Source: Jonesiaceae bacterium BS-20 (GTDB taxonomy: Bacteria > Actinomycetota > Actinomycetes > Actinomycetales > Cellulomonadaceae). From it: a stretch of DNA of 64,000 bases. The stretch spans positions 3,038,001-3,102,000 of the forward strand of contig CP146203.1 of assembly GCA_039995105.1 (NCBI GenBank), given 5' to 3'. Position numbers and translations under genes: made by a program. The notes beneath the pieces are model-generated. The model saw only the letters and a list, made by a program, of their open reading frames with translations. It had not been told where the DNA came from and ran no database searches. The number at the start of each line of letters is the position of its first letter. The stretch's first letter is position 1. This document shows, piece by piece, positions 1 through 64,000 of this stretch.

Positions 1-214
1 CTAGCCCCGGCGCATTGATGGTTAAGACCGCGGTCTTTCCGGCTAACCAGGTTGCCGTAGTCCACGGGTCAAGGCTGGCATCCGGGTCACTCGTTTCCAC
101 AATAGATACGGTATCTAGACCCAGCTCTTCGGCTGCTTGGACCAGCTCTGCGGTCTCAACGATGTGCCTGACCTCGGTTGCAAACCCAAACTTTACGGGG
201 TGCCCTAAATCCAC
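1..214 (-). CDS. Luciferase-like (LLM class) flavin-dependent oxidoreductase, N-terminal fragment
   Basis: The gene runs off the left edge; 71 codons are visible. The reading starts VDLGHPVKFGFATEVRHI and continues ELVQAAEELGLDTVSIVE, the usual first beta strand and helix of the bacterial luciferase-like TIM barrel. The GTG at 214 lies 5 nt beyond the stop of the LLM gene at 220-1134, and an AAGGA sits just before it and over that stop, so it is the last visible member of the same minus-strand operon. Such enzymes use FMN or F420; the substrate cannot be read from this fragment. The family is clear, the exact start less so. Confidence 0.7.
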   Translation of the reverse strand, partial: MDLGHPVKFGFATEVRHIVETAELVQAAEELGLDTVSIVETSDPDASLDPWTTATWLAGKTAVLTINAPGL

Positions 215-219
215 GTTCC

Positions 220-1134
220 TTACGCTCCCAAACCGTTTGTGCCGCGCTCTTGTGCAACAATTTCTCGCACCGCAGGGATGATCTCGTTTCCGTAGATTTC
301 AAGCATTTGCACGCTGTCCCCACCCAAAATAAAGGTATCCATTCCGTGTTCCAAGGCCATGGAAACTAGGTCATCGATCCATTGCTGGACCGGACCTACC
401 AGCGGTTTGGAAGTTGGGGCGTTGGTAATTTGACCGCCCACGTTCAGGAGCCTACGGATCACCTTCGGGTCACGGCCGGCCTTGAGCGCCGCTTGATCAA
501 TTGCCGCGTTAGCAACGGACAGGTCCTTGAGGTCCGGCAGGTATGACAAGGAGGGTAACCAGCCGGTGGCCTTGGTACCAATGAGGCGCAGCATGCGCGG
601 CTTATATCCACCCAGCCAGATTTCCATATCGTGGGCCGGGGCCGGGCCACGTTTGGCACCGTTGATCTGATAGAACTCACCCTCATAAACAAAGCGTTCG
701 CGGTTGCCCACATCCCAGATGCCCCTAATGACGTCGATTGCCTCGCTCAGAGCGGAGACGCTTTGCCCGGGGGTCAACCGTCCGCCGCCCATGGCCTCGA
801 TGGCATCCCAGAACCCGCCCGCGCCGAGGCCTAACTCGATACGACCGCCGGACAAAATATCTAGGCTCGCCGCCGACCTTGCCAAAACCGCTGGTGGACG
901 CAGCGGCAAGTTATGCACGTTGGCGGCGAGACGAATAGTCGAGGTTTGCGCAGCTAGGTAGCTCAGGAGCGTCCAGGTATCAAAGAACGCCGGCTGGTAC
1001 GGGTGGTCTTGGAACGTGGCAAAGTCGAGCCCTGCCCGCTGCGATACCTTAGCCAACTCAATGACACCGCGCGCTGAGCCAGCCGCGGGGGTGATAAAAC
1101 TACCAAACTCTAGTGCGCGGCCGTAGTCGGTCAC
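220..1134 (-). CDS. LLM class flavin-dependent oxidoreductase (luciferase-like monooxygenase)
   Basis: A 304-residue protein of full family length. Residues 71-107 carry the typical ANVHNLPLRPPAVLAR...SLDILSGGRIELGLGAGG segment of luciferase-like flavin enzymes. The GTG start has a GGAGG five bases upstream. It follows the aldehyde dehydrogenase with a 123-bp gap and is followed at once by a second LLM gene. Members use reduced FMN with O2 (monooxygenases, including type II Baeyer-Villiger enzymes) or F420. With a lactonase, alcohol dehydrogenase and aldehyde dehydrogenase in the same operon, a monooxygenase that makes a lactone is a reasonable inference. It acts in the cytoplasm. The cofactor and substrate are unproven. 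Confidence 0.85.
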   Translation of the reverse strand: MTDYGRALEFGSFITPAAGSARGVIELAKVSQRAGLDFATFQDHPYQPAFFDTWTLLSYLAAQTSTIRLAANVHNLPLRPPAVLARSAASLDILSGGRIELGLGAGGFWDAIEAMGGGRLTPGQSVSALSEAIDVIRGIWDVGNRERFVYEGEFYQINGAKRGPAPAHDMEIWLGGYKPRMLRLIGTKATGWLPSLSYLPDLKDLSVANAAIDQAALKAGRDPKVIRRLLNVGGQITNAPTSKPLVGPVQQWIDDLVSMALEHGMDTFILGGDSVQMLEIYGNEIIPAVREIVAQERGTNGLGA

Positions 1135-1257
1135 AGTTGCCTCCAGGAAAGTTTCGGTGCAGGGCCTACCTGCAAAAGACTATCTACTTAACCGAACAAT
1201 CCATGCGTTCGCATTCATCCCAACCGTTGCAGTGTGTCCGCACACAAGGACCTGAGA

Positions 1258-2766
1258 TCATGCAAACGGGTTGGCAATTCCCACATAGGTGGTTTCCAAG
1301 AACTCATCAATCCCCTCGGCGCCGCCCTCACGTCCGAGTCCAGACTGCTTAACCCCACCAAACGGTGCCGCTGGGTTAGAAATGACTCCCGAATTGATGC
1401 CAAGCATTCCAGTTTCCAACCGCTCGGCAAGCCGCAGCACGCGAGCATTATCTGCGGTAAATGCGTAGGCAATGAGCCCAAATTCAGTATTATTTGCCAG
1501 CTTAATTGCCTCTTCCTCGGTTTTGAAGGTAGCAATTGGAGCCACCGGACCAAAGATTTCCTCGGTCAGGACCCGCGCTCCAGCCGGGACAGATGTCAGG
1601 ACCGTAGGTGGGTAAAAGAATCCCGGCCCCGCCTGGGGCGCACCGCCCGTAACAATCTTGGCGCCACCAGCCACGGCATCGGAAACAAGTTCTTGAACCT
1701 TGGCGCGGCCGGCCTCATCAATGAGCGGCCCTAACTCCGCGTCCTGCTCTGTTCCACGTGAAACCTTCATGCCTTTCATGCGCTCGGCAAGCCGCTCGGC
1801 AAAACTATCTGCAACGTCCTGGTGCACGTAGAACCGGTTGGCCGCCGTGCACGCCTCGCCGATATTGCGCAGCTTGGCCGCGAGGGCTCCCTCGATTGCC
1901 GCGTCAATATCCGCGTCCTCAAATACCAAGAATGGTGCATTGCCGCCCAGTTCCATTGACGTGCGCAGAACATTTTCCGATGCCTGCTTCAGGAGCATCT
2001 TGCCAACCTGCGTTGATCCGGTGAACGAGAGTTTACGCAGCCGCGGATCTGCGATGAGTGGCCCGGTTACCTGGGCGGCACTAGTGGTCGGGATGACGTT
2101 GAGGACTCCCTCCGGAAGTCCAACTTCCGCCATGATTTGGGCAAATAGCAGCGTGGATAGGGGCGTTTGTGCCGCCGGCTTGACCACCATGGTGCAACCC
2201 GCCGCGATTGCCGGGGCAATCTTGCGAGCAGCCATGGCAAGCGGGAAATTCCACGGTGTGATGAACAGGCATGGCCCCACCGGCTTCTTCAAAACCAGGA
2301 TGCGGCCGGCGCCGTCCGGGGCGGTTGCATACCGCCCGCTAATGCGCACGGCCTCCTCGCTGAACCAACGCAGGAACTCGGCACCGTAGTTAACCTCGCC
2401 CCTAGCCTCGGCCAACGACTTCCCCATCTCCAAAGTCATCAGGAGAGCAAAATCGTCCGCTCGCCGATGAACCGCCTCAAACCCGGCACGTAGGATCTCC
2501 GCCCGCTCCCGTGGCGGCGTCCTAGCCCACTGCTCCTGGGCGGCAACGGCCGCACCAAGGGCATCGCGCCCATCTTGAGGCGTTGCATTGGCAACCTGAA
2601 CTAGGCTCTGACCGGTGGCCGGGTCAATGACATCAAAGACCCCGCCATCTTGAGCCTGCCGCCACTGCCCCGAGACAAACACTCCCTTTGGCACCCGGCC
2701 CAGGAGCTCTTGTTCAGTTGCGGATTGTCCGCCCAGTATTGGTGTTCCTTGATTTTGATCGCTCAT
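1258..2766 (-). CDS. NAD(P)-dependent aldehyde dehydrogenase, succinate-semialdehyde dehydrogenase-like
   Basis: A 502-residue aldehyde dehydrogenase superfamily member. The active-site residues are present: Asn173 in PWNFP, Glu272 in MELGGNAPF and catalytic Cys306 in GEACTAANRF, with the FTGSTQVGK nucleotide-fold segment before them. The best match in style is the GabD/SSADH group, which oxidises semialdehydes to acids. An upstream in-frame extension exists to 2826, but the ATG at 2766 (MSDQNQG) has an AGGCGAAG ribosome site and gives the usual length. It lies 65 bp after the alcohol dehydrogenase, so the two probably act in sequence: alcohol to aldehyde to acid. A degenerate parS-like site (1750-1765) lies inside the gene. 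Confidence 0.92.
   Translation of the reverse strand: MSDQNQGTPILGGQSATEQELLGRVPKGVFVSGQWRQAQDGGVFDVIDPATGQSLVQVANATPQDGRDALGAAVAAQEQWARTPPRERAEILRAGFEAVHRRADDFALLMTLEMGKSLAEARGEVNYGAEFLRWFSEEAVRISGRYATAPDGAGRILVLKKPVGPCLFITPWNFPLAMAARKIAPAIAAGCTMVVKPAAQTPLSTLLFAQIMAEVGLPEGVLNVIPTTSAAQVTGPLIADPRLRKLSFTGSTQVGKMLLKQASENVLRTSMELGGNAPFLVFEDADIDAAIEGALAAKLRNIGEACTAANRFYVHQDVADSFAERLAERMKGMKVSRGTEQDAELGPLIDEAGRAKVQELVSDAVAGGAKIVTGGAPQAGPGFFYPPTVLTSVPAGARVLTEEIFGPVAPIATFKTEEEAIKLANNTEFGLIAYAFTADNARVLRLAERLETGMLGINSGVISNPAAPFGGVKQSGLGREGGAEGIDEFLETTYVGIANPFA
1750..1765. other. parS: Degenerate parS-like site
   Basis: The 16-mer TGTTCCACGTGAAACC matches the parS consensus TGTTTCACGTGAAACA at 14 of 16 positions. 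It lies inside the aldehyde dehydrogenase gene, about 50 kb from oriC. Real ParB sites are often found inside genes near the origin, but with two mismatches this may be chance. Confidence 0.35.
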
Positions 2767-2831
2767 GCTTCTTCGCCTGCTATCAGTCGTTTGTTCTAGA
2801 TCCAGTCCTGCCGCAGCCCTACCCATCGGAA

Positions 2832-3938
2832 TCAGTCAAACATGATTACCTGCCTAATCGCTTGGCCATCAGCCAATTGATCCATAGCCCTATTGATATC
2901 TGCCAGAGAAATCTTGGCGGAAATCAATGCCTCGACGGGAAGTTTGCCATCGCGCCAAAGTTGGGCATAGGTGGGAATATCGCGCGCTGGGACGGCCGAG
3001 CCCAGGTAACTACCAATGATGGTCCGCGCCTCTGCCGTAATCCCCAGCGGGATGATGGTTGCCTCAGCACTCGGGGCGGGCAGGCCCACCGTGACAGTTT
3101 TTCCGCCTACTCCGGTGAGCTTCACCGCGGTTTCAAACGCTCTCGCATTACCGGCTGCTTCGACTACTACGGGCGCTTTGAGGCCTGCGTCGAGTGCCTC
3201 TTGGGGCGCATAGACTGCCGTTGCCCCCAATTCCTTGGCACGGTCTAGCTTCTCCGGAACCGCGTCCACCCCAATAACGTCCCCAAGTCCCAGCGAAACG
3301 GCTGTGATGAGGGCGGCCATACCGACACCGCCAAGACCCACAATGATGATTGTGTCTCCGGGCGCCGGGTCGCCGGCATTAATGACCGCTCCCCCACCGG
3401 TCAAGACTGCACAACCCAAAACTGCGGCGATCTCCGGTGGTACATCGTCATCGACTGCGACAACCGAGCGCCTATTTACCACCGCATGGTCCGCAAACCC
3501 GGACACCCCAAGGTGATGATTAATCTCCTGTCCATCACGGTGCAAGCGCATCCCGCCACCCAGCAGCGTGCCGGCATTGTTGGCCAAAGACCCCGGGGTA
3601 CACGGCAGTTTGCCGTCGGTCTTACAGTTTGCGCACTCCCCACACCTCGGTAAGAAGGCCATGACGACCCGCTGACCAACAGAAAGATCCGTTACGCCGC
3701 GCCCAACCTCGACAACTCTGCCCGCCGCTTCATGACCGAGCAGCATGGGAACCGGACGAACCCGGTTCCCATCAACCACTGAGAGATCGGAGTGACAGAT
3801 ACCGGCTGCCTCCATCTTGACCAGAATTTCCTCATCCCCCGGCGGATCCAGAGTGAGTTCACTGATGCTAATAGGTTGGGACTGCACGTAGGGCCTGGGA
3901 CGGCCTATTTCCTCAAGTACTGCACCTTGGATCTTCAT
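2832..3938 (-). CDS. Zinc-dependent alcohol dehydrogenase (medium-chain)
   Basis: A 368-residue medium-chain dehydrogenase. Catalytic zinc ligands are Cys48 (GICHSD), His69-Glu70 (LGHEAAG) and Cys176; the structural zinc site is Cys99, Cys102, Cys105 and Cys113. The Rossmann motif GLGGVG is at 201-206 and an Asp at 225 (VIGVD) suggests NAD over NADP. The length and the lobe of four cysteines resemble class III type alcohol dehydrogenases. The start overlaps the end of the FmdB gene by 4 bp, so translation is coupled. In this operon it probably oxidises a hydroxy acid released by the lactonase and hands the aldehyde to the dehydrogenase downstream. Confidence 0.93.
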   Translation of the reverse strand: MKIQGAVLEEIGRPRPYVQSQPISISELTLDPPGDEEILVKMEAAGICHSDLSVVDGNRVRPVPMLLGHEAAGRVVEVGRGVTDLSVGQRVVMAFLPRCGECANCKTDGKLPCTPGSLANNAGTLLGGGMRLHRDGQEINHHLGVSGFADHAVVNRRSVVAVDDDVPPEIAAVLGCAVLTGGGAVINAGDPAPGDTIIIVGLGGVGMAALITAVSLGLGDVIGVDAVPEKLDRAKELGATAVYAPQEALDAGLKAPVVVEAAGNARAFETAVKLTGVGGKTVTVGLPAPSAEATIIPLGITAEARTIIGSYLGSAVPARDIPTYAQLWRDGKLPVEALISAKISLADINRAMDQLADGQAIRQVIMFD

Positions 3939-4357
3939 TGTTCAATCCTCGATCGTTTCATGGTGGCGGCTTTGTCCGCAGTGATCGCTGCACCCACCGA
4001 TTTTGCAATATCGTCACCGGCCCGCAGCGGTTTCTTGGCGAAGATACCTTCATGGGCCAGGACCGGGCGCCGATCACCGGCTAGCTCGGGATGTTTCTCT
4101 TCAAGTTTTTCGCGTTCCGTTGCGACCTTGTGCCAGTGCGCAACGGTTTCTTTGTCACCACCGCGAGTTGCCCGCCAGCTCTTGGGCATGTTTTCCCGCG
4201 ATATCCCGGTTCCGGCCTGGCCACCGAAGTTCACTCGAGATGGACGCCTAGAACTCGTCGCGTGGCATACCGGGCAAGGCGGGTTGGGAGACACCATTGA
4301 GGCCACCCCAGCCTCGAAAATATGGCCCGTTTGGCACACAAAGTCATACAGGATCAT
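3935..4357 (-). CDS. FmdB-family zinc ribbon protein
   Basis: A 140-residue protein with a zinc ribbon in its first 35 residues: Cys8 and His12, then CPVC at 28-31. The rest is charged and likely flexible, rich in Lys, Arg and Glu. FmdB-type ribbons are named after a formamidase regulator, but most are of unknown function and often sit next to amidase or hydrolase genes. It lies 8 bp after the lactonase gene and overlaps the alcohol dehydrogenase gene by 4 bp, so it is part of the operon. Whether it regulates, acts as a metal chaperone or is an enzyme subunit cannot be told from the sequence. Confidence 0.8.
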   Translation of the reverse strand: MILYDFVCQTGHIFEAGVASMVSPNPPCPVCHATSSRRPSRVNFGGQAGTGISRENMPKSWRATRGGDKETVAHWHKVATEREKLEEKHPELAGDRRPVLAHEGIFAKKPLRAGDDIAKSVGAAITADKAATMKRSRIEQ

Positions 4358-4365
4358 GCCGTCCC

Positions 4366-5178
4366 CTAACTGTAGAAACCGTCGGGAGCGAACCGTAGTT
4401 CTTTGGCTTGCTCAGCATCATGACCAAAAATGACTTCCGCGTTTGATTCTTGGGCGATCTTGCGCAATTTTTCAACCGATTCCAACCAAGCAATGTTGTC
4501 CCAGACGATTGCCGCCCCCACCGCCGGCGGCCCCCAGCTATCACCAAGGTAGACCGCATCAGAGGTAAAGATTTTGGTGCCATCATTTTCGAGGTCAAGT
4601 TTGAGGGACATTGTTCCCCAGGTGTGCCCCGGGGTTTCAATGACAGAAACACCGGGAACAATCTCAACGTCACCGGAAACGGATTCCAAGTTCAGCCCGT
4701 CATAATCACTGACAATATGGGCCCCCGCAGAGTATCCCGTAATTGCCCGGGCACCTTCAATTTCCTTGCTGTTGGCAATAATTCTTGTCTTTGGGTTGGT
4801 GAACATTTTTGCGTTGGCGGCATGGTCAAAATGCAGGTGAGACAGGACAAGAATGTCAATGTCATCCGGAGTCAGTTCCAGTTGGGCAAGGGAGGAATCG
4901 AGGTAGCCGGGGCCATCAATAGGTTCCTTCACCGGGAAGAAATTATGGAACCCGGTTGGTGCCCAACGTTCCTCCCAGTCCCGCGGCACTCCGGTGTCCC
5001 ACAAGATTCGCCCTTCGGGGTGTTCAATCAACACCGCGTGAGTGGGGCACTCACCCCAAACCACTGGGTCATTCTTGTGGTGGCGGTCTCTGATAGTGCG
5101 GCCGCCCTTAAGTAACAACCAGGTGAGGTCGGTTTCCATCACCCCGGTCGACAGCACATGAACTTTCATTTCAGTCAC
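4366..5178 (-). CDS. MBL-fold hydrolase, N-acyl-homoserine-lactonase family
   Basis: A 270-residue metallo-beta-lactamase-fold protein with the dinuclear zinc motif HLHFDH (His114, His116, Asp118, His119) and later His in the ETPGHTWG segment, the layout of the AttM/BlcC/AiiA lactonase group. The start chosen is the GTG at 5178: a GGAGG lies five bases upstream, whereas an ATG at 5190 would put that GGAGG inside the gene. It is the first gene of the minus-strand operon and faces the PucR regulator. In BlcC-type pathways such an enzyme opens gamma-butyrolactone; quorum quenching is another possible role. The operon context favours catabolism. Confidence 0.85.
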
Positions 5179-5339
5179 AACAACCTCCATTGCTTGTCGT
5201 TACGCCGCCTGAGCGCGGCGGTTCATTCTGTTGTTTCAGCGTGGCCCATTCTGGTAGTCCGCACCATGTCAGCCAGTGCCATAGTTTGCCCTTTTTCCTG
5301 TCATGCAGAAACACTGCTCCGCGGGATAGTCTGGATGGC
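5179..5339. promoter_or_regulatory. Divergent promoter region with inverted repeat
   Basis: This 161-bp gap separates the lactonase operon from the PucR-type regulator and must hold both promoters. An inverted repeat CGCCGC-N6-GCGGCG lies at 5203-5208 and 5215-5220, a possible operator. I could not assign convincing -35/-10 boxes. Confidence 0.4.
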
Positions 5340-7094
5340 ATGACAGAGCCGTCAGTTGCCCATTCGATTCCAGTCCTACCTGATCCACCAATCGACCAGC
5401 TGCTACGTGCGGTGCGCGAATGCGCAGAAGATCTAGCCAGTATCAAAGACCGCACAGTAGTGCTGCGCGGTGTTGTCCGGCGTACGCGGCAACTACTCCA
5501 AACTGACATGGCCTATCTATCCCGCAATGACCTAGGCGCAGGCGAAACATTCATCTTTGTTACTGACGGCGTACGTACTCCGGCCTATCAGTCCATTCGT
5601 ATGTCCCTAGGCACCGGGTTATTAGGGGCTGTAGCGGCCGGTGGCAGTCCTGTGCAGACCGCGGACTACCTTGCCGATCCAGAGATGAATCACCTCGACT
5701 ACATCGACAAGATCGTGCACGGCGAAGGCGTCAAAGCCATCCTTGGCACTCCGCTGCGGGTAGGAGGAAAAGTAGTCGGCGCCCTGCTCGTTGCCCACCG
5801 CTCCCCGCTCAAGTTCTCCCCAACTGCCGTCCAAGCACTCGTAGACTTGGCGGCCCAAGCATCGATAGCGTTTGAACACACCCGGCTCACCTCAAAACTC
5901 AATCAGCTCATCAATACCCAATCAAGCACCCAAACCGAAACAGTTAAGCGCCAACGCGAACTTGAAGACATGCTGCGTCTTGATGAGCGGCTCATGGGCT
6001 CTCTTGTGCCGGGAGCGGGTTTAGAAGGCATTGTCGACGTGTTAACCGAGGAAGTGGGGCACTCGGTCAGCATCTACGACCCGGCTTGGCAGCTGTTAGC
6101 TGGCTCGGCGGTCTTTGACGGAGAGGTCTTACGGCCCGAACACGTCATGGCGGCCGCCGAAGCATCACGCCATGGACGCGGCGCAACCGGAGTTAGGCAG
6201 GCGACAGAGACCCTAGTCATTGCAGCGGCATCGGCTGGAGAAGAACACCTGGCAACCCTCGTGTCTCAGGGCGGCCCCAAAGATCGCACTGTTTTGGAGC
6301 GGGCCTCCGTCTTTGTATCCACCCTCATCCTGTTTGAGCGCACCCTGATCGACGCCGATAATCGGGCCCAGTCCGAGCTCATCAGCGACCTAGTCAGCCC
6401 TCACAAACACAACGATCCAACACTAATGTCGCGCCTTGCCGACTACGGGATTCACGGCGCCAAGGGACTTGATGTGCTCGTTGGTGAGGTGGACCCAGAC
6501 GTTGGTTATGCCGCCCTGACCGCGGTCCGCTCAGTCCTGTATCAGGGACTATTCACGTTGCATTCCGGGCACATCTGCATCATCACCGATTCCGCAAGGT
6601 CCTCACAAACACTGGCCACCAGACTCTTGACCACGCTCAACTCACGCAATATCACAGCGCTCATTGGTCATACCCACGCTAGTGAAGTGGAAGGGGTTGG
6701 CAACGCACACTCTCGGGCTCTGGCGATTATTGCGGCCCAACAAGCCTTGGGCCGCACCAACGCGGTCGCAAACGTGACCGACCTTGGGCTTGCCGGAATA
6801 GTTGTTGCGGGAGCTCATCCCGCGCACATTGCGGAGCTTATTGATCGCTTCGTTGGCCCACTGATCTCATACGATCAGACCCATCACAGTGAATTAACGT
6901 TAACCGCCTGGTGTTACCTCGAACACGGTGGCAAGCTCACACCCACCGCAGCGTACCTGCACATACATCCCAACACGGTGCGGCAACGGGCAGAGCGCAT
7001 CTCCGGACTACTTGGGGCAACCTGGCGCACCCCACCACACAGTGTTGACCTGCACTTCGCCTTACGCCTGTGGCGGCTGCAATCTACTCGTTAG
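5340..7094 (+). CDS. GAF domain / PucR-type helix-turn-helix transcriptional regulator
   Basis: A 584-residue cytoplasmic regulator. Residues about 25-190 form a GAF-like sensor (RRTRQLLQTDMAYLSRND... GTPLRVGGKVVGALLVAHR). The middle is a less conserved region, and the last about 70 residues are the PucR C-terminal HTH (LTAWCYLEHGGKLTPTA... HPNTVRQRAERI). The ATG at 5340 (MTEPSVAHS) is chosen because the longer reading begins inside the promoter region. It is divergent from the lactonase operon and so is the likely local activator, sensing a substrate or intermediate through the GAF domain. The last 11 bases overlap the end of the convergent membrane protein gene. Confidence 0.85.
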   Translation: MTEPSVAHSIPVLPDPPIDQLLRAVRECAEDLASIKDRTVVLRGVVRRTRQLLQTDMAYLSRNDLGAGETFIFVTDGVRTPAYQSIRMSLGTGLLGAVAAGGSPVQTADYLADPEMNHLDYIDKIVHGEGVKAILGTPLRVGGKVVGALLVAHRSPLKFSPTAVQALVDLAAQASIAFEHTRLTSKLNQLINTQSSTQTETVKRQRELEDMLRLDERLMGSLVPGAGLEGIVDVLTEEVGHSVSIYDPAWQLLAGSAVFDGEVLRPEHVMAAAEASRHGRGATGVRQATETLVIAAASAGEEHLATLVSQGGPKDRTVLERASVFVSTLILFERTLIDADNRAQSELISDLVSPHKHNDPTLMSRLADYGIHGAKGLDVLVGEVDPDVGYAALTAVRSVLYQGLFTLHSGHICIITDSARSSQTLATRLLTTLNSRNITALIGHTHASEVEGVGNAHSRALAIIAAQQALGRTNAVANVTDLGLAGIVVAGAHPAHIAELIDRFVGPLISYDQTHHSELTLTAWCYLEHGGKLTPTAAYLHIHPNTVRQRAERISGLLGATWRTPPHSVDLHFALRLWRLQSTR

Positions 7095-8151
7095 CTTCGA
7101 CATGTTTGGCGCTATGGAGCTTTTCTTTCAGGTGAGTCCATTGCGCCTGCACCACGTCCTGCTGGCGCACAAGTGCGCGGTGCGCAAACTGACGGGCCAC
7201 CCCTTGGATCGACCAGTCCATCCAAAACTTTGATCTATTTGTCGCGGGCAAAAATCCCGTATTTGCTACCCCCACCAAGATGATGAGCACCCCGGGAAGG
7301 TCCCGCAGAGGCGACCACCCTTGGTAGGTGACAACGACCTGGGTAAACAGAAAAACCAAAGGAACTACGCTCAAGATAATGAGGAACAGCCAACTAAATC
7401 CGAGCTTGATGTGGTCTTTGAATGTAAAGCGCAGGAAGTAGAACAGCAGAATTCCAATAAACATCAGGGAAACCACTACGAGGTCAGAGGCCACCATCAG
7501 CCAGAGCGAATCATGAGCGTTCCGGATAGCGAATGCCAGACCGGAACCGGTAGCCATAGCAGCCAGGTTAACTAAGATAACAAGTGGCCACGGCTTACTT
7601 GACCACCTGCCCAACTCCTCGAGCAGCTCTTGGTTCACCGCCTGCAACCGCTCCGTTTCACGGACTTGACCTTCGGTATTCACAAACACCCAACTGCCAA
7701 GTTGCGCGGCCAAAAATACCAACACCACCACCGCGGGAACTACCCCAAAGAGCGCCAAGAATCTGGTGGGTTCCTCCCAGTAATACGGCAACATCATGAT
7801 GGTGATGACAATGCTAGTCGCGGCAACAAACTCAGCGATAGTGCCCAAATCACCGCGCATTTTTGAGGCTTTCATCGCCTCACCTAAGACTTGCCCACCC
7901 ACGGAGATAGTGAAGAGCGCAAACATGATCGCAACATCGAGGCTAACTATCCAGCCAACCTCGCCGTGCAGGAACTCGCCAATTTCATAGAGCGTTTGCA
8001 TAAACTGCGCCCACGTCCGCTGCTGGCTAATGTGCACGGTAAAGAGCACAAGCGCGATCGGCACTAACAATAAGAGCGTGTGGATCGTAATCTCAGCCAG
8101 AGACCGCTTGAACGGTCGGATCTTATGGTCCAGCGGAGCATCAGGATTCAT
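7084..8151 (-). CDS. Multi-pass membrane protein of unknown function
   Basis: A 355-residue integral membrane protein that I do not recognise. Hydrophobic segments are seen at about residues 20-42, 68-85, 108-126, 132-155, 192-210, 220-242, 255-278 and 290-305, so some eight helices. A charged linker at 160-188 and a basic C-terminal tail (residues about 315-355) would face the cytoplasm. The ATG at 8151 has a GGAAGGG upstream. It stands alone, convergent with the PucR regulator. I can offer no function. Confidence 0.75.
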   Translation of the reverse strand: MNPDAPLDHKIRPFKRSLAEITIHTLLLLVPIALVLFTVHISQQRTWAQFMQTLYEIGEFLHGEVGWIVSLDVAIMFALFTISVGGQVLGEAMKASKMRGDLGTIAEFVAATSIVITIMMLPYYWEEPTRFLALFGVVPAVVVLVFLAAQLGSWVFVNTEGQVRETERLQAVNQELLEELGRWSSKPWPLVILVNLAAMATGSGLAFAIRNAHDSLWLMVASDLVVVSLMFIGILLFYFLRFTFKDHIKLGFSWLFLIILSVVPLVFLFTQVVVTYQGWSPLRDLPGVLIILVGVANTGFLPATNRSKFWMDWSIQGVARQFAHRALVRQQDVVQAQWTHLKEKLHSAKHVEANE

Positions 8152-8251
8152 GGCAGTACGCCCTTCCTTTTGTTATTACGCCACCCTAGTCCGGAATCTT
8201 AGAAACATGCCTTAGCGTGCAGAGCCACGGCCTGGTGTCTTCACCGAGTTT

Positions 8252-8497
8252 CTAGGCGAGGGCCTGCAGTTTAGCTAGCAGGTCCTTGTTTGTTGGCTCA
8301 ACCATGTGGCTACCATCGGGGAACACAACGACCGGAATATTCTGCCGGCCACTGATCTCCTGTGCTGTTTGCGCAGCATCAGGCTCGGCAACAAGGTCAA
8401 CGTATTGGTAACTCACGCCCTCTCGGTCCAAAACTGCCTTGGCCCGGCGGCAATCACCGCACCAGTCCGCGCCATACATAACAATTTGCTCGGCCAT
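8252..8497 (-). CDS. Glutaredoxin-like protein with CGDC active site
   Basis: An 81-residue thioredoxin-fold protein with the active site WCGDCRRAK (Cys13, Cys16) and the cis-proline segment NIPVVVFPDG. Length and motif fit the actinobacterial glutaredoxin/mycoredoxin-like group, which reduces mixed disulfides. The gene ends a three-gene minus-strand run and starts 3 bp after the pyridoxal kinase gene. It is not next to nrdEF, so a role as NrdH for ribonucleotide reductase is not implied by location; an orphan nrdI does lie at 34520-34969. Confidence 0.88.
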   Translation of the reverse strand: MAEQIVMYGADWCGDCRRAKAVLDREGVSYQYVDLVAEPDAAQTAQEISGRQNIPVVVFPDGSHMVEPTNKDLLAKLQALA

Positions 8498-8500
8498 AAG

Positions 8501-9313
8501 TTACTCCTTGGTGTTTTGTAAATGGGCTGCCACCACTTGAGCAGCATCCTCAGTTCCTTCATCCACGGTCTTACCTTGGGCCAGTGCTATCAAGAGCGCT
8601 GCGGCAAAGTGATCGCCCGCTCCCTTGGCTGCCGTTGCAACCAGTGGGTGGCTGTGTGAACTTGCTCCCGCTGCCGTGACAACCGAGTCAACAACCGCGT
8701 CCGAGTCCAAATTCCCGGTGGCAGAAGTGACCACCGCCCAGTTGGGTCCCAGTTCGGTGATCTTTTGAGCCGTTGCAATCACATCAAGGGGCTCGTCCGG
8801 CCAACCGGCCGCCTGCGCTAAGAGTTTGAGTTCGAAACGGTTGGGCACAATACCGGTTGCCAATGGGATCAACAGCTCCAGGTGCGCCTGGGCCAATCCT
8901 GGCGCAGTGTAAATTCCCACGTCGTCATCGCCCATGGTGGGATCCAAGATTACGGTGATCTTTGGATAAGCTTCTTTGACTCCTCGGAGCCAATCCGCAA
9001 TGACCACGGCTTGGCTGGGACTAGCCAAGAAGCCAATGGTAATAAAACGAACCGTACCCAGCAGACCGCGTGCCACAAGGTCGCTCAAGGCGTTCGCAAG
9101 CCAGGCATCGGGAATATCCACAGCATGCACGCTTGGGTAGTGCGGCAAGTTAGATAGCAAGACTGTTGGGATGGTTAACCGGCGGAGTCCAGCGGCATCA
9201 AATTGAGCACCTGCGGCATTATTACCCACCGAGCCAAAGACCAGCTGAGAGCCAATCGCTATGACCTTTGGGGGCCGCCGGTCAAATTCCCAGGGACTCA
9301 TCGAGTCTGTCAT
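8501..9313 (-). CDS. pdxY: Pyridoxal (pyridoxamine) kinase, PfkB/ribokinase superfamily
   Basis: A 270-residue kinase of the ribokinase fold: GSQLVFGSVGNNAA near the N-terminus, LDPTMGDDDVGIYTA and PNRFELKLLA in the middle, and the anion-hole motif AAKGAGDHFAAAL near the C-terminus, where DPVMGD-type and GTGD-type signatures are expected. These are the PdxY/PdxK hallmarks; the motif reads KGAGD rather than GTGD. It phosphorylates pyridoxal with ATP in B6 salvage. The ATG at 9313 is just past the stop of the YggS gene, which fits a shared B6 theme since YggS binds PLP. The longer in-frame start at 9391 would overlap YggS and is unlikely. Confidence 0.85.
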   Translation of the reverse strand: MTDSMSPWEFDRRPPKVIAIGSQLVFGSVGNNAAGAQFDAAGLRRLTIPTVLLSNLPHYPSVHAVDIPDAWLANALSDLVARGLLGTVRFITIGFLASPSQAVVIADWLRGVKEAYPKITVILDPTMGDDDVGIYTAPGLAQAHLELLIPLATGIVPNRFELKLLAQAAGWPDEPLDVIATAQKITELGPNWAVVTSATGNLDSDAVVDSVVTAAGASSHSHPLVATAAKGAGDHFAAALLIALAQGKTVDEGTEDAAQVVAAHLQNTKE

Positions 9314-9314
9314 G

Positions 9315-10130
9315 TTAGTTTTTAGGCTCCGTGCTTTTGGGCTCTGTTTGGCCGGGCCAGTACATGGAATCCGGGGTTTGGCGAGCTCCAAAGATTGCTT
9401 GTCCCACCCGCACTACGGTTGCGCCGTGTTCAATAGCCAGTTCGTAATCACCGGACATGCCCATGGAAAGTTCAGCAACGCTCACACCATCGGGAACATC
9501 CTGCTCCAGTTCGGTACGCAGGTTTGTCAGTACATCAAAGCAGGCGCCTACCTCGCGGGGGTCCTTGGAAAAGACTGCTAGGGTCATTAACCCCTTGACG
9601 TTGAGGGCAGAGAACTGCGGCATCTGTGCCAAGAACTCGGCGACTTCCTCGGGAGGTAGTCCAAACTTTTGTGGCTCACGGGAAGTGTTGACCTGAACAA
9701 ACACGTCGAGGCTGCGGCCCAACTGCTGCAGCCTACGGTCTAGGGTTTGGGCCATCTTGATTGACGACAGGGCCTGGAACTCGCTAGCAAACTCAGCCAC
9801 GAACTTGGCTTTATTTGTTTGTAGGTGCCCAATGACCGACCAATTAATTTCAAGGTCAGACATGTTTTGCCACTTGCGGTGGGCCTCTTGCACCTTGTTC
9901 TCTCCGAGCTGGGTCATCCCTGCGGCAACTGCATTGCGCAGCCGTTCCTCCAGAACTGTCTTACTGACGGGCAGCAGCCTAACCTCACTGGGGTCCCGGT
10001 CCACTCGCGCAGCAGCATCGGCAATACGCTGTTGCACCTGCGCCAAGTTGGCCGCAAATTCAGCGACCGTGTTGGCGGTATGAAACTGGGAATCATGGTC
10101 GAGCGAACCAGCGGAATTTTCGGTAGCCAC
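9315..10130 (-). CDS. YggS-family PLP-binding protein (PLP homeostasis)
   Basis: A protein of about 271 residues with the PLP-lysine segment VRLLPVSKT, followed by QLGENKVQEAHRK and WSVIGHLQTNKAK, then the phosphate-binding LSMGMSGDYELAIEHGATVVRVG. This is the YggS/PLPHP family, which buffers free pyridoxal phosphate and has no known catalytic turnover. The start is uncertain: a TTG at 10148, a GTG at 10142 and a GTG at 10130 are all in frame; the last has an AGGTG at fair spacing. It is followed directly by the pyridoxal kinase gene, a sensible functional pair. Confidence 0.9.
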   Translation of the reverse strand: MATENSAGSLDHDSQFHTANTVAEFAANLAQVQQRIADAAARVDRDPSEVRLLPVSKTVLEERLRNAVAAGMTQLGENKVQEAHRKWQNMSDLEINWSVIGHLQTNKAKFVAEFASEFQALSSIKMAQTLDRRLQQLGRSLDVFVQVNTSREPQKFGLPPEEVAEFLAQMPQFSALNVKGLMTLAVFSKDPREVGACFDVLTNLRTELEQDVPDGVSVAELSMGMSGDYELAIEHGATVVRVGQAIFGARQTPDSMYWPGQTEPKSTEPKN

Positions 10131-10222
10131 CGTTACACACACCTGCAATCTGGAGTAAGGCTGTACCCGGGTCCTGTCACGGCCCGAGCTTTAATATTTC
10201 AACCACTCAAGTAGATCACAAA

Positions 10223-10269
10223 CGGGGCGGTTGACCCGGTAGTGTGTCACCACCGGGTTACCCGCCCCG
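10223..10269 (-). terminator. Strong hairpin, likely terminator of the LLM gene
   Basis: CGGGGCGG at 10223-10230 pairs with CCGCCCCG at 10262-10269, and the inner arms ACCCGGT and ACCGGGT extend the stem. On the minus strand it follows the stop of the LLM gene at 10308 and precedes TTTG, a short T-run. Confidence 0.7.
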
Positions 10270-10307
10270 CAACTTGCCAATACCGGTGTCTGAAACCAGA
10301 CCAAAAC

Positions 10308-11165
10308 CTAGTTCAGCAGACGGTTAATCTCACCTACGGATCCAAGGAACCCAATCAGGTCGGGTTCCCCCACTGCAGGAGTCAAAATAACGGCATCGGC
10401 TCCTGCCTCCGCAAACTTCTTAACTGTTTCCGCTACTTCTGCAACCGTGCCCCAGGCTCCGCGATCATTTTCAATGCTCTGATCCTTGTGTTCCTCGGCA
10501 ACCCGATCCTTTGCGCCCTGACCGAATGCCACGGTGATGTAAGAAATAATCGTGTGCGATTCCGGCTGGGGACTGCCAGATTTGATCGTCTTGATGTGTC
10601 CGGCCACCTCATCGGGGGTCATCCCCGCAACAAGGATGGTCCCGTCTGCCATCTCACCGCTAAGTTGGAGCGACTTAGGGCCCACGCCCGCACCATAGAC
10701 CGGTGGCGCGTTCTCAATTGGCCAGTCCAAGCGAACCTTATCTAGATTCACGTACCTGCCTGAAGTTGAGACTTCTTGTCCGGCAAGAATCGCACGCAAT
10801 GCGGGGATATATTCCCGCATGAGCGTCAGCGGGGAAGCCACCTTGGCCCCGGCCTGCGCCATCCAAGACTGCACGCCGTGGCCCAAGCCCGGATAAAAGC
10901 GACCCGGGAACATACGCTCAACGGTCGCAATTTCCATTGCTGTCAAAGCAACGTTACGCAGCGGCATGGGTGCGATCCCCAGGCCAATTTTCAAGTTGGT
11001 GGTCCACGCAAGCGCCGCCGCAATGGGTACAAAGGCGGACTCACGGAAGCAGTCCTCCCACACCCAAAGCTCGGGAACCCCCGCAGCCTCGGCCGCTAAT
11101 ACGGCCTCTTTAAAGGCCTCTGGTGGGTTGTGGTACGGACTAAAAACTGCGCCAATACGAGTCAC
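10308..11165 (-). CDS. LLM class flavin/F420-dependent oxidoreductase
   Basis: A 285-residue luciferase-like enzyme. It shows RIGAVFSPYHNPPEAF at the start, the LKIGLGIAPMPLRNVALTA strand and MFPGRFYPGLGHG in the middle, typical of F420-type or FMN-type family members. The GTG at 11165 is preferred: AGGAGAGG lies eight bases upstream, while the in-frame start at 11207 has none. It is monocistronic, 51 bp downstream of the methyltransferase gene, and is not part of the catabolic operon at the left end. The substrate is unknown. Confidence 0.85.
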   Translation of the reverse strand: MTRIGAVFSPYHNPPEAFKEAVLAAEAAGVPELWVWEDCFRESAFVPIAAALAWTTNLKIGLGIAPMPLRNVALTAMEIATVERMFPGRFYPGLGHGVQSWMAQAGAKVASPLTLMREYIPALRAILAGQEVSTSGRYVNLDKVRLDWPIENAPPVYGAGVGPKSLQLSGEMADGTILVAGMTPDEVAGHIKTIKSGSPQPESHTIISYITVAFGQGAKDRVAEEHKDQSIENDRGAWGTVAEVAETVKKFAEAGADAVILTPAVGEPDLIGFLGSVGEINRLLN

Positions 11166-11216
11166 TAAAAAAACCTCTCCTAAAACTTCGTTGTTCTCGG
11201 CAACCATACAAGGGTG

Positions 11217-12386
11217 CTACCCGGTTACCGTGGGGCTAACCCGCAAACGCCACAGTGAAGTTGTCTCCCTCGACCTAGCCACATACAACAGGTCGGTAGT
11301 GTCTCTTGCCCGCCCATGTGTAGGCACCGTATCTAGGCGATCGATGATTTCCAGGCCCGCTTGATCAATTGCATCGAGTAGCATCTGCCGGCTACGCAAG
11401 CCCAAGAGCTCGGCAAGATCTGACAAGACCAGCCACCCCTCGCCTCCCTCGGTCAGGTGTTTGGGCAGTCCCCGCAGAAATTGTAAGAGCATCTGGCTGG
11501 CCGGGTCGTAAATGGCTGCGTCCAGTGTGGAGTTGGCGCTGCCTGGCAACCACGGCGGATTACACACGATCAAGGGCGCTTTGCCTGCCGGGAACATATT
11601 GGTTACCTGCGCACTTGCACGTGCTTCAATGCCAAGCCGAGTAAAATTATCCGTTGCGCAGTCCACCGCACGTTGGTGAATATCCGTACCAATTACTTGC
11701 TTAACGCCCCGGTCGGCTAGGACCGCGGCGAGCACACCGGTTCCCGTACCAATATCAAAGGCCAAATCCTTGCTGGGCAGCGGTGCGGCTGCAACTAGAT
11801 CCACGTACTCGTGCCTGGTAGGCAAAAACGTGCCATAGTGCGGGTAGATCTTGGCACCAAGACTCGGGACGTCCACGCCATTGAGGTACCACTGGTAGGC
11901 GCTTTGGATACCAATGAGTTCTTGCAAACTAATGACCGCGTCGCCTTGCCCAAGCCCGGGTTGGTCTCCATACCCAAACGCAAGAGCTGACCCAAGCTTC
12001 GGGGCCCGGGGTAATGGCACAAGCATCTGATTGTCCACATCAACGCTCAGCGGCACCAAAATCAGGGACATGGCCCGGGACCGCTGAGCTCTAGCCTGCC
12101 TGATCTTGTAAAACTCATCGGCATCGCTGGGTTGTGTACCGCTGGGTCGCGACGGTTTTGTCTTGGCGTTGGCGGTTTTGGTTAATCTACGGTCAATCGC
12201 GGCCAAGATCTGGCGCGCATTATGAAAGTCTCCCAGCCAAAGCATGGCCTGGCCATGCGAGGCGTGTTTGACCGCCGCAACCGCTGTAAGTTCATCACCA
12301 ACTACTACGATCTTCTTGGGTGCGGGCCGGTCGTTTGCAGACCACCACATGGCCGTTTCCGTCTCCCCAAGGGACTGCCACGTCAC
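11217..12386 (-). CDS. Class I SAM-dependent methyltransferase with NPPW motif
   Basis: A 389-residue protein. The C-terminal half is a class I methyltransferase: the SAM site reads AFDIGTGTGVLAAVLADRG, the acidic residue is in GTDIHQRAVDCA, and the catalytic motif is NPPWLPG, as in enzymes that methylate amino groups on nucleic-acid bases or glutamine. The N-terminal half is less clear but resembles the inactive half of RlmG/RsmC-type rRNA guanine-N2 methyltransferases. An rRNA target is therefore likely but not shown. It is divergent from the acetyltransferase gene. Confidence 0.8.
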   Translation of the reverse strand: MTWQSLGETETAMWWSANDRPAPKKIVVVGDELTAVAAVKHASHGQAMLWLGDFHNARQILAAIDRRLTKTANAKTKPSRPSGTQPSDADEFYKIRQARAQRSRAMSLILVPLSVDVDNQMLVPLPRAPKLGSALAFGYGDQPGLGQGDAVISLQELIGIQSAYQWYLNGVDVPSLGAKIYPHYGTFLPTRHEYVDLVAAAPLPSKDLAFDIGTGTGVLAAVLADRGVKQVIGTDIHQRAVDCATDNFTRLGIEARASAQVTNMFPAGKAPLIVCNPPWLPGSANSTLDAAIYDPASQMLLQFLRGLPKHLTEGGEGWLVLSDLAELLGLRSRQMLLDAIDQAGLEIIDRLDTVPTHGRARDTTDLLYVARSRETTSLWRLRVSPTVTG

Positions 12387-12505
12387 CGCCGTGGCAGCAG
12401 CAGATTCTGGTTGGCGTGTAATGGAAATTCAACCTCATTAGATAAGCGTTTGTAGTTCTCTAACCCTACCGAGGAAAACCCCGGCCGATCCCCAGAACGA
12501 GCCTT

Positions 12506-12518
12506 TATACTATGCCCA
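12506..12518 (+). promoter_or_regulatory. Putative leaderless promoter -10 box
   Basis: TATACT at 12506-12511 lies six bases before the ATG at 12518. In actinobacteria a -10 box at this spacing places the transcript start on the start codon. No good -35 box is seen and no ribosome site precedes the gene, which supports a leaderless mRNA. Confidence 0.5.
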
Positions 12519-13009
12519 TGGCAATTTTACTGCGCCCTTATCGCCCCCATGATGCCTCCGCCACGCTCAAGATATTTTTGGACGCGGTAACTGTCGGTGC
12601 AAAGGGCGATTACACTCCGCAACAGCTAGCTGCCTGGGCTGGCACACCCACAGATCATAAGGATTGGCATGCCAACCGAGCGGCAACTACCACCATGGTT
12701 GCCGAGGTCGCCGGTGAGGTTGTGGGGTTTGCAGATCTAGATGTTACGGACAACCCCGGGTATATCAACATGTTGTTTGTGACGCCCACTCACACCGGTC
12801 ATGGTGTGGGAAGTGTCTTGCTGGAATGGGCCATCGCAACGGGACGTAAGTGGGGCATCGCGAGGCTGACGGCGCACGCCAGTATCACTGCGCGTACCGT
12901 ATTTGCCACCCACGGATTTGAAGTAGTCGAGACCTGCTCACCGGTAATCCGCGGCACTGCATTAAATAACTTCTTGATGGTCAAAGACCTTTCAGTCCCA
13001 TTGAGTTAG
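12518..13009 (+). CDS. GNAT-family N-acetyltransferase
   Basis: A 163-residue GNAT protein. The acetyl-CoA loop is in the stretch NMLFVTPTHTGHGVGSVLLEWA, where the Q/R-x-x-G-x-G/A motif is expected; it reads T-G-H-G-V-G. The later ASITARTVFATHGFEVVE is the typical last part of the fold. The start at 12518 is chosen from two in-frame ATGs because the -10 box TATACT lies six bases before it. It acetylates a small molecule or a protein N-terminus; the substrate cannot be told. Confidence 0.85.
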   Translation: MAILLRPYRPHDASATLKIFLDAVTVGAKGDYTPQQLAAWAGTPTDHKDWHANRAATTTMVAEVAGEVVGFADLDVTDNPGYINMLFVTPTHTGHGVGSVLLEWAIATGRKWGIARLTAHASITARTVFATHGFEVVETCSPVIRGTALNNFLMVKDLSVPLS

Positions 13010-13020
13010 GTCAACGATGA

Positions 13021-13407
13021 TTAGGCGTCCACCAATTCAGTGACAACCAGTCCCACGAACGCCGCAATCACACAGACCGCGAGCCAACCAAGTGCGTAAG
13101 TGGCGGCTTTGACCGTTTCACCGCGTTGGATGAGCCGGACAGCCTCGAAGGTGGCGGTGCTGAAGGTAGTGAACCCGCCCAAGCCGCCAATAAGCAGGAC
13201 ACAAATCACCGCGGCCGACTTTGAATATGTCTGCAGCCAAATGCCCATGACCAGTCCAAAAAGGAACGATCCCGAGGCATTGATTAGGGCCGTTCCCCAC
13301 GGGAAATCGCCCCGTGTGCGGGAGGTGATCAGTGTATCTGCGGTGTATCTTGCCCCGGCGCCTAGCCCACCTGCTAGTGCGGCTCCAAGTAGTAACCAAG
13401 TGCTCAC
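13021..13407 (-). CDS. crcB: Fluoride channel subunit FluC/CrcB (second of pair)
   Basis: A 128-residue membrane protein with the FluC signatures GAGARYTADT, INASGSFLFGL and GGFTTFSTATFE, the last carrying the fluoride-lining Phe and polar residues. Four helices span the length. The GTG start overlaps the stop of the partner gene by 4 bp. In actinobacteria FluC is often a pair of antiparallel subunits, one from each gene, that lets toxic fluoride leave the cell. Confidence 0.93.
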   Translation of the reverse strand: MSTWLLLGAALAGGLGAGARYTADTLITSRTRGDFPWGTALINASGSFLFGLVMGIWLQTYSKSAAVICVLLIGGLGGFTTFSTATFEAVRLIQRGETVKAATYALGWLAVCVIAAFVGLVVTELVDA

Positions 13408-13856
13408 GTTGTCCCCTTCCCCACACGTGTCCCCAGCGCAATCCCCAAGTAGCAGGCTGCTCCTCCAACAAGTACGGTACCCAGCCCAAATACCAGGAGG
13501 TACCAGAGTTGACCGTCAAGAATGTAGTCCACAAATGTGAAGGCAAACGTACTATATGTGGTGAAGCCGCCAGCGGCCCCGGTGCCTAGCAACAGTTTCC
13601 ACCGAGTACTCGAGTGCTTGTTTGAGGCCGCCAGGAAACTGATCACAAAACCTAAGAAGAATGCACCGGACACATTGACTATGACGGTGGCTATGTCTGC
13701 ACCTTGGGAAGTAAGTGCCTCAGCGATCCACCCCCGCGCAAGTGATCCCAGCGTTCCACCCAGCATCACCAGACCTATATTTCCGATGCTCAAGTTTCCG
13801 GATGGCCCGTTCTCTATCACGTCGGGGTCAACCGGGATTTCCGCATCATGCGCCAT
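13404..13856 (-). CDS. crcB: Fluoride channel subunit FluC/CrcB (first of pair)
   Basis: A 150-residue partner of the preceding gene, with a charged N-terminal extension of about 20 residues, then GGTLGSLARGW, VNVSGAFFLGF and GGFTTYSTFAF. The ATG at 13856 is preferred, as GGTGGG lies six bases upstream; the ATG at 13862 is too close to it. The two subunits have different charge near their helices, as expected for a heterodimer with opposite topology. I looked for a fluoride riboswitch in the 5' region and found none. Confidence 0.92.
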   Translation of the reverse strand: MAHDAEIPVDPDVIENGPSGNLSIGNIGLVMLGGTLGSLARGWIAEALTSQGADIATVIVNVSGAFFLGFVISFLAASNKHSSTRWKLLLGTGAAGGFTTYSTFAFTFVDYILDGQLWYLLVFGLGTVLVGGAACYLGIALGTRVGKGTT

Positions 13857-14016
13857 TTTCATCCCACCAAGCGAGTTTCATTATGTCTAAGCGTACGCGT
13901 ATTTTCCTTATGATTCCGCGCTTCCGGACCAAGATCGTTATCCGCAATCTCTCGCCATAACGCCCGAACAGTCGTACCGTTAGAAGAACCACGTGGGATA
14001 CTTGGGGAGGCCAGCC

Positions 14017-15234
14017 ATGCGTTACGACTATGATTACGTAATTGTTGGGGCGGGGATGTCTGCGCATTCCGCCGCCCGGGGAATTAGGGAGCGCGATCCC
14101 GACGGGTCCATCTTGATCATTGGTCAGGAACCCGATCAACCATATTCCCGTCCAATGCTCAGCAAGGACCTCTGGTTTAAGTCAAACAAAACCGAGTCGG
14201 ATGCTCTCCTAAACACCGAGGCTAAAACCGGCGCAACCATCATGTCGAACACCCAGGTGGTTGAGTTCCGACCCGAGGATCACGTAGTCCTCACCGACGC
14301 GAGTGACCTAGTGCAGTACCGCAAAATCTTGCTGGCCACCGGTGGTACACCCCGAACTATCGGGGATCCAGCCGAGCGCATCATCTACTTCCGGACCCTT
14401 ACCGATTACCGCACGCTACGCAAGTACAGTGGTCCCGGGCAGCACGTAATCGTAGTTGGTGGCGGGTTTGTTGGTACAGAGTTGGCCTGCGGCTTGGCTC
14501 ACGCCGGCACCGAAGTAACCATGATCTTGGCCGAGACCGAGCTGGGTGTGCGTAACTTCCCTCCCGGCATCAGGGCCCGGCTGGCCCGAGTTTTTGCCGA
14601 GCACGGAATCGAGATCATGGAGGACTGCGCAGTCAAAACAATTGCGCAGGCTCCCAACGGCCAAACGGTTACGGTTACGTTGACCTCGGGTGAAGATTAT
14701 TCTGCCGATGCCGTAGTGGCGGGACTTGGCATCATTCCAAACATTGAACTTGCGAGTGACGCCGGGCTCGCCACCGAGGGTGGCGGCGTGGTGGTAGATC
14801 GGTTCTTGCAGACCAGCGACACCGATGTTTTTGCGTCCGGAGACATCGCCTTCTACATTGATCCTCTCCTGGGCCGCAGACGGATCGAACACGTGGACCA
14901 GGCTGAGTCCTCCGGGCGCACCGCGGGGCGCAACATGGTCAGCGCGGACGAACCCTATGACCACACCCCCCTGTTTTACTCCGACCTCTTTGATGACGGA
15001 TATGAGGCGGTGGGCCTGCTCAACGCCGAGTTGGACATGTTTGAGGACTGGGAACCGGGTAAGGAAAACGCTCAGGGCGTGGTCTACTACCTCGCCAACG
15101 GCGCGGTCCGTGGGGTCCTGTTATGGAATGTTTGGGATAGCACCGATCTGGCCCGTGAAGTCTTACGTGAATACGGTGAACCTGACTCGGTCAAGCATCC
15201 GGAACAGCTCAAAGGACGGATTCCTACCGGCTAG
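14017..15234 (+). CDS. FAD-dependent pyridine nucleotide-disulfide oxidoreductase, ferredoxin/rubredoxin reductase-like
   Basis: A 405-residue two-dinucleotide-fold flavoprotein. The FAD motif VIVGAGMSAHSAARGI lies at the N-terminus, the NAD motif VIVVGGGFVGTELA in the middle, and the second FAD motif DVFASGDIA toward the C-terminus; the last third is an AIF-like dimer or reductase domain with a FYSDLFDDGYEAVG stretch. The ATG at 14017 has a GGGGAGG six bases upstream. There is no redox-active CxxC, so it is an electron-transfer reductase rather than a disulfide reductase. Its partner (a ferredoxin or P450) is not adjacent; a P450 lies 9 kb away. Confidence 0.88.
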   Translation: MRYDYDYVIVGAGMSAHSAARGIRERDPDGSILIIGQEPDQPYSRPMLSKDLWFKSNKTESDALLNTEAKTGATIMSNTQVVEFRPEDHVVLTDASDLVQYRKILLATGGTPRTIGDPAERIIYFRTLTDYRTLRKYSGPGQHVIVVGGGFVGTELACGLAHAGTEVTMILAETELGVRNFPPGIRARLARVFAEHGIEIMEDCAVKTIAQAPNGQTVTVTLTSGEDYSADAVVAGLGIIPNIELASDAGLATEGGGVVVDRFLQTSDTDVFASGDIAFYIDPLLGRRRIEHVDQAESSGRTAGRNMVSADEPYDHTPLFYSDLFDDGYEAVGLLNAELDMFEDWEPGKENAQGVVYYLANGAVRGVLLWNVWDSTDLAREVLREYGEPDSVKHPEQLKGRIPTG

Positions 15235-16469
15235 GACAGGTCTTGCTCCCGCGCTGCTAAGGACCAATTTCTCGATGCCTTGGTAACGAAGAATCGAACC
15301 GACGCACCTAGCAGGAGCGTGAGTGCTGCGATCCAGACAGCGGATAGTCCAAGACCAGACCCAGTCTTTGCTAGGTCTGTGGACCCACCATCTGCTTTGT
15401 CAGGTTCCGGGGTGAGCAACTCCTGTGCGGTGACTACCAAACTTAACGAGGCACTTGAGTTTTGATACCCGGTCGCCTGATTTGAAAACGTCATTTGCAC
15501 CGTGGTTTCTTGCACCGCTTGGGGTGCAAGCTCGGTAATCTCCCAAGAACTCGCCCCATGCGGCCCATAACTAAGGTCTAGGTAATCCCGCAAAGAGTCA
15601 CCCTCGTCATCAAGACCACCGGACCGCTCATCAGCCCAAGTCCCTGTAACCGAAGCCGAGATTGGTTGCTGCGAAGCGTTTCTAATCCAAATCGCCGCGC
15701 TGAGCGTTTGGCCGGGAACAATCAGACCGGCATCGGGAAAAATGTCCACCGCAACGGCCCCGTCCCAGCGCACACCGTCCTGAGACACCTCAAGACCGGG
15801 CAGCTCCCGAGCCGTGGTCGCCTGAACAGGCGCAAGATTTGGTCCCATCACAAGTGCCCCGGCAATCAGCACCATTCCAACGCCACTTGCGGCTCTTCTG
15901 CCACGACTGGGGCGCTTTGGCAAGAAAAGGCTCACGCCGTAACCAATTACGCCGATCCCTAATACGGTTGTCACAGCGGCCTTCGTTTGCGGAGTCAAGA
16001 GGTTGGTAATCCGGCCGATGTACGGGATAGCGTAAACCAGCTTTCCTTGAATTTGGACTTCCTGAACCGGTAACTTATCAACCACATTATTCGCATCGCC
16101 CTGCGTGGTGAACGTGATCTGGCCACCGCTACTTTGGGATTTACCCACAATGCGGTGAGTGACCGTAGCCGGCTTGCCCGACTCAAGCTGGTAGGTAATG
16201 ACATCACCTATCTTGAGCTCAGCAACGGGCGTAGGCTTGACCCCAATCAGGTGCCCTGGCTCTAGATCGGGCCGCATACTGCCGGTCAAGACCGTATAGG
16301 TCGTTGCACCCATGGCCTTCGGAAACACAACCGTCAGCACGACAAATAACAGCAAGATTCCCAGTACTAGGTACATCAGGGCCTTGCCGAATGTCTCTAT
16401 GAAATCGCTTTTGTTCACAGAGCGACTTCGCCAGCATGCATCTACTAGGTTTCGACGTTCTACTTGCAT
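15231..16469 (-). CDS. SipW/ER-type signal peptidase I fused to an exported domain with LAKTG sorting motif
   Basis: A 412-residue protein. Residues 30-50 are a membrane anchor; Ser64 (LTGSMRP), His105 (VTHRIVG) and Asp125 (TTQGDANN) are the active site of the S26B (Ser/His, SipW type) family. A second helix lies at about 166-184. What follows is odd: a hydrophobic stretch at 196-214 ending PVQA, about 150 residues of beta-rich exported domain, then LAKTGSGLG at 366-374, a helix and a short polar tail containing Lys and Arg, which is a sortase signal. So the C-terminal half looks like a separate secreted, wall-anchored protein. The ATG at 16469 overlaps the previous gene by 10 bases and has AGGA upstream. 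Its likely substrates are the three upstream proteins. Confidence 0.85.
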   Translation of the reverse strand: MQVERRNLVDACWRSRSVNKSDFIETFGKALMYLVLGILLLFVVLTVVFPKAMGATTYTVLTGSMRPDLEPGHLIGVKPTPVAELKIGDVITYQLESGKPATVTHRIVGKSQSSGGQITFTTQGDANNVVDKLPVQEVQIQGKLVYAIPYIGRITNLLTPQTKAAVTTVLGIGVIGYGVSLFLPKRPSRGRRAASGVGMVLIAGALVMGPNLAPVQATTARELPGLEVSQDGVRWDGAVAVDIFPDAGLIVPGQTLSAAIWIRNASQQPISASVTGTWADERSGGLDDEGDSLRDYLDLSYGPHGASSWEITELAPQAVQETTVQMTFSNQATGYQNSSASLSLVVTAQELLTPEPDKADGGSTDLAKTGSGLGLSAVWIAALTLLLGASVRFFVTKASRNWSLAAREQDLS

Positions 16470-17002
16470 GCGATTCCTGACAACGAGAGTCCTGTAAGTA
16501 ACCCAGCATTTTGTAGTTGGACACCAGCGGTTGGACTCGACCTCCACTGCCCAGGTCCTATTGCGGTCACTTGAACTTGAATGGTTGTGCCACCAAGTAA
16601 TAACTCCTGCAGCCCATTGACTACCCCGCTGAGAAAACCTGAAGAGACTCGGACACGTGGCTCATTCACCGTGGCAGAACCTAGAATTACACCTTCAGGA
16701 TTAACAAAATCGACAACGTAGCCCACTGCTTGCGCGTTACCCACCCAAGTAAGTTCCGCCTCACTCACTAGATTAAGTAGCCCACCCCTTACGTCTCTAC
16801 AAAGGAAATTCGTGGGTGCGGCGACTCTACCTGTATCCAACGCAGCAACGCTTAGCTCCCTTGAATCACTCCAGAGTGCGGAGGCGCTCAGCGGCATGGT
16901 AAATACGGACATTGCCAAGACAAGCACAATCCCTTTTCCAAACCGTGCGAACATGTTCCGCTGAGGCTTCGAAGGTATTTGACCTGCGGTTTGTTCAACC
17001 AT
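16460..17002 (-). CDS. Exported protein of the SipW/TasA-like cluster, unknown function
   Basis: A 180-residue protein with a basic start (KPQRNMFARFGK), a hydrophobic core at about 24-40 and a likely cut after SASA before LWSDS. The W-S-D-S after the core resembles the YW-S region found after alternate signal peptides. The rest is beta-rich with a possible fibronectin-like pattern (AELTWVGNAQAVGYVVDF) and two cysteines, one at 88 and one at 179. It lies 6 bp after the preceding gene and overlaps the signal peptidase. I do not recognise the mature domain. Confidence 0.7.
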   Translation of the reverse strand: MVEQTAGQIPSKPQRNMFARFGKGIVLVLAMSVFTMPLSASALWSDSRELSVAALDTGRVAAPTNFLCRDVRGGLLNLVSEAELTWVGNAQAVGYVVDFVNPEGVILGSATVNEPRVRVSSGFLSGVVNGLQELLLGGTTIQVQVTAIGPGQWRSSPTAGVQLQNAGLLTGLSLSGIACK

Positions 17003-17008
17003 GTTTGA

Positions 17009-17512
17009 TCACCCCGCCTGTAATCCTGTGACAACGACCTTGGCTCCTAGGGTTTTGCCCTGCAACGTGCTGGGCACATTTGCTTTCAGCGTGAACCGAA
17101 CGCAAATATCCACATTCTGTCCCGGTGGCATGGATCCTTGACTTGGATATCCGTTGGTTTGAATTGGAGTTCCGGTGCCACACGCACCCGCCCAAGATTG
17201 GAAGATCACGTGATCCTTGAATGCCGGGTCTACCTTGTGGGCAACCTGTAGTTTCCACCGCAGATTTGTGCCACTGCCATGAATCGTGGCTTTGAGGTGA
17301 GCATCGGCTTTTTGACCGGGAAAGAGCGCACCCAAATGCGGTGCGCCCGCGGACCAATGGGCATTCAGGCTCAAGTCTCCCGTGGTAACAATTCCCACGT
17401 TAAGTGTTTCCTGGGCCTGCCAACCGGCCATCGTCCCCGGTGCTGTGGCAGCAACAATAGCCAACCCCGCGATAGCGAGGCCGGCTATTGCATTGCGAAT
17501 TACTGGTTTCAG
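17009..17512 (-). CDS. Exported SipW-cluster protein, apparent CTG start
   Basis: A protein of 167 residues if read from the CTG at 17512. That start gives a good signal peptide: MKPVIRN, then a hydrophobic core AIAGLAIAGLAIVAA, and PGTMAGWQ at the cut region. No ATG, GTG or TTG lies in frame upstream of the TTG at 17464, and that TTG would remove the basic n-region. The CTG overlaps the stop of the previous gene (CTGA), the same geometry as the usual ATGA. The mature part has two Cys (in ACGTG and DICV) and is beta-rich, like TasA/camelysin-type fibre proteins. The start codon is the uncertain part. Confidence 0.7.
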   Translation of the reverse strand: MKPVIRNAIAGLAIAGLAIVAATAPGTMAGWQAQETLNVGIVTTGDLSLNAHWSAGAPHLGALFPGQKADAHLKATIHGSGTNLRWKLQVAHKVDPAFKDHVIFQSWAGACGTGTPIQTNGYPSQGSMPPGQNVDICVRFTLKANVPSTLQGKTLGAKVVVTGLQAG

Positions 17513-18063
17513 AGTGGCTTCTGCGTGAGCGTGAAGTCAATTGCGTTGAGGTTAATGGCCTCGTTCACATCGATTTGGCCCCCCGTGGTATCAGCGAATA
17601 CGACGGTCACGGTTGCCGCAATTGAATCTCCGCTATCGGCCGGAGACAACTCTTGTGTTGCTGCACCACCTGCAAGCGAGGCGGCAATGGTCACGTTGGC
17701 TGCGTCAGTAACACCACTGGTGTCAATAGTGAGATCAGCTTTGAGGTTGTCACCCTTGAGCGTTACATCAAGCATTTGGACCAACTCAAGTTTGTCTCCT
17801 GGAACAATCTCCAAGTCATTGATGTTTGCCGCACCAACGGTGACGGGAGAGTTGGTGCCGTGCGTCAACGTCCATGTTGCCGCCCCCAATTCTAGATTGA
17901 GGTCACCGGTGTTAATTGAAGTTCCCTGAAGTGTTTGATTCGTTGACCAGTAGGCCAGGGTTCCACCCCCGCCAGCTAGGAGTGCGGCTCCGAGTGCAAT
18001 CGCGATTCCACCCTTGAGTTTCGAGTTCTTTTTAGTTTCTGGTACGACTTTTTCTAGCAACAT
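17509..18063 (-). CDS. Alternate signal peptide exported protein, TasA/CalY-like
   Basis: A 184-residue protein. Residues 16-40 (KLKGGIAIALGAALLAGGGG then TLAYWS) are the alternate-type signal peptide that SipW-like peptidases cut; the mature part is beta-rich and has no cysteine. In Bacillus, TasA of this type builds amyloid-like fibres in the biofilm matrix; a surface fibre or matrix role here is inferred. It is the first gene of a four-gene minus-strand operon with the signal peptidase last. The ribosome site AGGGGG lies four bases before the ATG. Confidence 0.8.
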   Translation of the reverse strand: MLLEKVVPETKKNSKLKGGIAIALGAALLAGGGGTLAYWSTNQTLQGTSINTGDLNLELGAATWTLTHGTNSPVTVGAANINDLEIVPGDKLELVQMLDVTLKGDNLKADLTIDTSGVTDAANVTIAASLAGGAATQELSPADSGDSIAATVTVVFADTTGGQIDVNEAINLNAIDFTLTQKPL

Positions 18064-18369
18064 GATTCCCCCTGAATCGTTAAATGTCGATTATCTTGTT
18101 ACTGCTCACTATAGGGATTTATCCCCTTAAATCAAGGAAAAGCAAGGCACTTCAATGGGCAGTCACGATTCCGGCCCCATTTGTCGTATTTTTAGCATTG
18201 AATTTGCAAAACAGCACAAACGGTAGACATTGGGGGGCGAACCGCCCTTTGACCAGCAACATTACAAATGATTACGCAATTGGCAGGGAGTCGGGGTTGA
18301 CTTGTTGCATAAAAAACGGAGCCAAGGCATCCCCGTGGGATATGCTTTGGCTCCGTCCCTAAACTGGTG
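18064..18369. promoter_or_regulatory. Intergenic region: promoter of the SipW cluster and terminator of the DUF2249 gene
   Basis: A 306-bp gap with no gene. On the minus strand a possible -10 box TATAGT lies at 18108-18113, upstream of the TasA-like gene; the -35 (CTTGAT at 18131-18136) is weak. The right end holds the terminator described separately. Confidence 0.4.
18316..18356 (-). terminator. Intrinsic terminator of the DUF2249 gene
   Basis: ACGGAGCCAAGGCAT (18316-18330) pairs with ATGCTTTGGCTCCGT (18342-18356), 15 pairs including one G-U, with an 11-nt loop. On the minus strand it is followed by TTTTTT. Confidence 0.9.
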
Positions 18370-18681
18370 TTAGGCCTTGCGTTCGAACCGGATCTTGAAG
18401 ATCTCAGGACCACGCTCAAGGTATTCCTTATCAAACGCGCCCGGCTCGCGCTGCTCAAGTTGAGCGAGCAACGGGATTGGGTCATGGTTTGCTGAGATAA
18501 TTAGGCCGCGTCCTGGTTTGACACCGGCCAGCGCACCGAAGATCGTGGCGTGTCGAATTTCGTGCGGAATGAGTTGCACATCCAATTCAGGAAACTCAAC
18601 CGTGTCGTGCCCGCCACAACCGCAAGAAGAGGCCTGTGGCTTCTGGCCAATTTCAATTCCTACCGCGTTTGAATCGCTCAT
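18370..18681 (-). CDS. DUF2249 domain protein
   Basis: A 103-residue protein with a Cys/His-rich start (SSCGCGGHD) and then a DUF2249 domain (LDVQLIPHEIRHATIFGAL and LIISANHDPIPLLAQL). DUF2249 proteins recur beside denitrification and nitric-oxide-linked genes, and may handle metal or NO; the biochemical role is unsettled. The ATG at 18681 has AAGGA at good spacing. It is divergent from the regulator-NnrS-NirK operon, which supports a role in the same process. Confidence 0.87.
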   Translation of the reverse strand: MSDSNAVGIEIGQKPQASSCGCGGHDTVEFPELDVQLIPHEIRHATIFGALAGVKPGRGLIISANHDPIPLLAQLEQREPGAFDKEYLERGPEIFKIRFERKA

Positions 18682-18866
18682 GACAGATCCTTGTCTGGCC
18701 AAAAACACCGTTCCGGCCCCGAATTCTTGAAGGCGAGTGCCATACGTCACTAGCCTGTACCGCCAAAGGTCCCTAGCAGCACCGGTTTTATTTTATTACA
18801 GTTAAGTCCGTGGATAATTACTTTAGTCCTAGGTGATTTGCATTCACGCAGGTGAAAGGGTTGGAA

Positions 18867-19589
18867 ATGAGTCGTAAGAACCAGGTACGTCGGACCAGAC
18901 GGGGGCGTTCGATGTCCCCTTCACGGTTGGCACTGCTCGAGCTCATCGAAGGTCAACCCGAACCATTAACCCTTTCCGCCCTGGTTTTACACACCGGTTT
19001 GCATGAAAACACGGTACGCGGCCACCTTGAACAACTCCTCGAGGACGGGTTCATCACCCGCTACTCAGAAGAGCCCTCCGGCCGCGGCCGCCCTGCTTGG
19101 TTGTGGTCCGCAGTCGAACTACCAACTGAAGGCGACTCGACTGATTACGCACAACTCGCTGCCGTCTTGGCCAAGACCGTCCATGACACTTCCCCAACGC
19201 CACGCCTAGCGGCACATGCAGCCGGGCAAGAGTGGGGAGCCAAACTCGCCCGTGCCAAAAATCTGCACAGGGACCCGGCCGTGGATATCGAAGATTCCCG
19301 TGGGGTGCTTGTAGGTCTACTCGATGATCTTGGTTTTGCTCCAGCTCCCCAGCACGGCTCGAGCACCGTGGAGTTGAACCGCTGCCCCCTCTTGCAGACC
19401 GCGACAGAGTATCCGGACGTAGTGTGCTCGGTTCACCTAGGCCTGCTCTACGGTGCCGCCGAGGAAATTGGGGTTAGTGCCACGGGATCCGATCTCATTC
19501 CCTTCGCCGGGCCCGGGACCTGCCTCCTTCACCTTGAACTTAGCGAAGAGAATCCTGCGGATTCATCTCCGACCGAAGAATCCCTGTGA
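18867..19589 (+). CDS. Winged-helix regulator with C-terminal cysteine cluster
   Basis: A 240-residue regulator. Residues about 20-80 are a winged helix (RLALLELIEG, LTLSALVLHTGLHENTVRGHLEQLLEDGFI, GRGRPAWLW). The C-terminal half has Cys173 (NRCPLL), Cys187 (VVCSVHL) and Cys219 (GPGTCLLHL), spaced much like the iron-sulfur sites of SufR-type ArsR/DeoR-like regulators. A cluster that senses NO, O2 or redox state would suit its place as first gene of the nitrite reductase operon. AAGGG lies six bases before the ATG at 18867. The next gene overlaps it by 4 bp. Confidence 0.8.
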   Translation: MSRKNQVRRTRRGRSMSPSRLALLELIEGQPEPLTLSALVLHTGLHENTVRGHLEQLLEDGFITRYSEEPSGRGRPAWLWSAVELPTEGDSTDYAQLAAVLAKTVHDTSPTPRLAAHAAGQEWGAKLARAKNLHRDPAVDIEDSRGVLVGLLDDLGFAPAPQHGSSTVELNRCPLLQTATEYPDVVCSVHLGLLYGAAEEIGVSATGSDLIPFAGPGTCLLHLELSEENPADSSPTEESL

Positions 19590-20785
19590 CCACCGACGCG
19601 GCCCCGACACCCTCGGCGGCAAAACCTACGGGTAGGAACTCACACCCGATTCCACTGCGCGCACTCCTGATCATCCCCGGCGGAATTAGCCTGCTAGTTG
19701 GACTCAACGCCGCACTTCAGCTCCTGGGCCTACCGGCGCCGATTGCTTTAGACCGCCTCCCCGACGTTCATGGCCTACTGATGACCCTGGGGTTTGTGGG
19801 CACACTCATTACTCTCGAACGCTCGGTTGCCTACGGCAAGGCCATTGGTTACCTGCCTCCGGCCTTCATTGGGGCCGGTGGACTGCTTCTCATTTCTCCT
19901 GCCCCCATCAAAGTCGCACATATTTTGCTCCTAGCGGGGACGCTTGGACTTTGCCTCCTGTACCTACCCCTGTGGCGCCGTAACCGTGACGAAGCGGTAT
20001 TGATTCAGGCAGTCGGTGCCGTCATGGCAGCGGTAGCTCCTGCACTTCTCATTGCTGGATTTGGTGTCAATACGCTCTTGCCTTGGCTAGCCGGGCTTGT
20101 CATCTTAACCATCGGCGGTGAACGCTTGGAATTGGCCCGCATGGTGATGGGCAAGAATGCCTCCGCCGTCCTAGTGACAATGAGCGGCGCATTTCTAAGC
20201 GCCGCGATTGTTAGCCTCATGTGGCCGCTCGTAGGGTACCCACTGCTCGGTGCAGTATTGCTCATCATGACCGTGTGGTTGGCTTTCCATGATGTAGCCA
20301 AGCGAACCATCAACGCCAAGGGCGCCGTTCGCTTCATGGCTGCTTGTATGCTTGCGGGATACTTCTGGTTGGCTTTAGCCGGCGCCGTATGGGTGACCGG
20401 TCCCGCATTTGATGGAGAACGCTACGACGCGGTAATCCACGGGATCTTTGTTGGTTTCACAATGTCTATGATCATGGCGCACGCAACCGTGATCCTACCC
20501 GCCGTGATCCGCCGGCCGCTACCCTACCGCTTGAGTATGTGGTGGGCAGCAGGCGTGGTGCATGTGGGACTCATCATCCGGATCTGGATTGGGGATGGTC
20601 TTATGGTTGCCATCGCCCACCAAATCGGCGGACTGCTCAATGTAATCGGCCTCCTAGCCTTCTTCATCATTGCCGCCTGGAGCGCAATCTCCGGGCCTCC
20701 CGCAAGATCCGCCAGATCCCCGCAACTGGCTCGTAGTAACCCCGCTGAACCTAGCGGTGCCAGTTCACACGGAGAGATCAAATGA
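19586..20785 (+). CDS. NnrS-like multi-pass membrane protein
   Basis: A 399-residue protein with about 10-12 helices and histidines inside them (DVHGLLMTLGFVGTLITLERS, YDAVIHGIFVGFTMSMIMAHA, VVHVGLI, VAIAHQIGGLLN). This pattern fits the NnrS family of haem-copper-like membrane proteins, which are linked to nitric-oxide stress and denitrification. The GTG start overlaps the regulator by 4 bp and its end overlaps NirK by 4 bp, so the three genes are translated together. A role in NO tolerance or copper delivery to NirK is inferred. Confidence 0.7.
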   Translation: MTTDAAPTPSAAKPTGRNSHPIPLRALLIIPGGISLLVGLNAALQLLGLPAPIALDRLPDVHGLLMTLGFVGTLITLERSVAYGKAIGYLPPAFIGAGGLLLISPAPIKVAHILLLAGTLGLCLLYLPLWRRNRDEAVLIQAVGAVMAAVAPALLIAGFGVNTLLPWLAGLVILTIGGERLELARMVMGKNASAVLVTMSGAFLSAAIVSLMWPLVGYPLLGAVLLIMTVWLAFHDVAKRTINAKGAVRFMAACMLAGYFWLALAGAVWVTGPAFDGERYDAVIHGIFVGFTMSMIMAHATVILPAVIRRPLPYRLSMWWAAGVVHVGLIIRIWIGDGLMVAIAHQIGGLLNVIGLLAFFIIAAWSAISGPPARSARSPQLARSNPAEPSGASSHGEIK

Positions 20786-23556
20786 TTCCCATCGCCGCCC
20801 CGATGACACCACCGGCCAAGCCGATAACCAAGAAATTCTGGCCACTGCGAGACATTCCTACCGCTTTCTGGCTTGTCCTGCTGGTCTTTTCTACGGTCAT
20901 TCACCAGTGGGTCCCAGCACCCCGTTGGCTGATGCTCCACCTGTTGTTCCTCGGTGCTATCACCCACGCCATCTTGGTCTGGTCACAGCACTTTGCAGTC
21001 GCGCTGTTACATACACCCGCAACCGAGCAAGACCGCCGTTCGCAATCCTGGCGGCTCATTTTCGCCAATCTCGGAACCGCGATCGTTGTTGCTGGCGTCC
21101 TTGCATCGTTGTGGCCTATCACCTCAATTGGCGCTACCTTGGTTGGGGTCGCGGTTGTCTGGCACGGCATCAACTTGTTTAAAAAGGTACGCGGGGCGCT
21201 TGGCTCTCGGTTCGCTTTCACCGTGCGGTATTACATTGCCGCCGCAATCTTCTTGCCCCTAGGCGCAATCCTTGGAACGTTACTTTCCCACGGTTTTGCT
21301 GATCCAACGCACGCCCAGGTCAAGCTTTCCCACGCTCTGCTCAATATCTTGGGTTGGATGGGCCTAACAGTGCTGGGAACATTGGTCACCTTATGGCCCA
21401 CGATGCTTCGCACCAAGATGCTAGATTCCGCCATCACCGCATCCCAGCGAGCACTTCCCCTCCTAGTTGTTTCGGTTCTGATCGCAGGGGCAGCTGCAAT
21501 TCTTGGTTCGTTATGGATTGCTGCTCTTGGACTGGCCGGTTACCTCGGAGGTCTGCTGGCGCTGATCATTCCTTTTGCCCAAACCGCAAAGGTAAAGCCA
21601 CCGCGAACATACGCCACACTTTCTGCGGGCATGGGAATGCTCTGGTTTGCAGGCAGTTTGGCTTACCTGCTCGCAGGACTTATTGTTGGTGCGATTCAAG
21701 GGAACTCTTGGGAAATTGCTGAGTCTTACTTTGCGTGGATCGCTCCGTACTTAGCAGCTGGATTTGGTGCCCAGATCCTTCTTGGCGCCCTGTCTTACCT
21801 CCTGCCGGTTTCGGTTTCCTCTGGTCCCGCATCCGTTCGTGCCGCCAACAAGGCCATGGATAAGGGTGCGTCTTTCAGGATCGTTGCGGCCAACGGCGCG
21901 CTCATTATCTGCCTGTTGCCGGTGCCGTCACTGGTACGAGTTCTTGCGTCCGTTCTGTACCTGGCAGTCATGGCCAGCTTTATTGTGCTCATCTTTTTCA
22001 CCAGTAAGGCTGCTCGCATAGCTAAGCAAGAGGTAGCCGCGTCTGGCCCAGCAGTTGTTGGTATTGGCCCGGATGGTAAGCGTCTTCCCCGTCCCAAGGT
22101 GGATGACCGCCCGAAGGGGCAGCGTGCCGGCCAAGCCATGATGGGCGGCGTTGCAGTTGTGCTGACAGTCGTTCTGGGCGCCGCACTTGATCCTTCGGCG
22201 CTTGGTTCAACCGCTCTTGGGATGGTCAACAACTCTGGCCAAGGCACAGTAGCTGGTGGCGCCTCCCCAACGCAGGTAGCCCCCAATGGCAAGACCGAGA
22301 CCGTAGCAGTCGAGGCTCGGGACATGAAGTTCTTCCCAAACTCAATCGAAGTTGAGCCCGGGACCGCCCTCATGATCGAACTCACCAACACGGACAAGGC
22401 AGATGTCCACGACCTTGTCCTAGCGAACGGTGTGAAGTCCGGGCGGCTCGCCCCCGGGGCATCAGCCACAATGGAAATCGGTGTTATCTCAGCCAATCTT
22501 GAGGGCTGGTGTTCAATTATTGGTCACCGCCAGATGGGTATGACCCTAGACATCACCGTGACCGGTGACGACGGTGATGGATCTGGATCTTCCGAACCGC
22601 CCACCATGGACCACACTGCTGGCATGCGCCCGGACGGATCGGCAGCCGATGATCTCGATTTCATGGCCCCAGCTGCCGCCGACTTTGAGGCCTACGACCC
22701 AGCCCTGCCAAAATTGCCACCACGCAACGCCGATGGCAGCCCCACAGTCCACAAAGAAACATTTGAAATCATCGAAAAGGAGATGGAAGTAGCCCCCGGG
22801 GTCACCCAGATGCTTTGGACCTTCAACGGCATTGTGCCGGGCCCTCGCCTACACGGCCGCGTAGGAGATATCTTCGAAATCACCTTGGTCAACAATGGCT
22901 CGATGGGCCACTCGATCGACTTCCACGCCTCCAACCTGGCACCTGACATGCCCATGCGAACGATTGCACCGGGGGAGTCACTGGTCTACAAATTCGAGGC
23001 TACTCGCGCTGGTATTTGGATGTACCACTGCGGAACCATGCCCATGACCGCCCACATTGCCAACGGCATGGCCGGAGCCGTCATTATCGAGCCGGATAAC
23101 CTGCCTGAGGTAGACAAGAGCTTTGTGATGATCCAGTCCGAGCTCTACCTAGGTGCCCAGGGCGAGCCCGTTGATATGGACAAGGTCGCCGCTGAGAAAG
23201 CCGACGTAGTCGCGTTCAACGGATACTCCAACCAGTATGTGGACCGTCCTGTCGAGGCAAAAGTAGGGGAGCGGGTGCGGATCTGGGTGCTCGATGTTGG
23301 GCCTTCTCGCGCTACCTCCTTCCATATTGTGGGTGGGCAATTTGACCGGGTGTGGTTTGAAGGAGCTTACATTTTGGGCGACGCCGATGCTCCTGCCGAT
23401 GGCCGTCTTGGCGGTAGCCAGGCATTAGGACTGCAGGCAGCACAGGGTGGCTTTGTCGAATTAGTGTTTCCTGAAGCCGGTAACTACGCGATGGTCAACC
23501 ACATCATGATCGATGCTGAACGTGGCGCTAAAGGCATCTTCCACATCACCAACTAG
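20782..23556 (+). CDS. nirK: Copper nitrite reductase fused to a membrane domain and an extra cupredoxin
   Basis: A 924-residue, three-part protein. Residues 1 to about 430 are a multi-helix membrane domain with in-helix histidines (LHLLFLGAITHAIL). Residues about 505-595 are a cupredoxin with type 1 copper ligands His543, Cys577, His582 and Met585 or Met587. Residues about 620-924 are NirK: type 1 copper His710, Cys750, His758 and Met763; type 2 copper His715, His749 and His907; catalytic Asp713 and His848. All expected ligands are present, so it should reduce nitrite to NO outside the cell membrane. The cupredoxin may pass electrons from the membrane part. Start ATG overlaps the NnrS-like gene by 4 bp. 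Confidence 0.93.
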   Translation: MIPIAAPMTPPAKPITKKFWPLRDIPTAFWLVLLVFSTVIHQWVPAPRWLMLHLLFLGAITHAILVWSQHFAVALLHTPATEQDRRSQSWRLIFANLGTAIVVAGVLASLWPITSIGATLVGVAVVWHGINLFKKVRGALGSRFAFTVRYYIAAAIFLPLGAILGTLLSHGFADPTHAQVKLSHALLNILGWMGLTVLGTLVTLWPTMLRTKMLDSAITASQRALPLLVVSVLIAGAAAILGSLWIAALGLAGYLGGLLALIIPFAQTAKVKPPRTYATLSAGMGMLWFAGSLAYLLAGLIVGAIQGNSWEIAESYFAWIAPYLAAGFGAQILLGALSYLLPVSVSSGPASVRAANKAMDKGASFRIVAANGALIICLLPVPSLVRVLASVLYLAVMASFIVLIFFTSKAARIAKQEVAASGPAVVGIGPDGKRLPRPKVDDRPKGQRAGQAMMGGVAVVLTVVLGAALDPSALGSTALGMVNNSGQGTVAGGASPTQVAPNGKTETVAVEARDMKFFPNSIEVEPGTALMIELTNTDKADVHDLVLANGVKSGRLAPGASATMEIGVISANLEGWCSIIGHRQMGMTLDITVTGDDGDGSGSSEPPTMDHTAGMRPDGSAADDLDFMAPAAADFEAYDPALPKLPPRNADGSPTVHKETFEIIEKEMEVAPGVTQMLWTFNGIVPGPRLHGRVGDIFEITLVNNGSMGHSIDFHASNLAPDMPMRTIAPGESLVYKFEATRAGIWMYHCGTMPMTAHIANGMAGAVIIEPDNLPEVDKSFVMIQSELYLGAQGEPVDMDKVAAEKADVVAFNGYSNQYVDRPVEAKVGERVRIWVLDVGPSRATSFHIVGGQFDRVWFEGAYILGDADAPADGRLGGSQALGLQAAQGGFVELVFPEAGNYAMVNHIMIDAERGAKGIFHITN

Positions 23557-23604
23557 GCAGTCTTCATACCTACATACCGTTGTTATGCAGCTGAAAGGAA
23601 AAAC

Positions 23605-24759
23605 GTGACACTTCCTGAGGTAATCGACTGGGATCCAACCTCTCCCCAGATCCAGCACAATGATAAGACCGCCTATGACGAGGTACGGGGGCGATGCCCG
23701 GTCGCACACGCAGCCAACGGCAGCTGGACGGTGTTGGCACACCCCGAGGCCCTTGAAGTGCTCCATCAGGATGGGGTCTACTCAAGCGCGGTTTCTCGCT
23801 ACCCATCCGTGCCCAACGGTATGGACCTACCTGAACACACGTCGTTCCGACGGGTAGTCGACGAGTTCTACCACCCCGCTCGGATGCGCGCGTTTGAACA
23901 CGTCTGCCGGCGGATTGTGCGCAATCTACTGCACCAAATTGTGCCAGGGCAGCAGCTCGACCTCATGGATACGTTTGCTCGACCGTTTGCCAATGAAGTG
24001 CAGTGCGCGTTCATGGGTTGGCCCAGTTCGCTCCACACTCCACTGCAGGAATGGGTTCACAAGAATCAGGTAGCAACCCGAGCACAAGATCGAGACGCCA
24101 TGTCAGCGGTAGCGCTCGAATTTGACGGTGTTATCCGGGACCAACTCGCAGCCCGCCGGTCCGGGGAGATTCCGTTTCACGACGTAACGTGGGAACTCAT
24201 GCAGGCCCGGGTGAACGATCGCGGTCTAACCGATGATGAGATTGTCTCAATTATTCGGAACTGGACGGTGGGGGAGTTAGGCACCATCGCGGCCAGCGTA
24301 GGCATCATGGCTAACTTCTTGGCCGAACGCCCCCACGAGGCAGACAACTTGCGGGAGCTGCTCAAGCAGGGCCGCGATCTTGCCTCTGCAACCGACGAGA
24401 TTTTGCGGATCACTAGCCCCTTTATCTCTAGCCGACGCAAGACCACCGAGGCAGCTTACCTCGGCTCCCGGAGTATTCCCGCAGGCAGTAGGGTCAACGT
24501 GAATTGGGCATCGGCAAATCGGGATGAAACAGTATTTGGTGATCCAGATGTGTTCGACCTCAGCCGCGACCCAAGTGCCAATTTGTTATACGGGGCCGGT
24601 ATTCACGTTTGCCCCGGGAAGCCCCTGGCCCAGTTGGAACTGAGAATCGTGTTGGAGGAACTCCTGACAACCTTCAGCCAATTCACTGTCACGACCACAC
24701 CCACCCCAGCCCAGTTCCCAGCCAGTGGGTTCACCGTCCTAGAAATGATCCTGAGTTAG
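23605..24759 (+). CDS. Cytochrome P450, I-helix acid missing (possible NO reductase type)
   Basis: A 384-residue soluble P450. The haem ligand is Cys336 in YGAGIHVCPGKPLAQLELR, and the ExxR pair is Glu265-Arg268. In the I-helix, WTVGELGTIAAS, Thr227 is kept but the usual Asp/Glu before it is Gly226. Fungal P450nor, which reduces NO, also lacks this acid (AGNAT), and the gene lies 48 bp after nirK on the same strand. A role in removing the NO made by NirK is therefore possible but unproven; a biosynthetic or peroxide-using P450 is the alternative. GTG start with AAAGGA upstream. Confidence 0.9.
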   Translation: MTLPEVIDWDPTSPQIQHNDKTAYDEVRGRCPVAHAANGSWTVLAHPEALEVLHQDGVYSSAVSRYPSVPNGMDLPEHTSFRRVVDEFYHPARMRAFEHVCRRIVRNLLHQIVPGQQLDLMDTFARPFANEVQCAFMGWPSSLHTPLQEWVHKNQVATRAQDRDAMSAVALEFDGVIRDQLAARRSGEIPFHDVTWELMQARVNDRGLTDDEIVSIIRNWTVGELGTIAASVGIMANFLAERPHEADNLRELLKQGRDLASATDEILRITSPFISSRRKTTEAAYLGSRSIPAGSRVNVNWASANRDETVFGDPDVFDLSRDPSANLLYGAGIHVCPGKPLAQLELRIVLEELLTTFSQFTVTTTPTPAQFPASGFTVLEMILS

Positions 24760-24824
24760 TCACCAAACTTGCCGCTGTGTGGGTGACCCTGAATTCATTG
24801 GGCCACCCACCCGTGCAGTATTGA

Positions 24825-25316
24825 CTAGTTCTCTTGCATCTCGGTGAAGGCACCATCGCAGGCAAGGTCAAGCGCATCCGCACTGTCTTCCATATCCATG
24901 TTGATCTGGCCAATATCGCCAACGAGATCTTCGATAACCGCGATATCCTCGGCCGCGGTCATTTCCAGATCATTGTCGTAGATGGTCTGAATAGCACCGG
25001 TGAATACATCAACGGCACTGATCCATCCATCGACAGCTTCCTTGACTTCCTGGTTGTCCAGTTCGGCAGACAGCTCCTCAAAGTCCAACTGCATGGTGGT
25101 CATGAGATCGATAAGTTCAAGGTCTGAGTCCTGACCGTTAGCGATCATGTCATCACTTCGGTCTTTGTAAGCGGCGAGCGCACCGGTAACTAAGATGCAC
25201 GCATCTTCGCGACTTTGGGGAGTTGGCGTCGGTTCGGAAGTGCAGGCGGACAGCGATACGGCGAGCAGGCCGCTCATCAGCAGTGCTGAGAACGATTTAT
25301 TTGGCATAAGAGCCAT
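24825..25316 (-). CDS. Lipoprotein of unknown function
   Basis: A 163-residue protein with a lipobox (VSLSAC, Cys25) after a short basic start and hydrophobic core. The mature part is acidic and helical, with few aromatic residues and no motif I recognise. AAGGA lies about seven bases before the ATG. It resembles the next lipoprotein in layout (lipobox, early Cys in DACI/DACK, helical acidic body, late Cys), so the two may be distant paralogues. Confidence 0.75.
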   Translation of the reverse strand: MALMPNKSFSALLMSGLLAVSLSACTSEPTPTPQSREDACILVTGALAAYKDRSDDMIANGQDSDLELIDLMTTMQLDFEELSAELDNQEVKEAVDGWISAVDVFTGAIQTIYDNDLEMTAAEDIAVIEDLVGDIGQINMDMEDSADALDLACDGAFTEMQEN

Positions 25317-25388
25317 GGGATTGTCCTTCGTTGTACTTTTCCCGTCAGAACATCTCCCACGGGGTCATACTTCCTAGCGCAAAAACAA

Positions 25389-25424
25389 CTTTGGGTGGTT
25401 CGGTTAGTACCGAACCACCCAAAG
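25389..25424 (-). terminator. Intrinsic terminator, 16-bp perfect stem
   Basis: Arms at 25389-25404 and 25409-25424 are exact reverse complements around a TAGT loop. On the minus strand it follows the lipoprotein gene ending at 25479 and is trailed by TTGTTTTT. Confidence 0.93.
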
Positions 25425-25478
25425 AGTTATGTGGGCCGCAAACTACAGCCACTGACAATCAATTTGCGCAGGTCAAGA

Positions 25479-25946
25479 TCACTTGATGTTGCAGAGCTTG
25501 TCGAGCTTTTCACCGGCAGCCTGCAGGTCAGCAGCCTGAGCTTCCATCTTCTTGGAAAACTCTTCCAACTTGTCCATAGCGGCAGGGTCAGCAAGCGCTT
25601 CAGGGTCAGAGAAGTCGACGCCCATGTCACCCATGCTCTTTGCAAAGTCCGCTACAACGTTGCGCATGCCCTCGGTAGCTTCTTTGACCTCAGCGTTGGA
25701 AACGTCCTTGAGGACCTTGTCTAAACCACTAACGATTGGGTCAAATGCGCCAGCGATGTCGCCTTCGCCACCGGACATGGAATCGGTAAGGGCGGTCTGC
25801 ATTTCAGCGTTGACCGTCTCCATTTCGCCTTCTACGATCTTGCAAGCGTCAGCAACGCTTTGCCCGCCACCACAAGCAGCGAGAGACAGGGCTAGGCCAG
25901 CAGTAGCGACTAGACCGGCGAACCGAACAGTGTGCTTCTTCAGCAT
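25479..25946 (-). CDS. Lipoprotein of unknown function
   Basis: A 155-residue protein starting MLKKHTVRFAG, with the lipobox LSLAAC (Cys at about 25) followed by GGGQ. The mature part is a helical, acidic, Ala/Met-rich body ending KLDKLCNIK, and is predicted to lie on the outer face of the membrane. The longer in-frame start at 25985 would add a non-signal stretch and is rejected. It has the same overall plan as the lipoprotein 162 bp downstream. Function unknown. Confidence 0.78.
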   Translation of the reverse strand: MLKKHTVRFAGLVATAGLALSLAACGGGQSVADACKIVEGEMETVNAEMQTALTDSMSGGEGDIAGAFDPIVSGLDKVLKDVSNAEVKEATEGMRNVVADFAKSMGDMGVDFSDPEALADPAAMDKLEEFSKKMEAQAADLQAAGEKLDKLCNIK

Positions 25947-26145
25947 GTGAATAACTTTCTGTAGATCTCGGCTACCCCTACACAAAGTTTGTTTCAGGCC
26001 AGCTCTAAGGGTCGCAAGAATAGTAACGGGTGATCACGGGTTTTCAGCATTAAAAACTAAAATTTGCGGGATGAACTTCGACTCATTGGTTCTGATCAGG
26101 TGATTTACGGGAGTCATGGGGAGACCTCTCCATGGATAACCCAGA

Positions 26146-26898
26146 TTACTGACGCTTTTGGCCTCTCTTGACGCCCCAAATAGCGAGTCCGCCAAATACC
26201 GCCAACCACACCACGAGGTTCAGGAGCAACATCCAAAACGAGTCAGATCCTTGACCATCCACTAATGTGCCTTCCATGTTGGGCCAACGCGCAAGCGCCA
26301 CGTATCCGTAAAGGGGGGTAAATTTCGCAACTTCCAGCATCGTTCCCGTTAGCGGCATGAATACGTTGCCCACGAAGGACATAAGCACGAGGAAACCGGT
26401 CGCAACCCCCAACGCTGATTCACTCTTAAATAGCGCCGCAACCATGTAGCCAAATAATGCAAAGGTTGTAGCCCCAACTAGGGTCACCAGAAAACTCAAC
26501 ACCCAGACCCGCGCAGAATCAGCCTTTGCCCCGGCTAAATATCCGGTCAGATACACCAGGGCAATACTCAATGTGGTGATGCAGAGCGCGGTAACCACCT
26601 TCATTGCCACAACCATGGAGTTGCGCACGGGGGTAAGTGCCAACTGTCGGCCCCACCCCTGCATCTGTTCAAGCGCTGCCCCGCCGGCCACTGTGGTCGC
26701 CGCGAGAGCCCCACCATAGGCCGCCATTGAGGTCATGACATAAAAACTGACGTTAGCGTTCCCTGCCTGCTGGTCCGCATAAGACATGGAAACACCAAAA
26801 ATGAGATACATGACCACGGGCATGAGCAACACAAACATGATGTTGCCCCAGTCCCGCACTTGGCGGACCAAGTCTATTCGCAGGTAAGTGACGTTCAT
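26146..26898 (-). CDS. ABC-2 type transporter permease
   Basis: A 250-residue membrane protein with six helices at about 20-37, 52-68, 98-120, 130-155, 162-182 and 222-243. It has the ABC-2 permease plan (a charged start, then VRQVRDWGNIMFVLLMPVVMYLIF). Its start overlaps the ATPase gene by 4 bp, so the two form one exporter of the DrrAB type. The substrate is unknown; drugs, lipids or peptides are all possible. Confidence 0.88.
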   Translation of the reverse strand: MNVTYLRIDLVRQVRDWGNIMFVLLMPVVMYLIFGVSMSYADQQAGNANVSFYVMTSMAAYGGALAATTVAGGAALEQMQGWGRQLALTPVRNSMVVAMKVVTALCITTLSIALVYLTGYLAGAKADSARVWVLSFLVTLVGATTFALFGYMVAALFKSESALGVATGFLVLMSFVGNVFMPLTGTMLEVAKFTPLYGYVALARWPNMEGTLVDGQGSDSFWMLLLNLVVWLAVFGGLAIWGVKRGQKRQ

Positions 26899-27860
26899 TT
26901 GGTTGCTCCCGCGGTGAGGTTGAGGAAGGCGCTTTCAAGACTGGGAGCTTGGATCTCTAAGTCCGTGGCTGCATACTCGGTTAGGAGTTTCAGGGCCAAC
27001 TGGTCTGAATCCGTCGTGGTGACGTGCAACCTGGTGCCCATGAAATCAGCCTCCTGGACGCCGTCCTCGCCACGAATTTTAGCGAGATCGAAATCCGTAT
27101 GGTTTGTGATCGTGGCTGTTATCAGGCGACCGGCCGCAATCGCACGGATATGTGCGGTGGTGCCATCAGCAATAATCTTGCCCTCGCTGACCAAGACTGT
27201 CCGCTGCGCAAAAGCTTCAGCTTCTTCTAGGTAGTGCGTTGCAAAAACGATGGTCCGCCCCGAGTCGGCGTCTTCTTGCATCGCTGCCCAAAACTCTCGG
27301 CGTGCGCTGACGTCCATTCCAGCGGTTGGTTCATCCAAAATAATAAGATCCGGGTTGGGAAGTAAAGCGAGGGCAAACTTTAACCGCTGCTGTTCTCCAC
27401 CGGAGCATTTGGACACCCTGCGGCGCGCAATCTTAGTCAAGTTCGCCCGCTCCAATACGTCTGCTACTCGATCCATGCAATTGTGCAAGGCTGCGATGGC
27501 CTGAACCGTTTCCAACACGGTCAGGTCCCGCAACAGTCCGCCCGTTTGCATGACCGCAGAGACTTTTCCACCGGCTATCGCTTGCTTTGGGCTCATGCCT
27601 AGCACTTCAATTTCGCCTGAATCCGGCTGTGTGAGCCCCAGGATCATATCGATCGTCGTTGTTTTTCCGGCCCCATTAGGACCCAAAAATGCCACGATCT
27701 CACCGGCCTGAATTTCCAGATCTATGCCCGCAACAGCGTGCACATCACCTGCATGACTTGAGAATGTCTTTGTCAGGCCTCGTGCCCTGATGCGTGCGAG
27801 GGAATCCGGTGACGCAGATGATAATGAAGGTTGAGATTTGAAAGCCCGCTGCGGTGTCAT
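26895..27860 (-). CDS. ABC transporter ATP-binding protein
   Basis: A 321-residue ATPase from the ATG at 27860. Walker A is GPNGAGKTTT, the signature is KCSGGEQQRLKFAL (CSGGE rather than LSGGQ), Walker B is LIILDEPTAGMD and the switch His is FATHYLEEAE. About 90 residues after the ATPase core form the usual DrrA-type tail. An in-frame start at 27959 would add a 33-residue extension with an unusual HHCSHDEH stretch. I prefer 27860 because a small overlapping-frame ORF ends two bases before it. It pairs with the permease and is divergent from the thioredoxin operon. Confidence 0.88.
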   Translation of the reverse strand: MTPQRAFKSQPSLSSASPDSLARIRARGLTKTFSSHAGDVHAVAGIDLEIQAGEIVAFLGPNGAGKTTTIDMILGLTQPDSGEIEVLGMSPKQAIAGGKVSAVMQTGGLLRDLTVLETVQAIAALHNCMDRVADVLERANLTKIARRRVSKCSGGEQQRLKFALALLPNPDLIILDEPTAGMDVSARREFWAAMQEDADSGRTIVFATHYLEEAEAFAQRTVLVSEGKIIADGTTAHIRAIAAGRLITATITNHTDFDLAKIRGEDGVQEADFMGTRLHVTTTDSDQLALKLLTEYAATDLEIQAPSLESAFLNLTAGATK

Positions 27861-27862
27861 TT

Positions 27863-27967
27863 TTACATCATTGCGCAGAGTCCCGACGCTTGCACTGTGA
27901 CCCGCCAAAGTTTCGCTGTGTTCATCGTGGCTGCAATGGTGGCCCCGCAACACCCGCATTTAGCCAT
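27863..27967 (-). CDS. Possible 34-residue Cys-rich leader peptide
   Basis: A short reading from the ATG at 27967 begins MAKCGCCGATIAAT and has a fourth Cys near its end. It stops two bases before the ATG of the ABC ATPase, the geometry of translational coupling. It competes with an in-frame extension of the ATPase itself. No strong ribosome site is seen for either, so both are weak calls. The CxCC motif next to a CsoR-type operator is suggestive of metal or thiol chemistry, no more. Confidence 0.3.
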   Translation of the reverse strand: MAKCGCCGATIAATMNTAKLWRVTVQASGLCAMM

Positions 27968-27981
27968 CACACTTTGAATGA

Positions 27982-28010
27982 TTGAAGGTTCATACCCCTA
28001 GGGGTATCCT
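27982..28010 (+). promoter_or_regulatory. Promoter of the thioredoxin operon, leaderless
   Basis: TTGAAG (27982-27987), a 17-bp spacer and TATCCT (28005-28010), six bases before the GTG at 28017. No ribosome site precedes that GTG, so the transcript probably starts on the start codon. Confidence 0.7.
27992..28007. promoter_or_regulatory. CsoR/CstR-family operator
   Basis: ATACCCCTAGGGGTAT is a perfect 16-bp palindrome of the type bound by the CsoR family (copper-sensing CsoR or persulfide-sensing CstR). It fills the spacer and overlaps the -10 box of the thioredoxin promoter, an ideal place for repression, and also lies 25-33 bp upstream of the divergent ABC genes. No csoR gene is in the window. 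Confidence 0.8.
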
Positions 28011-28016
28011 GTCTGG

Positions 28017-28394
28017 GTGGCCCCAAAAGAATTCACCCAGGAGAACCTCAAAGATTACCTCGCACAGCCGGGGATAGTCCTGGCCGATTTTTGGGCTCCC
28101 TGGTGCGCGCCGTGCAACCGATTTGCGCCCATCTTTGAGGATGCAGCAAGTCGGCACCCGAACGTGATTTTTGGCAAGGTGAACACCGACCAACAGCAAG
28201 ACTTGGCCAGGGTTTTTGGAATTACTTCCCTTCCAACGATCATTGCGTTCCGTGACGGCAAGGTGGTCTTTGATCAGCCCGGAACCATGACCGGTCGCAA
28301 GATTGATGAGTTGATTACCCAAGTCACACAGCTGGATCTATCTACTTCCAGCACGCCAACGACTGACACGCAAGCCACGGGGAGTTCAGTATGA
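28017..28394 (+). CDS. Thioredoxin with CAPC active site
   Basis: A 125-residue thioredoxin with the active site WCAPC (Cys30, Cys33) in place of WCGPC, and the cis-Pro in GITSLPTIIAF. The tail after 105 is Ser/Thr-rich and likely flexible. It is cytoplasmic (no signal peptide). It is the first gene of a three-gene operon with a DUF2892 protein and a CPVC membrane protein, under a CsoR-type operator. The set suggests thiol or sulfane-sulfur redox chemistry; the standard trxA is elsewhere (62471-62803). Confidence 0.92.
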   Translation: MAPKEFTQENLKDYLAQPGIVLADFWAPWCAPCNRFAPIFEDAASRHPNVIFGKVNTDQQQDLARVFGITSLPTIIAFRDGKVVFDQPGTMTGRKIDELITQVTQLDLSTSSTPTTDTQATGSSV

Positions 28395-28606
28395 GTGCTT
28401 CTTATCCAGCCACAGTAGGCCCCGTGGTCCGCATTCTCCGGGCTGTAGTTGCCCTGATCTTCTTGGGCATGGGACTGGAGTATCTGCACCAACCATTTTT
28501 GGCGATTATTTTGTTCGTCGCCGCGGTAGTTGTGGGCAGTTCCGTTTTCACGCGAAGTTGTGTTGGTATCTTTGCGCGGTTCTTGGAGCCTAAATCTGAT
28601 GCGTAA
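28391..28606 (+). CDS. Small DUF2892/YgaP-like membrane protein
   Basis: A 71-residue protein with two helices (about 14-30 and 36-52) and a Cys in TRSCVGIFARF just after the second, as in the YgaP membrane part, which in other proteins is joined to a rhodanese. The ATG overlaps the thioredoxin gene by 4 bp. DUF2892 proteins are frequent members of persulfide-responsive operons, which fits the operator upstream. Confidence 0.8.
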   Translation: MSASYPATVGPVVRILRAVVALIFLGMGLEYLHQPFLAIILFVAAVVVGSSVFTRSCVGIFARFLEPKSDA

Positions 28607-29081
28607 CATCCCACTGATTCTCCAAGAACTAGCCACTTGGCCGGCTCGGCGCTGGCTTACGGCAGCACTCGTTGCGGTGAGCACCGTCTTAATCGTTGCG
28701 ATCCCTACCGCTATGATCCCCAACCCAATTTTCGCGCGCGAAATTGGCACAACAGCTTGGGCATGGCCGGTCTTGGTCCTCAATGCGCTCCTAGCCGGGC
28801 TGGTCACGGCCACATATGTGGCCCGCAAGGATTCTCAAACTCCCAATGACCGCGGCGGTAAGTTAGGCTCCGCTGGAGCCTTTGTCACCTTCTTTGCCGT
28901 GGGCTGCCCGGTTTGTAACAAGTTAGTACTGCTAGCCCTTGGTTATACCGGCGCGATCCAATTTTTTGGGCCTATTCAGCCCTATTTGGCGGTTGGTGCG
29001 ATTGCACTTTTGGTTTGGGCTTTTGCCAGCAGGGTCCTCAAGGAGAACTCTTGCCCACTTCCTGCGTCCCAACCGGCGTAA
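28599..29081 (+). CDS. Membrane protein with intramembrane CPVC motif
   Basis: A 160-residue protein with four hydrophobic segments at about 20-40, 55-72, 92-118 and 128-147. The CPVC motif (Cys103, Cys106; FFAVGCPVCNKLVLLALG) is at a helix, and a Cys lies near the C-terminal end (ENSCPLP). The start overlaps DUF2892 by 8 bp. A thiol pair in a helix next to a cytoplasmic thioredoxin suggests electrons pass across the membrane, as DsbD/CcdA do, though the protein is not clearly of that family. I do not recognise the family with confidence. Confidence 0.75.
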   Translation: MRNIPLILQELATWPARRWLTAALVAVSTVLIVAIPTAMIPNPIFAREIGTTAWAWPVLVLNALLAGLVTATYVARKDSQTPNDRGGKLGSAGAFVTFFAVGCPVCNKLVLLALGYTGAIQFFGPIQPYLAVGAIALLVWAFASRVLKENSCPLPASQPA

Positions 29082-29111
29082 TACCTCCCCGGTTTGGCAT
29101 GGAAATCTGCC

Positions 29112-29124
29112 TAGTATTGCGATA
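29112..29124 (+). promoter_or_regulatory. Putative leaderless -10 box of the TetR gene
   Basis: TAGTAT at 29112-29117 lies six bases before the ATG at 29124, the same spacing as at 12506 and 28005. No -35 box or ribosome site is seen. Confidence 0.4.
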
Positions 29125-29696
29125 TGAATCTACGGGCCGATGCCGCACGCAACAGGGAGAAATTGGTCGCCGCAGCGGAGATCGTTTTCGCTCAACACGG
29201 CGCGCAAGCCCCGTTGCAGTTGATCGCCGAGCAGGCCGGCCTGGGCAGAGGCACGCTTTACCGGCATTTCCCTGACCGTGAGGCCATAGTATTCGCGGTT
29301 TTTGAGGCACGCGTTATCGATTTTGAGTCAGTAGACAACGCGGATCCAGCAAACCCTTTATTGGCCGAGCAGATCCTTATTTCCATGTTAGACACTCAAG
29401 CCCGAACCCCGGGTTTGGTAAGTACCATCTTGGCCACGGGCAAATACACCGGCGAGTTAGACAGCCTAACGGATCGAATCTTGGAGAGTTTGAAACTACC
29501 GCTTCGGTCCGCCCAAGAAGGCGGCAGAATTCTTGACGAAGTCACCGGCCGTGATTTTCTGTTGGCCTGGTCCATGTTTGGTTGGGTCAGTTCCAATCCG
29601 TCGCAAGCAGGCCGCGGCCAACAAGCAGCACGTTCCCGCACGCTCCTTTTGCGATCATTACTCACTCCCACGGCCCTCACCGATTATCTGAGCTAG
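29124..29696 (+). CDS. TetR-family transcriptional regulator
   Basis: A 190-residue regulator. Residues 8-55 are the TetR HTH (NREKLVAAAEIVFAQHG, LQLIAEQAGLGRGTLYRHFPDREA); the rest is a helical ligand-binding domain. It stands 42 bp after the CPVC membrane protein gene but seems to have its own -10 box. Targets are unknown; the nearby ABC exporter and the redox operon are candidates. Confidence 0.9.
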   Translation: MNLRADAARNREKLVAAAEIVFAQHGAQAPLQLIAEQAGLGRGTLYRHFPDREAIVFAVFEARVIDFESVDNADPANPLLAEQILISMLDTQARTPGLVSTILATGKYTGELDSLTDRILESLKLPLRSAQEGGRILDEVTGRDFLLAWSMFGWVSSNPSQAGRGQQAARSRTLLLRSLLTPTALTDYLS

Positions 29697-29846
29697 ATAA
29701 GACAGACACTAACCAGCCACCTTGGCAAGCTTCTGTGCACCCCTAGCCGTTCGGATCGATCCGTCCTACAGTGAAGAGACACGGTTACCCGCATGGATGC
29801 GACCGTGAGATAGACACGGGCTCCCATCTGACAAGGAGGAAGTGCC
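29697..29846 (+). ncRNA. Intergenic region with a bulged hairpin leader
   Basis: A 150-bp gap before the small basic protein. CACGGT (29780-29785) and ACCGTG (29802-29807) enclose a second stem CGCAT/ATGCG (29790-29794 with 29797-29801). It lies 40 bases upstream of the start codon, so it would be in the mRNA leader. Whether it senses anything is unknown. Confidence 0.3.
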
Positions 29847-30056
29847 ATGAAACCGAACCCGGATACACCGAGTATCCAACTCGTCCCAACGCGTCCTATT
29901 GAACACCGCGTTGCACACTTAGAAGACACCATCTCTGACCCGGCAATGAACGATCTGCTTGGCCAAGATTGGGCCGGCGAGGGCGGCGCCTTATTAACCG
30001 GGCCAGTGAACTCTAAGAAAACCCGGCGGAGAAAGCGCAACAAGACCAACGCCTAA
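29847..30056 (+). CDS. Small basic-tailed protein of unknown function
   Basis: A 69-residue protein with an excellent ribosome site (AAGGAGGA, about six bases from the ATG) and its own terminator. It has an acidic, possibly helical middle (HRVAHLEDTISDPAMNDLLGQDW) and a very basic end (KKTRRRKRNK), which could bind nucleic acid. No family recognised. The strong signals make it a real gene. Confidence 0.75.
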   Translation: MKPNPDTPSIQLVPTRPIEHRVAHLEDTISDPAMNDLLGQDWAGEGGALLTGPVNSKKTRRRKRNKTNA

Positions 30057-30070
30057 TCCGATATTAGTGA

Positions 30071-30112
30071 AAGCCATGTCCACAACCCCATTAACACCTG
30101 TGGACATGGCTT
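30071..30112 (+). terminator. Intrinsic terminator, 14-bp stem
   Basis: AAGCCATGTCCACA (30071-30084) pairs exactly with TGTGGACATGGCTT (30099-30112), followed by TT then CG. It ends the small basic protein gene. Confidence 0.9.
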
Positions 30113-30261
30113 TTCGTGTCCACCCACAGCTGTTTACAGGGCTGTGTATAACCCTCGGCATATCAAATACCGGCCCAACAACCCACGAATAGAGCATCCG
30201 GTACCTACTATGGGAGGCATCGAGAAGTTTTTGCGACCTGTTTCAACTTAACGGAGCCACG

Positions 30262-31197
30262 ATGTCCCAGTTTCCCCCACCACCTGCCAATGACCCGAAT
30301 GACCCCACCATGCAGTTCCCAACCCAGCAAAGTGGACCGGTGCCTCCGGTGCCCTACCAACCGCCCAGCCCATACCAGCCGGCCAGCCCGCAGGAAGCAG
30401 AAACCGCGTATATTCCGATGGTCCAGCAACCTGAGGCCCCGTACCAGCCAGAAACTCCGTACCAGCCAGAGTCCCAGTTCCCACCCGCACCCGGATTCCA
30501 AGAGCCCGGTCCTTACCAACCCGCAGGGGACTTCCAGCAGGCATCCGGCCAGTTTGGAAACTACAACGAAGCCCCGCCACTGACTCCAGAAGAGACAGTA
30601 CGCAAGGACAAATCAAATAACTGGTTGGTTCCAGTTATCGTTGGTGTGCTTGCCCTGGGGATCGGTGGAGGTGCTGGATACTTCCTTTGGTCTGACGCCG
30701 ATGCCGTTGCCAAGGTTGAAACACTAACCAAGACCAACAAGGAACTGGACGGCAAGCTCAAAGCCGCCAACACCGAAATCGAAACGCTTCAGAACGGCAT
30801 GACCGACGAGCAGGCCGACTTGGATTCACAAAAAGCTGACCTGTTGGAACAGCAGGAAGCCCTTGAAACCGCGCAAGCAGAGCTAAAGACTCAGCAGCAG
30901 GAGTTTGAGGATGCCAAGAAGAAAAACGAGGCAGAAGCACCTGCTGCTGACGAAAAGGAAAACACCGTTGTCATCGCCGAGGGCCGGTGGACGGTTGGTG
31001 AGGACATTGATGCCGGTTCCTACAAGTCCACCTCTCCCGTTGAGGTAGATAACTGCTATTGGGCAATTACCAAGACCGGTAGTAACGGTGACGATATTGT
31101 TTCCAATGACTTTGGTGTCAAGGGAAATCTGACCGTGGTCCTCAAAGAAGGTCAGGACTTCGAATCAACTAGTTGTGGTACCTGGACCAAGCAGTAA
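30262..31197 (+). CDS. Pro/Tyr-rich membrane protein with coiled coil
   Basis: A 311-residue protein. Residues 1-115 are cytoplasmic, rich in Pro, Gln and Tyr, with repeated PYQP units (at about 35, 52, 58 and 73). Residues 121-140 are one helix (WLVPVIVGVLALGIGGGAGY). Residues about 148-220 are a coiled coil rich in Glu, Lys and Gln. The last about 75 residues are a small exported domain with a Cys pair (DNCYWAI and TSCGTW). The ATG has GGAG upstream. The plan resembles actinobacterial cell-wall-facing proteins of unknown function. A role in the envelope is inferred. Confidence 0.8.
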   Translation: MSQFPPPPANDPNDPTMQFPTQQSGPVPPVPYQPPSPYQPASPQEAETAYIPMVQQPEAPYQPETPYQPESQFPPAPGFQEPGPYQPAGDFQQASGQFGNYNEAPPLTPEETVRKDKSNNWLVPVIVGVLALGIGGGAGYFLWSDADAVAKVETLTKTNKELDGKLKAANTEIETLQNGMTDEQADLDSQKADLLEQQEALETAQAELKTQQQEFEDAKKKNEAEAPAADEKENTVVIAEGRWTVGEDIDAGSYKSTSPVEVDNCYWAITKTGSNGDDIVSNDFGVKGNLTVVLKEGQDFESTSCGTWTKQ

Positions 31198-31224
31198 CAC
31201 TTGGTTGTAACTAGCTCGCTATAC

Positions 31225-31275
31225 AAATTTAGGCTTGGTCTGCCCAGAGTTTCTGTGCAGACCAAGCCTAAATTT
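31225..31275 (+). terminator. Intrinsic terminator, 19-bp stem
   Basis: Arms 31225-31243 and 31257-31275 are exact reverse complements, with a 13-nt loop. A T-run (TTTTT, counting the arm end) follows on the plus strand. It ends the Pro-rich gene and may also serve the convergent DUF305 gene. Confidence 0.92.
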
Positions 31276-31301
31276 TTGCTCTCTGCTGCAAATTGGTTCG
31301 G

Positions 31302-31889
31302 TTACAAGGCGATGAGTAGACCGTTCATCTCAATGACTTCCGCGCTTTGTATCTCAATCATGTACTGCGCGAGCTCGGTCAGTTCTGTGAATCCGCCGCC
31401 GTCTACTTCACCCTGAGTCATAGCCATGGCTCCTTCATGGTGGTAGATCATTTGCTCGAGGAATACCCGTTCAACCTCGGGGCCGGTTAGGCTCTCTAAG
31501 GTTGCGAGCTGGTCCGCAGTCAGCATTCCGTTCGCAACGTGCATGGAATGACCAGACATCATGGAACTCATGCCCCATTGATCGGCCCACTCCAACATCT
31601 GATCAATTTCTGTTTGTTGTCCGTCCTTGATCCGTTGCGCAATGTCCTTGGTCTGCGGGCTCACATCCTGGGCAGCCAAGACAATGTCACTCATCTGGAC
31701 GGCCTGCTCATGGTGCGGAGTCATCATGGCAATGAAGTGCATGTCTACCTGATTGACGCCCGTAGGCACCGCGGAAGCCGCGGTTCCTTGACTGGTACTC
31801 ATGTGACCGGTATTGGGGGAGCAGGCTGCTACTCCACCAAAAAGAGCAAATAAGACTAGACCCGCAGCAAATTTCCGGCGGTAACGCAT
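31302..31889 (-). CDS. DUF305 family lipoprotein
   Basis: A 195-residue protein. A basic start (MRYRRKF) and hydrophobic core lead to the lipobox VAAC (Cys near 23). The mature part has DUF305 motifs: FIAMMTPHHEQAVQMS, then MIYHHEGAMAM, with many His and Met. DUF305 proteins are ferritin-like helical bundles suspected to bind metal, often copper. AGGAG lies five bases before the ATG at 31889. Confidence 0.92.
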   Translation of the reverse strand: MRYRRKFAAGLVLFALFGGVAACSPNTGHMSTSQGTAASAVPTGVNQVDMHFIAMMTPHHEQAVQMSDIVLAAQDVSPQTKDIAQRIKDGQQTEIDQMLEWADQWGMSSMMSGHSMHVANGMLTADQLATLESLTGPEVERVFLEQMIYHHEGAMAMTQGEVDGGGFTELTELAQYMIEIQSAEVIEMNGLLIAL

Positions 31890-31966
31890 AGGCACTCCTA
31901 GGTAGATGAACACCCTTAAGTATCTACGGAGATTATGAGAACTTACTGGGACTTTTCGCTAGTCCT

Positions 31967-32446
31967 TTACAGTTCAATACCAAAAGCCCGGGCATGGAGG
32001 GCTCGCAGTTCCTCGGCAAACTCTGGAGCCGGGCCACGAGTGGGAATCCCAGGTGCGACCTCGTTGATGGCAAGTGTCTTCACCGGGGAGTCCGGCAATC
32101 CCCAACTCTTGAGCCACTTGGCAAATTGCCAAGACGCAGCAGCATAAACGATGGGACCCAAACCGACCCAAGCGTGGGCCGCACTGCACATTGGACAGTG
32201 TTCCCCGGAGGTGTAAACGGTGGCTTGCGCACGTTCTTCAGGGGTTAAGTGCTCGGCCGCCCACCGGGCAATGTTAAATTCCGGGTGCTGCGTGGAGTCC
32301 CCACCTGCAATTCGGTTACGGTCCTCAACCAGTACTTCACCCGAGCCGCTGACTAAGATCGACCCAAATGCTTCATCACCGTTGTCTACCGCCTCTTTGG
32401 CTAGTTGCACACAACGCTGTAAGAATCCCAGATCTTTCTGGTCCAT
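31967..32446 (-). CDS. Nucleoside/nucleobase deaminase (CDA fold)
   Basis: A 159-residue zinc deaminase. Zinc ligands are His in HPEFNIARWAAEHL (HPE in place of the common HAE) and CPMC in GEHCPMCSAAHAW; Glu next to the His is the catalytic acid. The long reading from 32641 adds 65 residues with no domain; the ATG at 32446 has GGGG six bases upstream and gives the usual length. Guanine deaminase or a related purine deaminase is most likely. The substrate is not proven. Confidence 0.88.
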   Translation of the reverse strand: MDQKDLGFLQRCVQLAKEAVDNGDEAFGSILVSGSGEVLVEDRNRIAGGDSTQHPEFNIARWAAEHLTPEERAQATVYTSGEHCPMCSAAHAWVGLGPIVYAAASWQFAKWLKSWGLPDSPVKTLAINEVAPGIPTRGPAPEFAEELRALHARAFGIEL

Positions 32447-32643
32447 TTTCTTCCCCTCATACCTTGTCTCCGCTGCCAAACACCTAAAAGCCTGCTGGTG
32501 ATTGGCGGTCCTCCTCAGCACTGTAGCCGATCCGCCGTTGAACACGGAGTGTCTTGCAATATTGCGGCGATCAGTGAGGATTGTTTGCACCAGGAAGGAT
32601 CTGGCAAGCCCCCGGGCACTCTTGACCCCTGGGTAAAACAAAA

Positions 32644-32684
32644 AGCTCCGGCGGGACCCACAACCTTTGGGTTCCGCCGGAGCT
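32644..32684 (-). terminator. Intrinsic terminator of the MATE gene
   Basis: AGCTCCGGCGG (32644-32654) pairs with CCGCCGGAGCT (32674-32684), with a further CCC/GGG inner pair. TTTTTGTTTT follows on the minus strand. Confidence 0.93.
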
Positions 32685-32699
32685 GCAATGCTTAATTGA

Positions 32700-34178
32700 T
32701 CAGGATTCTTGGCCGATCAACACCTTTTCTTGCTCCGGTTCTGCAGGTGCATCTTGCAGAACCGCTACATCCCCGGGTTCCAAACCAGCGGAAGCTTGTG
32801 CAGTACTTTGCACAAGGTCTTGTTCTGCCACCATCCCAGCCATCTCGGCTTCTTCCAGAATAATTTTTTTGGTAGCCCACCATGCTGGGAGCAGCAATAC
32901 CACCGCACCGAGCCAAGCAAGTGGGTTAGACAGAACGATGCCGTCAAAGCCCATGATTGCGCCCAGCACAATCGCCACAACCACGCGCATGACCAGTTCG
33001 AACACACCGCTGAGAGTGGGGCTGACAGTGCGGCCCAAGCCTTGCAACGCATTACGGGTGATGAAGAGAATGCCTAGTACCCAGTACAGGGCTCCGTTAG
33101 TTACTAAGAACCAGTGGGCCATACCTACGACTGTTTCTTCACCATTGCCAACAAAGGTACGAATGATTGGGGATCCGGCCGCGATCAGCACAATGCCAAG
33201 GACCACAGAGGTAACAACCGAAAGCCAAATCCCCTGGCGAACGCCCGTGATGATGCGGTCAATCTTTCCCGCCCCGTAGTTTTGCGCGGTGAACGTAGCC
33301 ACGGCCAAACCTAACGATGCTAGGAAGGCAACGGCCAATCCATCAACACGAGTTGCCGCGGTGTATGCAGCTACGGCATCGGACCCCAAGGTGTTTAGAC
33401 GGATCTGCACAGCAAGCGCGCCGATTGCAATAATCGATGCCTGGAAACCCATTGGCAGGCCAAGGTGTAAGTGCAGTTTGATGTCGTCCTTGGAGATCTG
33501 CCAGTGGCGCTTCTCAACGTGCAGAGTAGGGAGGCTCTTGCGCACGTAGAACAGGCACAGAACCACGGAGAACAACTGTGACAGCACCGTTGCTACCGCT
33601 GCGCCACCAACGCCCCATGAAAACCAGCCCACAAATGCAATGACCAAAATAATGTTGGCTACGCAAGCGATCACCAAGAAGTACAGCGGGGTCTTGGAAT
33701 CACCGATTGCTCGGATAATTGCAGACAAGAAGTTAAAGAACATGGTTGCGCTGGCACCAAGGAAACTGATTACAGCGAAGGTAGTTGCATCTGCGAGCAA
33801 CTCTGACGGAGTACGCATGAGGACCAGCAGAGGCTCAGCCACAAAAGGGGCACCAACCGTCATGACCACACTCACCGCAGCGGTCAGCACGGTTCCGGCG
33901 GCAACCGAGCGTTTGACCGACTCGGTATCACCGGCACCGAATGCTTGTGCCGTTGGGATAGCAAACCCGTTTGTCATTCCCCATGAAAAGCCCAGCAGTA
34001 GAAACAAAATACTTCCGGTTGCACCAACCGCGGCAAGGGCATTCACACCCAGAACTTGGCCCACCACCATGGCGTCAACCACGTGGTAAAGCTGTTGGAC
34101 AATGTTTCCAATCAACAGGGGGATGGAAAAGACAAGGATCACACGCCAGGGGGTTCCGGCGGTGAGGGTCTTGGTCAT
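32700..34178 (-). CDS. MATE-family multidrug/cation exporter
   Basis: A 492-residue protein with 12 helices in two halves, starting TPWRVILVFSIPLLIGNIVQQLYHVVDAMVVGQVLG, the typical MATE entry. A polar C-terminal tail of about 50 residues has several Glu/Gln. It exports drugs or organic cations using sodium or proton gradients. The ATG at 34178 is preferred over 34235 since the longer start adds a non-membrane stretch. The upstream region holds a 16-bp palindrome that may be its operator. Confidence 0.93.
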   Translation of the reverse strand: MTKTLTAGTPWRVILVFSIPLLIGNIVQQLYHVVDAMVVGQVLGVNALAAVGATGSILFLLLGFSWGMTNGFAIPTAQAFGAGDTESVKRSVAAGTVLTAAVSVVMTVGAPFVAEPLLVLMRTPSELLADATTFAVISFLGASATMFFNFLSAIIRAIGDSKTPLYFLVIACVANIILVIAFVGWFSWGVGGAAVATVLSQLFSVVLCLFYVRKSLPTLHVEKRHWQISKDDIKLHLHLGLPMGFQASIIAIGALAVQIRLNTLGSDAVAAYTAATRVDGLAVAFLASLGLAVATFTAQNYGAGKIDRIITGVRQGIWLSVVTSVVLGIVLIAAGSPIIRTFVGNGEETVVGMAHWFLVTNGALYWVLGILFITRNALQGLGRTVSPTLSGVFELVMRVVVAIVLGAIMGFDGIVLSNPLAWLGAVVLLLPAWWATKKIILEEAEMAGMVAEQDLVQSTAQASAGLEPGDVAVLQDAPAEPEQEKVLIGQES

Positions 34179-34347
34179 AAGGGCAGACTCCGATATCAAG
34201 AAATTACAGGCAGGGTTAGGTAAGGCGTGAAACAAGTTTGGTTGATTCGATTACACCCACCCGGTTTGGACACATCTCAATCCCGGAAGGTTCTAGGTGT
34301 GTGGCACGGTCCCATGACGGTGACTTTGGCGCCTAATAAAATGCAAA

Positions 34348-34363
34348 ATCGAATCGATTCGAT
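34348..34363. promoter_or_regulatory. 16-bp palindrome, possible operator
   Basis: ATCGAATCGATTCGAT is its own reverse complement. It lies between nrdI and the MATE gene, 170 bp upstream of the MATE ATG. A related half (GATTCGATT) lies at 34244-34252. The pattern with a central CG resembles LacI-family operators, but the regulator is unknown. The rest of the 341-bp gap 34179-34519 shows nothing clear. Confidence 0.45.
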
Positions 34364-34519
34364 CCTACGCCCTACCCCTCCCCCTAAGTCCAGAGTTTTC
34401 AATGGTGAACTGCGACTCAACGCCAAGATTTTGACTGTCGTTAGCCGGAGTTTTAAGTTCCCAATACTTAAGTGAACAAGACTTTGCTTAGGTGGCCCTC
34501 GTTGGCCTGTTCCATGGGT

Positions 34520-34969
34520 CTAGGAATCTGGTTGCGCGGCTTCAAAATGCGCCCTTGCTACCTCAAGATCCAACGCACCAAGTATCTTCATGGCATCCGC
34601 AACATCCCACTGCGTGCCCTGGAGTTCAAACTCAAATAACATGGGACGCCCGGACTGCTTCGCAATCTGACGGGCCGCCGCTTGATAATGTTCCCCAAAG
34701 TTACGATTACCCGAGCCCATAATCCCGATCAGCCGACGTCTCGTTGTGGGGTCCGCTAAGAATCTCTTGACGGGAATTGGCAAGGTGTCATTGCTGGCAT
34801 TTCCTGTCTTATAGCTTGGGGTCAGCAGCACCCAAGGTCCGGCCGGGATCGAATTACGGATCTCACGTTCTCCAAGGTCAAATACCGGCCGCCCCAATTT
34901 ATGCGCAAATTGGCGTACCATTCCCGACTTAGAGGAGTAAAAATATACCGGAATCTGTTCTACCTGCAC
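34520..34969 (-). CDS. nrdI: NrdI, flavodoxin-like ribonucleotide reductase activator
   Basis: A 149-residue flavodoxin-fold protein. It has the NrdI phosphate loop region (VYFYSSKSGMVRQFAHKLG), PSYKTG and IMGSGNRNFGEHY, which matches the FMN-isoalloxazine region. NrdI gives an oxidant to NrdF for its manganese tyrosyl radical. Here nrdH, nrdE and nrdF are not adjacent, which is unusual, as nrdHIEF is commonly one operon. Confidence 0.85.
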   Translation of the reverse strand: MQVEQIPVYFYSSKSGMVRQFAHKLGRPVFDLGEREIRNSIPAGPWVLLTPSYKTGNASNDTLPIPVKRFLADPTTRRRLIGIMGSGNRNFGEHYQAAARQIAKQSGRPMLFEFELQGTQWDVADAMKILGALDLEVARAHFEAAQPDS

Positions 34970-35140
34970 GGTACAGCCACCCTTTCGATGCCTATTCCTT
35001 CAATTTTAGGCCCGCCCACCGCATTCCTCAGCGGTTCAAAGTCCTAGGGTGTCAGCAAGATTCACTCTCAGGTAATCTAAAGGGGAGTTCAATGTTGCGG
35101 CTCACCTGTGTTTCAGGATCAGAGGGGATCCCGGGTCACC

Positions 35141-36511
35141 ATGTCTTTACCTACACGGTCGGTATACAAGCCCAGTCAGGCTAATTCTAGGCACGCGTCG
35201 AGTAAGTTCCCCGCGGAACCCACCGAGCGTGATAATAGCGGCGTGCGCCCACTAGTTTTGGAGTCTTGGCGTAGGTCACTTTCCTTTGGACTCAATCCTG
35301 ACGCGGAGCCACTCTCTGATGTTATTGACGGCGACCTCCAAGATTATCGCCAAGCCCACCCCCTAGCTCAGGTGCTGCCGGTAATCGAGAAACTGCTGAT
35401 TCGCCATACCGTCAATAGCGGCTTAATCGTGGCAATCGGAGACAGCAGCGGACGATTACTGTGGGTTGATGGCGACCAAGATCTACGCCGCCGCGCGGAA
35501 GCAATGGCATTTATTGCCGGAGCTAATTGGTCTGAAGAATCCGTAGGAACCAGCGCACCGGGAACTGCATTAGCGCTTGGACGAGCCGTCCAGATCAAAC
35601 AAGAAGAGCACTTTAACAAGATTGTGCACCCGTGGAGTTGCACCGCTGTTCCCGTCCATGACCGTGCCTCAGGGACCCTGCTCGGGGTCATTGATATTAC
35701 CGGCCGTGATAATGCCGTAGCCCCAATCACCCTGCCGCTGCTCGAGGCGACCGTGGCGGCAGTCGAGGCTGAGCTTGATCTACACCACCAGGTAGCCACA
35801 TATTCGCAGCGATCATTTCCACAAGTGACGCCTGCATCACGGCGGCAGTCCGGGTTTTCCTCGCAGCACACAAGCCCTAACCAGCAGCAACCATTGAAGT
35901 TAAACACTCCAACACTCAACATTTTGGGCCGTGAAGACGGCCAGCTCAAGGTCGGTCAGTCCACAATCGAACTCAGCACACGGCACGCTGAGATTCTGGC
36001 GCTCCTGGCATGGCACCCCAGTGGCTTAACCGCCCAACAGCTTGCACAGTACATCTATGGCGAACCAGGCGACGTGGCCGCCTCAAACGTGGTTACGGTG
36101 CGAGCAGAAATGGTGCGGTTGCGAAAGACTTTGACCCCTCTTGACCGGAATCTCGTGCCGCTGTCTCGTCCGTACCGGCTACACACCCCGATCGAGCTCG
36201 ATGCCCAGCGCCTCCTTAGTTTTCTGGACCGCGGTGCACACCGGGTTGCCTTTGCTTGCTACAACGGACCGGTCCTGACCGGATCGACTGCCCCCGGCAT
36301 CAGACGGATCCGAGACCACGTCTCTTCCCAACTCCGCGCCGCATTATTGACCAGCGCAAACGTGGAAACGCTTCTGGAATATGCCCGTATGCCGGAAGCT
36401 ACGTATGACCTGGAAGTTTGGCAGACCTGTCTGCGTCTTTTGCCACTCCGGTCCCCAAAACGCACCCTCGTGGTGGCTCACCTCGAGCGCATCGAAGCCG
36501 AACTCGCGTAG
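35141..36511 (+). CDS. GAF-domain transcriptional regulator (AcoR-like sensor, no sigma-54 module)
   Basis: A 456-residue regulator. Residues about 35-215 form the AcoR-type N-terminal part with a GAF domain ([53 protein letters not shown]). It lacks the sigma-54 AAA module and instead has a winged-helix-like C-terminal half ([35 protein letters not shown]). A GTG at 35108 is also in frame; 35141 is a guess. In related genomes this kind of regulator lies beside acetaldehyde dehydrogenase and DUF779, as here, so it probably controls them. Confidence 0.85.
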
Positions 36512-36630
36512 TCAGACTTGGGCTTCAAGTTTGCTTCGCAACTAGTTGCAACCTTGACGTGACTACAGTCACAGTATGCCTTGATGATCCCTCAAGGCGC
36601 CCACACGACGACGAGGTCAAGGGAGCAAAC

Positions 36631-38154
36631 ATGACTATCTACGCCGCGCCAGGAACACCCGGTTCACTTGTGACATTCAAGTCACGCTACGAACACTGGA
36701 TTAATGGAGGCTGGGTAAAGCCCGTAAAAGGTCAGTATTTTGAAGATATTTCACCGGTAAATGGCAAACCATTTGCCGAGGTTGCCCGGGGGACCGCAGA
36801 AGATATTGAGGCTGCACTCGATGCCGCTCATGCCGCTGCACCCGCGTGGGGAAAGACCAGCGCCGCGGAACGTGCCGCCGTATTGAACAAGATCGCGGAC
36901 CGCATCGATGAAAACCGCGAGATGCTTGCGGTTGCAGAAACCTGGGACAACGGCAAGCCAATCCGTGAGCCCCTCAACGCAGACCTGCCCCTGGCCGCAG
37001 ACCACTTCAGGTACTTTGCAGCAGCAATTCGAGCTCAAGAGGGCGAATTCACCGAGCTCGATGGCGACACCGTCGCCTACCACTACCCAGAACCGCTGGG
37101 CGTTGTTGGCCAGATTATTCCGTGGAACTTTCCGATCCTCATGGCCACTTGGAAACTTGCTCCCGCGCTTGCCGGAGGAAACGCCATTGTCCTAAAACCT
37201 GCCGAACAAACCCCGGTATCCATTTTGGTGCTGATCGAGCTCATAGCGGATATCTTGCCACCGGGCGTAGTCAACATTGTCAACGGATTTGGACTCGAAG
37301 CCGGAAAACCACTGGCTTCAAGCAGCCGCATCCGTAAGATCGCGTTCACCGGTGAAACCACAACCGGCCGCCTCATCTTGCAATACGCAAGCGCCAACAT
37401 CATTCCGGCAACCGTGGAACTCGGCGGCAAGAGCCCCAACCTATTCTTCGATGACGTAGCCCAGGCCAACGACTCCTACTACGATAAGGCGCTCGAAGGG
37501 TTCACCCTATTCGCATTCAACCAGGGCGAAGTCTGCACCTGTCCAAGCCGAGCCCTGATCCACAAGCCCATCTATGACACGTTCCTTTCCGATGGCGTGG
37601 CGCGCGCTGGCAAGGCCATCCAAGGCAACCCGCTCGATACCAACACCCAGGTGGGCGCCCAAGCATCCAACGACCAACTAGAAAAGATCCTCAGCTACAT
37701 CGACATTGGCAAGCAAGAGGGAGCCAAGATCCTGCTCGGTGGCGAACGCGTGGATCTGGGCGGAGATCTAACCGACGGATTCTATGTTGCGCCAACCATC
37801 TTCGAAGGCCAGAACTCCATGCGTGTCTTCCAAGAAGAAATCTTTGGTCCGGTCGTAGCCGTCACCAGCTTCGATGACTATGCGGATGGTATTGCTAAGG
37901 CCAATGACACTCTGTACGGCCTAGGTGCTGGCGTGTGGTCCCGTAATGGCAACATCGCCTACCGGGCCGGCCGGGACATCCAGGCGGGCCGCGTTTGGGT
38001 CAACAACTACCACGCTTACCCTGCCGGGGCGGCCTTTGGTGGCTACAAGAGCTCTGGTATTGGTCGAGAGAATTCCAAGCTGGCTCTCGGTCACTATCAG
38101 CAGACCAAGAACCTTTTGGTGAGCTATTCAGAACAGGCACTCGGCTTCTTCTAG
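36631..38154 (+). CDS. Acetaldehyde/aldehyde dehydrogenase, ExaC-like
   Basis: A 507-residue NAD-dependent aldehyde dehydrogenase with PWNFP, Glu263 (VELGGKSPN) and catalytic Cys302 in [11 protein letters not shown]. The CTC signature and the DUF779 partner are typical of the ExaC/AldA group, which oxidises acetaldehyde and other short aldehydes. GGGAG lies before the ATG at 36631; the longer reading from 36418 overlaps the regulator and is rejected. It is 119 bp after the regulator gene. Confidence 0.95.
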
Positions 38155-38175
38155 GCATAGCGTTACCAATATCCA

Positions 38176-38211
38176 GCCGCGGGTGACTATTCAGGGGGAG
38201 CCACCCGCGGC
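38176..38211 (+). terminator. Hairpin between aldehyde dehydrogenase and DUF779 genes
   Basis: GCCGCGGGTG (38176-38185) pairs with CACCCGCGGC (38202-38211), then ACTCTTTTAA. The DUF779 ribosome site follows at once, so it is a partial terminator or a stabilising 3' end. Confidence 0.65.
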
Positions 38212-38232
38212 ACTCTTTTAAGGAGTGGGACC

Positions 38233-38640
38233 ATGATCGAAGCAGACGTTGTCATACCTGGCGAATCCCTATCGAGGGTTGCCCTGACCGAGCCTGCCGT
38301 AACGCTTCTGCGCAAGCTCTGGGGCATTCACGGCCCGCTCATGTTCCATCAGTCCGGTGGTTGCTGCGATGGCAGTTCACCCATGTGTTATCCGGCCGGT
38401 GAGTTCTTTACCTCGGACGCAGACGTTTTGCTTGGGCGCTTCGACATAGCCGCCGCTGGGGAAGAGCCGCAGCCGATTGAATTTTGGATGTCCAAGGAGC
38501 AGTTTAATTATTGGAGCCACACCCATCTCACGGTTGATGTCGTTCCCGGCCGCGGTTCTGGATTTTCTGTCGAAGGCCCCGAGGGTCTACGGTTTTTGAT
38601 TCGCTCCCGGCTCATGGAAGAAGCCGAGCCGTTTATCTGA
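38233..38640 (+). CDS. DUF779 family protein
   Basis: A 135-residue protein with the DUF779 signature HQSGGCCDGSSPMCYPAGEF and several His and Cys that may bind metal. It often follows acetaldehyde or alcohol dehydrogenase genes; its role is unknown, perhaps assisting the enzyme or its assembly. AAGGAG lies before the ATG. Its end overlaps the convergent permease-prefix gene by 8 bp. Confidence 0.93.
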   Translation: MIEADVVIPGESLSRVALTEPAVTLLRKLWGIHGPLMFHQSGGCCDGSSPMCYPAGEFFTSDADVLLGRFDIAAAGEEPQPIEFWMSKEQFNYWSHTHLTVDVVPGRGSGFSVEGPEGLRFLIRSRLMEEAEPFI

Positions 38641-39481
38641 CTCTTCGGCTCTTAGGGGCGCCCTTAGCGCGGCCTAGTTCCTCTGCTACCGTATGCGCCC
38701 AAACCTGCGGTAATAGGATCCCTAGCCCGGTCGCAACCATCACCAGCACAATCACTACGCCAATGACGGTCCAGAATCCACCCTGAGGGGTGTCATTGAG
38801 GAAGAGTATAAAGGCGATGAGCGGGACCGCTGCCAGTGTCCAGGGCACGATAGCAATTTGCAGGGCCCTGATTCGTTTGTGTTCGTTGCTCTCCGCAAGC
38901 AAGTCCGCCCAGCGCTTGACCACCGGATTAGTGGCAAATTTACCCTCCGGAATGCGTTTATAGGGCGCGGTCTCTCGTGATATTGCAATGAGCAGCACCA
39001 CGCAGATTGCAACCAAACTAAAGAGCACCAGCAGGCCAATGAATACGGCCGCGCCAGTCGAGATTGAAACTATGCCGGCCTCGGCCGCAACCGGTAGCGA
39101 GATCAACACAGCCGGCGACAGTACAAACAGCAGCACGGCCGCGGTGAGGCAAAATCGGACCCGTGCCATCGCATCTGCGTACCCCTGCGCTTCCTCGAGC
39201 GTCACTTGTGAGTACTGAAGTTCCCGTCCTGCAGCTTCCTGGTTCGGTGTGCCTTCGGGAGCAATATCGGATGTAATATCAAGGACCGGAGCGACTTCTT
39301 CGAGGTTCCCAAAGTCGCGGATGACCTGCCCGACCGCTTCGTTTTCGGTGCGTCCCGCGGCAATGAGGCTGGTATACGCGTCCTCCATCATGCCCGCCAG
39401 TTCGATCTTGGCATCAAGAATTCTCGGGGTTTGTGGATAAGCACTGAACATCGTGTCCAAATAACTCATGATGACGTTCAC
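38633..39481 (-). CDS. Permease-prefix domain (DUF1700-like) membrane protein
   Basis: A 282-residue protein. Residues 1-75 are a soluble helical permease-prefix-like domain (RILDAKIELAGMMEDAYTSLI, AVGQVIRDFG), then four helices in two pairs at about 108-130, 138-165, 210-230 and 238-260. The GTG start overlaps the PadR gene by 4 bp and has GGAG upstream. PadR plus DUF1700-like pairs are common; the membrane protein is often the regulator's target or partner. Confidence 0.85.
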   Translation of the reverse strand: MNVIMSYLDTMFSAYPQTPRILDAKIELAGMMEDAYTSLIAAGRTENEAVGQVIRDFGNLEEVAPVLDITSDIAPEGTPNQEAAGRELQYSQVTLEEAQGYADAMARVRFCLTAAVLLFVLSPAVLISLPVAAEAGIVSISTGAAVFIGLLVLFSLVAICVVLLIAISRETAPYKRIPEGKFATNPVVKRWADLLAESNEHKRIRALQIAIVPWTLAAVPLIAFILFLNDTPQGGFWTVIGVVIVLVMVATGLGILLPQVWAHTVAEELGRAKGAPKSRRVR

Positions 39482-39810
39482 GGGTTGACTCCTTCAATGA
39501 ATCGGTCGACAACGGATTTTGTGCTGTGCCATTCCTCAACCTTGAGGTCAAAGTGGGCAAGTCCCGCATCCGTGATGCGGTAGTAGGTACGCGGCTTGCC
39601 CGTGGGCGAGACGTCAGCAAACGAACTTGCAAACCCACCAGCCTCGAGCCGTTTAACCGCCGAGTAGAGGGTGGTCTGCTTGATGACATACGCATCACCG
39701 CTGATCGTCGTGATGCGCTGCGCAAGCTCATACGCGTAGGACGGGCCTACTCGCAGCATGGACAGCACCATGAGATCCACATAGCCGCGGATAGCGTCGG
39801 CACTGATCAC
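39478..39810 (-). CDS. PadR-family transcriptional regulator
   Basis: A 110-residue PadR regulator with the winged helix in VLSMLRVGPSYAYELAQRI, TLYSAVKRLEAGGF and PTGKPRTYYRITDAG. The GTG at 39810 is chosen: AGGAGG is six bases away, while it abuts the ATG at 39816. Upstream, TA-rich repeats (GTAGTATG and GTAGTAT, 39830-39850) may be its own operator. It is co-transcribed with the membrane protein that follows. Confidence 0.88.
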   Translation of the reverse strand: MISADAIRGYVDLMVLSMLRVGPSYAYELAQRITTISGDAYVIKQTTLYSAVKRLEAGGFASSFADVSPTGKPRTYYRITDAGLAHFDLKVEEWHSTKSVVDRFIEGVNP

Positions 39811-39930
39811 GAACATCCTCCTACTGCAGTCGATACTACTACGAACATACTACGCCTGTAATAGCATGACAAGAGTCTGCCGGACGAGGAGAGCCCGCAA
39901 TTCAGAAACGGAGCCCCACCACCCCGCCAA

Positions 39931-40569
39931 TTACCGGCCAGCAAACCGGGACAATTCAATCCTTGAGGCCACCCCGGTCTTTGCGTACAGCGCGCCCACG
40001 TGGGTCTTGACCGTGGTCACCCCCACTCCCAGGCGTTCAGCTATCTTCTGGTTTGTCAGGCCTTGCGCTAACAATTGGAGGACGTCGCTTTCGCGTTGTG
40101 TGAGCTGATCAATGACCTCGGTCTCGGGGGATACCCGGGTGCCCGTTTGTTTCATCTGGTCGAGCATTGACCCCACAATTGCGGGGTCTAAAACGTGTCG
40201 ATTCTGGGCCACGTGCCGCACACCCAAAATGAGCTCGGTTCCGCTCGTGCTCTTGAGTAAGTACCCGTGGGCTCCGGCAGCGAGAGCCTTTGCTATCAGG
40301 TCATCGGAATCGTAGGTGGTTAAGATCAGCACCCTCGTCTGGGTCTGGCTGGTGATGCGCTCGGTCGCCCAAATACCGTCCTTCTGCGGCATGCGCAGGT
40401 CCACCAGGGCGACATCGGGGGAGTGTTTGACGCATTCCAGCACGGCCTCAAATCCGTCGCTCGCCTGAGCCACAATTTCAATTCCGGGGTCGGTTCCCAA
40501 GATCGCGGCAATACCGCTGCGCACCGACTCGTGATCATCAGCAATTACTACTTTGATAGTTGAAGTCAC
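39931..40569 (-). CDS. NarL/LuxR-type response regulator
   Basis: A 212-residue regulator. The receiver holds Asp12-Asp13 (IADDH), the phospho-acceptor Asp57 (ALVDLRMP) and Lys at the LLKSTSG segment; the LuxR-type HTH is at about 148-205 (LTQRESDVLQLLAQGLTNQKIAERLGVGVTTVKTHV). The GTG at 40569 overlaps the kinase stop by 4 bp. It acts with that kinase. Confidence 0.94.
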   Translation of the reverse strand: MTSTIKVVIADDHESVRSGIAAILGTDPGIEIVAQASDGFEAVLECVKHSPDVALVDLRMPQKDGIWATERITSQTQTRVLILTTYDSDDLIAKALAAGAHGYLLKSTSGTELILGVRHVAQNRHVLDPAIVGSMLDQMKQTGTRVSPETEVIDQLTQRESDVLQLLAQGLTNQKIAERLGVGVTTVKTHVGALYAKTGVASRIELSRFAGR

Positions 40570-41762
40570 GTTATATTCAGCTCCTGCCGCTGCGTTGGAA
40601 TTACCACCTGTACCTGCCACCTATCCGGCATCTGATGCACCCGCAAGGTTCCCGCCACGGACGTCACCAGAATCTCAGCACCCCGCATACCAATTCCGGT
40701 TCCCGGAACCGTGCTTGGGCTGCTCGCAAGGCCATTGGCAACCTCGATCACAAGCGTGCCTTGGCCCACCGAGTCACCACCCACACCCACGGTGATGTCG
40801 CCCCGGCCATGCTTGACCGCATTAGCCACCAGTTCCTGCAGCACCCGCAAAGACACCCGCCGTTGCGCTGGTGCCTGGTCCGTAAGCGCCCGTACCAACG
40901 CCGGGCAGGCATCGGGCTTCCACCGTAATTGGCGGCCGCCAGGGACCATCTTGGTCAATCCCTGTATCTCCCCGGCAACATCGAGTGTGCCCGGCGGTTG
41001 GAAGGCCTCAACAGCGCTGAGCACGGTAATGAGGTTTCTTAGTTCCCGATGTCCCAGATCAGTTCCGGTCTTTGCCCTGGTCAGGCTTTGGTTCAATCCG
41101 TCAAAATCGCGGTTAGCTAGCTGCAGTTTCGCTGCCTCAATGTGTAATCCGGCAACGGCAATTTGGTTCCCAACAAGATCATGGAGGTCATGGGCAATGG
41201 TTTGTTGCAACCGGGTAGTTTGCTCCGCAAATGCGGCAGCCATTGCAGTCTGAGTCCGGGAACGTTCACTACGTACGTTCCACCCCCAGGCAGCCGAGAC
41301 TATCGTGGCAATGAGCAGTTGGAACGCCAACCCAAAGTAGGGGGAATCAAACGTCCTGGCCGCTACAAAGTAGATGCCAAGCCCAGCGGTTGCCGCCGTA
41401 GCAATCCGCAGAAGCAGTTGCAGTTGCTCAGACCGCGCATATTTGACGGTCGCATAAATGAGGTCGCAGTAGATGAGGGCCACCCCTGGGCTACCGCCCT
41501 GGCAAATATCTGCCGCAAATATTGCCGTGCCCAGCGCCAGTGTTAAGACCGGACGGCTGGAGCGCATGGTTCCGGCCGCAGTGATCGCCAACAGTGTGCC
41601 AATAAACCCGATAGTTCCCAGATCGATCACAACCAGCTGACTCCACAGCGGAACTAGCCCGACTAGGACCAACGCGAGGCCCACTGCACCCCAGGCTAGG
41701 GCGATGAAACGATCGCGCGTAACAGGTTTCGCTTCGAGTCTGCCCCACCACTGCCACATCAT
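40566..41762 (-). CDS. Sensor histidine kinase, NarL-system type
   Basis: A 398-residue membrane kinase with about six helices in residues 20-160 and no large outside domain, so it may sense the membrane. The phospho-acceptor is His191 in TIAHDLHDLVGNQ (HisKA_3 type), and the ATPase is GIGMRGAEIL near the end. The N-box (ELVANAVKHG) is present. AGGATGG lies before the ATG at 41762. Its target genes are unknown; the membrane protein at 41861 is divergent. Confidence 0.92.
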   Translation of the reverse strand: MMWQWWGRLEAKPVTRDRFIALAWGAVGLALVLVGLVPLWSQLVVIDLGTIGFIGTLLAITAAGTMRSSRPVLTLALGTAIFAADICQGGSPGVALIYCDLIYATVKYARSEQLQLLLRIATAATAGLGIYFVAARTFDSPYFGLAFQLLIATIVSAAWGWNVRSERSRTQTAMAAAFAEQTTRLQQTIAHDLHDLVGNQIAVAGLHIEAAKLQLANRDFDGLNQSLTRAKTGTDLGHRELRNLITVLSAVEAFQPPGTLDVAGEIQGLTKMVPGGRQLRWKPDACPALVRALTDQAPAQRRVSLRVLQELVANAVKHGRGDITVGVGGDSVGQGTLVIEVANGLASSPSTVPGTGIGMRGAEILVTSVAGTLRVHQMPDRWQVQVVIPTQRQELNIT

Positions 41763-41860
41763 TGCACCATCCTCTCGCGGGTAGCCGGTGACCGCCTCAT
41801 TCGATCGTAGGAGGTAGGCCGGCCCAAAGGGGGATCTGTTCACCTCGCAAGCACTGCAGT

Positions 41861-42433
41861 ATGAATGCCATGAACATCATCGTATTTGGAATCATCGCCT
41901 GTGAAATTGGTTTCTGGGTCTTTCTCATTGGCGGCCTTGCCCTGCGGTATCTGGCTAAGCAGCAGCGTGCGTCCACCCTGCTATTGCTTGCTCTGCCCCT
42001 GCTAGACCTAGCCCTGTTGGGTTTTATCAGCTGGGACTTGGTGCTCAACAACGCGGTGGCCGAGTTTGCTCACGGGTTGGGCGCCGTCTACCTGGGCTTC
42101 ACCGTTGCCTTTGGGAAGCAAGTCATATCTCGCACGGACGCTTGGTTTGAACACCGTTTTGCCGGGGGACCGCAACCCGTTACACCGCCTAAAGAGGGAC
42201 TGGCACTAGTCACCTACGAGTGGCAGCAATGGCTGCGTATGGCACTGTGCGCACTGATCAGCAGTGCGATCCTGGGGGTGATCATCCTCGTAGTCAATAA
42301 CCCCGCTCAAACTCAAGAACTACTCAACTGGTTTGGCAGAATTGGGCTGGTCACAGGAGTATGGCTCCTGGGTTGGCCGGTGTGGGAAACTGCGCGGTAC
42401 GTGACTTCCCAAGGTGTTAACACAAAGGACTAA
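41861..42433 (+). CDS. Membrane protein of unknown function
   Basis: A 190-residue protein with five hydrophobic segments (about 5-27, 38-58, 66-86, 124-145 and 155-175). The last helices are GIV/L-rich. No motif recognised. It is divergent from the two-component genes, so may be under their control. A second ATG lies at 41870 and the real start is not certain. Confidence 0.7.
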   Translation: MNAMNIIVFGIIACEIGFWVFLIGGLALRYLAKQQRASTLLLLALPLLDLALLGFISWDLVLNNAVAEFAHGLGAVYLGFTVAFGKQVISRTDAWFEHRFAGGPQPVTPPKEGLALVTYEWQQWLRMALCALISSAILGVIILVVNNPAQTQELLNWFGRIGLVTGVWLLGWPVWETARYVTSQGVNTKD

Positions 42434-42482
42434 CCAATGTTTGGTGCCAATCGACGGATTGGCAGGAGAGTGGACATACAAA

Positions 42483-42518
42483 ATGTCCCGGTAGATCAAA
42501 ATTGATCTACCGGGACAT
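42483..42518 (+). terminator. Intrinsic terminator, 17-bp perfect stem
   Basis: Arms 42483-42499 and 42502-42518 are exact reverse complements with an AA loop. CTTATTTG follows on the plus strand. It sits 8 bases from the 3' end of tRNA-Ala and could end both that transcript and the membrane protein gene. Confidence 0.9.
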
Positions 42519-42526
42519 CTTATTTG

Positions 42527-42599
42527 TGGAGCCAAGGGGACTCGAACCCCTAACCCCCTGCTTGCAAAGCAGGTGCGCTACCAATTGCGCCATGGCCCC
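42527..42599 (-). tRNA. tRNA-Ala (anticodon TGC)
   Basis: A 73-nt tRNA. Acceptor GGGGCCA at the 5' side pairs with TGGCTCC at the 3' side; the anticodon stem CCTGC/GCAGG encloses TTTGCAA with TGC; the T arm is AGGGGTTCGAGTCCCCT. The 3' CCA is not encoded. Confidence 0.97.
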
Positions 42600-42615
42600 A
42601 AACTTGCCAACCCAA

Positions 42616-42735
42616 TCAAATGATTGGATCCGTTACCTCAGACCAAAGATCACGCTGGCCATCTGCGGAAGTTACTTTACGCCAAATGGCATAACCTGCT
42701 CCTGCAGCTAGCAGTACAAAGAAAAACTTCTTCAT
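42616..42735 (-). CDS. DLW-39 family small membrane protein
   Basis: A 39-residue protein, MKKFFFVLLAAGAGYAIWRK at the start and containing QRDLWSEVTDP. Both the length and the DLW signature match the DLW-39 family of actinobacteria. One helix spans 4-18. AGGGA lies before the ATG at good spacing. It lies between tRNA-Ile and tRNA-Ala on the same strand. Function unknown. Confidence 0.93.
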   Translation of the reverse strand: MKKFFFVLLAAGAGYAIWRKVTSADGQRDLWSEVTDPII

Positions 42736-42767
42736 CTCTACGTTCCCTTCATGCAAAGGTTTGGCAG

Positions 42768-42841
42768 TGGGCCTAAGTGGACTTGAACCACTGACCTCTT
42801 CGTTATCAGCGAAGCGCTCTAACCGCCTGAGCTATAGGCCC
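42768..42841 (-). tRNA. tRNA-Ile (anticodon GAT)
   Basis: A 74-nt tRNA. GGGCCTA pairs with TAGGCCC in the acceptor stem; the anticodon loop holds CTGATAA with GAT; the T arm is CAGTGGTTCAAGTCCACT. The 3' CCA is not encoded. tRNA-Ile and tRNA-Ala next to gyrA are a standard actinobacterial order, here with no rRNA between. Confidence 0.97.
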
Positions 42842-42891
42842 CAATTCGTTGCGGGGTTTTTATTTCCCCCAACGACACTTAAAGTTACAGC

Positions 42892-42936
42892 ATTGCGGCG
42901 AGGAATCCAAAATTTTCTTGCATTCCTCGCCGCAAT
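42892..42936 (-). terminator. Hairpin after the DUF3566 gene, 15-bp perfect stem
   Basis: ATTGCGGCGAGGAAT (42892-42906) pairs with ATTCCTCGCCGCAAT (42922-42936). No T-run follows, so it may be a processing or stability element upstream of the tRNAs as well as a terminator. Confidence 0.65.
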
Positions 42937-42974
42937 CTACGTCACGTTTTGCTGTTAACGGCGATATTCAGCGC

Positions 42975-43619
42975 TTAGTCGTCCGTCATAGTGAGGTGAA
43001 TTCCGCCAACTAGTGCGGCTACCACGTTGTAGAGGAAGGCTCCGATGGTGCCCAACGCAGTGAGCAATACCACGTCTACAACCGCGATGATCGTGCTCAA
43101 TGAGACCACTCGGTTCAGTTCCACAAACTGCAGCACGTTGACTTTGGTGTCGGCACCAAGAATGTCCTTGATCATTGCGTCGATGTCAGTGAACACGTGC
43201 AGCTTATCCAACACGAGCCAGAATACGACCGCGGAAACCACGATCATGATCCCAATCGCAATTGACAGCAGGAATGACAGTTTCATGACAGACCATGGAT
43301 CCACCCGAGAAACCGCTAGACGAACCCGCCGTGGCCCAACCCGATCAGTAACCGGCTTCTGAGTACTGCTCGCCGGCGCCGGTTGAGCCGGCGGCTGCTG
43401 GATAGGAATTCCAGAAGTCACGGGACCGGTCGGGGAGACCTTCTGCTGACCAGCAACCTCGATAACCGGAGATTTGGCTCCTGAGGCCTGCTTAGGAGCA
43501 GATGTTCCCTTGGCGGCTGGAACAAAGGAATTAGGTTCCTTGCCCGTTGCACCGGCAGGTGGTGGAACCACCGGTGATTGCGGCTTCTTTTTGGCCACAG
43601 GTTTTTTCTTGGTGCTCAT
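42975..43619 (-). CDS. DUF3566 membrane protein
   Basis: A 214-residue protein with a Lys/Pro-rich N-terminal tail of about 105 residues and then two helices (about 112-138 and 172-195) with a short outside loop. DUF3566 follows gyrA in most actinobacteria. The ATG overlaps the gyrA stop by one base (TGATG). Its function is not established. Confidence 0.93.
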   Translation of the reverse strand: MSTKKKPVAKKKPQSPVVPPPAGATGKEPNSFVPAAKGTSAPKQASGAKSPVIEVAGQQKVSPTGPVTSGIPIQQPPAQPAPASSTQKPVTDRVGPRRVRLAVSRVDPWSVMKLSFLLSIAIGIMIVVSAVVFWLVLDKLHVFTDIDAMIKDILGADTKVNVLQFVELNRVVSLSTIIAVVDVVLLTALGTIGAFLYNVVAALVGGIHLTMTDD

Positions 43620-46261
43620 CAGTTATCTACTTCGGTCGTGTTATCGGATTCTTCCGGAGCCACAGCATCGGAATCGTCCTGGGCGGTCTCATCAACTTCG
43701 TTTTCGTCAAGGTTACGCTCAACATTGCGAGCTACTGCAATGATTCGATCGCCCTTGTCTGGATTTGCAAAGGTAACACCTTGGGTTGCACGACCGGTAC
43801 GGTTAACTTCCGAAACAGCGGAACGTACAATCTTTCCCTTCTCCATGATCACAAGAACTTCATCTTCTGGTTCTGTAATCAACGCGCCAACGAGGTCGCC
43901 GCGTTCTTCAACAAGGTTAGCTACCTTGATGCCGTAGCCATTACGACCCTGCACGCGATATTCCTCAATCGCGGTGCGCTTAGCGTAGCCACCCTCGGTT
44001 ACCACGAACATGTCGGCGCCTTCTTGGACCACGTCAGCGGCCAGGAGCTCGTCACCCTCACGGAACTTCATGCCGGTAACACCGGAGGTTGCACGGCCTA
44101 GTGGTCGCAGAGACTCATCATCCGCAGCAAACCGGATGGATTGCCCCTTGCGTGATACCAAGATGAGTTCATCGTCCTGGTTGACCACGAGGGCCGAGAC
44201 CAGGTGGTCCGAGTTACCTTCTTCATCTTCACGCAAGTTGATTGCAATCAAACCGGCACTACGGTTGGTGTCATAGTCAGCCAAGCGGGTCTTTTTGACC
44301 AGGCCACGACGGGTTGCCAGAAGCAGGTAGTCGTGGTCGTCGTAGTTGGAAATATCCATGACCTGGGCAATGTGCTCATCCGGTTGGAATGCCAACAGGT
44401 TTGCCACGTGCTGACCACGAGCATCGCGGCCACCCTCTGGAAGCTCATACGCCTTGGCCCGGTATACCCGGCCAAGGTTGGTAAAGAACAGCAGCCAGTG
44501 GTGCGTGGTCGTCACAAAGAAGTGCTCGACAATGTCATCTTCACGCAGTTGGGCACCGCGTACCCCCTTACCACCGCGGCGCTGAGCCCGGTAGTTGTCG
44601 GAGCGGGTGCGTTTGACATAACCACCGCGGGTGATCGTAATGACCACCTCTTCCTCAGCAATGAGGTCCTCCAAGGAGACCTCTCCGCCGTACGGAAGAA
44701 TCGTGGTGCGACGGTCATCGCCGTACTTGGCAACGAGCTCTTCGAGTTCCTCACCAACGATCGTGCGCTGACGTTCTGGCCTAGCCAAAATATCAGTGTA
44801 GTCAAGGATCATCAGTTCGAGCTCGTCGTGCTCATCAATGATTTTCTGACGCTCAAGTGCGGCCAGGCGACGCAGTTGCAGGTTCAGAATCGCAACGGCC
44901 TGGACCTCATCAATTTGCAGGAGGTTCATCAGACCCTCGCGAGCTTCCTCAGCGGAAGGGGAGCGACGAATCAGCGCGATGACCTCATCGAGGTTGTCCA
45001 GCGCCCGCAAGTATCCGCGCAGGATGTGAATCTTGTCTTCAGCTTCCTTGAGCAGGTAAGCGGTGCGCCGCGAGATTACCTCGAGTTGGTGGACCACCCA
45101 GTGGTGCACAAACGCATCGATCGACAGCGTACGCGGTACCCCGTCAACGAGCGCAAGCATGTTCGCGCTAAAGTTCTCCTGCAGCTGGGTGTGCTTGTAC
45201 AGGTTATTCAGAACAACCTTGGCAACGGCATCGCGTTTGAGCACAATGACCAGACGCTGGCCGGTACGACCGGAGGTTTCATCGCGAATATCCGCGATCC
45301 CAGCAATCCTGCCTTCCTTGACCAGATCGGCAATCTTCAAGGCCAAGTTGTCCGGGTTGACCTGGTACGGCAGCTCGGTGATCACCAAGCAGATCCGGTT
45401 CTGGATTTCCTCTACGTTAACAACCGCGCGCTGGGTGATCGAGCCGCGTCCCGTGCGGTAGGCATCTTCAATGCCGGAGCGACCAAGAATGGTTGCGCCC
45501 GTTGGGAAATCAGGGCCCTTGATCCGCAGGATCAAGGCTTCGAGCAGTTCTTCTCTCGATGCCTGTGGGTTCTCCAGATACCACTTCACGCCATCGGCAA
45601 CCTCACGCAGGTTGTGGGGCGGAATATTGGTGGCCATACCCACGGCAATACCACTTGAGCCGTTGACCAACAGGTTAGGGAACCGAGCCGGCAGAATAGC
45701 CGGCTCCTGGGTGCGCCCATCGTAGTTATCTTGAAAATCAACCGTGTTCTTGTCAATGTCCCGGACCATTTCCATGGAAATGGGGGCCATACGAGTCTCG
45801 GTGTAACGAGGGGCAGCGGCCGGGTCGTTACCGGGGGAGCCAAAGTTACCCTGGCCGGCAGCCAGCGGGTAACGCAGCGACCAGTCCTGGACCAACCGCA
45901 CTAAGGCATCGTAAATAGCGGTGTCACCGTGCGGGTGGTACTTACCCATGACGTCACCAACAACCCGCGAACACTTGGAGTACGCGCGGTCGGGGCGGTA
46001 CCCGCCGTCATACATGGCGTAGATGACGCGGCGGTGTACGGGCTTGAGGCCGTCACGTACGTCGGGCAATGCACGGCCCACAATAACGGACATGGCGTAG
46101 TCCAAGTAGGACCGCTGCATCTCTAGCTGCAGGTCAACCCGTTCAATATTACCGTGGGCAATATCCGAGTCTGCTTCGGGTACATCGACACTTACGTTTT
46201 CTGCGCCTGCAGTACTCTCTGGGGTTTCTTCGTTGTCTTGCGGGGTGCTGTCGTCAGCCAC
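43619..46261 (-). CDS. gyrA: DNA gyrase subunit A
   Basis: An 880-residue gyrase A. The catalytic Tyr is in [10 protein letters not shown]; the quinolone-binding helix reads [15 protein letters not shown], with Thr at the position of E. coli Ser83 and Asp at that of Asp87. The GyrA-box ([10 protein letters not shown]) and the beta-pinwheel follow, with an acidic tail. Together with GyrB it makes negative supercoils. It lies 74 bp after gyrB. GTG start. Confidence 0.98.
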
Positions 46262-46335
46262 AATTTACCTCTTATCTCCGGCGCGCTGGGCCGGTAAGAA
46301 TCCTTGGATTGTTCTTCCGTCTGCTTGCAAACGGG

Positions 46336-48414
46336 TTAAATATCCAAGAACCTCACGTCCTTGGCGTTGCGTTGGATAAAGTTACGGCGAGATTCAACAT
46401 CCTCACCCATCAAAACCGAGAAGATCTCATCTGCGGCTGCTGCGTCATCAAGCGTGACCTGCAGCAACGTACGGTTTGCCGGGTCCATCGTGGTCTCCCA
46501 CAACTCGGAGTAGTCCATCTCTCCCAGACCCTTATAACGCTGAATTCCGTTGTCCTTAGGGATCCGCTTTCCAGCGGCAATGCCCTTGGCAACGGTGTCA
46601 TCGCGCTGCTTGTCCGAGTAGACGTACTGGTGATCAGCATTGGTCCACTTGATCCGGTACAGCGGCGGCTGCGCCAGGTACACAAAACCATTTTCGATCA
46701 GCGGGCGCATGTACCTAAACAGCACCGTCAACAAGAGTGTGGCAATGTGCTGACCATCAACATCAGCGTCAGCCATCAACACGATCTTGTGATACCGCAG
46801 TTTGGTGACGTCAAAGTCCTCACCAATTCCGGTGCCAAACGCGGTGATGAGCGATTGAATCTCAAGGTTGGACAGCGCGCGGTCAAGGCGAGCACGTTCT
46901 ACGTTAAGGATCTTTCCACGCAACGGCAGGATTGCTTGGGTGTGCGGGTTACGTCCGCGGACCGCCGAGCCACCTGCCGAGTCACCCTCAACAATGTAGA
47001 TTTCACATTCTTCGGGCTTGTTGGACTGGCAGTCGCGCAGCTTACCTGGCATGCCACCGGACTCAAGGAGTCCCTTACGGCGGGTGGCCTCACGAGCCTT
47101 GCGGGCTGCTAGCCGAGCATGGCTGGCCTGGATGGCCTTACGGATAACTTCCCGGGCTTCATTCGGGTGAGAGTCGAGCCAGTCACCCATTTTCTCGTGG
47201 ACAACGCTCTGTACAAAGGTGCGAGCCTCTGTGTTACCGAGTTTGGTCTTAGTCTGGCCTTCGAACTGTGGTTCGCCCAGCTTGATGGAAAGCACAGCGG
47301 TCAAACCTTCGCGGATGTCATCACCGGTCAGGTTGTCCTGGTTTTCCTTGATAATGCCCTTGGCCTTGGCATACCGGTTGATCAGCGAGGTCATTGCCGC
47401 CCGGAAGCCTTCCTCGTGCGTTCCACCCTCGGTGGTCGCGATGGTATTGGCATAGGTGTGGACAGACTCGGAGTACGAGTTAGTCCACTGCATTGCGATC
47501 TCGAGTGAAATCTTACGCTCGGTGTCCTCGGACTCAATGTCGATGATCTCCGGGTGCACAACCTCAATGCGTTTGGCAGAGTTGAGGTGCTTCACGTAGT
47601 CGATCAGACCGTCGTCATACTTGTAAACGACCTTACGAACCCGCTTGGCATCGGTTTGTGGCGCTTCTTCGCCCGTGGCCGCGCCAGCAACCTCGTCACC
47701 CGAAATATCAAGGTGATCGGGGCGCTCGTCCGTCAACGTAATTTGCAGACCCTTATTCAAGAAAGCCATCTGCTGGAAGCGAGCCCGCAGGGTTTCGAAG
47801 TCAAAGTCAGTGGTCTCAAAAATGGTGCCGTCAGGCCAAAATGTCTGGGTGGTTCCGGTTTCATTGGTTGGCTCTCCCTGATTCAGGGCACCGTCTGGAT
47901 TTCCGCCATCTTTAAACTTTTGGGTCCAGGTGAAGCCTTCACGCCTGACTTCGGTTACTACTTTTGCTGAAAGCGCGTTAACCACAGAAATGCCAACGCC
48001 GTGCAGACCACCGGAGACTGCGTAGCCGGAGCCACCAAACTTTCCACCGGCGTGCAAGATAGTCATGACTACCTCGACGGTGGGGCGTCCCTCAGTTGGG
48101 TGCATGGCGACCGGGATACCACGGCCGTTGTCTGAAACCTTGACCGAGCCGTCTCCCTGAATGACAACTTCGATGTGGTCACAGTAGCCAGCTAGGGCCT
48201 CATCAACCGAGTTGTCAACCACTTCATAAACCAAGTGGTGCAGTCCGCGCTCACCGGTTGAACCAATGTACATACCGGGACGCTTGCGAACGGCTTCAAG
48301 ACCTTCAAGAACTGTAATTGCACTGGCACCATAGCCGGCTTCTTGGACCTGATTGCTCTGCGGGGGCGGCAATTGCTCTACGGGTACCTGCGCGTTGTTA
48401 TTTAGTTCTGCCAC
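46336..48414 (-). CDS. gyrB: DNA gyrase subunit B
   Basis: A 692-residue gyrase B from the GTG at 48414 (AGGAG 11 bases upstream). It has the GHKL ATP site ([29 protein letters not shown]), Toprim ([25 protein letters not shown]) and ends RDVRFLDI-like (KDVRFLDI). The longer in-frame start at 48552 adds 46 residues that are not gyrase and is rejected. Confidence 0.97.
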
Positions 48415-48723
48415 GGGGTGTGGTGCTCCTAGTCTTTCTGCAGCACAATACGGTTGCGGTGCTTTGCAGACCCCAACCGGAAGGTAACTGACCGATTTCC
48501 AGCCACAATGAGGTGCCGGAACTATTGCTAAGTCTACCGGAATTACCGCCAAAACACCGGATTTTAGGCACTTTTATGGGGTGTTTTATGCCCTTGCAAG
48601 GGTCCTTTGGTCGTTTCACCACGGCGGCTCACGTTTCGCGGCCTATTGCGGCGATTAAACAGGTCCTATCGGGTGATTTGAGTACGGGGGAGTCTGCCAC
48701 CTAGGCTGCAGAGCTTCACGATG
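48415..48723. other. gyrB upstream region
   Basis: A 309-bp gap without a gene. It must hold the gyrB promoter, but I cannot assign boxes. No notable repeat is seen. Confidence 0.4.
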
Positions 48724-49341
48724 CTATCCCCAAGTATCCCTGGGGCCCCGGCCCTTGACGGAGTACTTTCCACGCGAGAACTTCGGTGCATCCGGAGCCA
48801 AGATCTTAATTTCTTTGACCACATCCGGGCCTACTTGCTTGGCCACAGCTGCAATGAGTTCCGGGCTCAGGAAGCGCAGTTGAGTGGCCCAGGCGGTCGT
48901 GGCCGCACGAACGGTAAGTACGCTGTTCTCGAACGACTCTGCCGTGCAGTGTTGCGAGATTTCGGGGCCAGCGATTTCCGGCCACCTGCCGATCACGCCA
49001 CCAACCGCAACGTCCTGATTCCAGCCTCGCTGGACTAGGAGTTTACCGAGCGCGTCCCCGAGCAATCTAGGGTCCCGCGCATCTTTGCGTGAACCCGATC
49101 GTTGCGGTTCTATATAGGAACGGTGCTGCACCTTCCCCGGATACAGCCCCTTGGCACGAGCAGCAGCACGTTCCCTATTGAGTGCTTCCTTTGCCACGAG
49201 GCTCGGTGGTTTGAGACCCAAAACTACGGCAACGGGTTCACCGGCCCCTACTCTGGCGGCAACTTCCTCGGGATCCAGCTGCTCTGTGGGGCTCTGGTTC
49301 TGGTCCACACGAGGGTCCCGCTTACCAGGACTATTGCTCAT
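48724..49341 (-). CDS. DUF721 (DciA-like) protein
   Basis: A 205-residue protein. Residues about 100-190 form the DUF721 domain (GNVIGRWPEIAGPEI-like VIGRWPEIAGPEISQH, LTVRAATTAWATQLRFL, VKEIKIL). DUF721 is found at this place, between recF and gyrB, in most actinobacteria, and DciA-type members help load the replicative helicase. The ATG at 49341 overlaps recF by 11 bases. Confidence 0.93.
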   Translation of the reverse strand: MSNSPGKRDPRVDQNQSPTEQLDPEEVAARVGAGEPVAVVLGLKPPSLVAKEALNRERAAARAKGLYPGKVQHRSYIEPQRSGSRKDARDPRLLGDALGKLLVQRGWNQDVAVGGVIGRWPEIAGPEISQHCTAESFENSVLTVRAATTAWATQLRFLSPELIAAVAKQVGPDVVKEIKILAPDAPKFSRGKYSVKGRGPRDTWG

Positions 49342-50548
49342 GGCGACTAATCTTGCCGCCGCCCACATACAAGGTGTTACCCACCAAGTCTGCAGGAATA
49401 TCTGCAAATACCGCCGCCGTTATGATGACTTGTTTTGCGGTCGCGGCTACCTGAGCTAGTGCCTTTCGCCGCGCACCATCTAGCTCCGCAAACACATCGT
49501 CAAGGATCAAAATAGGCTCGGTATCCTCGGTTGAACCGGTCCACCAGTGTGCTGCCAACCCAGAGTCCGAGGTGTCTTGATGATCCGGCCCCTGGGTCAT
49601 AAACCGGTAAGAGGCAAGGCGTAGGGCCAACGCAAACGACCAGGATTCACCGTGGCTCGCATATCCCTTGACCGGCAGACCGTTGAGTTCGAGGTGCAGT
49701 TCATCACGGTGCGGGCCCACTAGGCACACACCGCGGTCCAATTCTCGTTCCCGCACTTGGGCTAGGGCAGTAATGAATTCTTGTTCAATCTCAGGGATCT
49801 CTTGGCACCAGCCTGTGGTGTCTTCCTCCGGGCGCAAAACCGAATGCAGCGATGCCCGGTAGGCTATCTTGGCAGCACACGGGCCGGAGCTCACCTGCGC
49901 ATATTCCTTAGCCACGAGTGGTTGCAGGGCGTTGGTGATCCGCTGGCGCAGCGCAATAATTTGGGCCCCGGTCTGGGCCATCTTGGCGTCCCAAATATCC
50001 AAGGTCGATAGATCAGGGGTCTTACGAGCCCTGCGTGCGGTCATCGCACTCTTGAGCAGGGCGGAACGTTGCCTGACAATACGGTCATAATCCGTGAATG
50101 TCCCGGACATTCGAGGAGATATCAGCAAGGTGAGTCCATCGAGGAACCTGCGGCGATCGCCCGGATCTCCCTTGATCAAGACAAGATCCTCCGGGGCAAA
50201 TACTACGGTTTTTAGGATCCCTAAGATGTCAGCTGCTCGACCTGGGGCACCACGGTTGATCCGAGAACGATTTGCCTTGCCATTGATGATCTCAATTTCA
50301 AGGATTTGTGCTCGGTCTCCGCGATTGACCTTGCCTCGTACCATTGCGCGCTCGGCACCCTGGCGAATGAGTGCTTGATCAGCTGCAACACGGTGAGAGC
50401 TGAGCGTGGCAAGGTAACCCACTGCTTCAATAAGATTGGTTTTCCCAGCACCGTTTTTGCCAACCAACACATTGATGCCCGGCGTGAATTCCAGATCAGC
50501 TTGCGCATAGGAACGGAAGTCTAAGAGCGCCAAGTGAGAAATATACAC
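49331..50548 (-). CDS. recF: DNA replication and repair protein RecF
   Basis: A 405-residue SMC-like ATPase. Walker A is GKNGAGKTNLIEA, the signature is around GESWSFALALRLA, Walker B is ILDDVFAELD. It loads RecA at gaps. It is read after dnaN with a parS site in between. Confidence 0.97.
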   Translation of the reverse strand: MYISHLALLDFRSYAQADLEFTPGINVLVGKNGAGKTNLIEAVGYLATLSSHRVAADQALIRQGAERAMVRGKVNRGDRAQILEIEIINGKANRSRINRGAPGRAADILGILKTVVFAPEDLVLIKGDPGDRRRFLDGLTLLISPRMSGTFTDYDRIVRQRSALLKSAMTARRARKTPDLSTLDIWDAKMAQTGAQIIALRQRITNALQPLVAKEYAQVSSGPCAAKIAYRASLHSVLRPEEDTTGWCQEIPEIEQEFITALAQVRERELDRGVCLVGPHRDELHLELNGLPVKGYASHGESWSFALALRLASYRFMTQGPDHQDTSDSGLAAHWWTGSTEDTEPILILDDVFAELDGARRKALAQVAATAKQVIITAAVFADIPADLVGNTLYVGGGKISRHEQ

Positions 50549-50585
50549 GCGCTACTCCTTTCCAAAGAACACCTTGGGCTTGCTA

Positions 50586-50601
50586 TGTTTCACGTGAAAC
50601 A
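50586..50601. other. parS: parS centromere site, perfect match
   Basis: TGTTTCACGTGAAACA, an exact match to the consensus, between recF and dnaN. ParB would bind here. Confidence 0.95.
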
Positions 50602-50648
50602 CAACAAGCCCAAGTAAAAACTCTTACGGCACTAACTGCTCGTCCGAA

Positions 50649-51779
50649 CTAGTTGGCAAACCTAATTGGCACCAAAAGGTACCGGTAGGATTTGGAATCC
50701 TCAGCATCCAGTGATTCTTGGCCGGTAAACTCAACCGGTTTGCTCGGGTGGGTGAAGCTCAACCGAACGAAATCAGTGGTCAGGGAGTTCAATCCATCGA
50801 GCAAGAACTGAGGATTGAAAGCAACCGAGATTTCCTCGCCATTCAAGACGGATTCAAGGGCTTCAGAAGCCTGTGCGTCGTCGCCCTGACCAGCATCGAG
50901 AACTACTTGTCCCTCGGTGAAGCTCAACCGAATTGGAGTGTTGCGTTCTGCGACGAGAGACACACGCTTAGCTGCGTCTATCAAAGCACTCTTTGCAACA
51001 ACCGCGTGAATGGGTGTTTCGTCAGGGAAGAGACGGCGTACGTGCGGGTAATCGCCTTCAACCAAGAGGGAAGTGGTGTGGCGTCCTCCGGCCTCAAACC
51101 CAATCAGGTCAACGCCTGGACCGGTCGATAGTGCGACGTTGACATCGCTTGATCCACCGAGTGCCTTTGCCACATCATTCAACGTGCGAGCTCGAACCAA
51201 TGCAACCGTAGAAATATCAGGGCTCGCTGGCTTCCAAGTCAGCTCACGCAGAGCCAAACGGTAGCGGTCTGTAGCTAGGAGAGTGATGTTCTCTCCCTCA
51301 ATTTCTACTCGAACCCCAGTGAGCAATGGCAAGGTGTCATCACGGCTAGCTGCGACTGTTACCTGGTTGACTGCGCTTGTAAGTTCATCTCCGGCAACAG
51401 TTCCTGTCAGCTCCGGCATGTTTGGCAGCGAAGGATATTCCTCAACCGGCATGGTCAAGAGGGTAAATCTCGATGCACCGCACACTACCGAAACTTTATT
51501 ACCATCGAGTGCAAAATCCACGGGTTTATTTGGCAGAGCACGGGAGATCTCAGCAAGAAGACGCCCTGAAACTAGGACAGAACCGACCTCAGAAACCTCA
51601 GCTGGAATCTCTGAACGTGCGGAAACTTCATAGTCGAATGTGGCCAGGTTGAGCACCCCATCAGAGGTAGCTTCAATCCGTACACCAGCCAATACAGGCG
51701 AGGGTGGACGGTTTGGCAGGGTACGCGCAGTCCAGGTAACGGCTTCAGCAAGGACGTCTCGTTCAACCCTGAACTTCAT
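50649..51779 (-). CDS. dnaN: DNA polymerase III beta clamp
   Basis: A 376-residue sliding clamp with three like domains; starts MKFRVERDVLAEAVTW and ends YRYLLVPIRFAN. AAGGGAG lies before the ATG at 51779; the longer reading from 51836 is rejected. It lies to the left of oriC. Confidence 0.98.
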   Translation of the reverse strand: MKFRVERDVLAEAVTWTARTLPNRPPSPVLAGVRIEATSDGVLNLATFDYEVSARSEIPAEVSEVGSVLVSGRLLAEISRALPNKPVDFALDGNKVSVVCGASRFTLLTMPVEEYPSLPNMPELTGTVAGDELTSAVNQVTVAASRDDTLPLLTGVRVEIEGENITLLATDRYRLALRELTWKPASPDISTVALVRARTLNDVAKALGGSSDVNVALSTGPGVDLIGFEAGGRHTTSLLVEGDYPHVRRLFPDETPIHAVVAKSALIDAAKRVSLVAERNTPIRLSFTEGQVVLDAGQGDDAQASEALESVLNGEEISVAFNPQFLLDGLNSLTTDFVRLSFTHPSKPVEFTGQESLDAEDSKSYRYLLVPIRFAN

Positions 51780-51939
51780 TCGTGCTCCCTTCGAGCTTTG
51801 GTATAAGCCCTTTTCTAATAAGACGGTCTTAGGCAAGTGTAGTGGCCATGCTACGCGGTTTAGAGCAAAGCAGGTAACTGTGTTTCTTGGCTTCTTGAGT
51901 TTGCTGGAGCGTTAGGCACATGAACAGATTTTGAAGGTG

Positions 51940-52190
51940 TGTGGATATTCCTAGGTTAAATGGTTAGTCGTAGTCATAGCCGGTGTGAATTCTGTGGAAA
52001 CCACGATTTTCTGTTGGAAAACTTAGGTTTGCGTTGTGCACAGATAAGTCCGTAACTTGTGAATATCTCCAGCCGACTGTGAAATCCCAAAATCGCAATT
52101 TTCGTTGTCCACAGATAGTGCTTTTCCTGTGCACAACTTACCGTGACTTATCCCATGGTTATCCCCAAAGTTATGCACAGGTGTGGATAT
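51940..52190. other. oriC: oriC: DnaA-box cluster between dnaA and dnaN
   Basis: DnaA boxes or near matches at 51940-51948, 51993-52001, 52034-52042 (TTGTGCACA), 52105-52113 (TTGTCCACA, perfect), 52128-52136, 52148-52156, 52159-52167, 52171-52179 and 52182-52190. They come in both orientations. This is the likely replication start; the gap 51780-52240 holds no gene. Confidence 0.88.
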
Positions 52191-52240
52191 CAGAGAATGG
52201 TGCGAATCCTGGCTCCTAATTGATCCTAAGGAAAGTTCCG

Positions 52241-53683
52241 CTAACCGCGGTGCTGCTGCTTAAGTCTGCTGGTCAGCTCGGTAACCTGGTTATAAATTGA
52301 GCGTCGCTCTTGCATCTGCTGGGTGATCTTCTTATTTGCGTGCATGACGGTCGTGTGATCTCTCCCACCAAACTGCTGCCCGATCTTAGGAAGCGACAAA
52401 TCCGTCAGTTCCCGGCACAGGTACATTGCAATTTGACGCGCAGTTACTAAACCGCGGGACCGTGAAGCACCGCAGAGGTCTTCTATGGTGAGCCCAAAGT
52501 ACATGGCTGTCTGAGCAATTACGGATGAGGCCGTGATTTGTGAAGAGGCATCATCCGTAATGAGATCCTTTAATACGATCTCCGCTAGGGCTAAATCAAC
52601 CGGTTGGCGGTTGAGGTTAGCGAACGCGGTGACACGGATCAGTGCCCCCTCGAGCTCACGAATATTCGAGGAAATTCTCGATGCAATGTATTCCAGTACG
52701 TCGTCTGGAGCTGCGAGGTTTTCTCCAGCCGCCTTCTTCCTCAAGATAGCGATACGCGTTTCCAGGTCTGGTGGCTGAACATCGGTGATGAGGCCCCACT
52801 CGAAGCGTGACCGCAAGCGATCCTCAAAGCCGTTGAGCTGCTTGGGAGGCAGGTCAGAAGTAATCACAACCTGCTTGTTGGCGTTGTGCAAGGTATTGAA
52901 GGTATGGAAGAACTCTTCCATGGTGGCTTCTTTACCCTGGAGAAACTGGATGTCATCAATAAGGAGGAAGTCGACATCGCGATGGCGGCGCTGGAAAGCA
53001 CCGGCCTTCTCGTCACGGATCGAGTTAATAAAGTCGTTGGTGAATTCTTCCGAGTTCACGTACTTAACTCGCGCACCCGGATACAGGTTCAACGCATAGT
53101 TACCGATTGCGTGCAGGAGGTGAGTCTTACCCAACCCGGAGTCACCATAAATAAAGAGTGGGTTGTATGCCTTGGCGGGAGCCTCCGCAACGGCCACTGC
53201 GGCCGCGTGCGCAAATCTATTCGAAGAGCCAATCACGAACGTCTCAAACTGATACTTCTGATTGAGACGGTTTACTTCCTCCGTGCTCTTGGTGCTCTTG
53301 GAACTTGACTGCGAAGAGATTCGACGGGCTGGTGCCTCTCGTTCCTCAGACCCGGGCGCGGTTTCGCGCTCGATAGCCGGTTCCGGCTCTGGATCGAAGT
53401 CGGCTTGAGTGAACTCGAGAGAAGAATCGACGGTGACCACAAATGTCACCGGCTTGCCAATGACATTAGTGAGGGCTTCGGTGATGTCTGCACGTGCTCG
53501 AGACTCAAAGAACTCACGCTGTGAGTCATTTGCGACAGAAAGAATGGCAATGCCTTCTGCAAGAGCCAGAGGTTTGGTCTGTTTTAGGTATGCCAGGAGC
53601 CTCGGGGAGGAATCCTGGCTGTCAGCGAGCTGAGTGAGGACCTCTTCCCAAACAACACTGAACGATTCATCCATAGCAACCAC
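52241..53683 (-). CDS. dnaA: Chromosomal replication initiator DnaA
   Basis: A 480-residue DnaA. Domain II is short and Ser/Glu-rich; AAA+ Walker A is [14 protein letters not shown] and Walker [11 protein letters not shown]; the DNA-binding domain has [12 protein letters not shown]. The start GTG at 53683 is chosen for the AAAGGA upstream; ATG at 53674 is an alternative. It faces away from rpmH. Confidence 0.96.
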
Positions 53684-53743
53684 TGGCAAATTTCCTTTAC
53701 GCAAAGTATCGAGTCGTACTGTGGAACGTTGATGCTACTGCAT

Positions 53744-53968
53744 TGTGGACAACCAGATAGAATCAACGAGTATTAGTCTTTCATGAAACCTTTAATCCAC
53801 AAAGTTTTCCACAGGCTGTGAGTATCGTGTGCGTATTCGAAATTTGGCGGATTATCAATGAGCCGGAGAGAATAAGCGCGCAGGTACAAGCGCTTAATCC
53901 CCAAACCTGATATGCGATCATGCACAACCCAAACAGTCATCCACAATCTGAGTCACAAGTTGTGCATA
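53744..53968. other. Second DnaA-box group in the dnaA-rpmH gap
   Basis: A perfect box TGTGGACAA lies at 53744-53752; near matches are at 53805-53813 (TTTTCCACA) and 53960-53968 (TTGTGCATA). The first is close to the dnaA start, so it may serve DnaA self-regulation. Confidence 0.65.
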
Positions 53969-53998
53969 ACTATGAAAAAATGGTTTCATTGCTCTAGA

Positions 53999-54179
53999 CC
54001 AAATCCAGCGCTGGATTTGGGTAAGAACGGCGATGGTCCTTTGCAGGACCCGCCTCATCCAGTGTGGTGACCATTGACACAGCTTGTCAATGGTCTAAAA
54101 GTTTGACCTCACTGGGTCTGGTGACGTACCGTTTTAGGGCAATTCCAATTAGTTCTGCCTGCCCTAAAATGGGGACTTT
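53999..54179 (+). repeat. Series of four inverted repeats upstream of rpmH
   Basis: 53999-54020 is a perfect 22-nt palindrome (CCAAATCCAGC and its complement); 54035-54050 is GGTCCT-TTGC-AGGACC; 54069-54095 is an 11-bp stem (GACCATTGACA) with a 5-nt loop; 54132-54179 has TTTTAGGGCA pairing with TGCCCTAAAA. The four lie in a row with no gene. They could be mRNA leader hairpins of rpmH, attenuators or part of the origin. Confidence 0.6.
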
Positions 54180-54275
54180 CAAGTGCGGAATGGGTCAGCG
54201 CCAGCTGATTCTGGAGTGCAGCCACGTGCGAGGTTCACGACCGTGAACCAAGCTTGACAACTTTTGGAGTACCTC

Positions 54276-54413
54276 GTGAGCAAGCGGACTTTTCAGCCGA
54301 ACAACCGGCGCCGTGTAAAGACCCACGGTTTCCGTCTGCGTATGCGTACTCGCGCCGGTCGCGCGATTCTCGCAACACGCCGTCGTAAGGGTCGCGCCGA
54401 GCTCACAGTCTGA
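54276..54413 (+). CDS. rpmH: 50S ribosomal protein L34
   Basis: A 45-residue, very basic protein: [18 protein letters not shown] and [21 protein letters not shown] lies six bases before the GTG. It is the first gene of the rightward set. Confidence 0.98.
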
Positions 54414-54418
54414 GTTCG

Positions 54419-54769
54419 GTGTTACCCGCGGCGCACCGTATGCGCCGTTCTGATCAATTTGGTCAGACGGTTCGCACTGGAGTGCGTACAGGAAAATCGA
54501 CCATGGTCGTTCACATGACTTTGAATCCAGAGTCACATGACGTGCCACTGGTCGGTTTTGTTGTATCTAAAGCCGTTGGCAATGCGGTCACCAGGAACCT
54601 GGTGAAACGCAGGCTACGGGCTTTGAGCCGCGCACAATTACCTACATTTCCAACGGGCAGCCACGTAGTTGTCCGAGCTTTACCACAAGCGGCACGGTCG
54701 GATTTTGGCCAACTAGAACTCGACTTTGCCGCGTGCTTGCGCAGAAATCAGCGGTTGTTACACCAGTAG
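54419..54769 (+). CDS. rnpA: Ribonuclease P protein component
   Basis: A 116-residue protein with the RnpA motif AVTRNLVKRRLRAL and the standard start LPAAHRMRRSDQF. GTG start, 5 bp after rpmH. Acts with the RNase P RNA to trim tRNA 5' ends. Confidence 0.96.
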   Translation: MLPAAHRMRRSDQFGQTVRTGVRTGKSTMVVHMTLNPESHDVPLVGFVVSKAVGNAVTRNLVKRRLRALSRAQLPTFPTGSHVVVRALPQAARSDFGQLELDFAACLRRNQRLLHQ

Positions 54770-54808
54770 TTACCGGTGATGCGTGAGAGACGAGGGATCG
54801 GAGAGACG

Positions 54809-55063
54809 GTGGAACAACAGAAACCACGCCGTAATCCGATTGCCCACGCATTGATTTGGCTCATTGGCCTATACCAAAAGTATATTTCGCCAATGTCAGG
54901 TCCCCGCTGTAGGTTCTATCCCTCGTGCTCTAACTATGCGGTCCAGGCAGTGCGAGTACACGGCGCCTTCAAGGGCACCGGTTTAGCGCTCTGGCGGATA
55001 CTGCGTTGCAATCCGTGGAACTTAGGAGGTATTGATGACGTTCCTCCTAAGAGAAGTAAATAG
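54809..55063 (+). CDS. yidD: Membrane insertion efficiency factor YidD
   Basis: An 84-residue protein with [23 protein letters not shown] and [15 protein letters not shown], the YidD signature with three conserved Cys. The GTG at 54809 has GGAG five bases upstream; a longer start at 54776 or 54779 would overlap its ribosome site. Confidence 0.93.
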
Positions 55064-55158
55064 GTTGGCTATCAACCGCTGGTTGGTGTGCCGGTCATAA
55101 CCTTGAGTGCCCTGCGCTGTTAGGGCAAAACAGTGCACGCGCACTAAGGAGCAACATA

Positions 55159-56106
55159 GTGAGTTTTCCAAATCTTTTGGCACCAATCGAGTGGGCAGTC
55201 GCCTGGCTCATGTACCTTTGGCACGAGCTATTCTCGTTCCTAGGTATGTCCTCGGGCGCGGGTCTTGCTTGGGTTTTGTCCATTGTGGGACTAACCGTCA
55301 CAATCCGAATTGTGATCATGCCTCTGTTTGTGAAGCAGATTAAGTCTTCACGGGCCATGCAGATCATTCAGCCCGAGCTACAAGCCATTCAAAAGAAGTA
55401 CAAGGGCAAGACGGACCCGGCTTCACGCGAGGCAATGGGCCGCGAGACCATGGCGCTGTACAAGCACCACGGTACTAATCCGCTGGCGTCTTGTATGCCG
55501 ATTTTGCTGCAAACCCCAATCTTCTTTGCCCTCTTCCGGGTCCTGAACGCACTGTCCGCGATTGCTGCCGGGGACAAGAAACCGATTGGTCCAATCGACC
55601 AATCCGTTGCGGAGTCGATTGCTACATCGAAGTTGTTTGGCGCGAACCTGTCTTCAACGTTCTTGCACCAACCTACTGACATGAACACAAAAATTGTGGC
55701 AGGTGTATTGATTGCCGCAATGTGTACCACCTTGTTCCTGACCCAACGTCAGCTGACCATGAAGAACATGCCACCATCTGCGATGGTTGGCCCAATGGCA
55801 CAGACCCAGAAGATCATGCTTTACATGATCCCGGGCATGATGCTTATCTCCGGTGTGAACTTCCCAATCGGTGTGCTCATCTACTGGGTAGTCACCAACC
55901 TCTGGTCATCCGGTCAGCAGTACTACACCATCTCCCGCATGCCAGCCCCTGGCTCCGAGGCAGAGCGCCGCTTCAACGAGAAGAAGGCGCTCAAGGCAGC
56001 TAAGAAGGGCATTGTCATCGAGGAAACGGACGCGCCAACCATTATCGAGGCGCCCCGCGGTCAGCGTAACCAGCCGCAACGTAAGAACCGGCGTAAGAAA
56101 AAATAG
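55159..56106 (+). CDS. yidC: Membrane protein insertase YidC (Oxa1 family)
   Basis: A 315-residue insertase with five helices. The conserved core has the hydrophilic-groove Arg in TVTIRIVIMPLF, then a cytoplasmic hairpin (KSSRAMQIIQPELQAIQKKYKG), QTPIFFALFRVL and PIGVLIYWVVTNLWS. The tail is very basic (RKNRRKKK). It works with SecYEG and alone. GTG start with AAGGAG upstream. Confidence 0.97.
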   Translation: MSFPNLLAPIEWAVAWLMYLWHELFSFLGMSSGAGLAWVLSIVGLTVTIRIVIMPLFVKQIKSSRAMQIIQPELQAIQKKYKGKTDPASREAMGRETMALYKHHGTNPLASCMPILLQTPIFFALFRVLNALSAIAAGDKKPIGPIDQSVAESIATSKLFGANLSSTFLHQPTDMNTKIVAGVLIAAMCTTLFLTQRQLTMKNMPPSAMVGPMAQTQKIMLYMIPGMMLISGVNFPIGVLIYWVVTNLWSSGQQYYTISRMPAPGSEAERRFNEKKALKAAKKGIVIEETDAPTIIEAPRGQRNQPQRKNRRKKK

Positions 56107-56151
56107 TCTTCCCGGTTCCCCGGGCAATTCGTTCCAGTAAGGAGTTTGAAA

Positions 56152-56664
56152 ATGGGTTCCACTCCCAAGGCTGAGGGCAGCGTCTCACGCAGCCGCGTCA
56201 CCATGCTTGAAGAAGAAGGCGAAGTCGCGGCCGACTATCTAGAAGAGTTCCTTGATATTGCCGACCTTGATGGCGACATTGAGATCGACGTAGAGCACGG
56301 CCGTGCCGCGCTGGCAATCGTTGCCGACGACAACAGCGCGATTAATCACCTCGTTGGTAGAGACGGTTCAACCCTGGAGGCGCTGCAGGAATTGACGCGC
56401 CTCGCCGTTCAAGCCAAGACGGGGGAGCGCAGCCGTTTGATGCTGGATATTGCAGGCTTCCGGGCGCAGCGGAAGGTGGAACTGGGGCAGTTGGCTAAGG
56501 ACGCTATTGCCAAGGTTGAGGCCTCCGGTGAGCCACTGAAGCTTGACCCGCTCAACGCCTTTGAGCGCAAGGTAGTTCATGACGTGGTGACCGCTGCTGG
56601 TTTGATTAGCGAATCACACGGTGTGGACCCAAACCGGTACATCGAGATCACGCCGGCTAAGTAG
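56152..56664 (+). CDS. jag: RNA-binding protein Jag (KH-R3H)
   Basis: A 170-residue protein with a KH-like domain (LEEFLDIADLDGDIEID... GRDGSTLEALQELTRLAVQ) and an R3H domain (FRAQRKVELGQLAKDAI, FERKVVHDVVTAAG). AAGGAG lies before the ATG at 56152. It follows yidC as in most bacteria and may bind RNA to control the envelope. Confidence 0.95.
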   Translation: MGSTPKAEGSVSRSRVTMLEEEGEVAADYLEEFLDIADLDGDIEIDVEHGRAALAIVADDNSAINHLVGRDGSTLEALQELTRLAVQAKTGERSRLMLDIAGFRAQRKVELGQLAKDAIAKVEASGEPLKLDPLNAFERKVVHDVVTAAGLISESHGVDPNRYIEITPAK

Positions 56665-56677
56665 TTTTGAGTTAGGA

Positions 56678-56709
56678 AGGGTCGGCTTGTTGAACAGGCC
56701 GACCTTTTT
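56678..56709 (+). terminator. Intrinsic terminator after jag
   Basis: GGTCGGC (56680-56686) pairs with GCCGACC (56698-56704), followed by TTTTT. Confidence 0.85.
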
Positions 56710-56729
56710 CTCTTTGATTGGAAAAGAAC

Positions 56730-57359
56730 TTGGACGCATCATTAGATCCACAGGCAGTGGAACAGTACTTTGGCGAGTCTTTTGCTAAGGTCTCCCGCTT
56801 TGCCCAAGAGCTGGAACAGCAGGGTGAACTGCGTGGTCTTATTGGCCCTCGTGAGGTTGGCCGGCTATGGGAGCGTCACATCCTGAACTCTGCTGCAGTT
56901 GTGCCATTTCTGCCAACGCGTGGCCTCATCGTTGACATCGGTAGTGGTGCGGGATTGCCAGGAATCATTATCGGTTCGATGTTGCCTGAAACTCAGGTGA
57001 AGCTCATTGAGCCGATGGAACGTCGTTGCACTTGGCTCAATGAGATGGTCGATCTGCTCGAGCTGACCAACGTAGAGGTACTCCGAGGACGCGCCGATGA
57101 ATTCCACGGAGCCTTCACCGCTGATGCTGTTACCGCGCGCGCGGTGGCGGCTCTGGACAAACTTGGCCGGTGGGCAATTCCGCTCCTGGATCAGGGTGGT
57201 CAGTTGGTCCTGTTGAAGGGGCGCTCTGTCACCGATGAAATTGAGCCGGCACGCAAGGTGCTGCGAAAGTACAAGATGACCGAACCGGAGATCGTGGAGG
57301 CAACGACGGTGGCTGGATCAGAGGCCACAACGGTTTTGCGAACTACCCGCCAGAAGTAG
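56730..57359 (+). CDS. rsmG: 16S rRNA guanine-N7 methyltransferase RsmG
   Basis: A 209-residue SAM enzyme with VDIGSGAGLPGII, KLIEPMERRCTWLNEM and TARAVAALDKLGRWA; it methylates G527 of 16S rRNA. The start is uncertain: TTG at 56718 or 56730; the second has GGAAAA upstream. A terminator lies between jag and this gene, so it may have its own promoter. Confidence 0.93.
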   Translation: MDASLDPQAVEQYFGESFAKVSRFAQELEQQGELRGLIGPREVGRLWERHILNSAAVVPFLPTRGLIVDIGSGAGLPGIIIGSMLPETQVKLIEPMERRCTWLNEMVDLLELTNVEVLRGRADEFHGAFTADAVTARAVAALDKLGRWAIPLLDQGGQLVLLKGRSVTDEIEPARKVLRKYKMTEPEIVEATTVAGSEATTVLRTTRQK

Positions 57360-57390
57360 TAGCGGTAGCGCTCAGAGCGATCATTTCTCA

Positions 57391-57426
57391 AGGGTCTCTC
57401 GGTTCATTTAGAGCCGGGAGACCTTT
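57391..57426 (+). terminator. Terminator after rsmG
   Basis: GGTCTCTCGG (57393-57402) pairs with CCGGGAGACC (57414-57423), one G-U pair, followed by TTT. Confidence 0.75.
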
Positions 57427-57471
57427 GCGTTGTGCGGGCGTGAATGTGAGCAGATTACTCTGGTTGCGCAA

Positions 57472-57487
57472 TGTTTCACGTGAAACA
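57472..57487. other. parS: parS centromere site, perfect match
   Basis: TGTTTCACGTGAAACA upstream of parA, an exact match. Confidence 0.95.
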
Positions 57488-57630
57488 CTGTCATGAGATG
57501 CCCGCCGTGTCTGACCGAGCAAGTAAGGTTGAGATGTTCCGAAACCGGTGTAGTTAAACCGGGCGCGACGAACTTGTAACCGTGGTGGCCGGTTTGAAAG
57601 CTGCCGTGTTGAACCTGGAAGGAATCACTT

Positions 57631-58623
57631 GTGACTGCCAAGTTGCCAAGCCCGAACGGCCGTACCGGGTACGATCCGGCCGATGCCCGGTCTGCTAGGG
57701 TGCAGGCGCTGATGGAAAGCGCAGGAGGAATAGACGCGAGCACTCCGCTTGCTGCCCAGGTAGCGGAGGACGCTCGGCGGCGCGCTGCGCTTGAAGGACT
57801 GGATTACCCAAAGCCGGAGCACACCCGGTTCATCACCATCGCCAATCAAAAGGGTGGGGTGGGGAAAACAACCTCAACGGTGAACTTAGCCGCGAGCTTG
57901 GCAAAGGGTGGTCTCAATGTCCTTGTCATCGATTCGGACCCCCAAGGTAATGCTTCGACCGCACTGGGAGTTGACCACCAATCTGGCGTTCCCTCGATCT
58001 ATGAGGTCTTGGTCGAGGATCAACCAATGAGTTCAGTGGTCGCGGTTTGCCCGGACTTTGAAAACCTATTGGTAGTCCCGGCCACGATTGATCTGTCCGG
58101 TGCCGAGATTGAGCTGGTATCACTTGTTTCACGTGAAACAAGACTGCGCCGTGCTCTCGACGCGTATGCCAAGGATCGTGCAGGCCAAGGTTTGGATCGG
58201 CTGGACTATGTCCTAATTGACTGCCCACCAAGTCTTGGATTGTTGACCGTCAACGCTTTCGTAGCGGGGACCGAAGTACTGATTCCGATTCAGTGTGAGT
58301 ACTATGCGCTTGAAGGATTGAGCCAACTGCTCAAGACAATCACGATGATTCAGTCTCACCTGAATAAGGATCTTCACGTATCGACGATCTTGCTAACAAT
58401 GTATGACGCGCGCACAAACCTTGCTCAACAGGTAGCAAATGAGGTGCGGACGCACTTTACCAAGGAGACACTCGAAGTTCCAATCCCGCGCTCGGTCAGG
58501 GTTTCTGAGGCTCCGTCGTATGGCCAAACCGTCATTACGTACGAGCCAAACTCCACGGGCGCGCTAGCCTACCGCGCTGCTGCGCTTGAACTGACGCAAC
58601 GCAGTGTGGCCAGGGCGATGTAA
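57631..58623 (+). CDS. parA: Chromosome partition ATPase ParA (Soj)
   Basis: A 330-residue ATPase with a 65-residue N-terminal extension. The deviant Walker A is KGGVGKTT (Lys74, Lys79), Walker A' VIDSDPQGNAS, Walker B YVLIDCPPSLG. It moves ParB-parS complexes. GTG start with AAGGA upstream. A perfect parS site lies in the gene. Confidence 0.97.
   Translation: MTAKLPSPNGRTGYDPADARSARVQALMESAGGIDASTPLAAQVAEDARRRAALEGLDYPKPEHTRFITIANQKGGVGKTTSTVNLAASLAKGGLNVLVIDSDPQGNASTALGVDHQSGVPSIYEVLVEDQPMSSVVAVCPDFENLLVVPATIDLSGAEIELVSLVSRETRLRRALDAYAKDRAGQGLDRLDYVLIDCPPSLGLLTVNAFVAGTEVLIPIQCEYYALEGLSQLLKTITMIQSHLNKDLHVSTILLTMYDARTNLAQQVANEVRTHFTKETLEVPIPRSVRVSEAPSYGQTVITYEPNSTGALAYRAAALELTQRSVARAM
58135..58150. 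other. parS: parS centromere site, perfect match, inside parA
   Basis: TGTTTCACGTGAAACA within the coding region of parA, extended to 18 bp by a flanking T/A pair. Confidence 0.95.
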
Positions 58624-58720
58624 TGCGCAGCGGTGAAATTGAGGACCGCATTGGCAAGGGTGTGGTTGAAAGCAAATGGTCAGTGAAACCTGGGTTGGGT
58701 AATCCGAAAGAGGAGCAGCT

Positions 58721-59815
58721 GTGAGCGAGAAACGACGTGGTTTGGGTAGGGGATTGGGTGCGCTGATCCCCACGAGCCCAGAGCAGGACCGTCCGGTTGA
58801 TGTGTTCTTCCCGGACCGCTCGAGTGAGCAGTCTGCCGGTGAGGACGCGGTTCCGACCTCAACGATTCTCTCAGATACAGCCAGAGAGCTATTGCAGGCT
58901 CCTCCCCGTAAGCGCGCCAAGACGGCAGCGGGTTCGGGTCGAGCCAAAGTGGCGGATGTTCCACGTGAAACATCCGCCGATCTGGTTCCGGTGCCGGGAG
59001 CGCGCTTTGCCGAGATTGATGTTGTTAAGATCAGTCCCAATCCGCGGCAACCGCGGCTGAACTTTGATGAGGGCGAACTCGAAGAGTTGGTCGGTTCCAT
59101 CAAGGAAATTGGTGTCCTCCAGCCAGTTGTCGTGCGCCCGCTCGGCGGCGACCTGTATGAGTTGATCATGGGGGAGCGCCGGCTGCGCGCAACCCAAGAG
59201 GCGGGGCTCTCGGCTATCCCGGCAATCATTCGGGACACCGATGATGAGGATCTCCTACGCGACGCGCTGTTGGAGAACCTCCACCGCTCCGCACTCAATC
59301 CGCTCGAAGAAGCCGCGGCATACCGTCAGCTCTTAGACGACTTCGCCTGCACCCACGAGGTGCTAGCTACCCGGATCTCGAGGTCTCGTCCCCAGATTTC
59401 AAATACCCTGCGGCTCTTGAACCTGCCTCCCGTGGTGCAACGTCGCGTGGCCGCCGGAGTGCTCTCGGCTGGGCATGCGCGAGCGTTGCTGGGCCTTGCG
59501 GATGTGACCGCGATCGAGAAGCTTGCGGGGCGCATTGTTGCTGAAGGTCTTTCGGTGCGGGCAACTGAAGAAGCGGTTGCCCTTCATGTGGACCGTCCCG
59601 TGGCAAAGCGTGCTGTGAGAACGCGTGAACGTAATGAGGCAACCGAGGCAATTGCATCGCAGCTCTCAGACCGGTTCGACACTCGCGTGCGAGTTGATCT
59701 GGGCAAGACCAAGGGAAAGATGACGGTTGAGTTTGCGACCCTCGAAGATCTCAATAGGATTCTAGGCATAATTGCTCCCGACGTTGCCAACGAGGGACGT
59801 CGAAGCAAAAACTAG
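58721..59815 (+). CDS. parB: Chromosome partition protein ParB (Spo0J)
   Basis: A 364-residue protein. The start KRRGLGRGLGALIP is the ParA-binding tip; the ParB/CTPase box is ERRLRATQEAG and NLHRSALNPLEEA; the HTH is ATRISRSRPQISNTLRLLNLP. The C-terminal part is a dimer region. GTG start with AGGAG upstream. It holds a near-perfect parS site. Confidence 0.97.
   Translation: MSEKRRGLGRGLGALIPTSPEQDRPVDVFFPDRSSEQSAGEDAVPTSTILSDTARELLQAPPRKRAKTAAGSGRAKVADVPRETSADLVPVPGARFAEIDVVKISPNPRQPRLNFDEGELEELVGSIKEIGVLQPVVVRPLGGDLYELIMGERRLRATQEAGLSAIPAIIRDTDDEDLLRDALLENLHRSALNPLEEAAAYRQLLDDFACTHEVLATRISRSRPQISNTLRLLNLPPVVQRRVAAGVLSAGHARALLGLADVTAIEKLAGRIVAEGLSVRATEEAVALHVDRPVAKRAVRTRERNEATEAIASQLSDRFDTRVRVDLGKTKGKMTVEFATLEDLNRILGIIAPDVANEGRRSKN
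58957..58972. other. parS: parS site, one mismatch, inside parB
   Basis: TGTTCCACGTGAAACA differs from the consensus only at the fifth base. Confidence 0.85.
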
Positions 59816-59957
59816 GTTTCTGACATCTTGCACCAATTGTGTCAGAATAACGGCTTACGCAATGCCCTCGTGCGCGCACGATCATGCTGGTGGTGGTGTC
59901 TGCGTACATTTGGGTTCACAATGGGCTCTCAGCGGGCCGTGTGTGCGATTTAGGGCA

Positions 59958-60005
59958 TGAAAATGGGCCCCTAACCTCTGATCAGAGGTTAGGGGCCCAT
60001 TTTCA
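59958..60005. terminator. Bidirectional terminator, 48-nt perfect palindrome
   Basis: Arms 59958-59981 and 59982-60005 are exact reverse complements with no spacer. The outer bases are AAAA/TTTT, so each direction gives a T-run. It lies between convergent parB (plus) and the ligase gene (minus). The rest of the gap 59816-60026 shows nothing. Confidence 0.93.
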
Positions 60006-60026
60006 TTGCGTTACTGCGACACTTAA

Positions 60027-61061
60027 CTAATCTTGTTCAGCAATCGTTGCCAACGCTGGAGTTTCATCGAGCTCGGGCTCGGTAGCGGACCCCGAGTGGG
60101 TTAGGACGTCCGTCACCAGCTTGGTGTATGCCTGAGCCAGCGTGGTGCCTTCCGCAAGGATGCCCTGGGGAACCAGAGAAGTTTCCGTCATGCCCGGAGC
60201 AACATTGACCTCGAGGAACCAAACGGTTCCGTCATCGCTAATAATCATGTCGGTGCGGGAGATGTGCCGCAGCCCAAGTTCGCGGTGTGCGGTCAGGGCC
60301 GCCCGCTGAGCCGCCTCGAGCTGGTTGGCGGATAGGCGCGCAGGTGCAAAGTATTGGGTGCGTCCCGGGTTGTATCTTGCGTCGAAGTCATATGGGCCAT
60401 CGGTGACAATCTCAACCGCTGGAAGGGCTCGTGGCGTCCCATCGGTGTCAATAACGGTTATTGCAAGCTCGGTTCCGGATACCGCCTGCTCAATAAGGGC
60501 AAGCTCGCCGTAGGCAAAGCAATCTACTAACGCTTGAGCGAGTCTGGCCTTGTCGGTCACGAGGGTTACACCGAGAGCGGAGCCACCGGTAGCGGGCTTC
60601 ACCACGAGTGGCAATCCGAGCTTGTCAGCGATCGCATCCATAACAGGGCCCGCACCTAGTTCACGGAAGAGCGACTGCGGGAGGGTCACGTATTTGGGGG
60701 TGCTCACTCCGGCTGCGGACAAGACAGCCTTTGCGACGGGCTTGTTCCAGGCAACGCGGCTCGCCTTGGGCCGGGTACCTAGGTATGGCAACTCAAGAAG
60801 TTCAAGAATGTCACGGATGGATCCGTCTTCGCCGGTCGACCCGTGTAGCAAGGGCCAAACAAGGTCAGGCCGGTACTGCTCGAGTTTGGAGATCAGTTGC
60901 CCATCTACGTCCATGACTCGGGTGGTAAACCCTTGGGAACGTAAAATTTCTGCTACGCGGCGCCCGGAGCGGATTGATACATCACGCTCATGGGATAGGC
61001 CGCCGGCCAAGATTACGACGGTTGGTGATTGTTCTTGTGAAGTGTTCAATGCTGCATTCAT
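60027..61061 (-). CDS. ddl: D-alanine-D-alanine ligase-like protein
   Basis: A 344-residue ATP-grasp protein with ILAGGLSHERDVSIRSGRRV, HGSTGEDGSIRDILELL, LPLVVKPATGGSALGV and FLEVNVAPGMTETSL. These match Ddl, which makes D-Ala-D-Ala for the cell wall, but actinobacteria often have a second, ligase-like copy at this place, so the true substrate is open. The start overlaps the aminotransferase by 4 bp. Confidence 0.88.
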   Translation of the reverse strand: MNAALNTSQEQSPTVVILAGGLSHERDVSIRSGRRVAEILRSQGFTTRVMDVDGQLISKLEQYRPDLVWPLLHGSTGEDGSIRDILELLELPYLGTRPKASRVAWNKPVAKAVLSAAGVSTPKYVTLPQSLFRELGAGPVMDAIADKLGLPLVVKPATGGSALGVTLVTDKARLAQALVDCFAYGELALIEQAVSGTELAITVIDTDGTPRALPAVEIVTDGPYDFDARYNPGRTQYFAPARLSANQLEAAQRAALTAHRELGLRHISRTDMIISDDGTVWFLEVNVAPGMTETSLVPQGILAEGTTLAQAYTKLVTDVLTHSGSATEPELDETPALATIAEQD

Positions 61062-62368
61062 GCGATATCAGGCCCCGGTGCGTCAACGTCGGATACATCA
61101 TCTAATTGGGGAGAGGTGCCAAAAATCTCCACGGATTCGCGTTCCGCGCTGATCACGTGGGCAAGGCGGCGAATACCCTCGCGGATATTCTCCTCAGTGG
61201 GGTAACAAAAAGACAGGCGCATGTGGTCCGCGCCGGTTCCGTCATAGTAAAAAGCGGTGCCAGGAACGTAAGCAACCCGCCCGGTTACCGCACGCGGCAG
61301 CATCGACTTAGCATCAAGCCCCGCCGGTAACTTGACCCAAGTATAGAAACCGCCATCCGGAACGTTCCATGAGGCATCGGGAATGAACTCGGCTAAAGCC
61401 GAGACCATCGCATCACGGCGCCCCTTGTACATGCCTTGGAACTTCTTGATCTGAGCCTTCCAGTCATTGTTGGCAAGGTACGCGGAGATTGCCAGTTGGG
61501 ATGCGTTGGAAGGGCACAGGATTGCCGATTCAGAAGCAAGGACAAGCTTCTCCCGCACGGCGTGCGGCGCAACGGCCCAGCCCACCCGGAAGCCAGGTGC
61601 AAAGGTCTTAGAGAATGAGCCAAGGTAGATAACACCCTCGGCGTCAAACGAGCGCATGGCCGGCAGCGGCTCCTTGTCAAAGCCAAGCAAGCCATAGGGG
61701 TTGTCCTCAATAATCAGGACACCAAAGCGCTTACAAATCTCGAGCACCTGGTGGCGGCGCTCGAGTGAGAGCGTTACTCCGGCCGGGTTATGGAAGTTGG
61801 GGATCGTGTACAAGAACTTGACCGTGCGCCCCTCGGCCTTGAGCCGAGTAAACGTGGCCTCAAGCTCCTGCGGGATCAACCCGTCGGCGTCCATCGACAC
61901 ATGGGCAACGTCAGCCTCATAGGAACGGAACACTGAAAGTGCGCCGACATAGGAAGGAGCCTCCGCCACGATCACGTCGCCCGGGTTAATGAAAATCCTG
62001 GTGACTAGGTCAAGGGCTTGCTGAGATCCGGTCGTAACAACAACATCATCCGGGTGCGCAGAGATACCTTCAAGCGCCATGACTTCAAGAATCTGCTCAC
62101 GCAGACCCTGATCGCCCTGACCTGAACCGTACTGCAGGGCCTTCATGCCATCGGTTGCAATGACCTTGGCAACGGTCTCTGAGATGTCATCGAGAGGGAG
62201 GTCAGCGAGGTTGGGCATTCCACCCGCAAGGGACACAACCTCTGGGCGGTTGGCTACCGCGAAAAGCGCTCGAACCTCAGACGCTCGCATGTTGTGAGCA
62301 CGTGAAGCGTAGCTGCCGAACCAGGGGTCTAGTCTTGTTCCCTTACTGGGAGAAATATTGGAGGTCAC
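61058..62368 (-). CDS. PLP-dependent aminotransferase, class I/II (LysN/MocR-like)
   Basis: A 436-residue aminotransferase with LAGGMPNLADLPLD near the start, YGSGQGDQGLR, IPNFHNPAGVTLS and the PLP-Lys in YLGSFSKTFAPGFRVGW. This pattern is the AAT-I type, like 2-aminoadipate transaminases. It has no HTH domain. GTG start without a clear ribosome site. The gene set with the D-Ala ligase suggests amino-acid or D-amino-acid metabolism. Confidence 0.9.
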   Translation of the reverse strand: MTSNISPSKGTRLDPWFGSYASRAHNMRASEVRALFAVANRPEVVSLAGGMPNLADLPLDDISETVAKVIATDGMKALQYGSGQGDQGLREQILEVMALEGISAHPDDVVVTTGSQQALDLVTRIFINPGDVIVAEAPSYVGALSVFRSYEADVAHVSMDADGLIPQELEATFTRLKAEGRTVKFLYTIPNFHNPAGVTLSLERRHQVLEICKRFGVLIIEDNPYGLLGFDKEPLPAMRSFDAEGVIYLGSFSKTFAPGFRVGWAVAPHAVREKLVLASESAILCPSNASQLAISAYLANNDWKAQIKKFQGMYKGRRDAMVSALAEFIPDASWNVPDGGFYTWVKLPAGLDAKSMLPRAVTGRVAYVPGTAFYYDGTGADHMRLSFCYPTEENIREGIRRLAHVISAERESVEIFGTSPQLDDVSDVDAPGPDIA

Positions 62369-62408
62369 AATGTCAAGTTTCGCATGGGGGATAAAATTTG
62401 TTTGCTAA

Positions 62409-62448
62409 GGGGAGGGCTGTGGCACTATCTGGCACCACAACCCACCCC
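62409..62448. terminator. Hairpin between trxA and the aminotransferase
   Basis: A GGGG-A-GGG-CT-GTGG arm pairs with CCAC-AA-CCC-A-CCCC, with two mismatches. The T-run is poor, so it is a modest terminator for trxA. Confidence 0.5.
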
Positions 62449-62470
62449 CGTCCTTCACAACTCTAGGCGA

Positions 62471-62803
62471 TTATGCGCCAAGAAGTTCGGTGATCTCGGC
62501 AATGAGTGCCTTCTTAGGGCGCCCACCAACCAAGGACTTCACCAGTTCCCCGCCCTTGTACAAGTTCAAAGTGGGGATCGAAACAATGCCGTACGCGGCC
62601 GTGGTCTCGGGGTTGATGTCGGTGTCGAGCTTGGCAATCTTGATCTGTCCGTCATACTCCTGCGCGAGCTCCTCGAGCAGGGGAGCGATCTGGCGGCACG
62701 GCCCACACCACTGCGCCCAAAAGTCGACCAAAACAGGAATGTCGGATTCTAGAACTTGGGCTTTGAAGTCATCGTCATGGACGGCGACGGTAAAGGTAGA
62801 CAT
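62471..62803 (-). CDS. trxA: Thioredoxin
   Basis: A 110-residue thioredoxin with WCGPC (Cys33, Cys36) and the cis-Pro in [10 protein letters not shown]. It lies 12 bp after trxB, so the two work together. ATG with AGGA upstream. Confidence 0.97.
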
Positions 62804-62815
62804 GTTGAGTCCTAA

Positions 62816-63763
62816 CTAGTTGGCAAGGCCTTCGAGGTAGTGCTGAGCGTCAAGAGCGGCGGAGCAACCGGTTCCGGCGGCGGTAATTGCTTGGCGGTAG
62901 ACGTTGTCAACGAGGTCACCACACGCAAATACGCCGGGGACGTTGGTTGCGGTGCTGCGGCCCTGAACCTGGACATAGCCGTTTTCATCAACGTCAATGA
63001 CATCCTTGACCAGCTCTGAGCGTGGGTCGTGGCCAATGGCAACGAACAACCCGGTTGCATCAATGTCGCGTTCTTCGCCGGTGATAGTGTCCCGCAGAAC
63101 GAGGGATTCCACTTTATTCTCACCACGGATCGCGGCGACTTCGGTGTTCCAAGCAAATTCGATCTTTGGATCAGCAAGCGCGCGCTCGGCCATGATTTTC
63201 GATGCCCGCAGCTCGTCGCGGCGGTGCACCATGGTCACCTTTGCGGCAAAGCGCGTCAAGAACGTGGCCTCTTCAACGGCGGAATCGCCGCCACCTACAA
63301 CAACGATGTGCTGATCCTTGAAGAAGAACCCGTCACAGGTGGCACACCAGGAAACACCGCGTCCAGATAGGCGTTTCTCATCCGGTAGGCCCAACTCGCG
63401 GTAAGCGGAGCCGGTTGCCAAGATAACTGAGCGGGCGGAGATTGTCTCGCCGCCACCGGTCGTGATGGCCTTGATATCCCCGGTGAGGTCAACGGCTTCC
63501 GCGTCATCCCACTCGATCTCGGCGCCAAACTTCTCCGCCTGCTTCTGCATGTTCTCCATGAGATCAGGGCCGAGCACGCCGTCTGGGAATCCTGGGAAGT
63601 TCTCCACGTCGGTTGTGTTCATCAAGGCGCCACCAGCGGTAATGGAACCGGCAAGAACGAGAGGAGCTAATCCTGCTCGGGCGGCGTAGACGGCTGCCGT
63701 GTAACCGGCTGGTCCGGAACCGATGATGACAACGTCGCGGATTTGGGTGGCAGAGCTAGTCAC
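62816..63763 (-). CDS. trxB: Thioredoxin reductase
   Basis: A 315-residue flavoprotein with the FAD motif GSGPAG (15-20), redox pair WCATCDG (Cys140, Cys143), NADP motif [11 protein letters not shown] and FACGDLVDN near the end. It reduces thioredoxin with NADPH. GTG start with AAGGA upstream. Confidence 0.97.
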
Positions 63764-63846
63764 GTAAGAGATCCTTAATGATTGATGTACTCAAAGATTT
63801 GTGCTGTGTATTGACTGTAACAAGGGTGGGCCCTGTTTAAGTCCCG

Positions 63847-64000
63847 TCAGCCTATGGCCAACATATCTATGTCGGTGTACGCGTTAGAAATGAGCATTCC
63901 GGGAACCGCAAAAAGATACGCCTGACGGGTGTTTTGGATCCAGGGTTGCCACTGGGGAGCGCGACCATGAACAAAGTCAGCCGCAGTGCCGTGGAAATCT
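63847..64000 (-). CDS. C-terminal fragment of an unknown protein
   Basis: An open reading frame that runs in from the right edge and stops with TGA at 63847-63849. The visible last 50 residues include HGTAADFVHGRAPQWQPW and AYLFAVPGMLISNAYTDIDM. I do not recognise it. It is 83 bp upstream of trxB, on the same strand. Confidence 0.5.
   Translation of the reverse strand, partial: DFHGTAADFVHGRAPQWQPWIQNTRQAYLFAVPGMLISNAYTDIDMLAIG

Follow-up and report, generated by a model that had tools for sequence, protein, structure and literature searches.

Why should a signal peptidase carry, within a single reading frame, an exported domain with a sorting signal of its own? This question is raised by a gene in the analysed window, a stretch of 64,000 nucleotides from contig CP146203.1 of Jonesiaceae bacterium BS-20. 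The gene encodes one frame of 412 residues, in which a SipW/archaeal-type signal peptidase is followed by a signal-peptide-like stretch, a beta domain, an LAKTG motif, a helix and a tail. A preliminary description of the window had noticed this fusion of a peptidase to an exported, sortase-signalled domain, and the observation was confirmed by the length of the frame, its match to TIGR02228, the catalytic triad and the LAKTG motif. Counted from its first GTG, the open reading frame covers 15231-16547 on the minus strand; the 412 residues are obtained from the ATG at 16469, which has AGGA before it and overlaps the preceding gene's end. The features of the gene are as follows, with positions given in the window.

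15231-16469, minus strand: sipW-partner fusion gene, 412 aa (open reading frame, TIGR02228, alignment of fused proteins)
15909-16469, minus strand: SipW/S26B signal peptidase half, residues 1-187, comprising helix 1, the catalytic domain (S64, H105, D125) and helix 2 (TIGR02228; helices in the model)
15822-15908, minus strand: basic loop, then the former signal peptide with PVQA at its end, residues 188-216 (aligns with the N-terminal signal peptides of stand-alone partners)
15384-15821, minus strand: exported beta domain, residues 217-362 (model; stand-alone homologues in relatives)
15360-15374, minus strand: LAKTG sorting motif, residues 366-370 (conserved as L..TG among aligned partners)
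15234-15359, minus strand: helix and tail at the C-terminus, residues 371-412 (modelled helix at 375-411)

The peptidase half and the genes before it

The peptidase half scored 95.2 bits against TIGR02228 (archaeal/ER-type signal peptidase I, S26B), above the cut-off of 51.85, and the S26B active-site residues Ser64, His105 and Asp125 are invariant among four aligned fused proteins. Its Pfam S26 score fell slightly below the cut-off (20.3 vs 22.9), and the Bacillus SipW equivalog NF046067 gave 76.4 bits against a cut-off of 190. In the predicted structure of the full-length fusion protein, helices occupy residues 20-53 and 160-182, and residues 188-221 show no helix and are of low confidence (below 50 over the loop and former signal peptide).

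The fusion gene is preceded by three genes for exported proteins that have SipW-type sites.

17509-18063, minus strand: upstream gene 1, SipW-dependent TasA-like protein (TIGR04089 118.5 bits, cut-off 60; TIGR04088 22.4, cut-off 19)
17009-17512, minus strand: upstream gene 2, short TasA-like protein (weak TIGR04089 match of 24.8 bits, below the cut-off of 60)
16460-17002, minus strand: upstream gene 3, exported protein with the SipW-type site SASALWSDS (sequence; no Pfam family)

The start of gene 2 is probably the CTG at 17512, overlapping the stop of gene 1. It is through gene 1 that the locus is recognised as a SipW-dependent, TasA-like operon; gene 3 matches neither TIGR04089 nor TIGR04088. 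In G011, where the pair is split, three exported genes with aromatic sites stand ahead of sipW (gene 1 being partial at the locus end), and in the fused G411 at least two such genes do so within the available locus.

Split and fused pairs in relatives

The partner adjoins or is fused to SipW in many actinobacteria, such as Promicromonospora, Cryobacterium and Nocardioides. A scan of the genome contigs with a single protein gave no matches; when four fused proteins were used, 75 loci were obtained. There are 81 distinct adjacent sipW-partner pairs, 75 in separate frames and six fused, so the doubt attached to the preliminary description, that the C-terminal domain might never be seen alone, was removed. 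The split pairs comprise 50 with sipW first and 25 with the partner first; in the former, a possible partner start lies at most 10 nt from the sipW stop in 46 of the 50, and overlaps it by exactly 4 nt in 37. Antribacter gilvus is among the species whose two genes are separate.

A one-base error in such a 4-base overlap would fuse the two frames, and the fusion might then be a sequencing or assembly artefact hiding an ordinary two-gene overlap. This explanation is hardly credible, given that the genome is one contig and that six different genomes have a fused frame, three of them forming a supported group. The six are G000, Promicromonospora thailandica (G030), P. citrea (G216), Myceligenerans salitolerans (G203), G411 and G507, the sixth case, G507, having weak scores of 76.9 and 37.9 bits. 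In AU tests on 30 rows, a single clade for five fused rows was rejected (p=1.0e-5), as was the grouping of G000 with Promicromonospora and Myceligenerans (p=0.003), p-values to be taken as a guide only, because the subset was picked after a larger tree of 80 rows had been seen and LG+G4 with a quick tree was used. Judged from these comparisons, the fusion is taken to have arisen more than once, and its repetition suggests that peptidase and partner act jointly ("Rosetta stone" evidence).

The short distance between the sipW stop and the partner start in relatives also lends something to the idea that, in the joined frame, the back half is additionally or mainly made alone from an internal start, resulting in two proteins. 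Either the GTG at 15935 or the TTG at 15923, both in frame, might serve as a separate start; with each, the basic residues would be retained and the signal peptide would be a normal one. Against this, no clear ribosome-binding sequence was seen by eye ahead of either codon, and TTG and GTG are weaker start codons, which leaves production of a second protein very improbable.

The back half as an exported protein

As the preliminary description had suggested, the back half reads like a complete exported, anchored protein. Its likeness to one is more than chance, because homologues exist as separate proteins in relatives and L..TG is invariant in 38/38 aligned partners, a count made on 38 of the 50 partners at hand, which had been collected with a profile extending over the tail; among the 12 sequences left out, one had a masked stretch and the rest were divergent or near copies. 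The beta domain is modelled mostly as beta strands (pLDDT 79.9). Its first match in a Foldseek comparison with the PDB was the TasA fibre 8aur, at a weak E of 2.6e-3, and VIA aligned the two over 129 residues (Z 7.3, rmsd 3.5), with other rows reaching Z 8.6; the resemblance to the TasA fold is weak and falls within the range of a common arrangement. A PDB sequence search with the partner profile returned no relative (best E 0.026), and few of the 38 partners were matched in Pfam and NCBIfam, mainly through anchor-tail models.

Sorting motif and sortases

Across the wider set of 81 pairs, LxxTG is present in 65 and LAxTG in 30, and L[AP]xTG in 6/6 fused proteins; thus the conservation expected of the LAKTG motif held for its general form, together with helix and charged tail, as would befit a sortase substrate, and failed for the exact LAKTG, which among these pairs is confined to the fusion under study. 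By the pattern used, 15 pairs are without LxxTG and one further pair has a cut frame. Of these 15, 13 retain a C-terminal helix with a basic tail (by eye), so that linkage to the wall would not extend to the whole partner family. Such pairs would also fit a back half that acts on the enzyme, for example by sensing or regulating how fibres are processed, the sorting motif being a relic. We regard this as improbable, since all six fused proteins keep the motif and the genes are mostly separate and occur in either order.

Within the genome, LAKTG is the commonest sorting motif, occurring in 12 of the 28 sortase-type tails read, compared with most of which the tail of the fusion protein is longer and less basic (by eye). 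Generic LPXTG models miss this tail; for the anchor model TIGR01167, it is absent from the 30 places in the genome found at E<=0.05. A class E sortase, the class to which the preliminary description had tied the LAXTG motif, is encoded in the genome (215 bits, cut-off 160). The two sortase genes detected are at a great distance from the fusion locus, which does not agree with the earlier picture of a "self-contained" fibre-assembly operon. The co-occurrence of class E sortase with the partner was dropped as evidence, being uninformative: in genomes selected by the analyst, the sortase is near-universal, found in 50/50 with the partner (49 over the model cut-off) and in 38/40 without a strong partner match. 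For Streptomyces coelicolor SrtE1, a roughly two-fold preference of LAETG over LPETG is given in the available part of PMC5148588. To the class E substrates treated there, LAXTG proteins of Actinobacteria, the back half is similar in its LAKTG, helix and tail and in the presence of a class E sortase in the genome, whereas it differs in being fused behind a membrane enzyme and in its longer, less basic tail.

Which peptidase would cut the chain

The preliminary description had proposed that the enzyme cuts itself, SipW cleaving its own second signal peptide and releasing a sortase substrate. Simple topology would put the cleavage site and the active site on one face of the membrane, which speaks for the proposal. 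In the accessible portion of PMC10269814, however, SipW substrates are associated with an aromatic residue close to where they are cut, a residue that is also associated with poor cleavage by LepB; all three upstream proteins have such a residue, and the back half of the fusion has none. A W stands at the site in 18/19 hand-picked partners, which include close relatives, so that the Fisher p is not to be taken at face value, vs 2/78 back halves (any aromatic, 9/78), after three of the 81 had been dropped with the site-locating motif missing or too near the start. Moreover, stand-alone partners carry the same kind of cleavage site as the fused back half, and the genome has a gene for an ordinary signal peptidase at another place (138.6 bits). 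Self-cutting is thus not supported, and we consider it quite unlikely.

Alternatively, the chain might stay whole, the old signal peptide acting simply as a membrane helix. The sortase would then link the entire protein to the wall, giving a wall-tethered peptidase that would hold the processing site at the fibre base. Recurrent fusion is consistent with this arrangement, some members of the partner family keep only the terminal membrane helix, and no sequence feature demonstrates cutting. Weighing against it, 6/6 fused proteins retain, ahead of the beta domain, a short hydrophobic segment and then a small-x-A site, like stand-alone signal peptides (by eye), and we judge the uncut chain unlikely. 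Were it true, fibre subunits would be matured and loaded at one fixed spot, and the repeated fusion would reflect selection for a fibre-assembly port.

Proposed mechanism and relation to known systems

The fused frame, its recurrence, the identity of the partner, the operon, the motif and the sortase genes being established, we favour, at somewhat better than even confidence, the reading that recurrent fusion yields a single chain holding both the peptidase that processes the fibre and a fibre partner anchored at the surface, with cutting, wall linkage and fibre role as predictions. The fusion combines two genes that are adjacent in relatives, where they usually share a few bases: sipW, and the gene of an exported, putative beta-sandwich protein with its own signal peptide, L[AP]xTG and membrane tail. 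By analogy with the SipW family, the SipW half would cleave the atypical signal peptides from the TasA-like products of the upstream genes. The enzyme half may span the membrane twice and finish on a basic cytoplasmic loop, after which the old signal peptide would re-enter the membrane and export the back half. The general signal peptidase would probably free the latter from the enzyme at the ordinary small-x-A site, and the class E sortase would then join it to the wall, where its most likely role would be to anchor the TasA-like fibre at the surface, to cap it or to start it. Fibre anchoring by the back half is plausible on this sequence evidence, and the fusion would fix a 1:1 ratio and bring the processing enzyme and the anchor together.

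Known systems offer both likenesses and differences, as described in the available parts of the sources. The tapA-sipW-tasA operon of Bacillus subtilis likewise encodes a dedicated archaeal-type signal peptidase with TasA-like fibre proteins, whereas the operon here has an L[AP]xTG partner to which the peptidase is fused (PMC13082335). The CapP/TasA/CalY filaments of Bacillus cereus also combine SipW-processed fibre subunits with a wall-associated helper, the arrangement predicted here; their polymers are reported in that portion of PMC13082335 as sortase-independent, while the partner here has a sorting signal, and the report counts against the sortase-anchored fibre. In Clostridium perfringens, sipW is likewise first in an operon of exported proteins, sipW-bsaABCRSD, one of which forms polymers; according to the same kind of partial source (PMC7395162), BsaA differs from the partner here in that no LPXTG-like motif is predicted, and loss of the nearby sortase gene, which is not needed, leaves its polymers unaffected, which again counts against sortase anchoring. 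In the open literature, with subscription journals mostly outside the scope of the search, no paper on actinobacterial SipW operons or a sipW-partner fusion was found.

The interest of the partner lies in the fact that, in the two cases examined, TasA-like and BsaA polymers are described in these partial sources as sortase-independent or unaffected by sortase loss. A partner with a sorting signal, placed beside or fused to SipW in many actinobacteria, offers a testable answer to how TasA-like fibres stay on the cells of these bacteria.

The fused gene and its protein

The gene under study, whose front half encodes a SipW-type signal peptidase and whose back half encodes a wall-anchor-like exported partner, is read from the following features of the window, together with one other gene.

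15231-16547, minus strand: sipW-partner open reading frame, from the first GTG
ATG at 16469, minus strand: start of the fusion gene (412 residues); it overlaps the 3' end of the gene before it, and AGGA stands ahead of it
15360-15374, minus strand: LAKTG motif, from the sequence
20782-23556, plus strand: protein of 924 residues that combines a long hydrophobic N-terminal region with a cupredoxin-like domain and a multicopper oxidase portion; it may resemble copper nitrite reductase

The front half reached a profile score of 95.2 bits against TIGR02228 (cut-off 51.85) and 76.4 bits against the Bacillus SipW model, below its cut-off of 190, and residues S64, H105 and D125 were invariant across four aligned fused proteins. 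The second helix is followed by the basic loop KRPSRGRR and then by a hydrophobic segment with PVQA at its end; the beta domain, LAKTG, a further helix and the tail complete the chain. The 412-residue protein of the preliminary description is real. The full-length model (pLDDT 76.5) contains helices at 20-53, 160-182 and 375-411, and none at 188-221, where confidence is low. Modelled alone (pLDDT 79.9), the beta domain retrieved the TasA fibre 8aur first in Foldseek (E 2.6e-3, TM 0.49 by query length), with pilins, WxLIP and PapD-like domains ranking next. VIA-align against TasA gave Z 7.3 over 129 residues, within the range of generic matches; a TasA-like sandwich is a plausible prediction.

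Occurrence of the partner as a separate or fused protein

Alignment A1 (10 rows) matched 192 of 221 genomes of the family at E<=0.001, and among the matches listed the weak ones covered mostly the tail end only. Fused frames were found in four genomes among 50 of the best A1 places, namely that of the window (G000), Promicromonospora thailandica (G030), P. citrea (G216) and Myceligenerans salitolerans (G203). With alignment A3 (38 rows), 45 of 396 genomes of the order matched at E<=1e-10, and inspection of 42 loci yielded two further fused genomes, G411 and G507, the latter with a divergent protein (76.9 and 37.9 bits). A scan of named genomes yielded 75 loci. Pairs were accepted when a SipW-model match of at least 60 bits and a partner-model match of at least 35 bits lay on one strand no more than 400 bases apart; loci without such a pair, several of which have the two genes farther apart, were set aside.

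The 81 distinct pairs comprised 50 split with sipW first, 25 split with the partner first and six fused. Stand-alone homologues of the C-terminal domain, for which the preliminary description suggested a search, exist (75 of 81 pairs). In relatives the back half is a separate protein encoded beside sipW; it has a signal peptide of its own at the N-terminus, then the beta domain, L[AP]xTG, a helix and a basic tail. L..TG was invariant in all 38 aligned back halves (38 of 50 available). The partner lies upstream of sipW in 25 of the 75 split pairs, as in Cryobacterium, Frigoribacterium and other loci (L145, L146 and L136 among them). Among the 50 sipW-first split pairs, 46 have a possible partner start no more than 10 nt from the stop codon of sipW, and in 37 such a start overlaps the stop by exactly 4 nt, so that a one-base indel could fuse the frames.

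On a tree of 80 of the 81 pairs, the label "fused" takes four changes, two of them forced by the starred branches; the Promicromonospora/Myceligenerans trio forms one group (SH-aLRT 99), and G000, G411 and G507 are placed apart from it. AU tests on a 30-row subset with five fused rows, all but G507, rejected a single fused clade (p=1.0e-5) as well as a clade joining G000 to the trio (p=0.003); a grouping of G000 with G411 (support 73) was neither established nor rejected. These rejections imply that fusion arose at least twice, perhaps more often, under the model used.

Upstream genes and probable release of the back half

Three exported-protein genes precede the fusion gene on the minus strand. 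Gene 1, the farthest, passes TIGR04089 and TIGR04088 and is the only one in the genome above the TIGR04089 cut-off; gene 2 is a weak second, and gene 3 matches neither model. For gene 2, starting at any ATG, GTG or TTG would lose the basic N-terminus. A CTG that shares bases with the stop codon of gene 1 (CTGA, 17509-17512, minus strand) would retain it, which fits the 4-nt overlaps elsewhere in this operon type. In the split relative G011, three exported genes with aromatic sites precede sipW, of which the first is truncated where the locus ends, and two are visible in the truncated locus of the fused G411.

According to excerpts of PMC10269814, SipW cleaves TasA, whose site has tryptophan at P2 and an aromatic P2' residue, and LepB processes TasA poorly; none of 143 verified LepB substrates had an aromatic P2'. 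The three upstream proteins carry the sites LAYWST, MAGWQ and SALWSD. Tryptophan follows the hydrophobic stretch in 18 of 19 hand-picked partners versus 2 of 78 back halves, and any aromatic residue in 19 of 19 versus 9 of 78. This scarcity indicates that the back half has the design of an ordinary signal peptidase I substrate; a peptidase of that kind is encoded elsewhere in G000 (138.6 bits). The proposal that the enzyme cuts its own back half in cis is possible but not the likely reading. Separate translation of the back half from an internal start is possible, as in-frame GTG (15935) and TTG (15923) codons lie ahead of the signal peptide, although no clear ribosome-binding sequence was seen by eye before either.

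Sorting motif and sortases

The class E sortase anticipated earlier is present as a single copy in G000 (215 bits, cut-off 160), its closest solved relative being 5utt (242 bits), and the protein encoded beside it terminates in LASTG. A single class C sortase lies beside pilin-like genes; at this locus (L002, G000:C1:503457-506831) it adjoins a SpaH/EbpB-type pilin gene with LPLTG, constituting a second, separate fibre system. All 50 genomes examined that have the partner also have a class E sortase, as do 38 of the 40 that lack a strong partner match, so their presence is required by the model but not telling. Excerpts of PMC5148588 describe Streptomyces coelicolor SrtE1 as cleaving both LAETG and LPETG, LAETG being preferred 2-fold.

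TIGR01167 (E<=0.05) identified 30 tails in the 3.5 Mb genome, that of the fused protein not among them; 18 sit on frames of >1000 residues. Inspection of 28 by eye gave 12 LAKTG, the commonest motif, 3 LAQTG, 1 LSKTG, 10 LPxTG, 1 MPKTG and 1 with none seen. By pattern, the 81 pairs held 30 LAxTG, 29 LPxTG, six other LxxTG (one, L149, being LPTTG on inspection), 15 none and one cut frame. Conservation of the motif holds in part: exact LAKTG occurs only in the window protein among the 81 pairs, whereas L[AP]xTG is present in six of six fused proteins. In 13 of the 15 partners without LxxTG, the C-terminus still shows a helix and a basic tail by eye. The partners at L099, L101, L102 and L128 (one from Arthrobacter citreus), which lack LxxTG, share an STVEPIIR stretch and a terminal helix, which suggests that anchoring has moved from the wall to the membrane.

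Overall interpretation

A search of the open literature, by titles and abstract openings, found no description of SipW operons in actinobacteria or of such a signal peptidase fusion. Excerpted reports present Bacillus cereus filaments as sortase-independent (PMC13082335) and the sortase gene near Clostridium perfringens BsaA as not needed for its polymers (PMC7395162), whereas the window partner carries an LAKTG sorting motif. As judged from sequence comparison, the fusion protein is best read as a recurrent join of SipW with a surface-anchored operon partner. The topology, cutting, wall linkage and fibre role are steps that we infer: the general signal peptidase probably frees the partner half from the enzyme half, and the class E sortase probably sorts the freed half.
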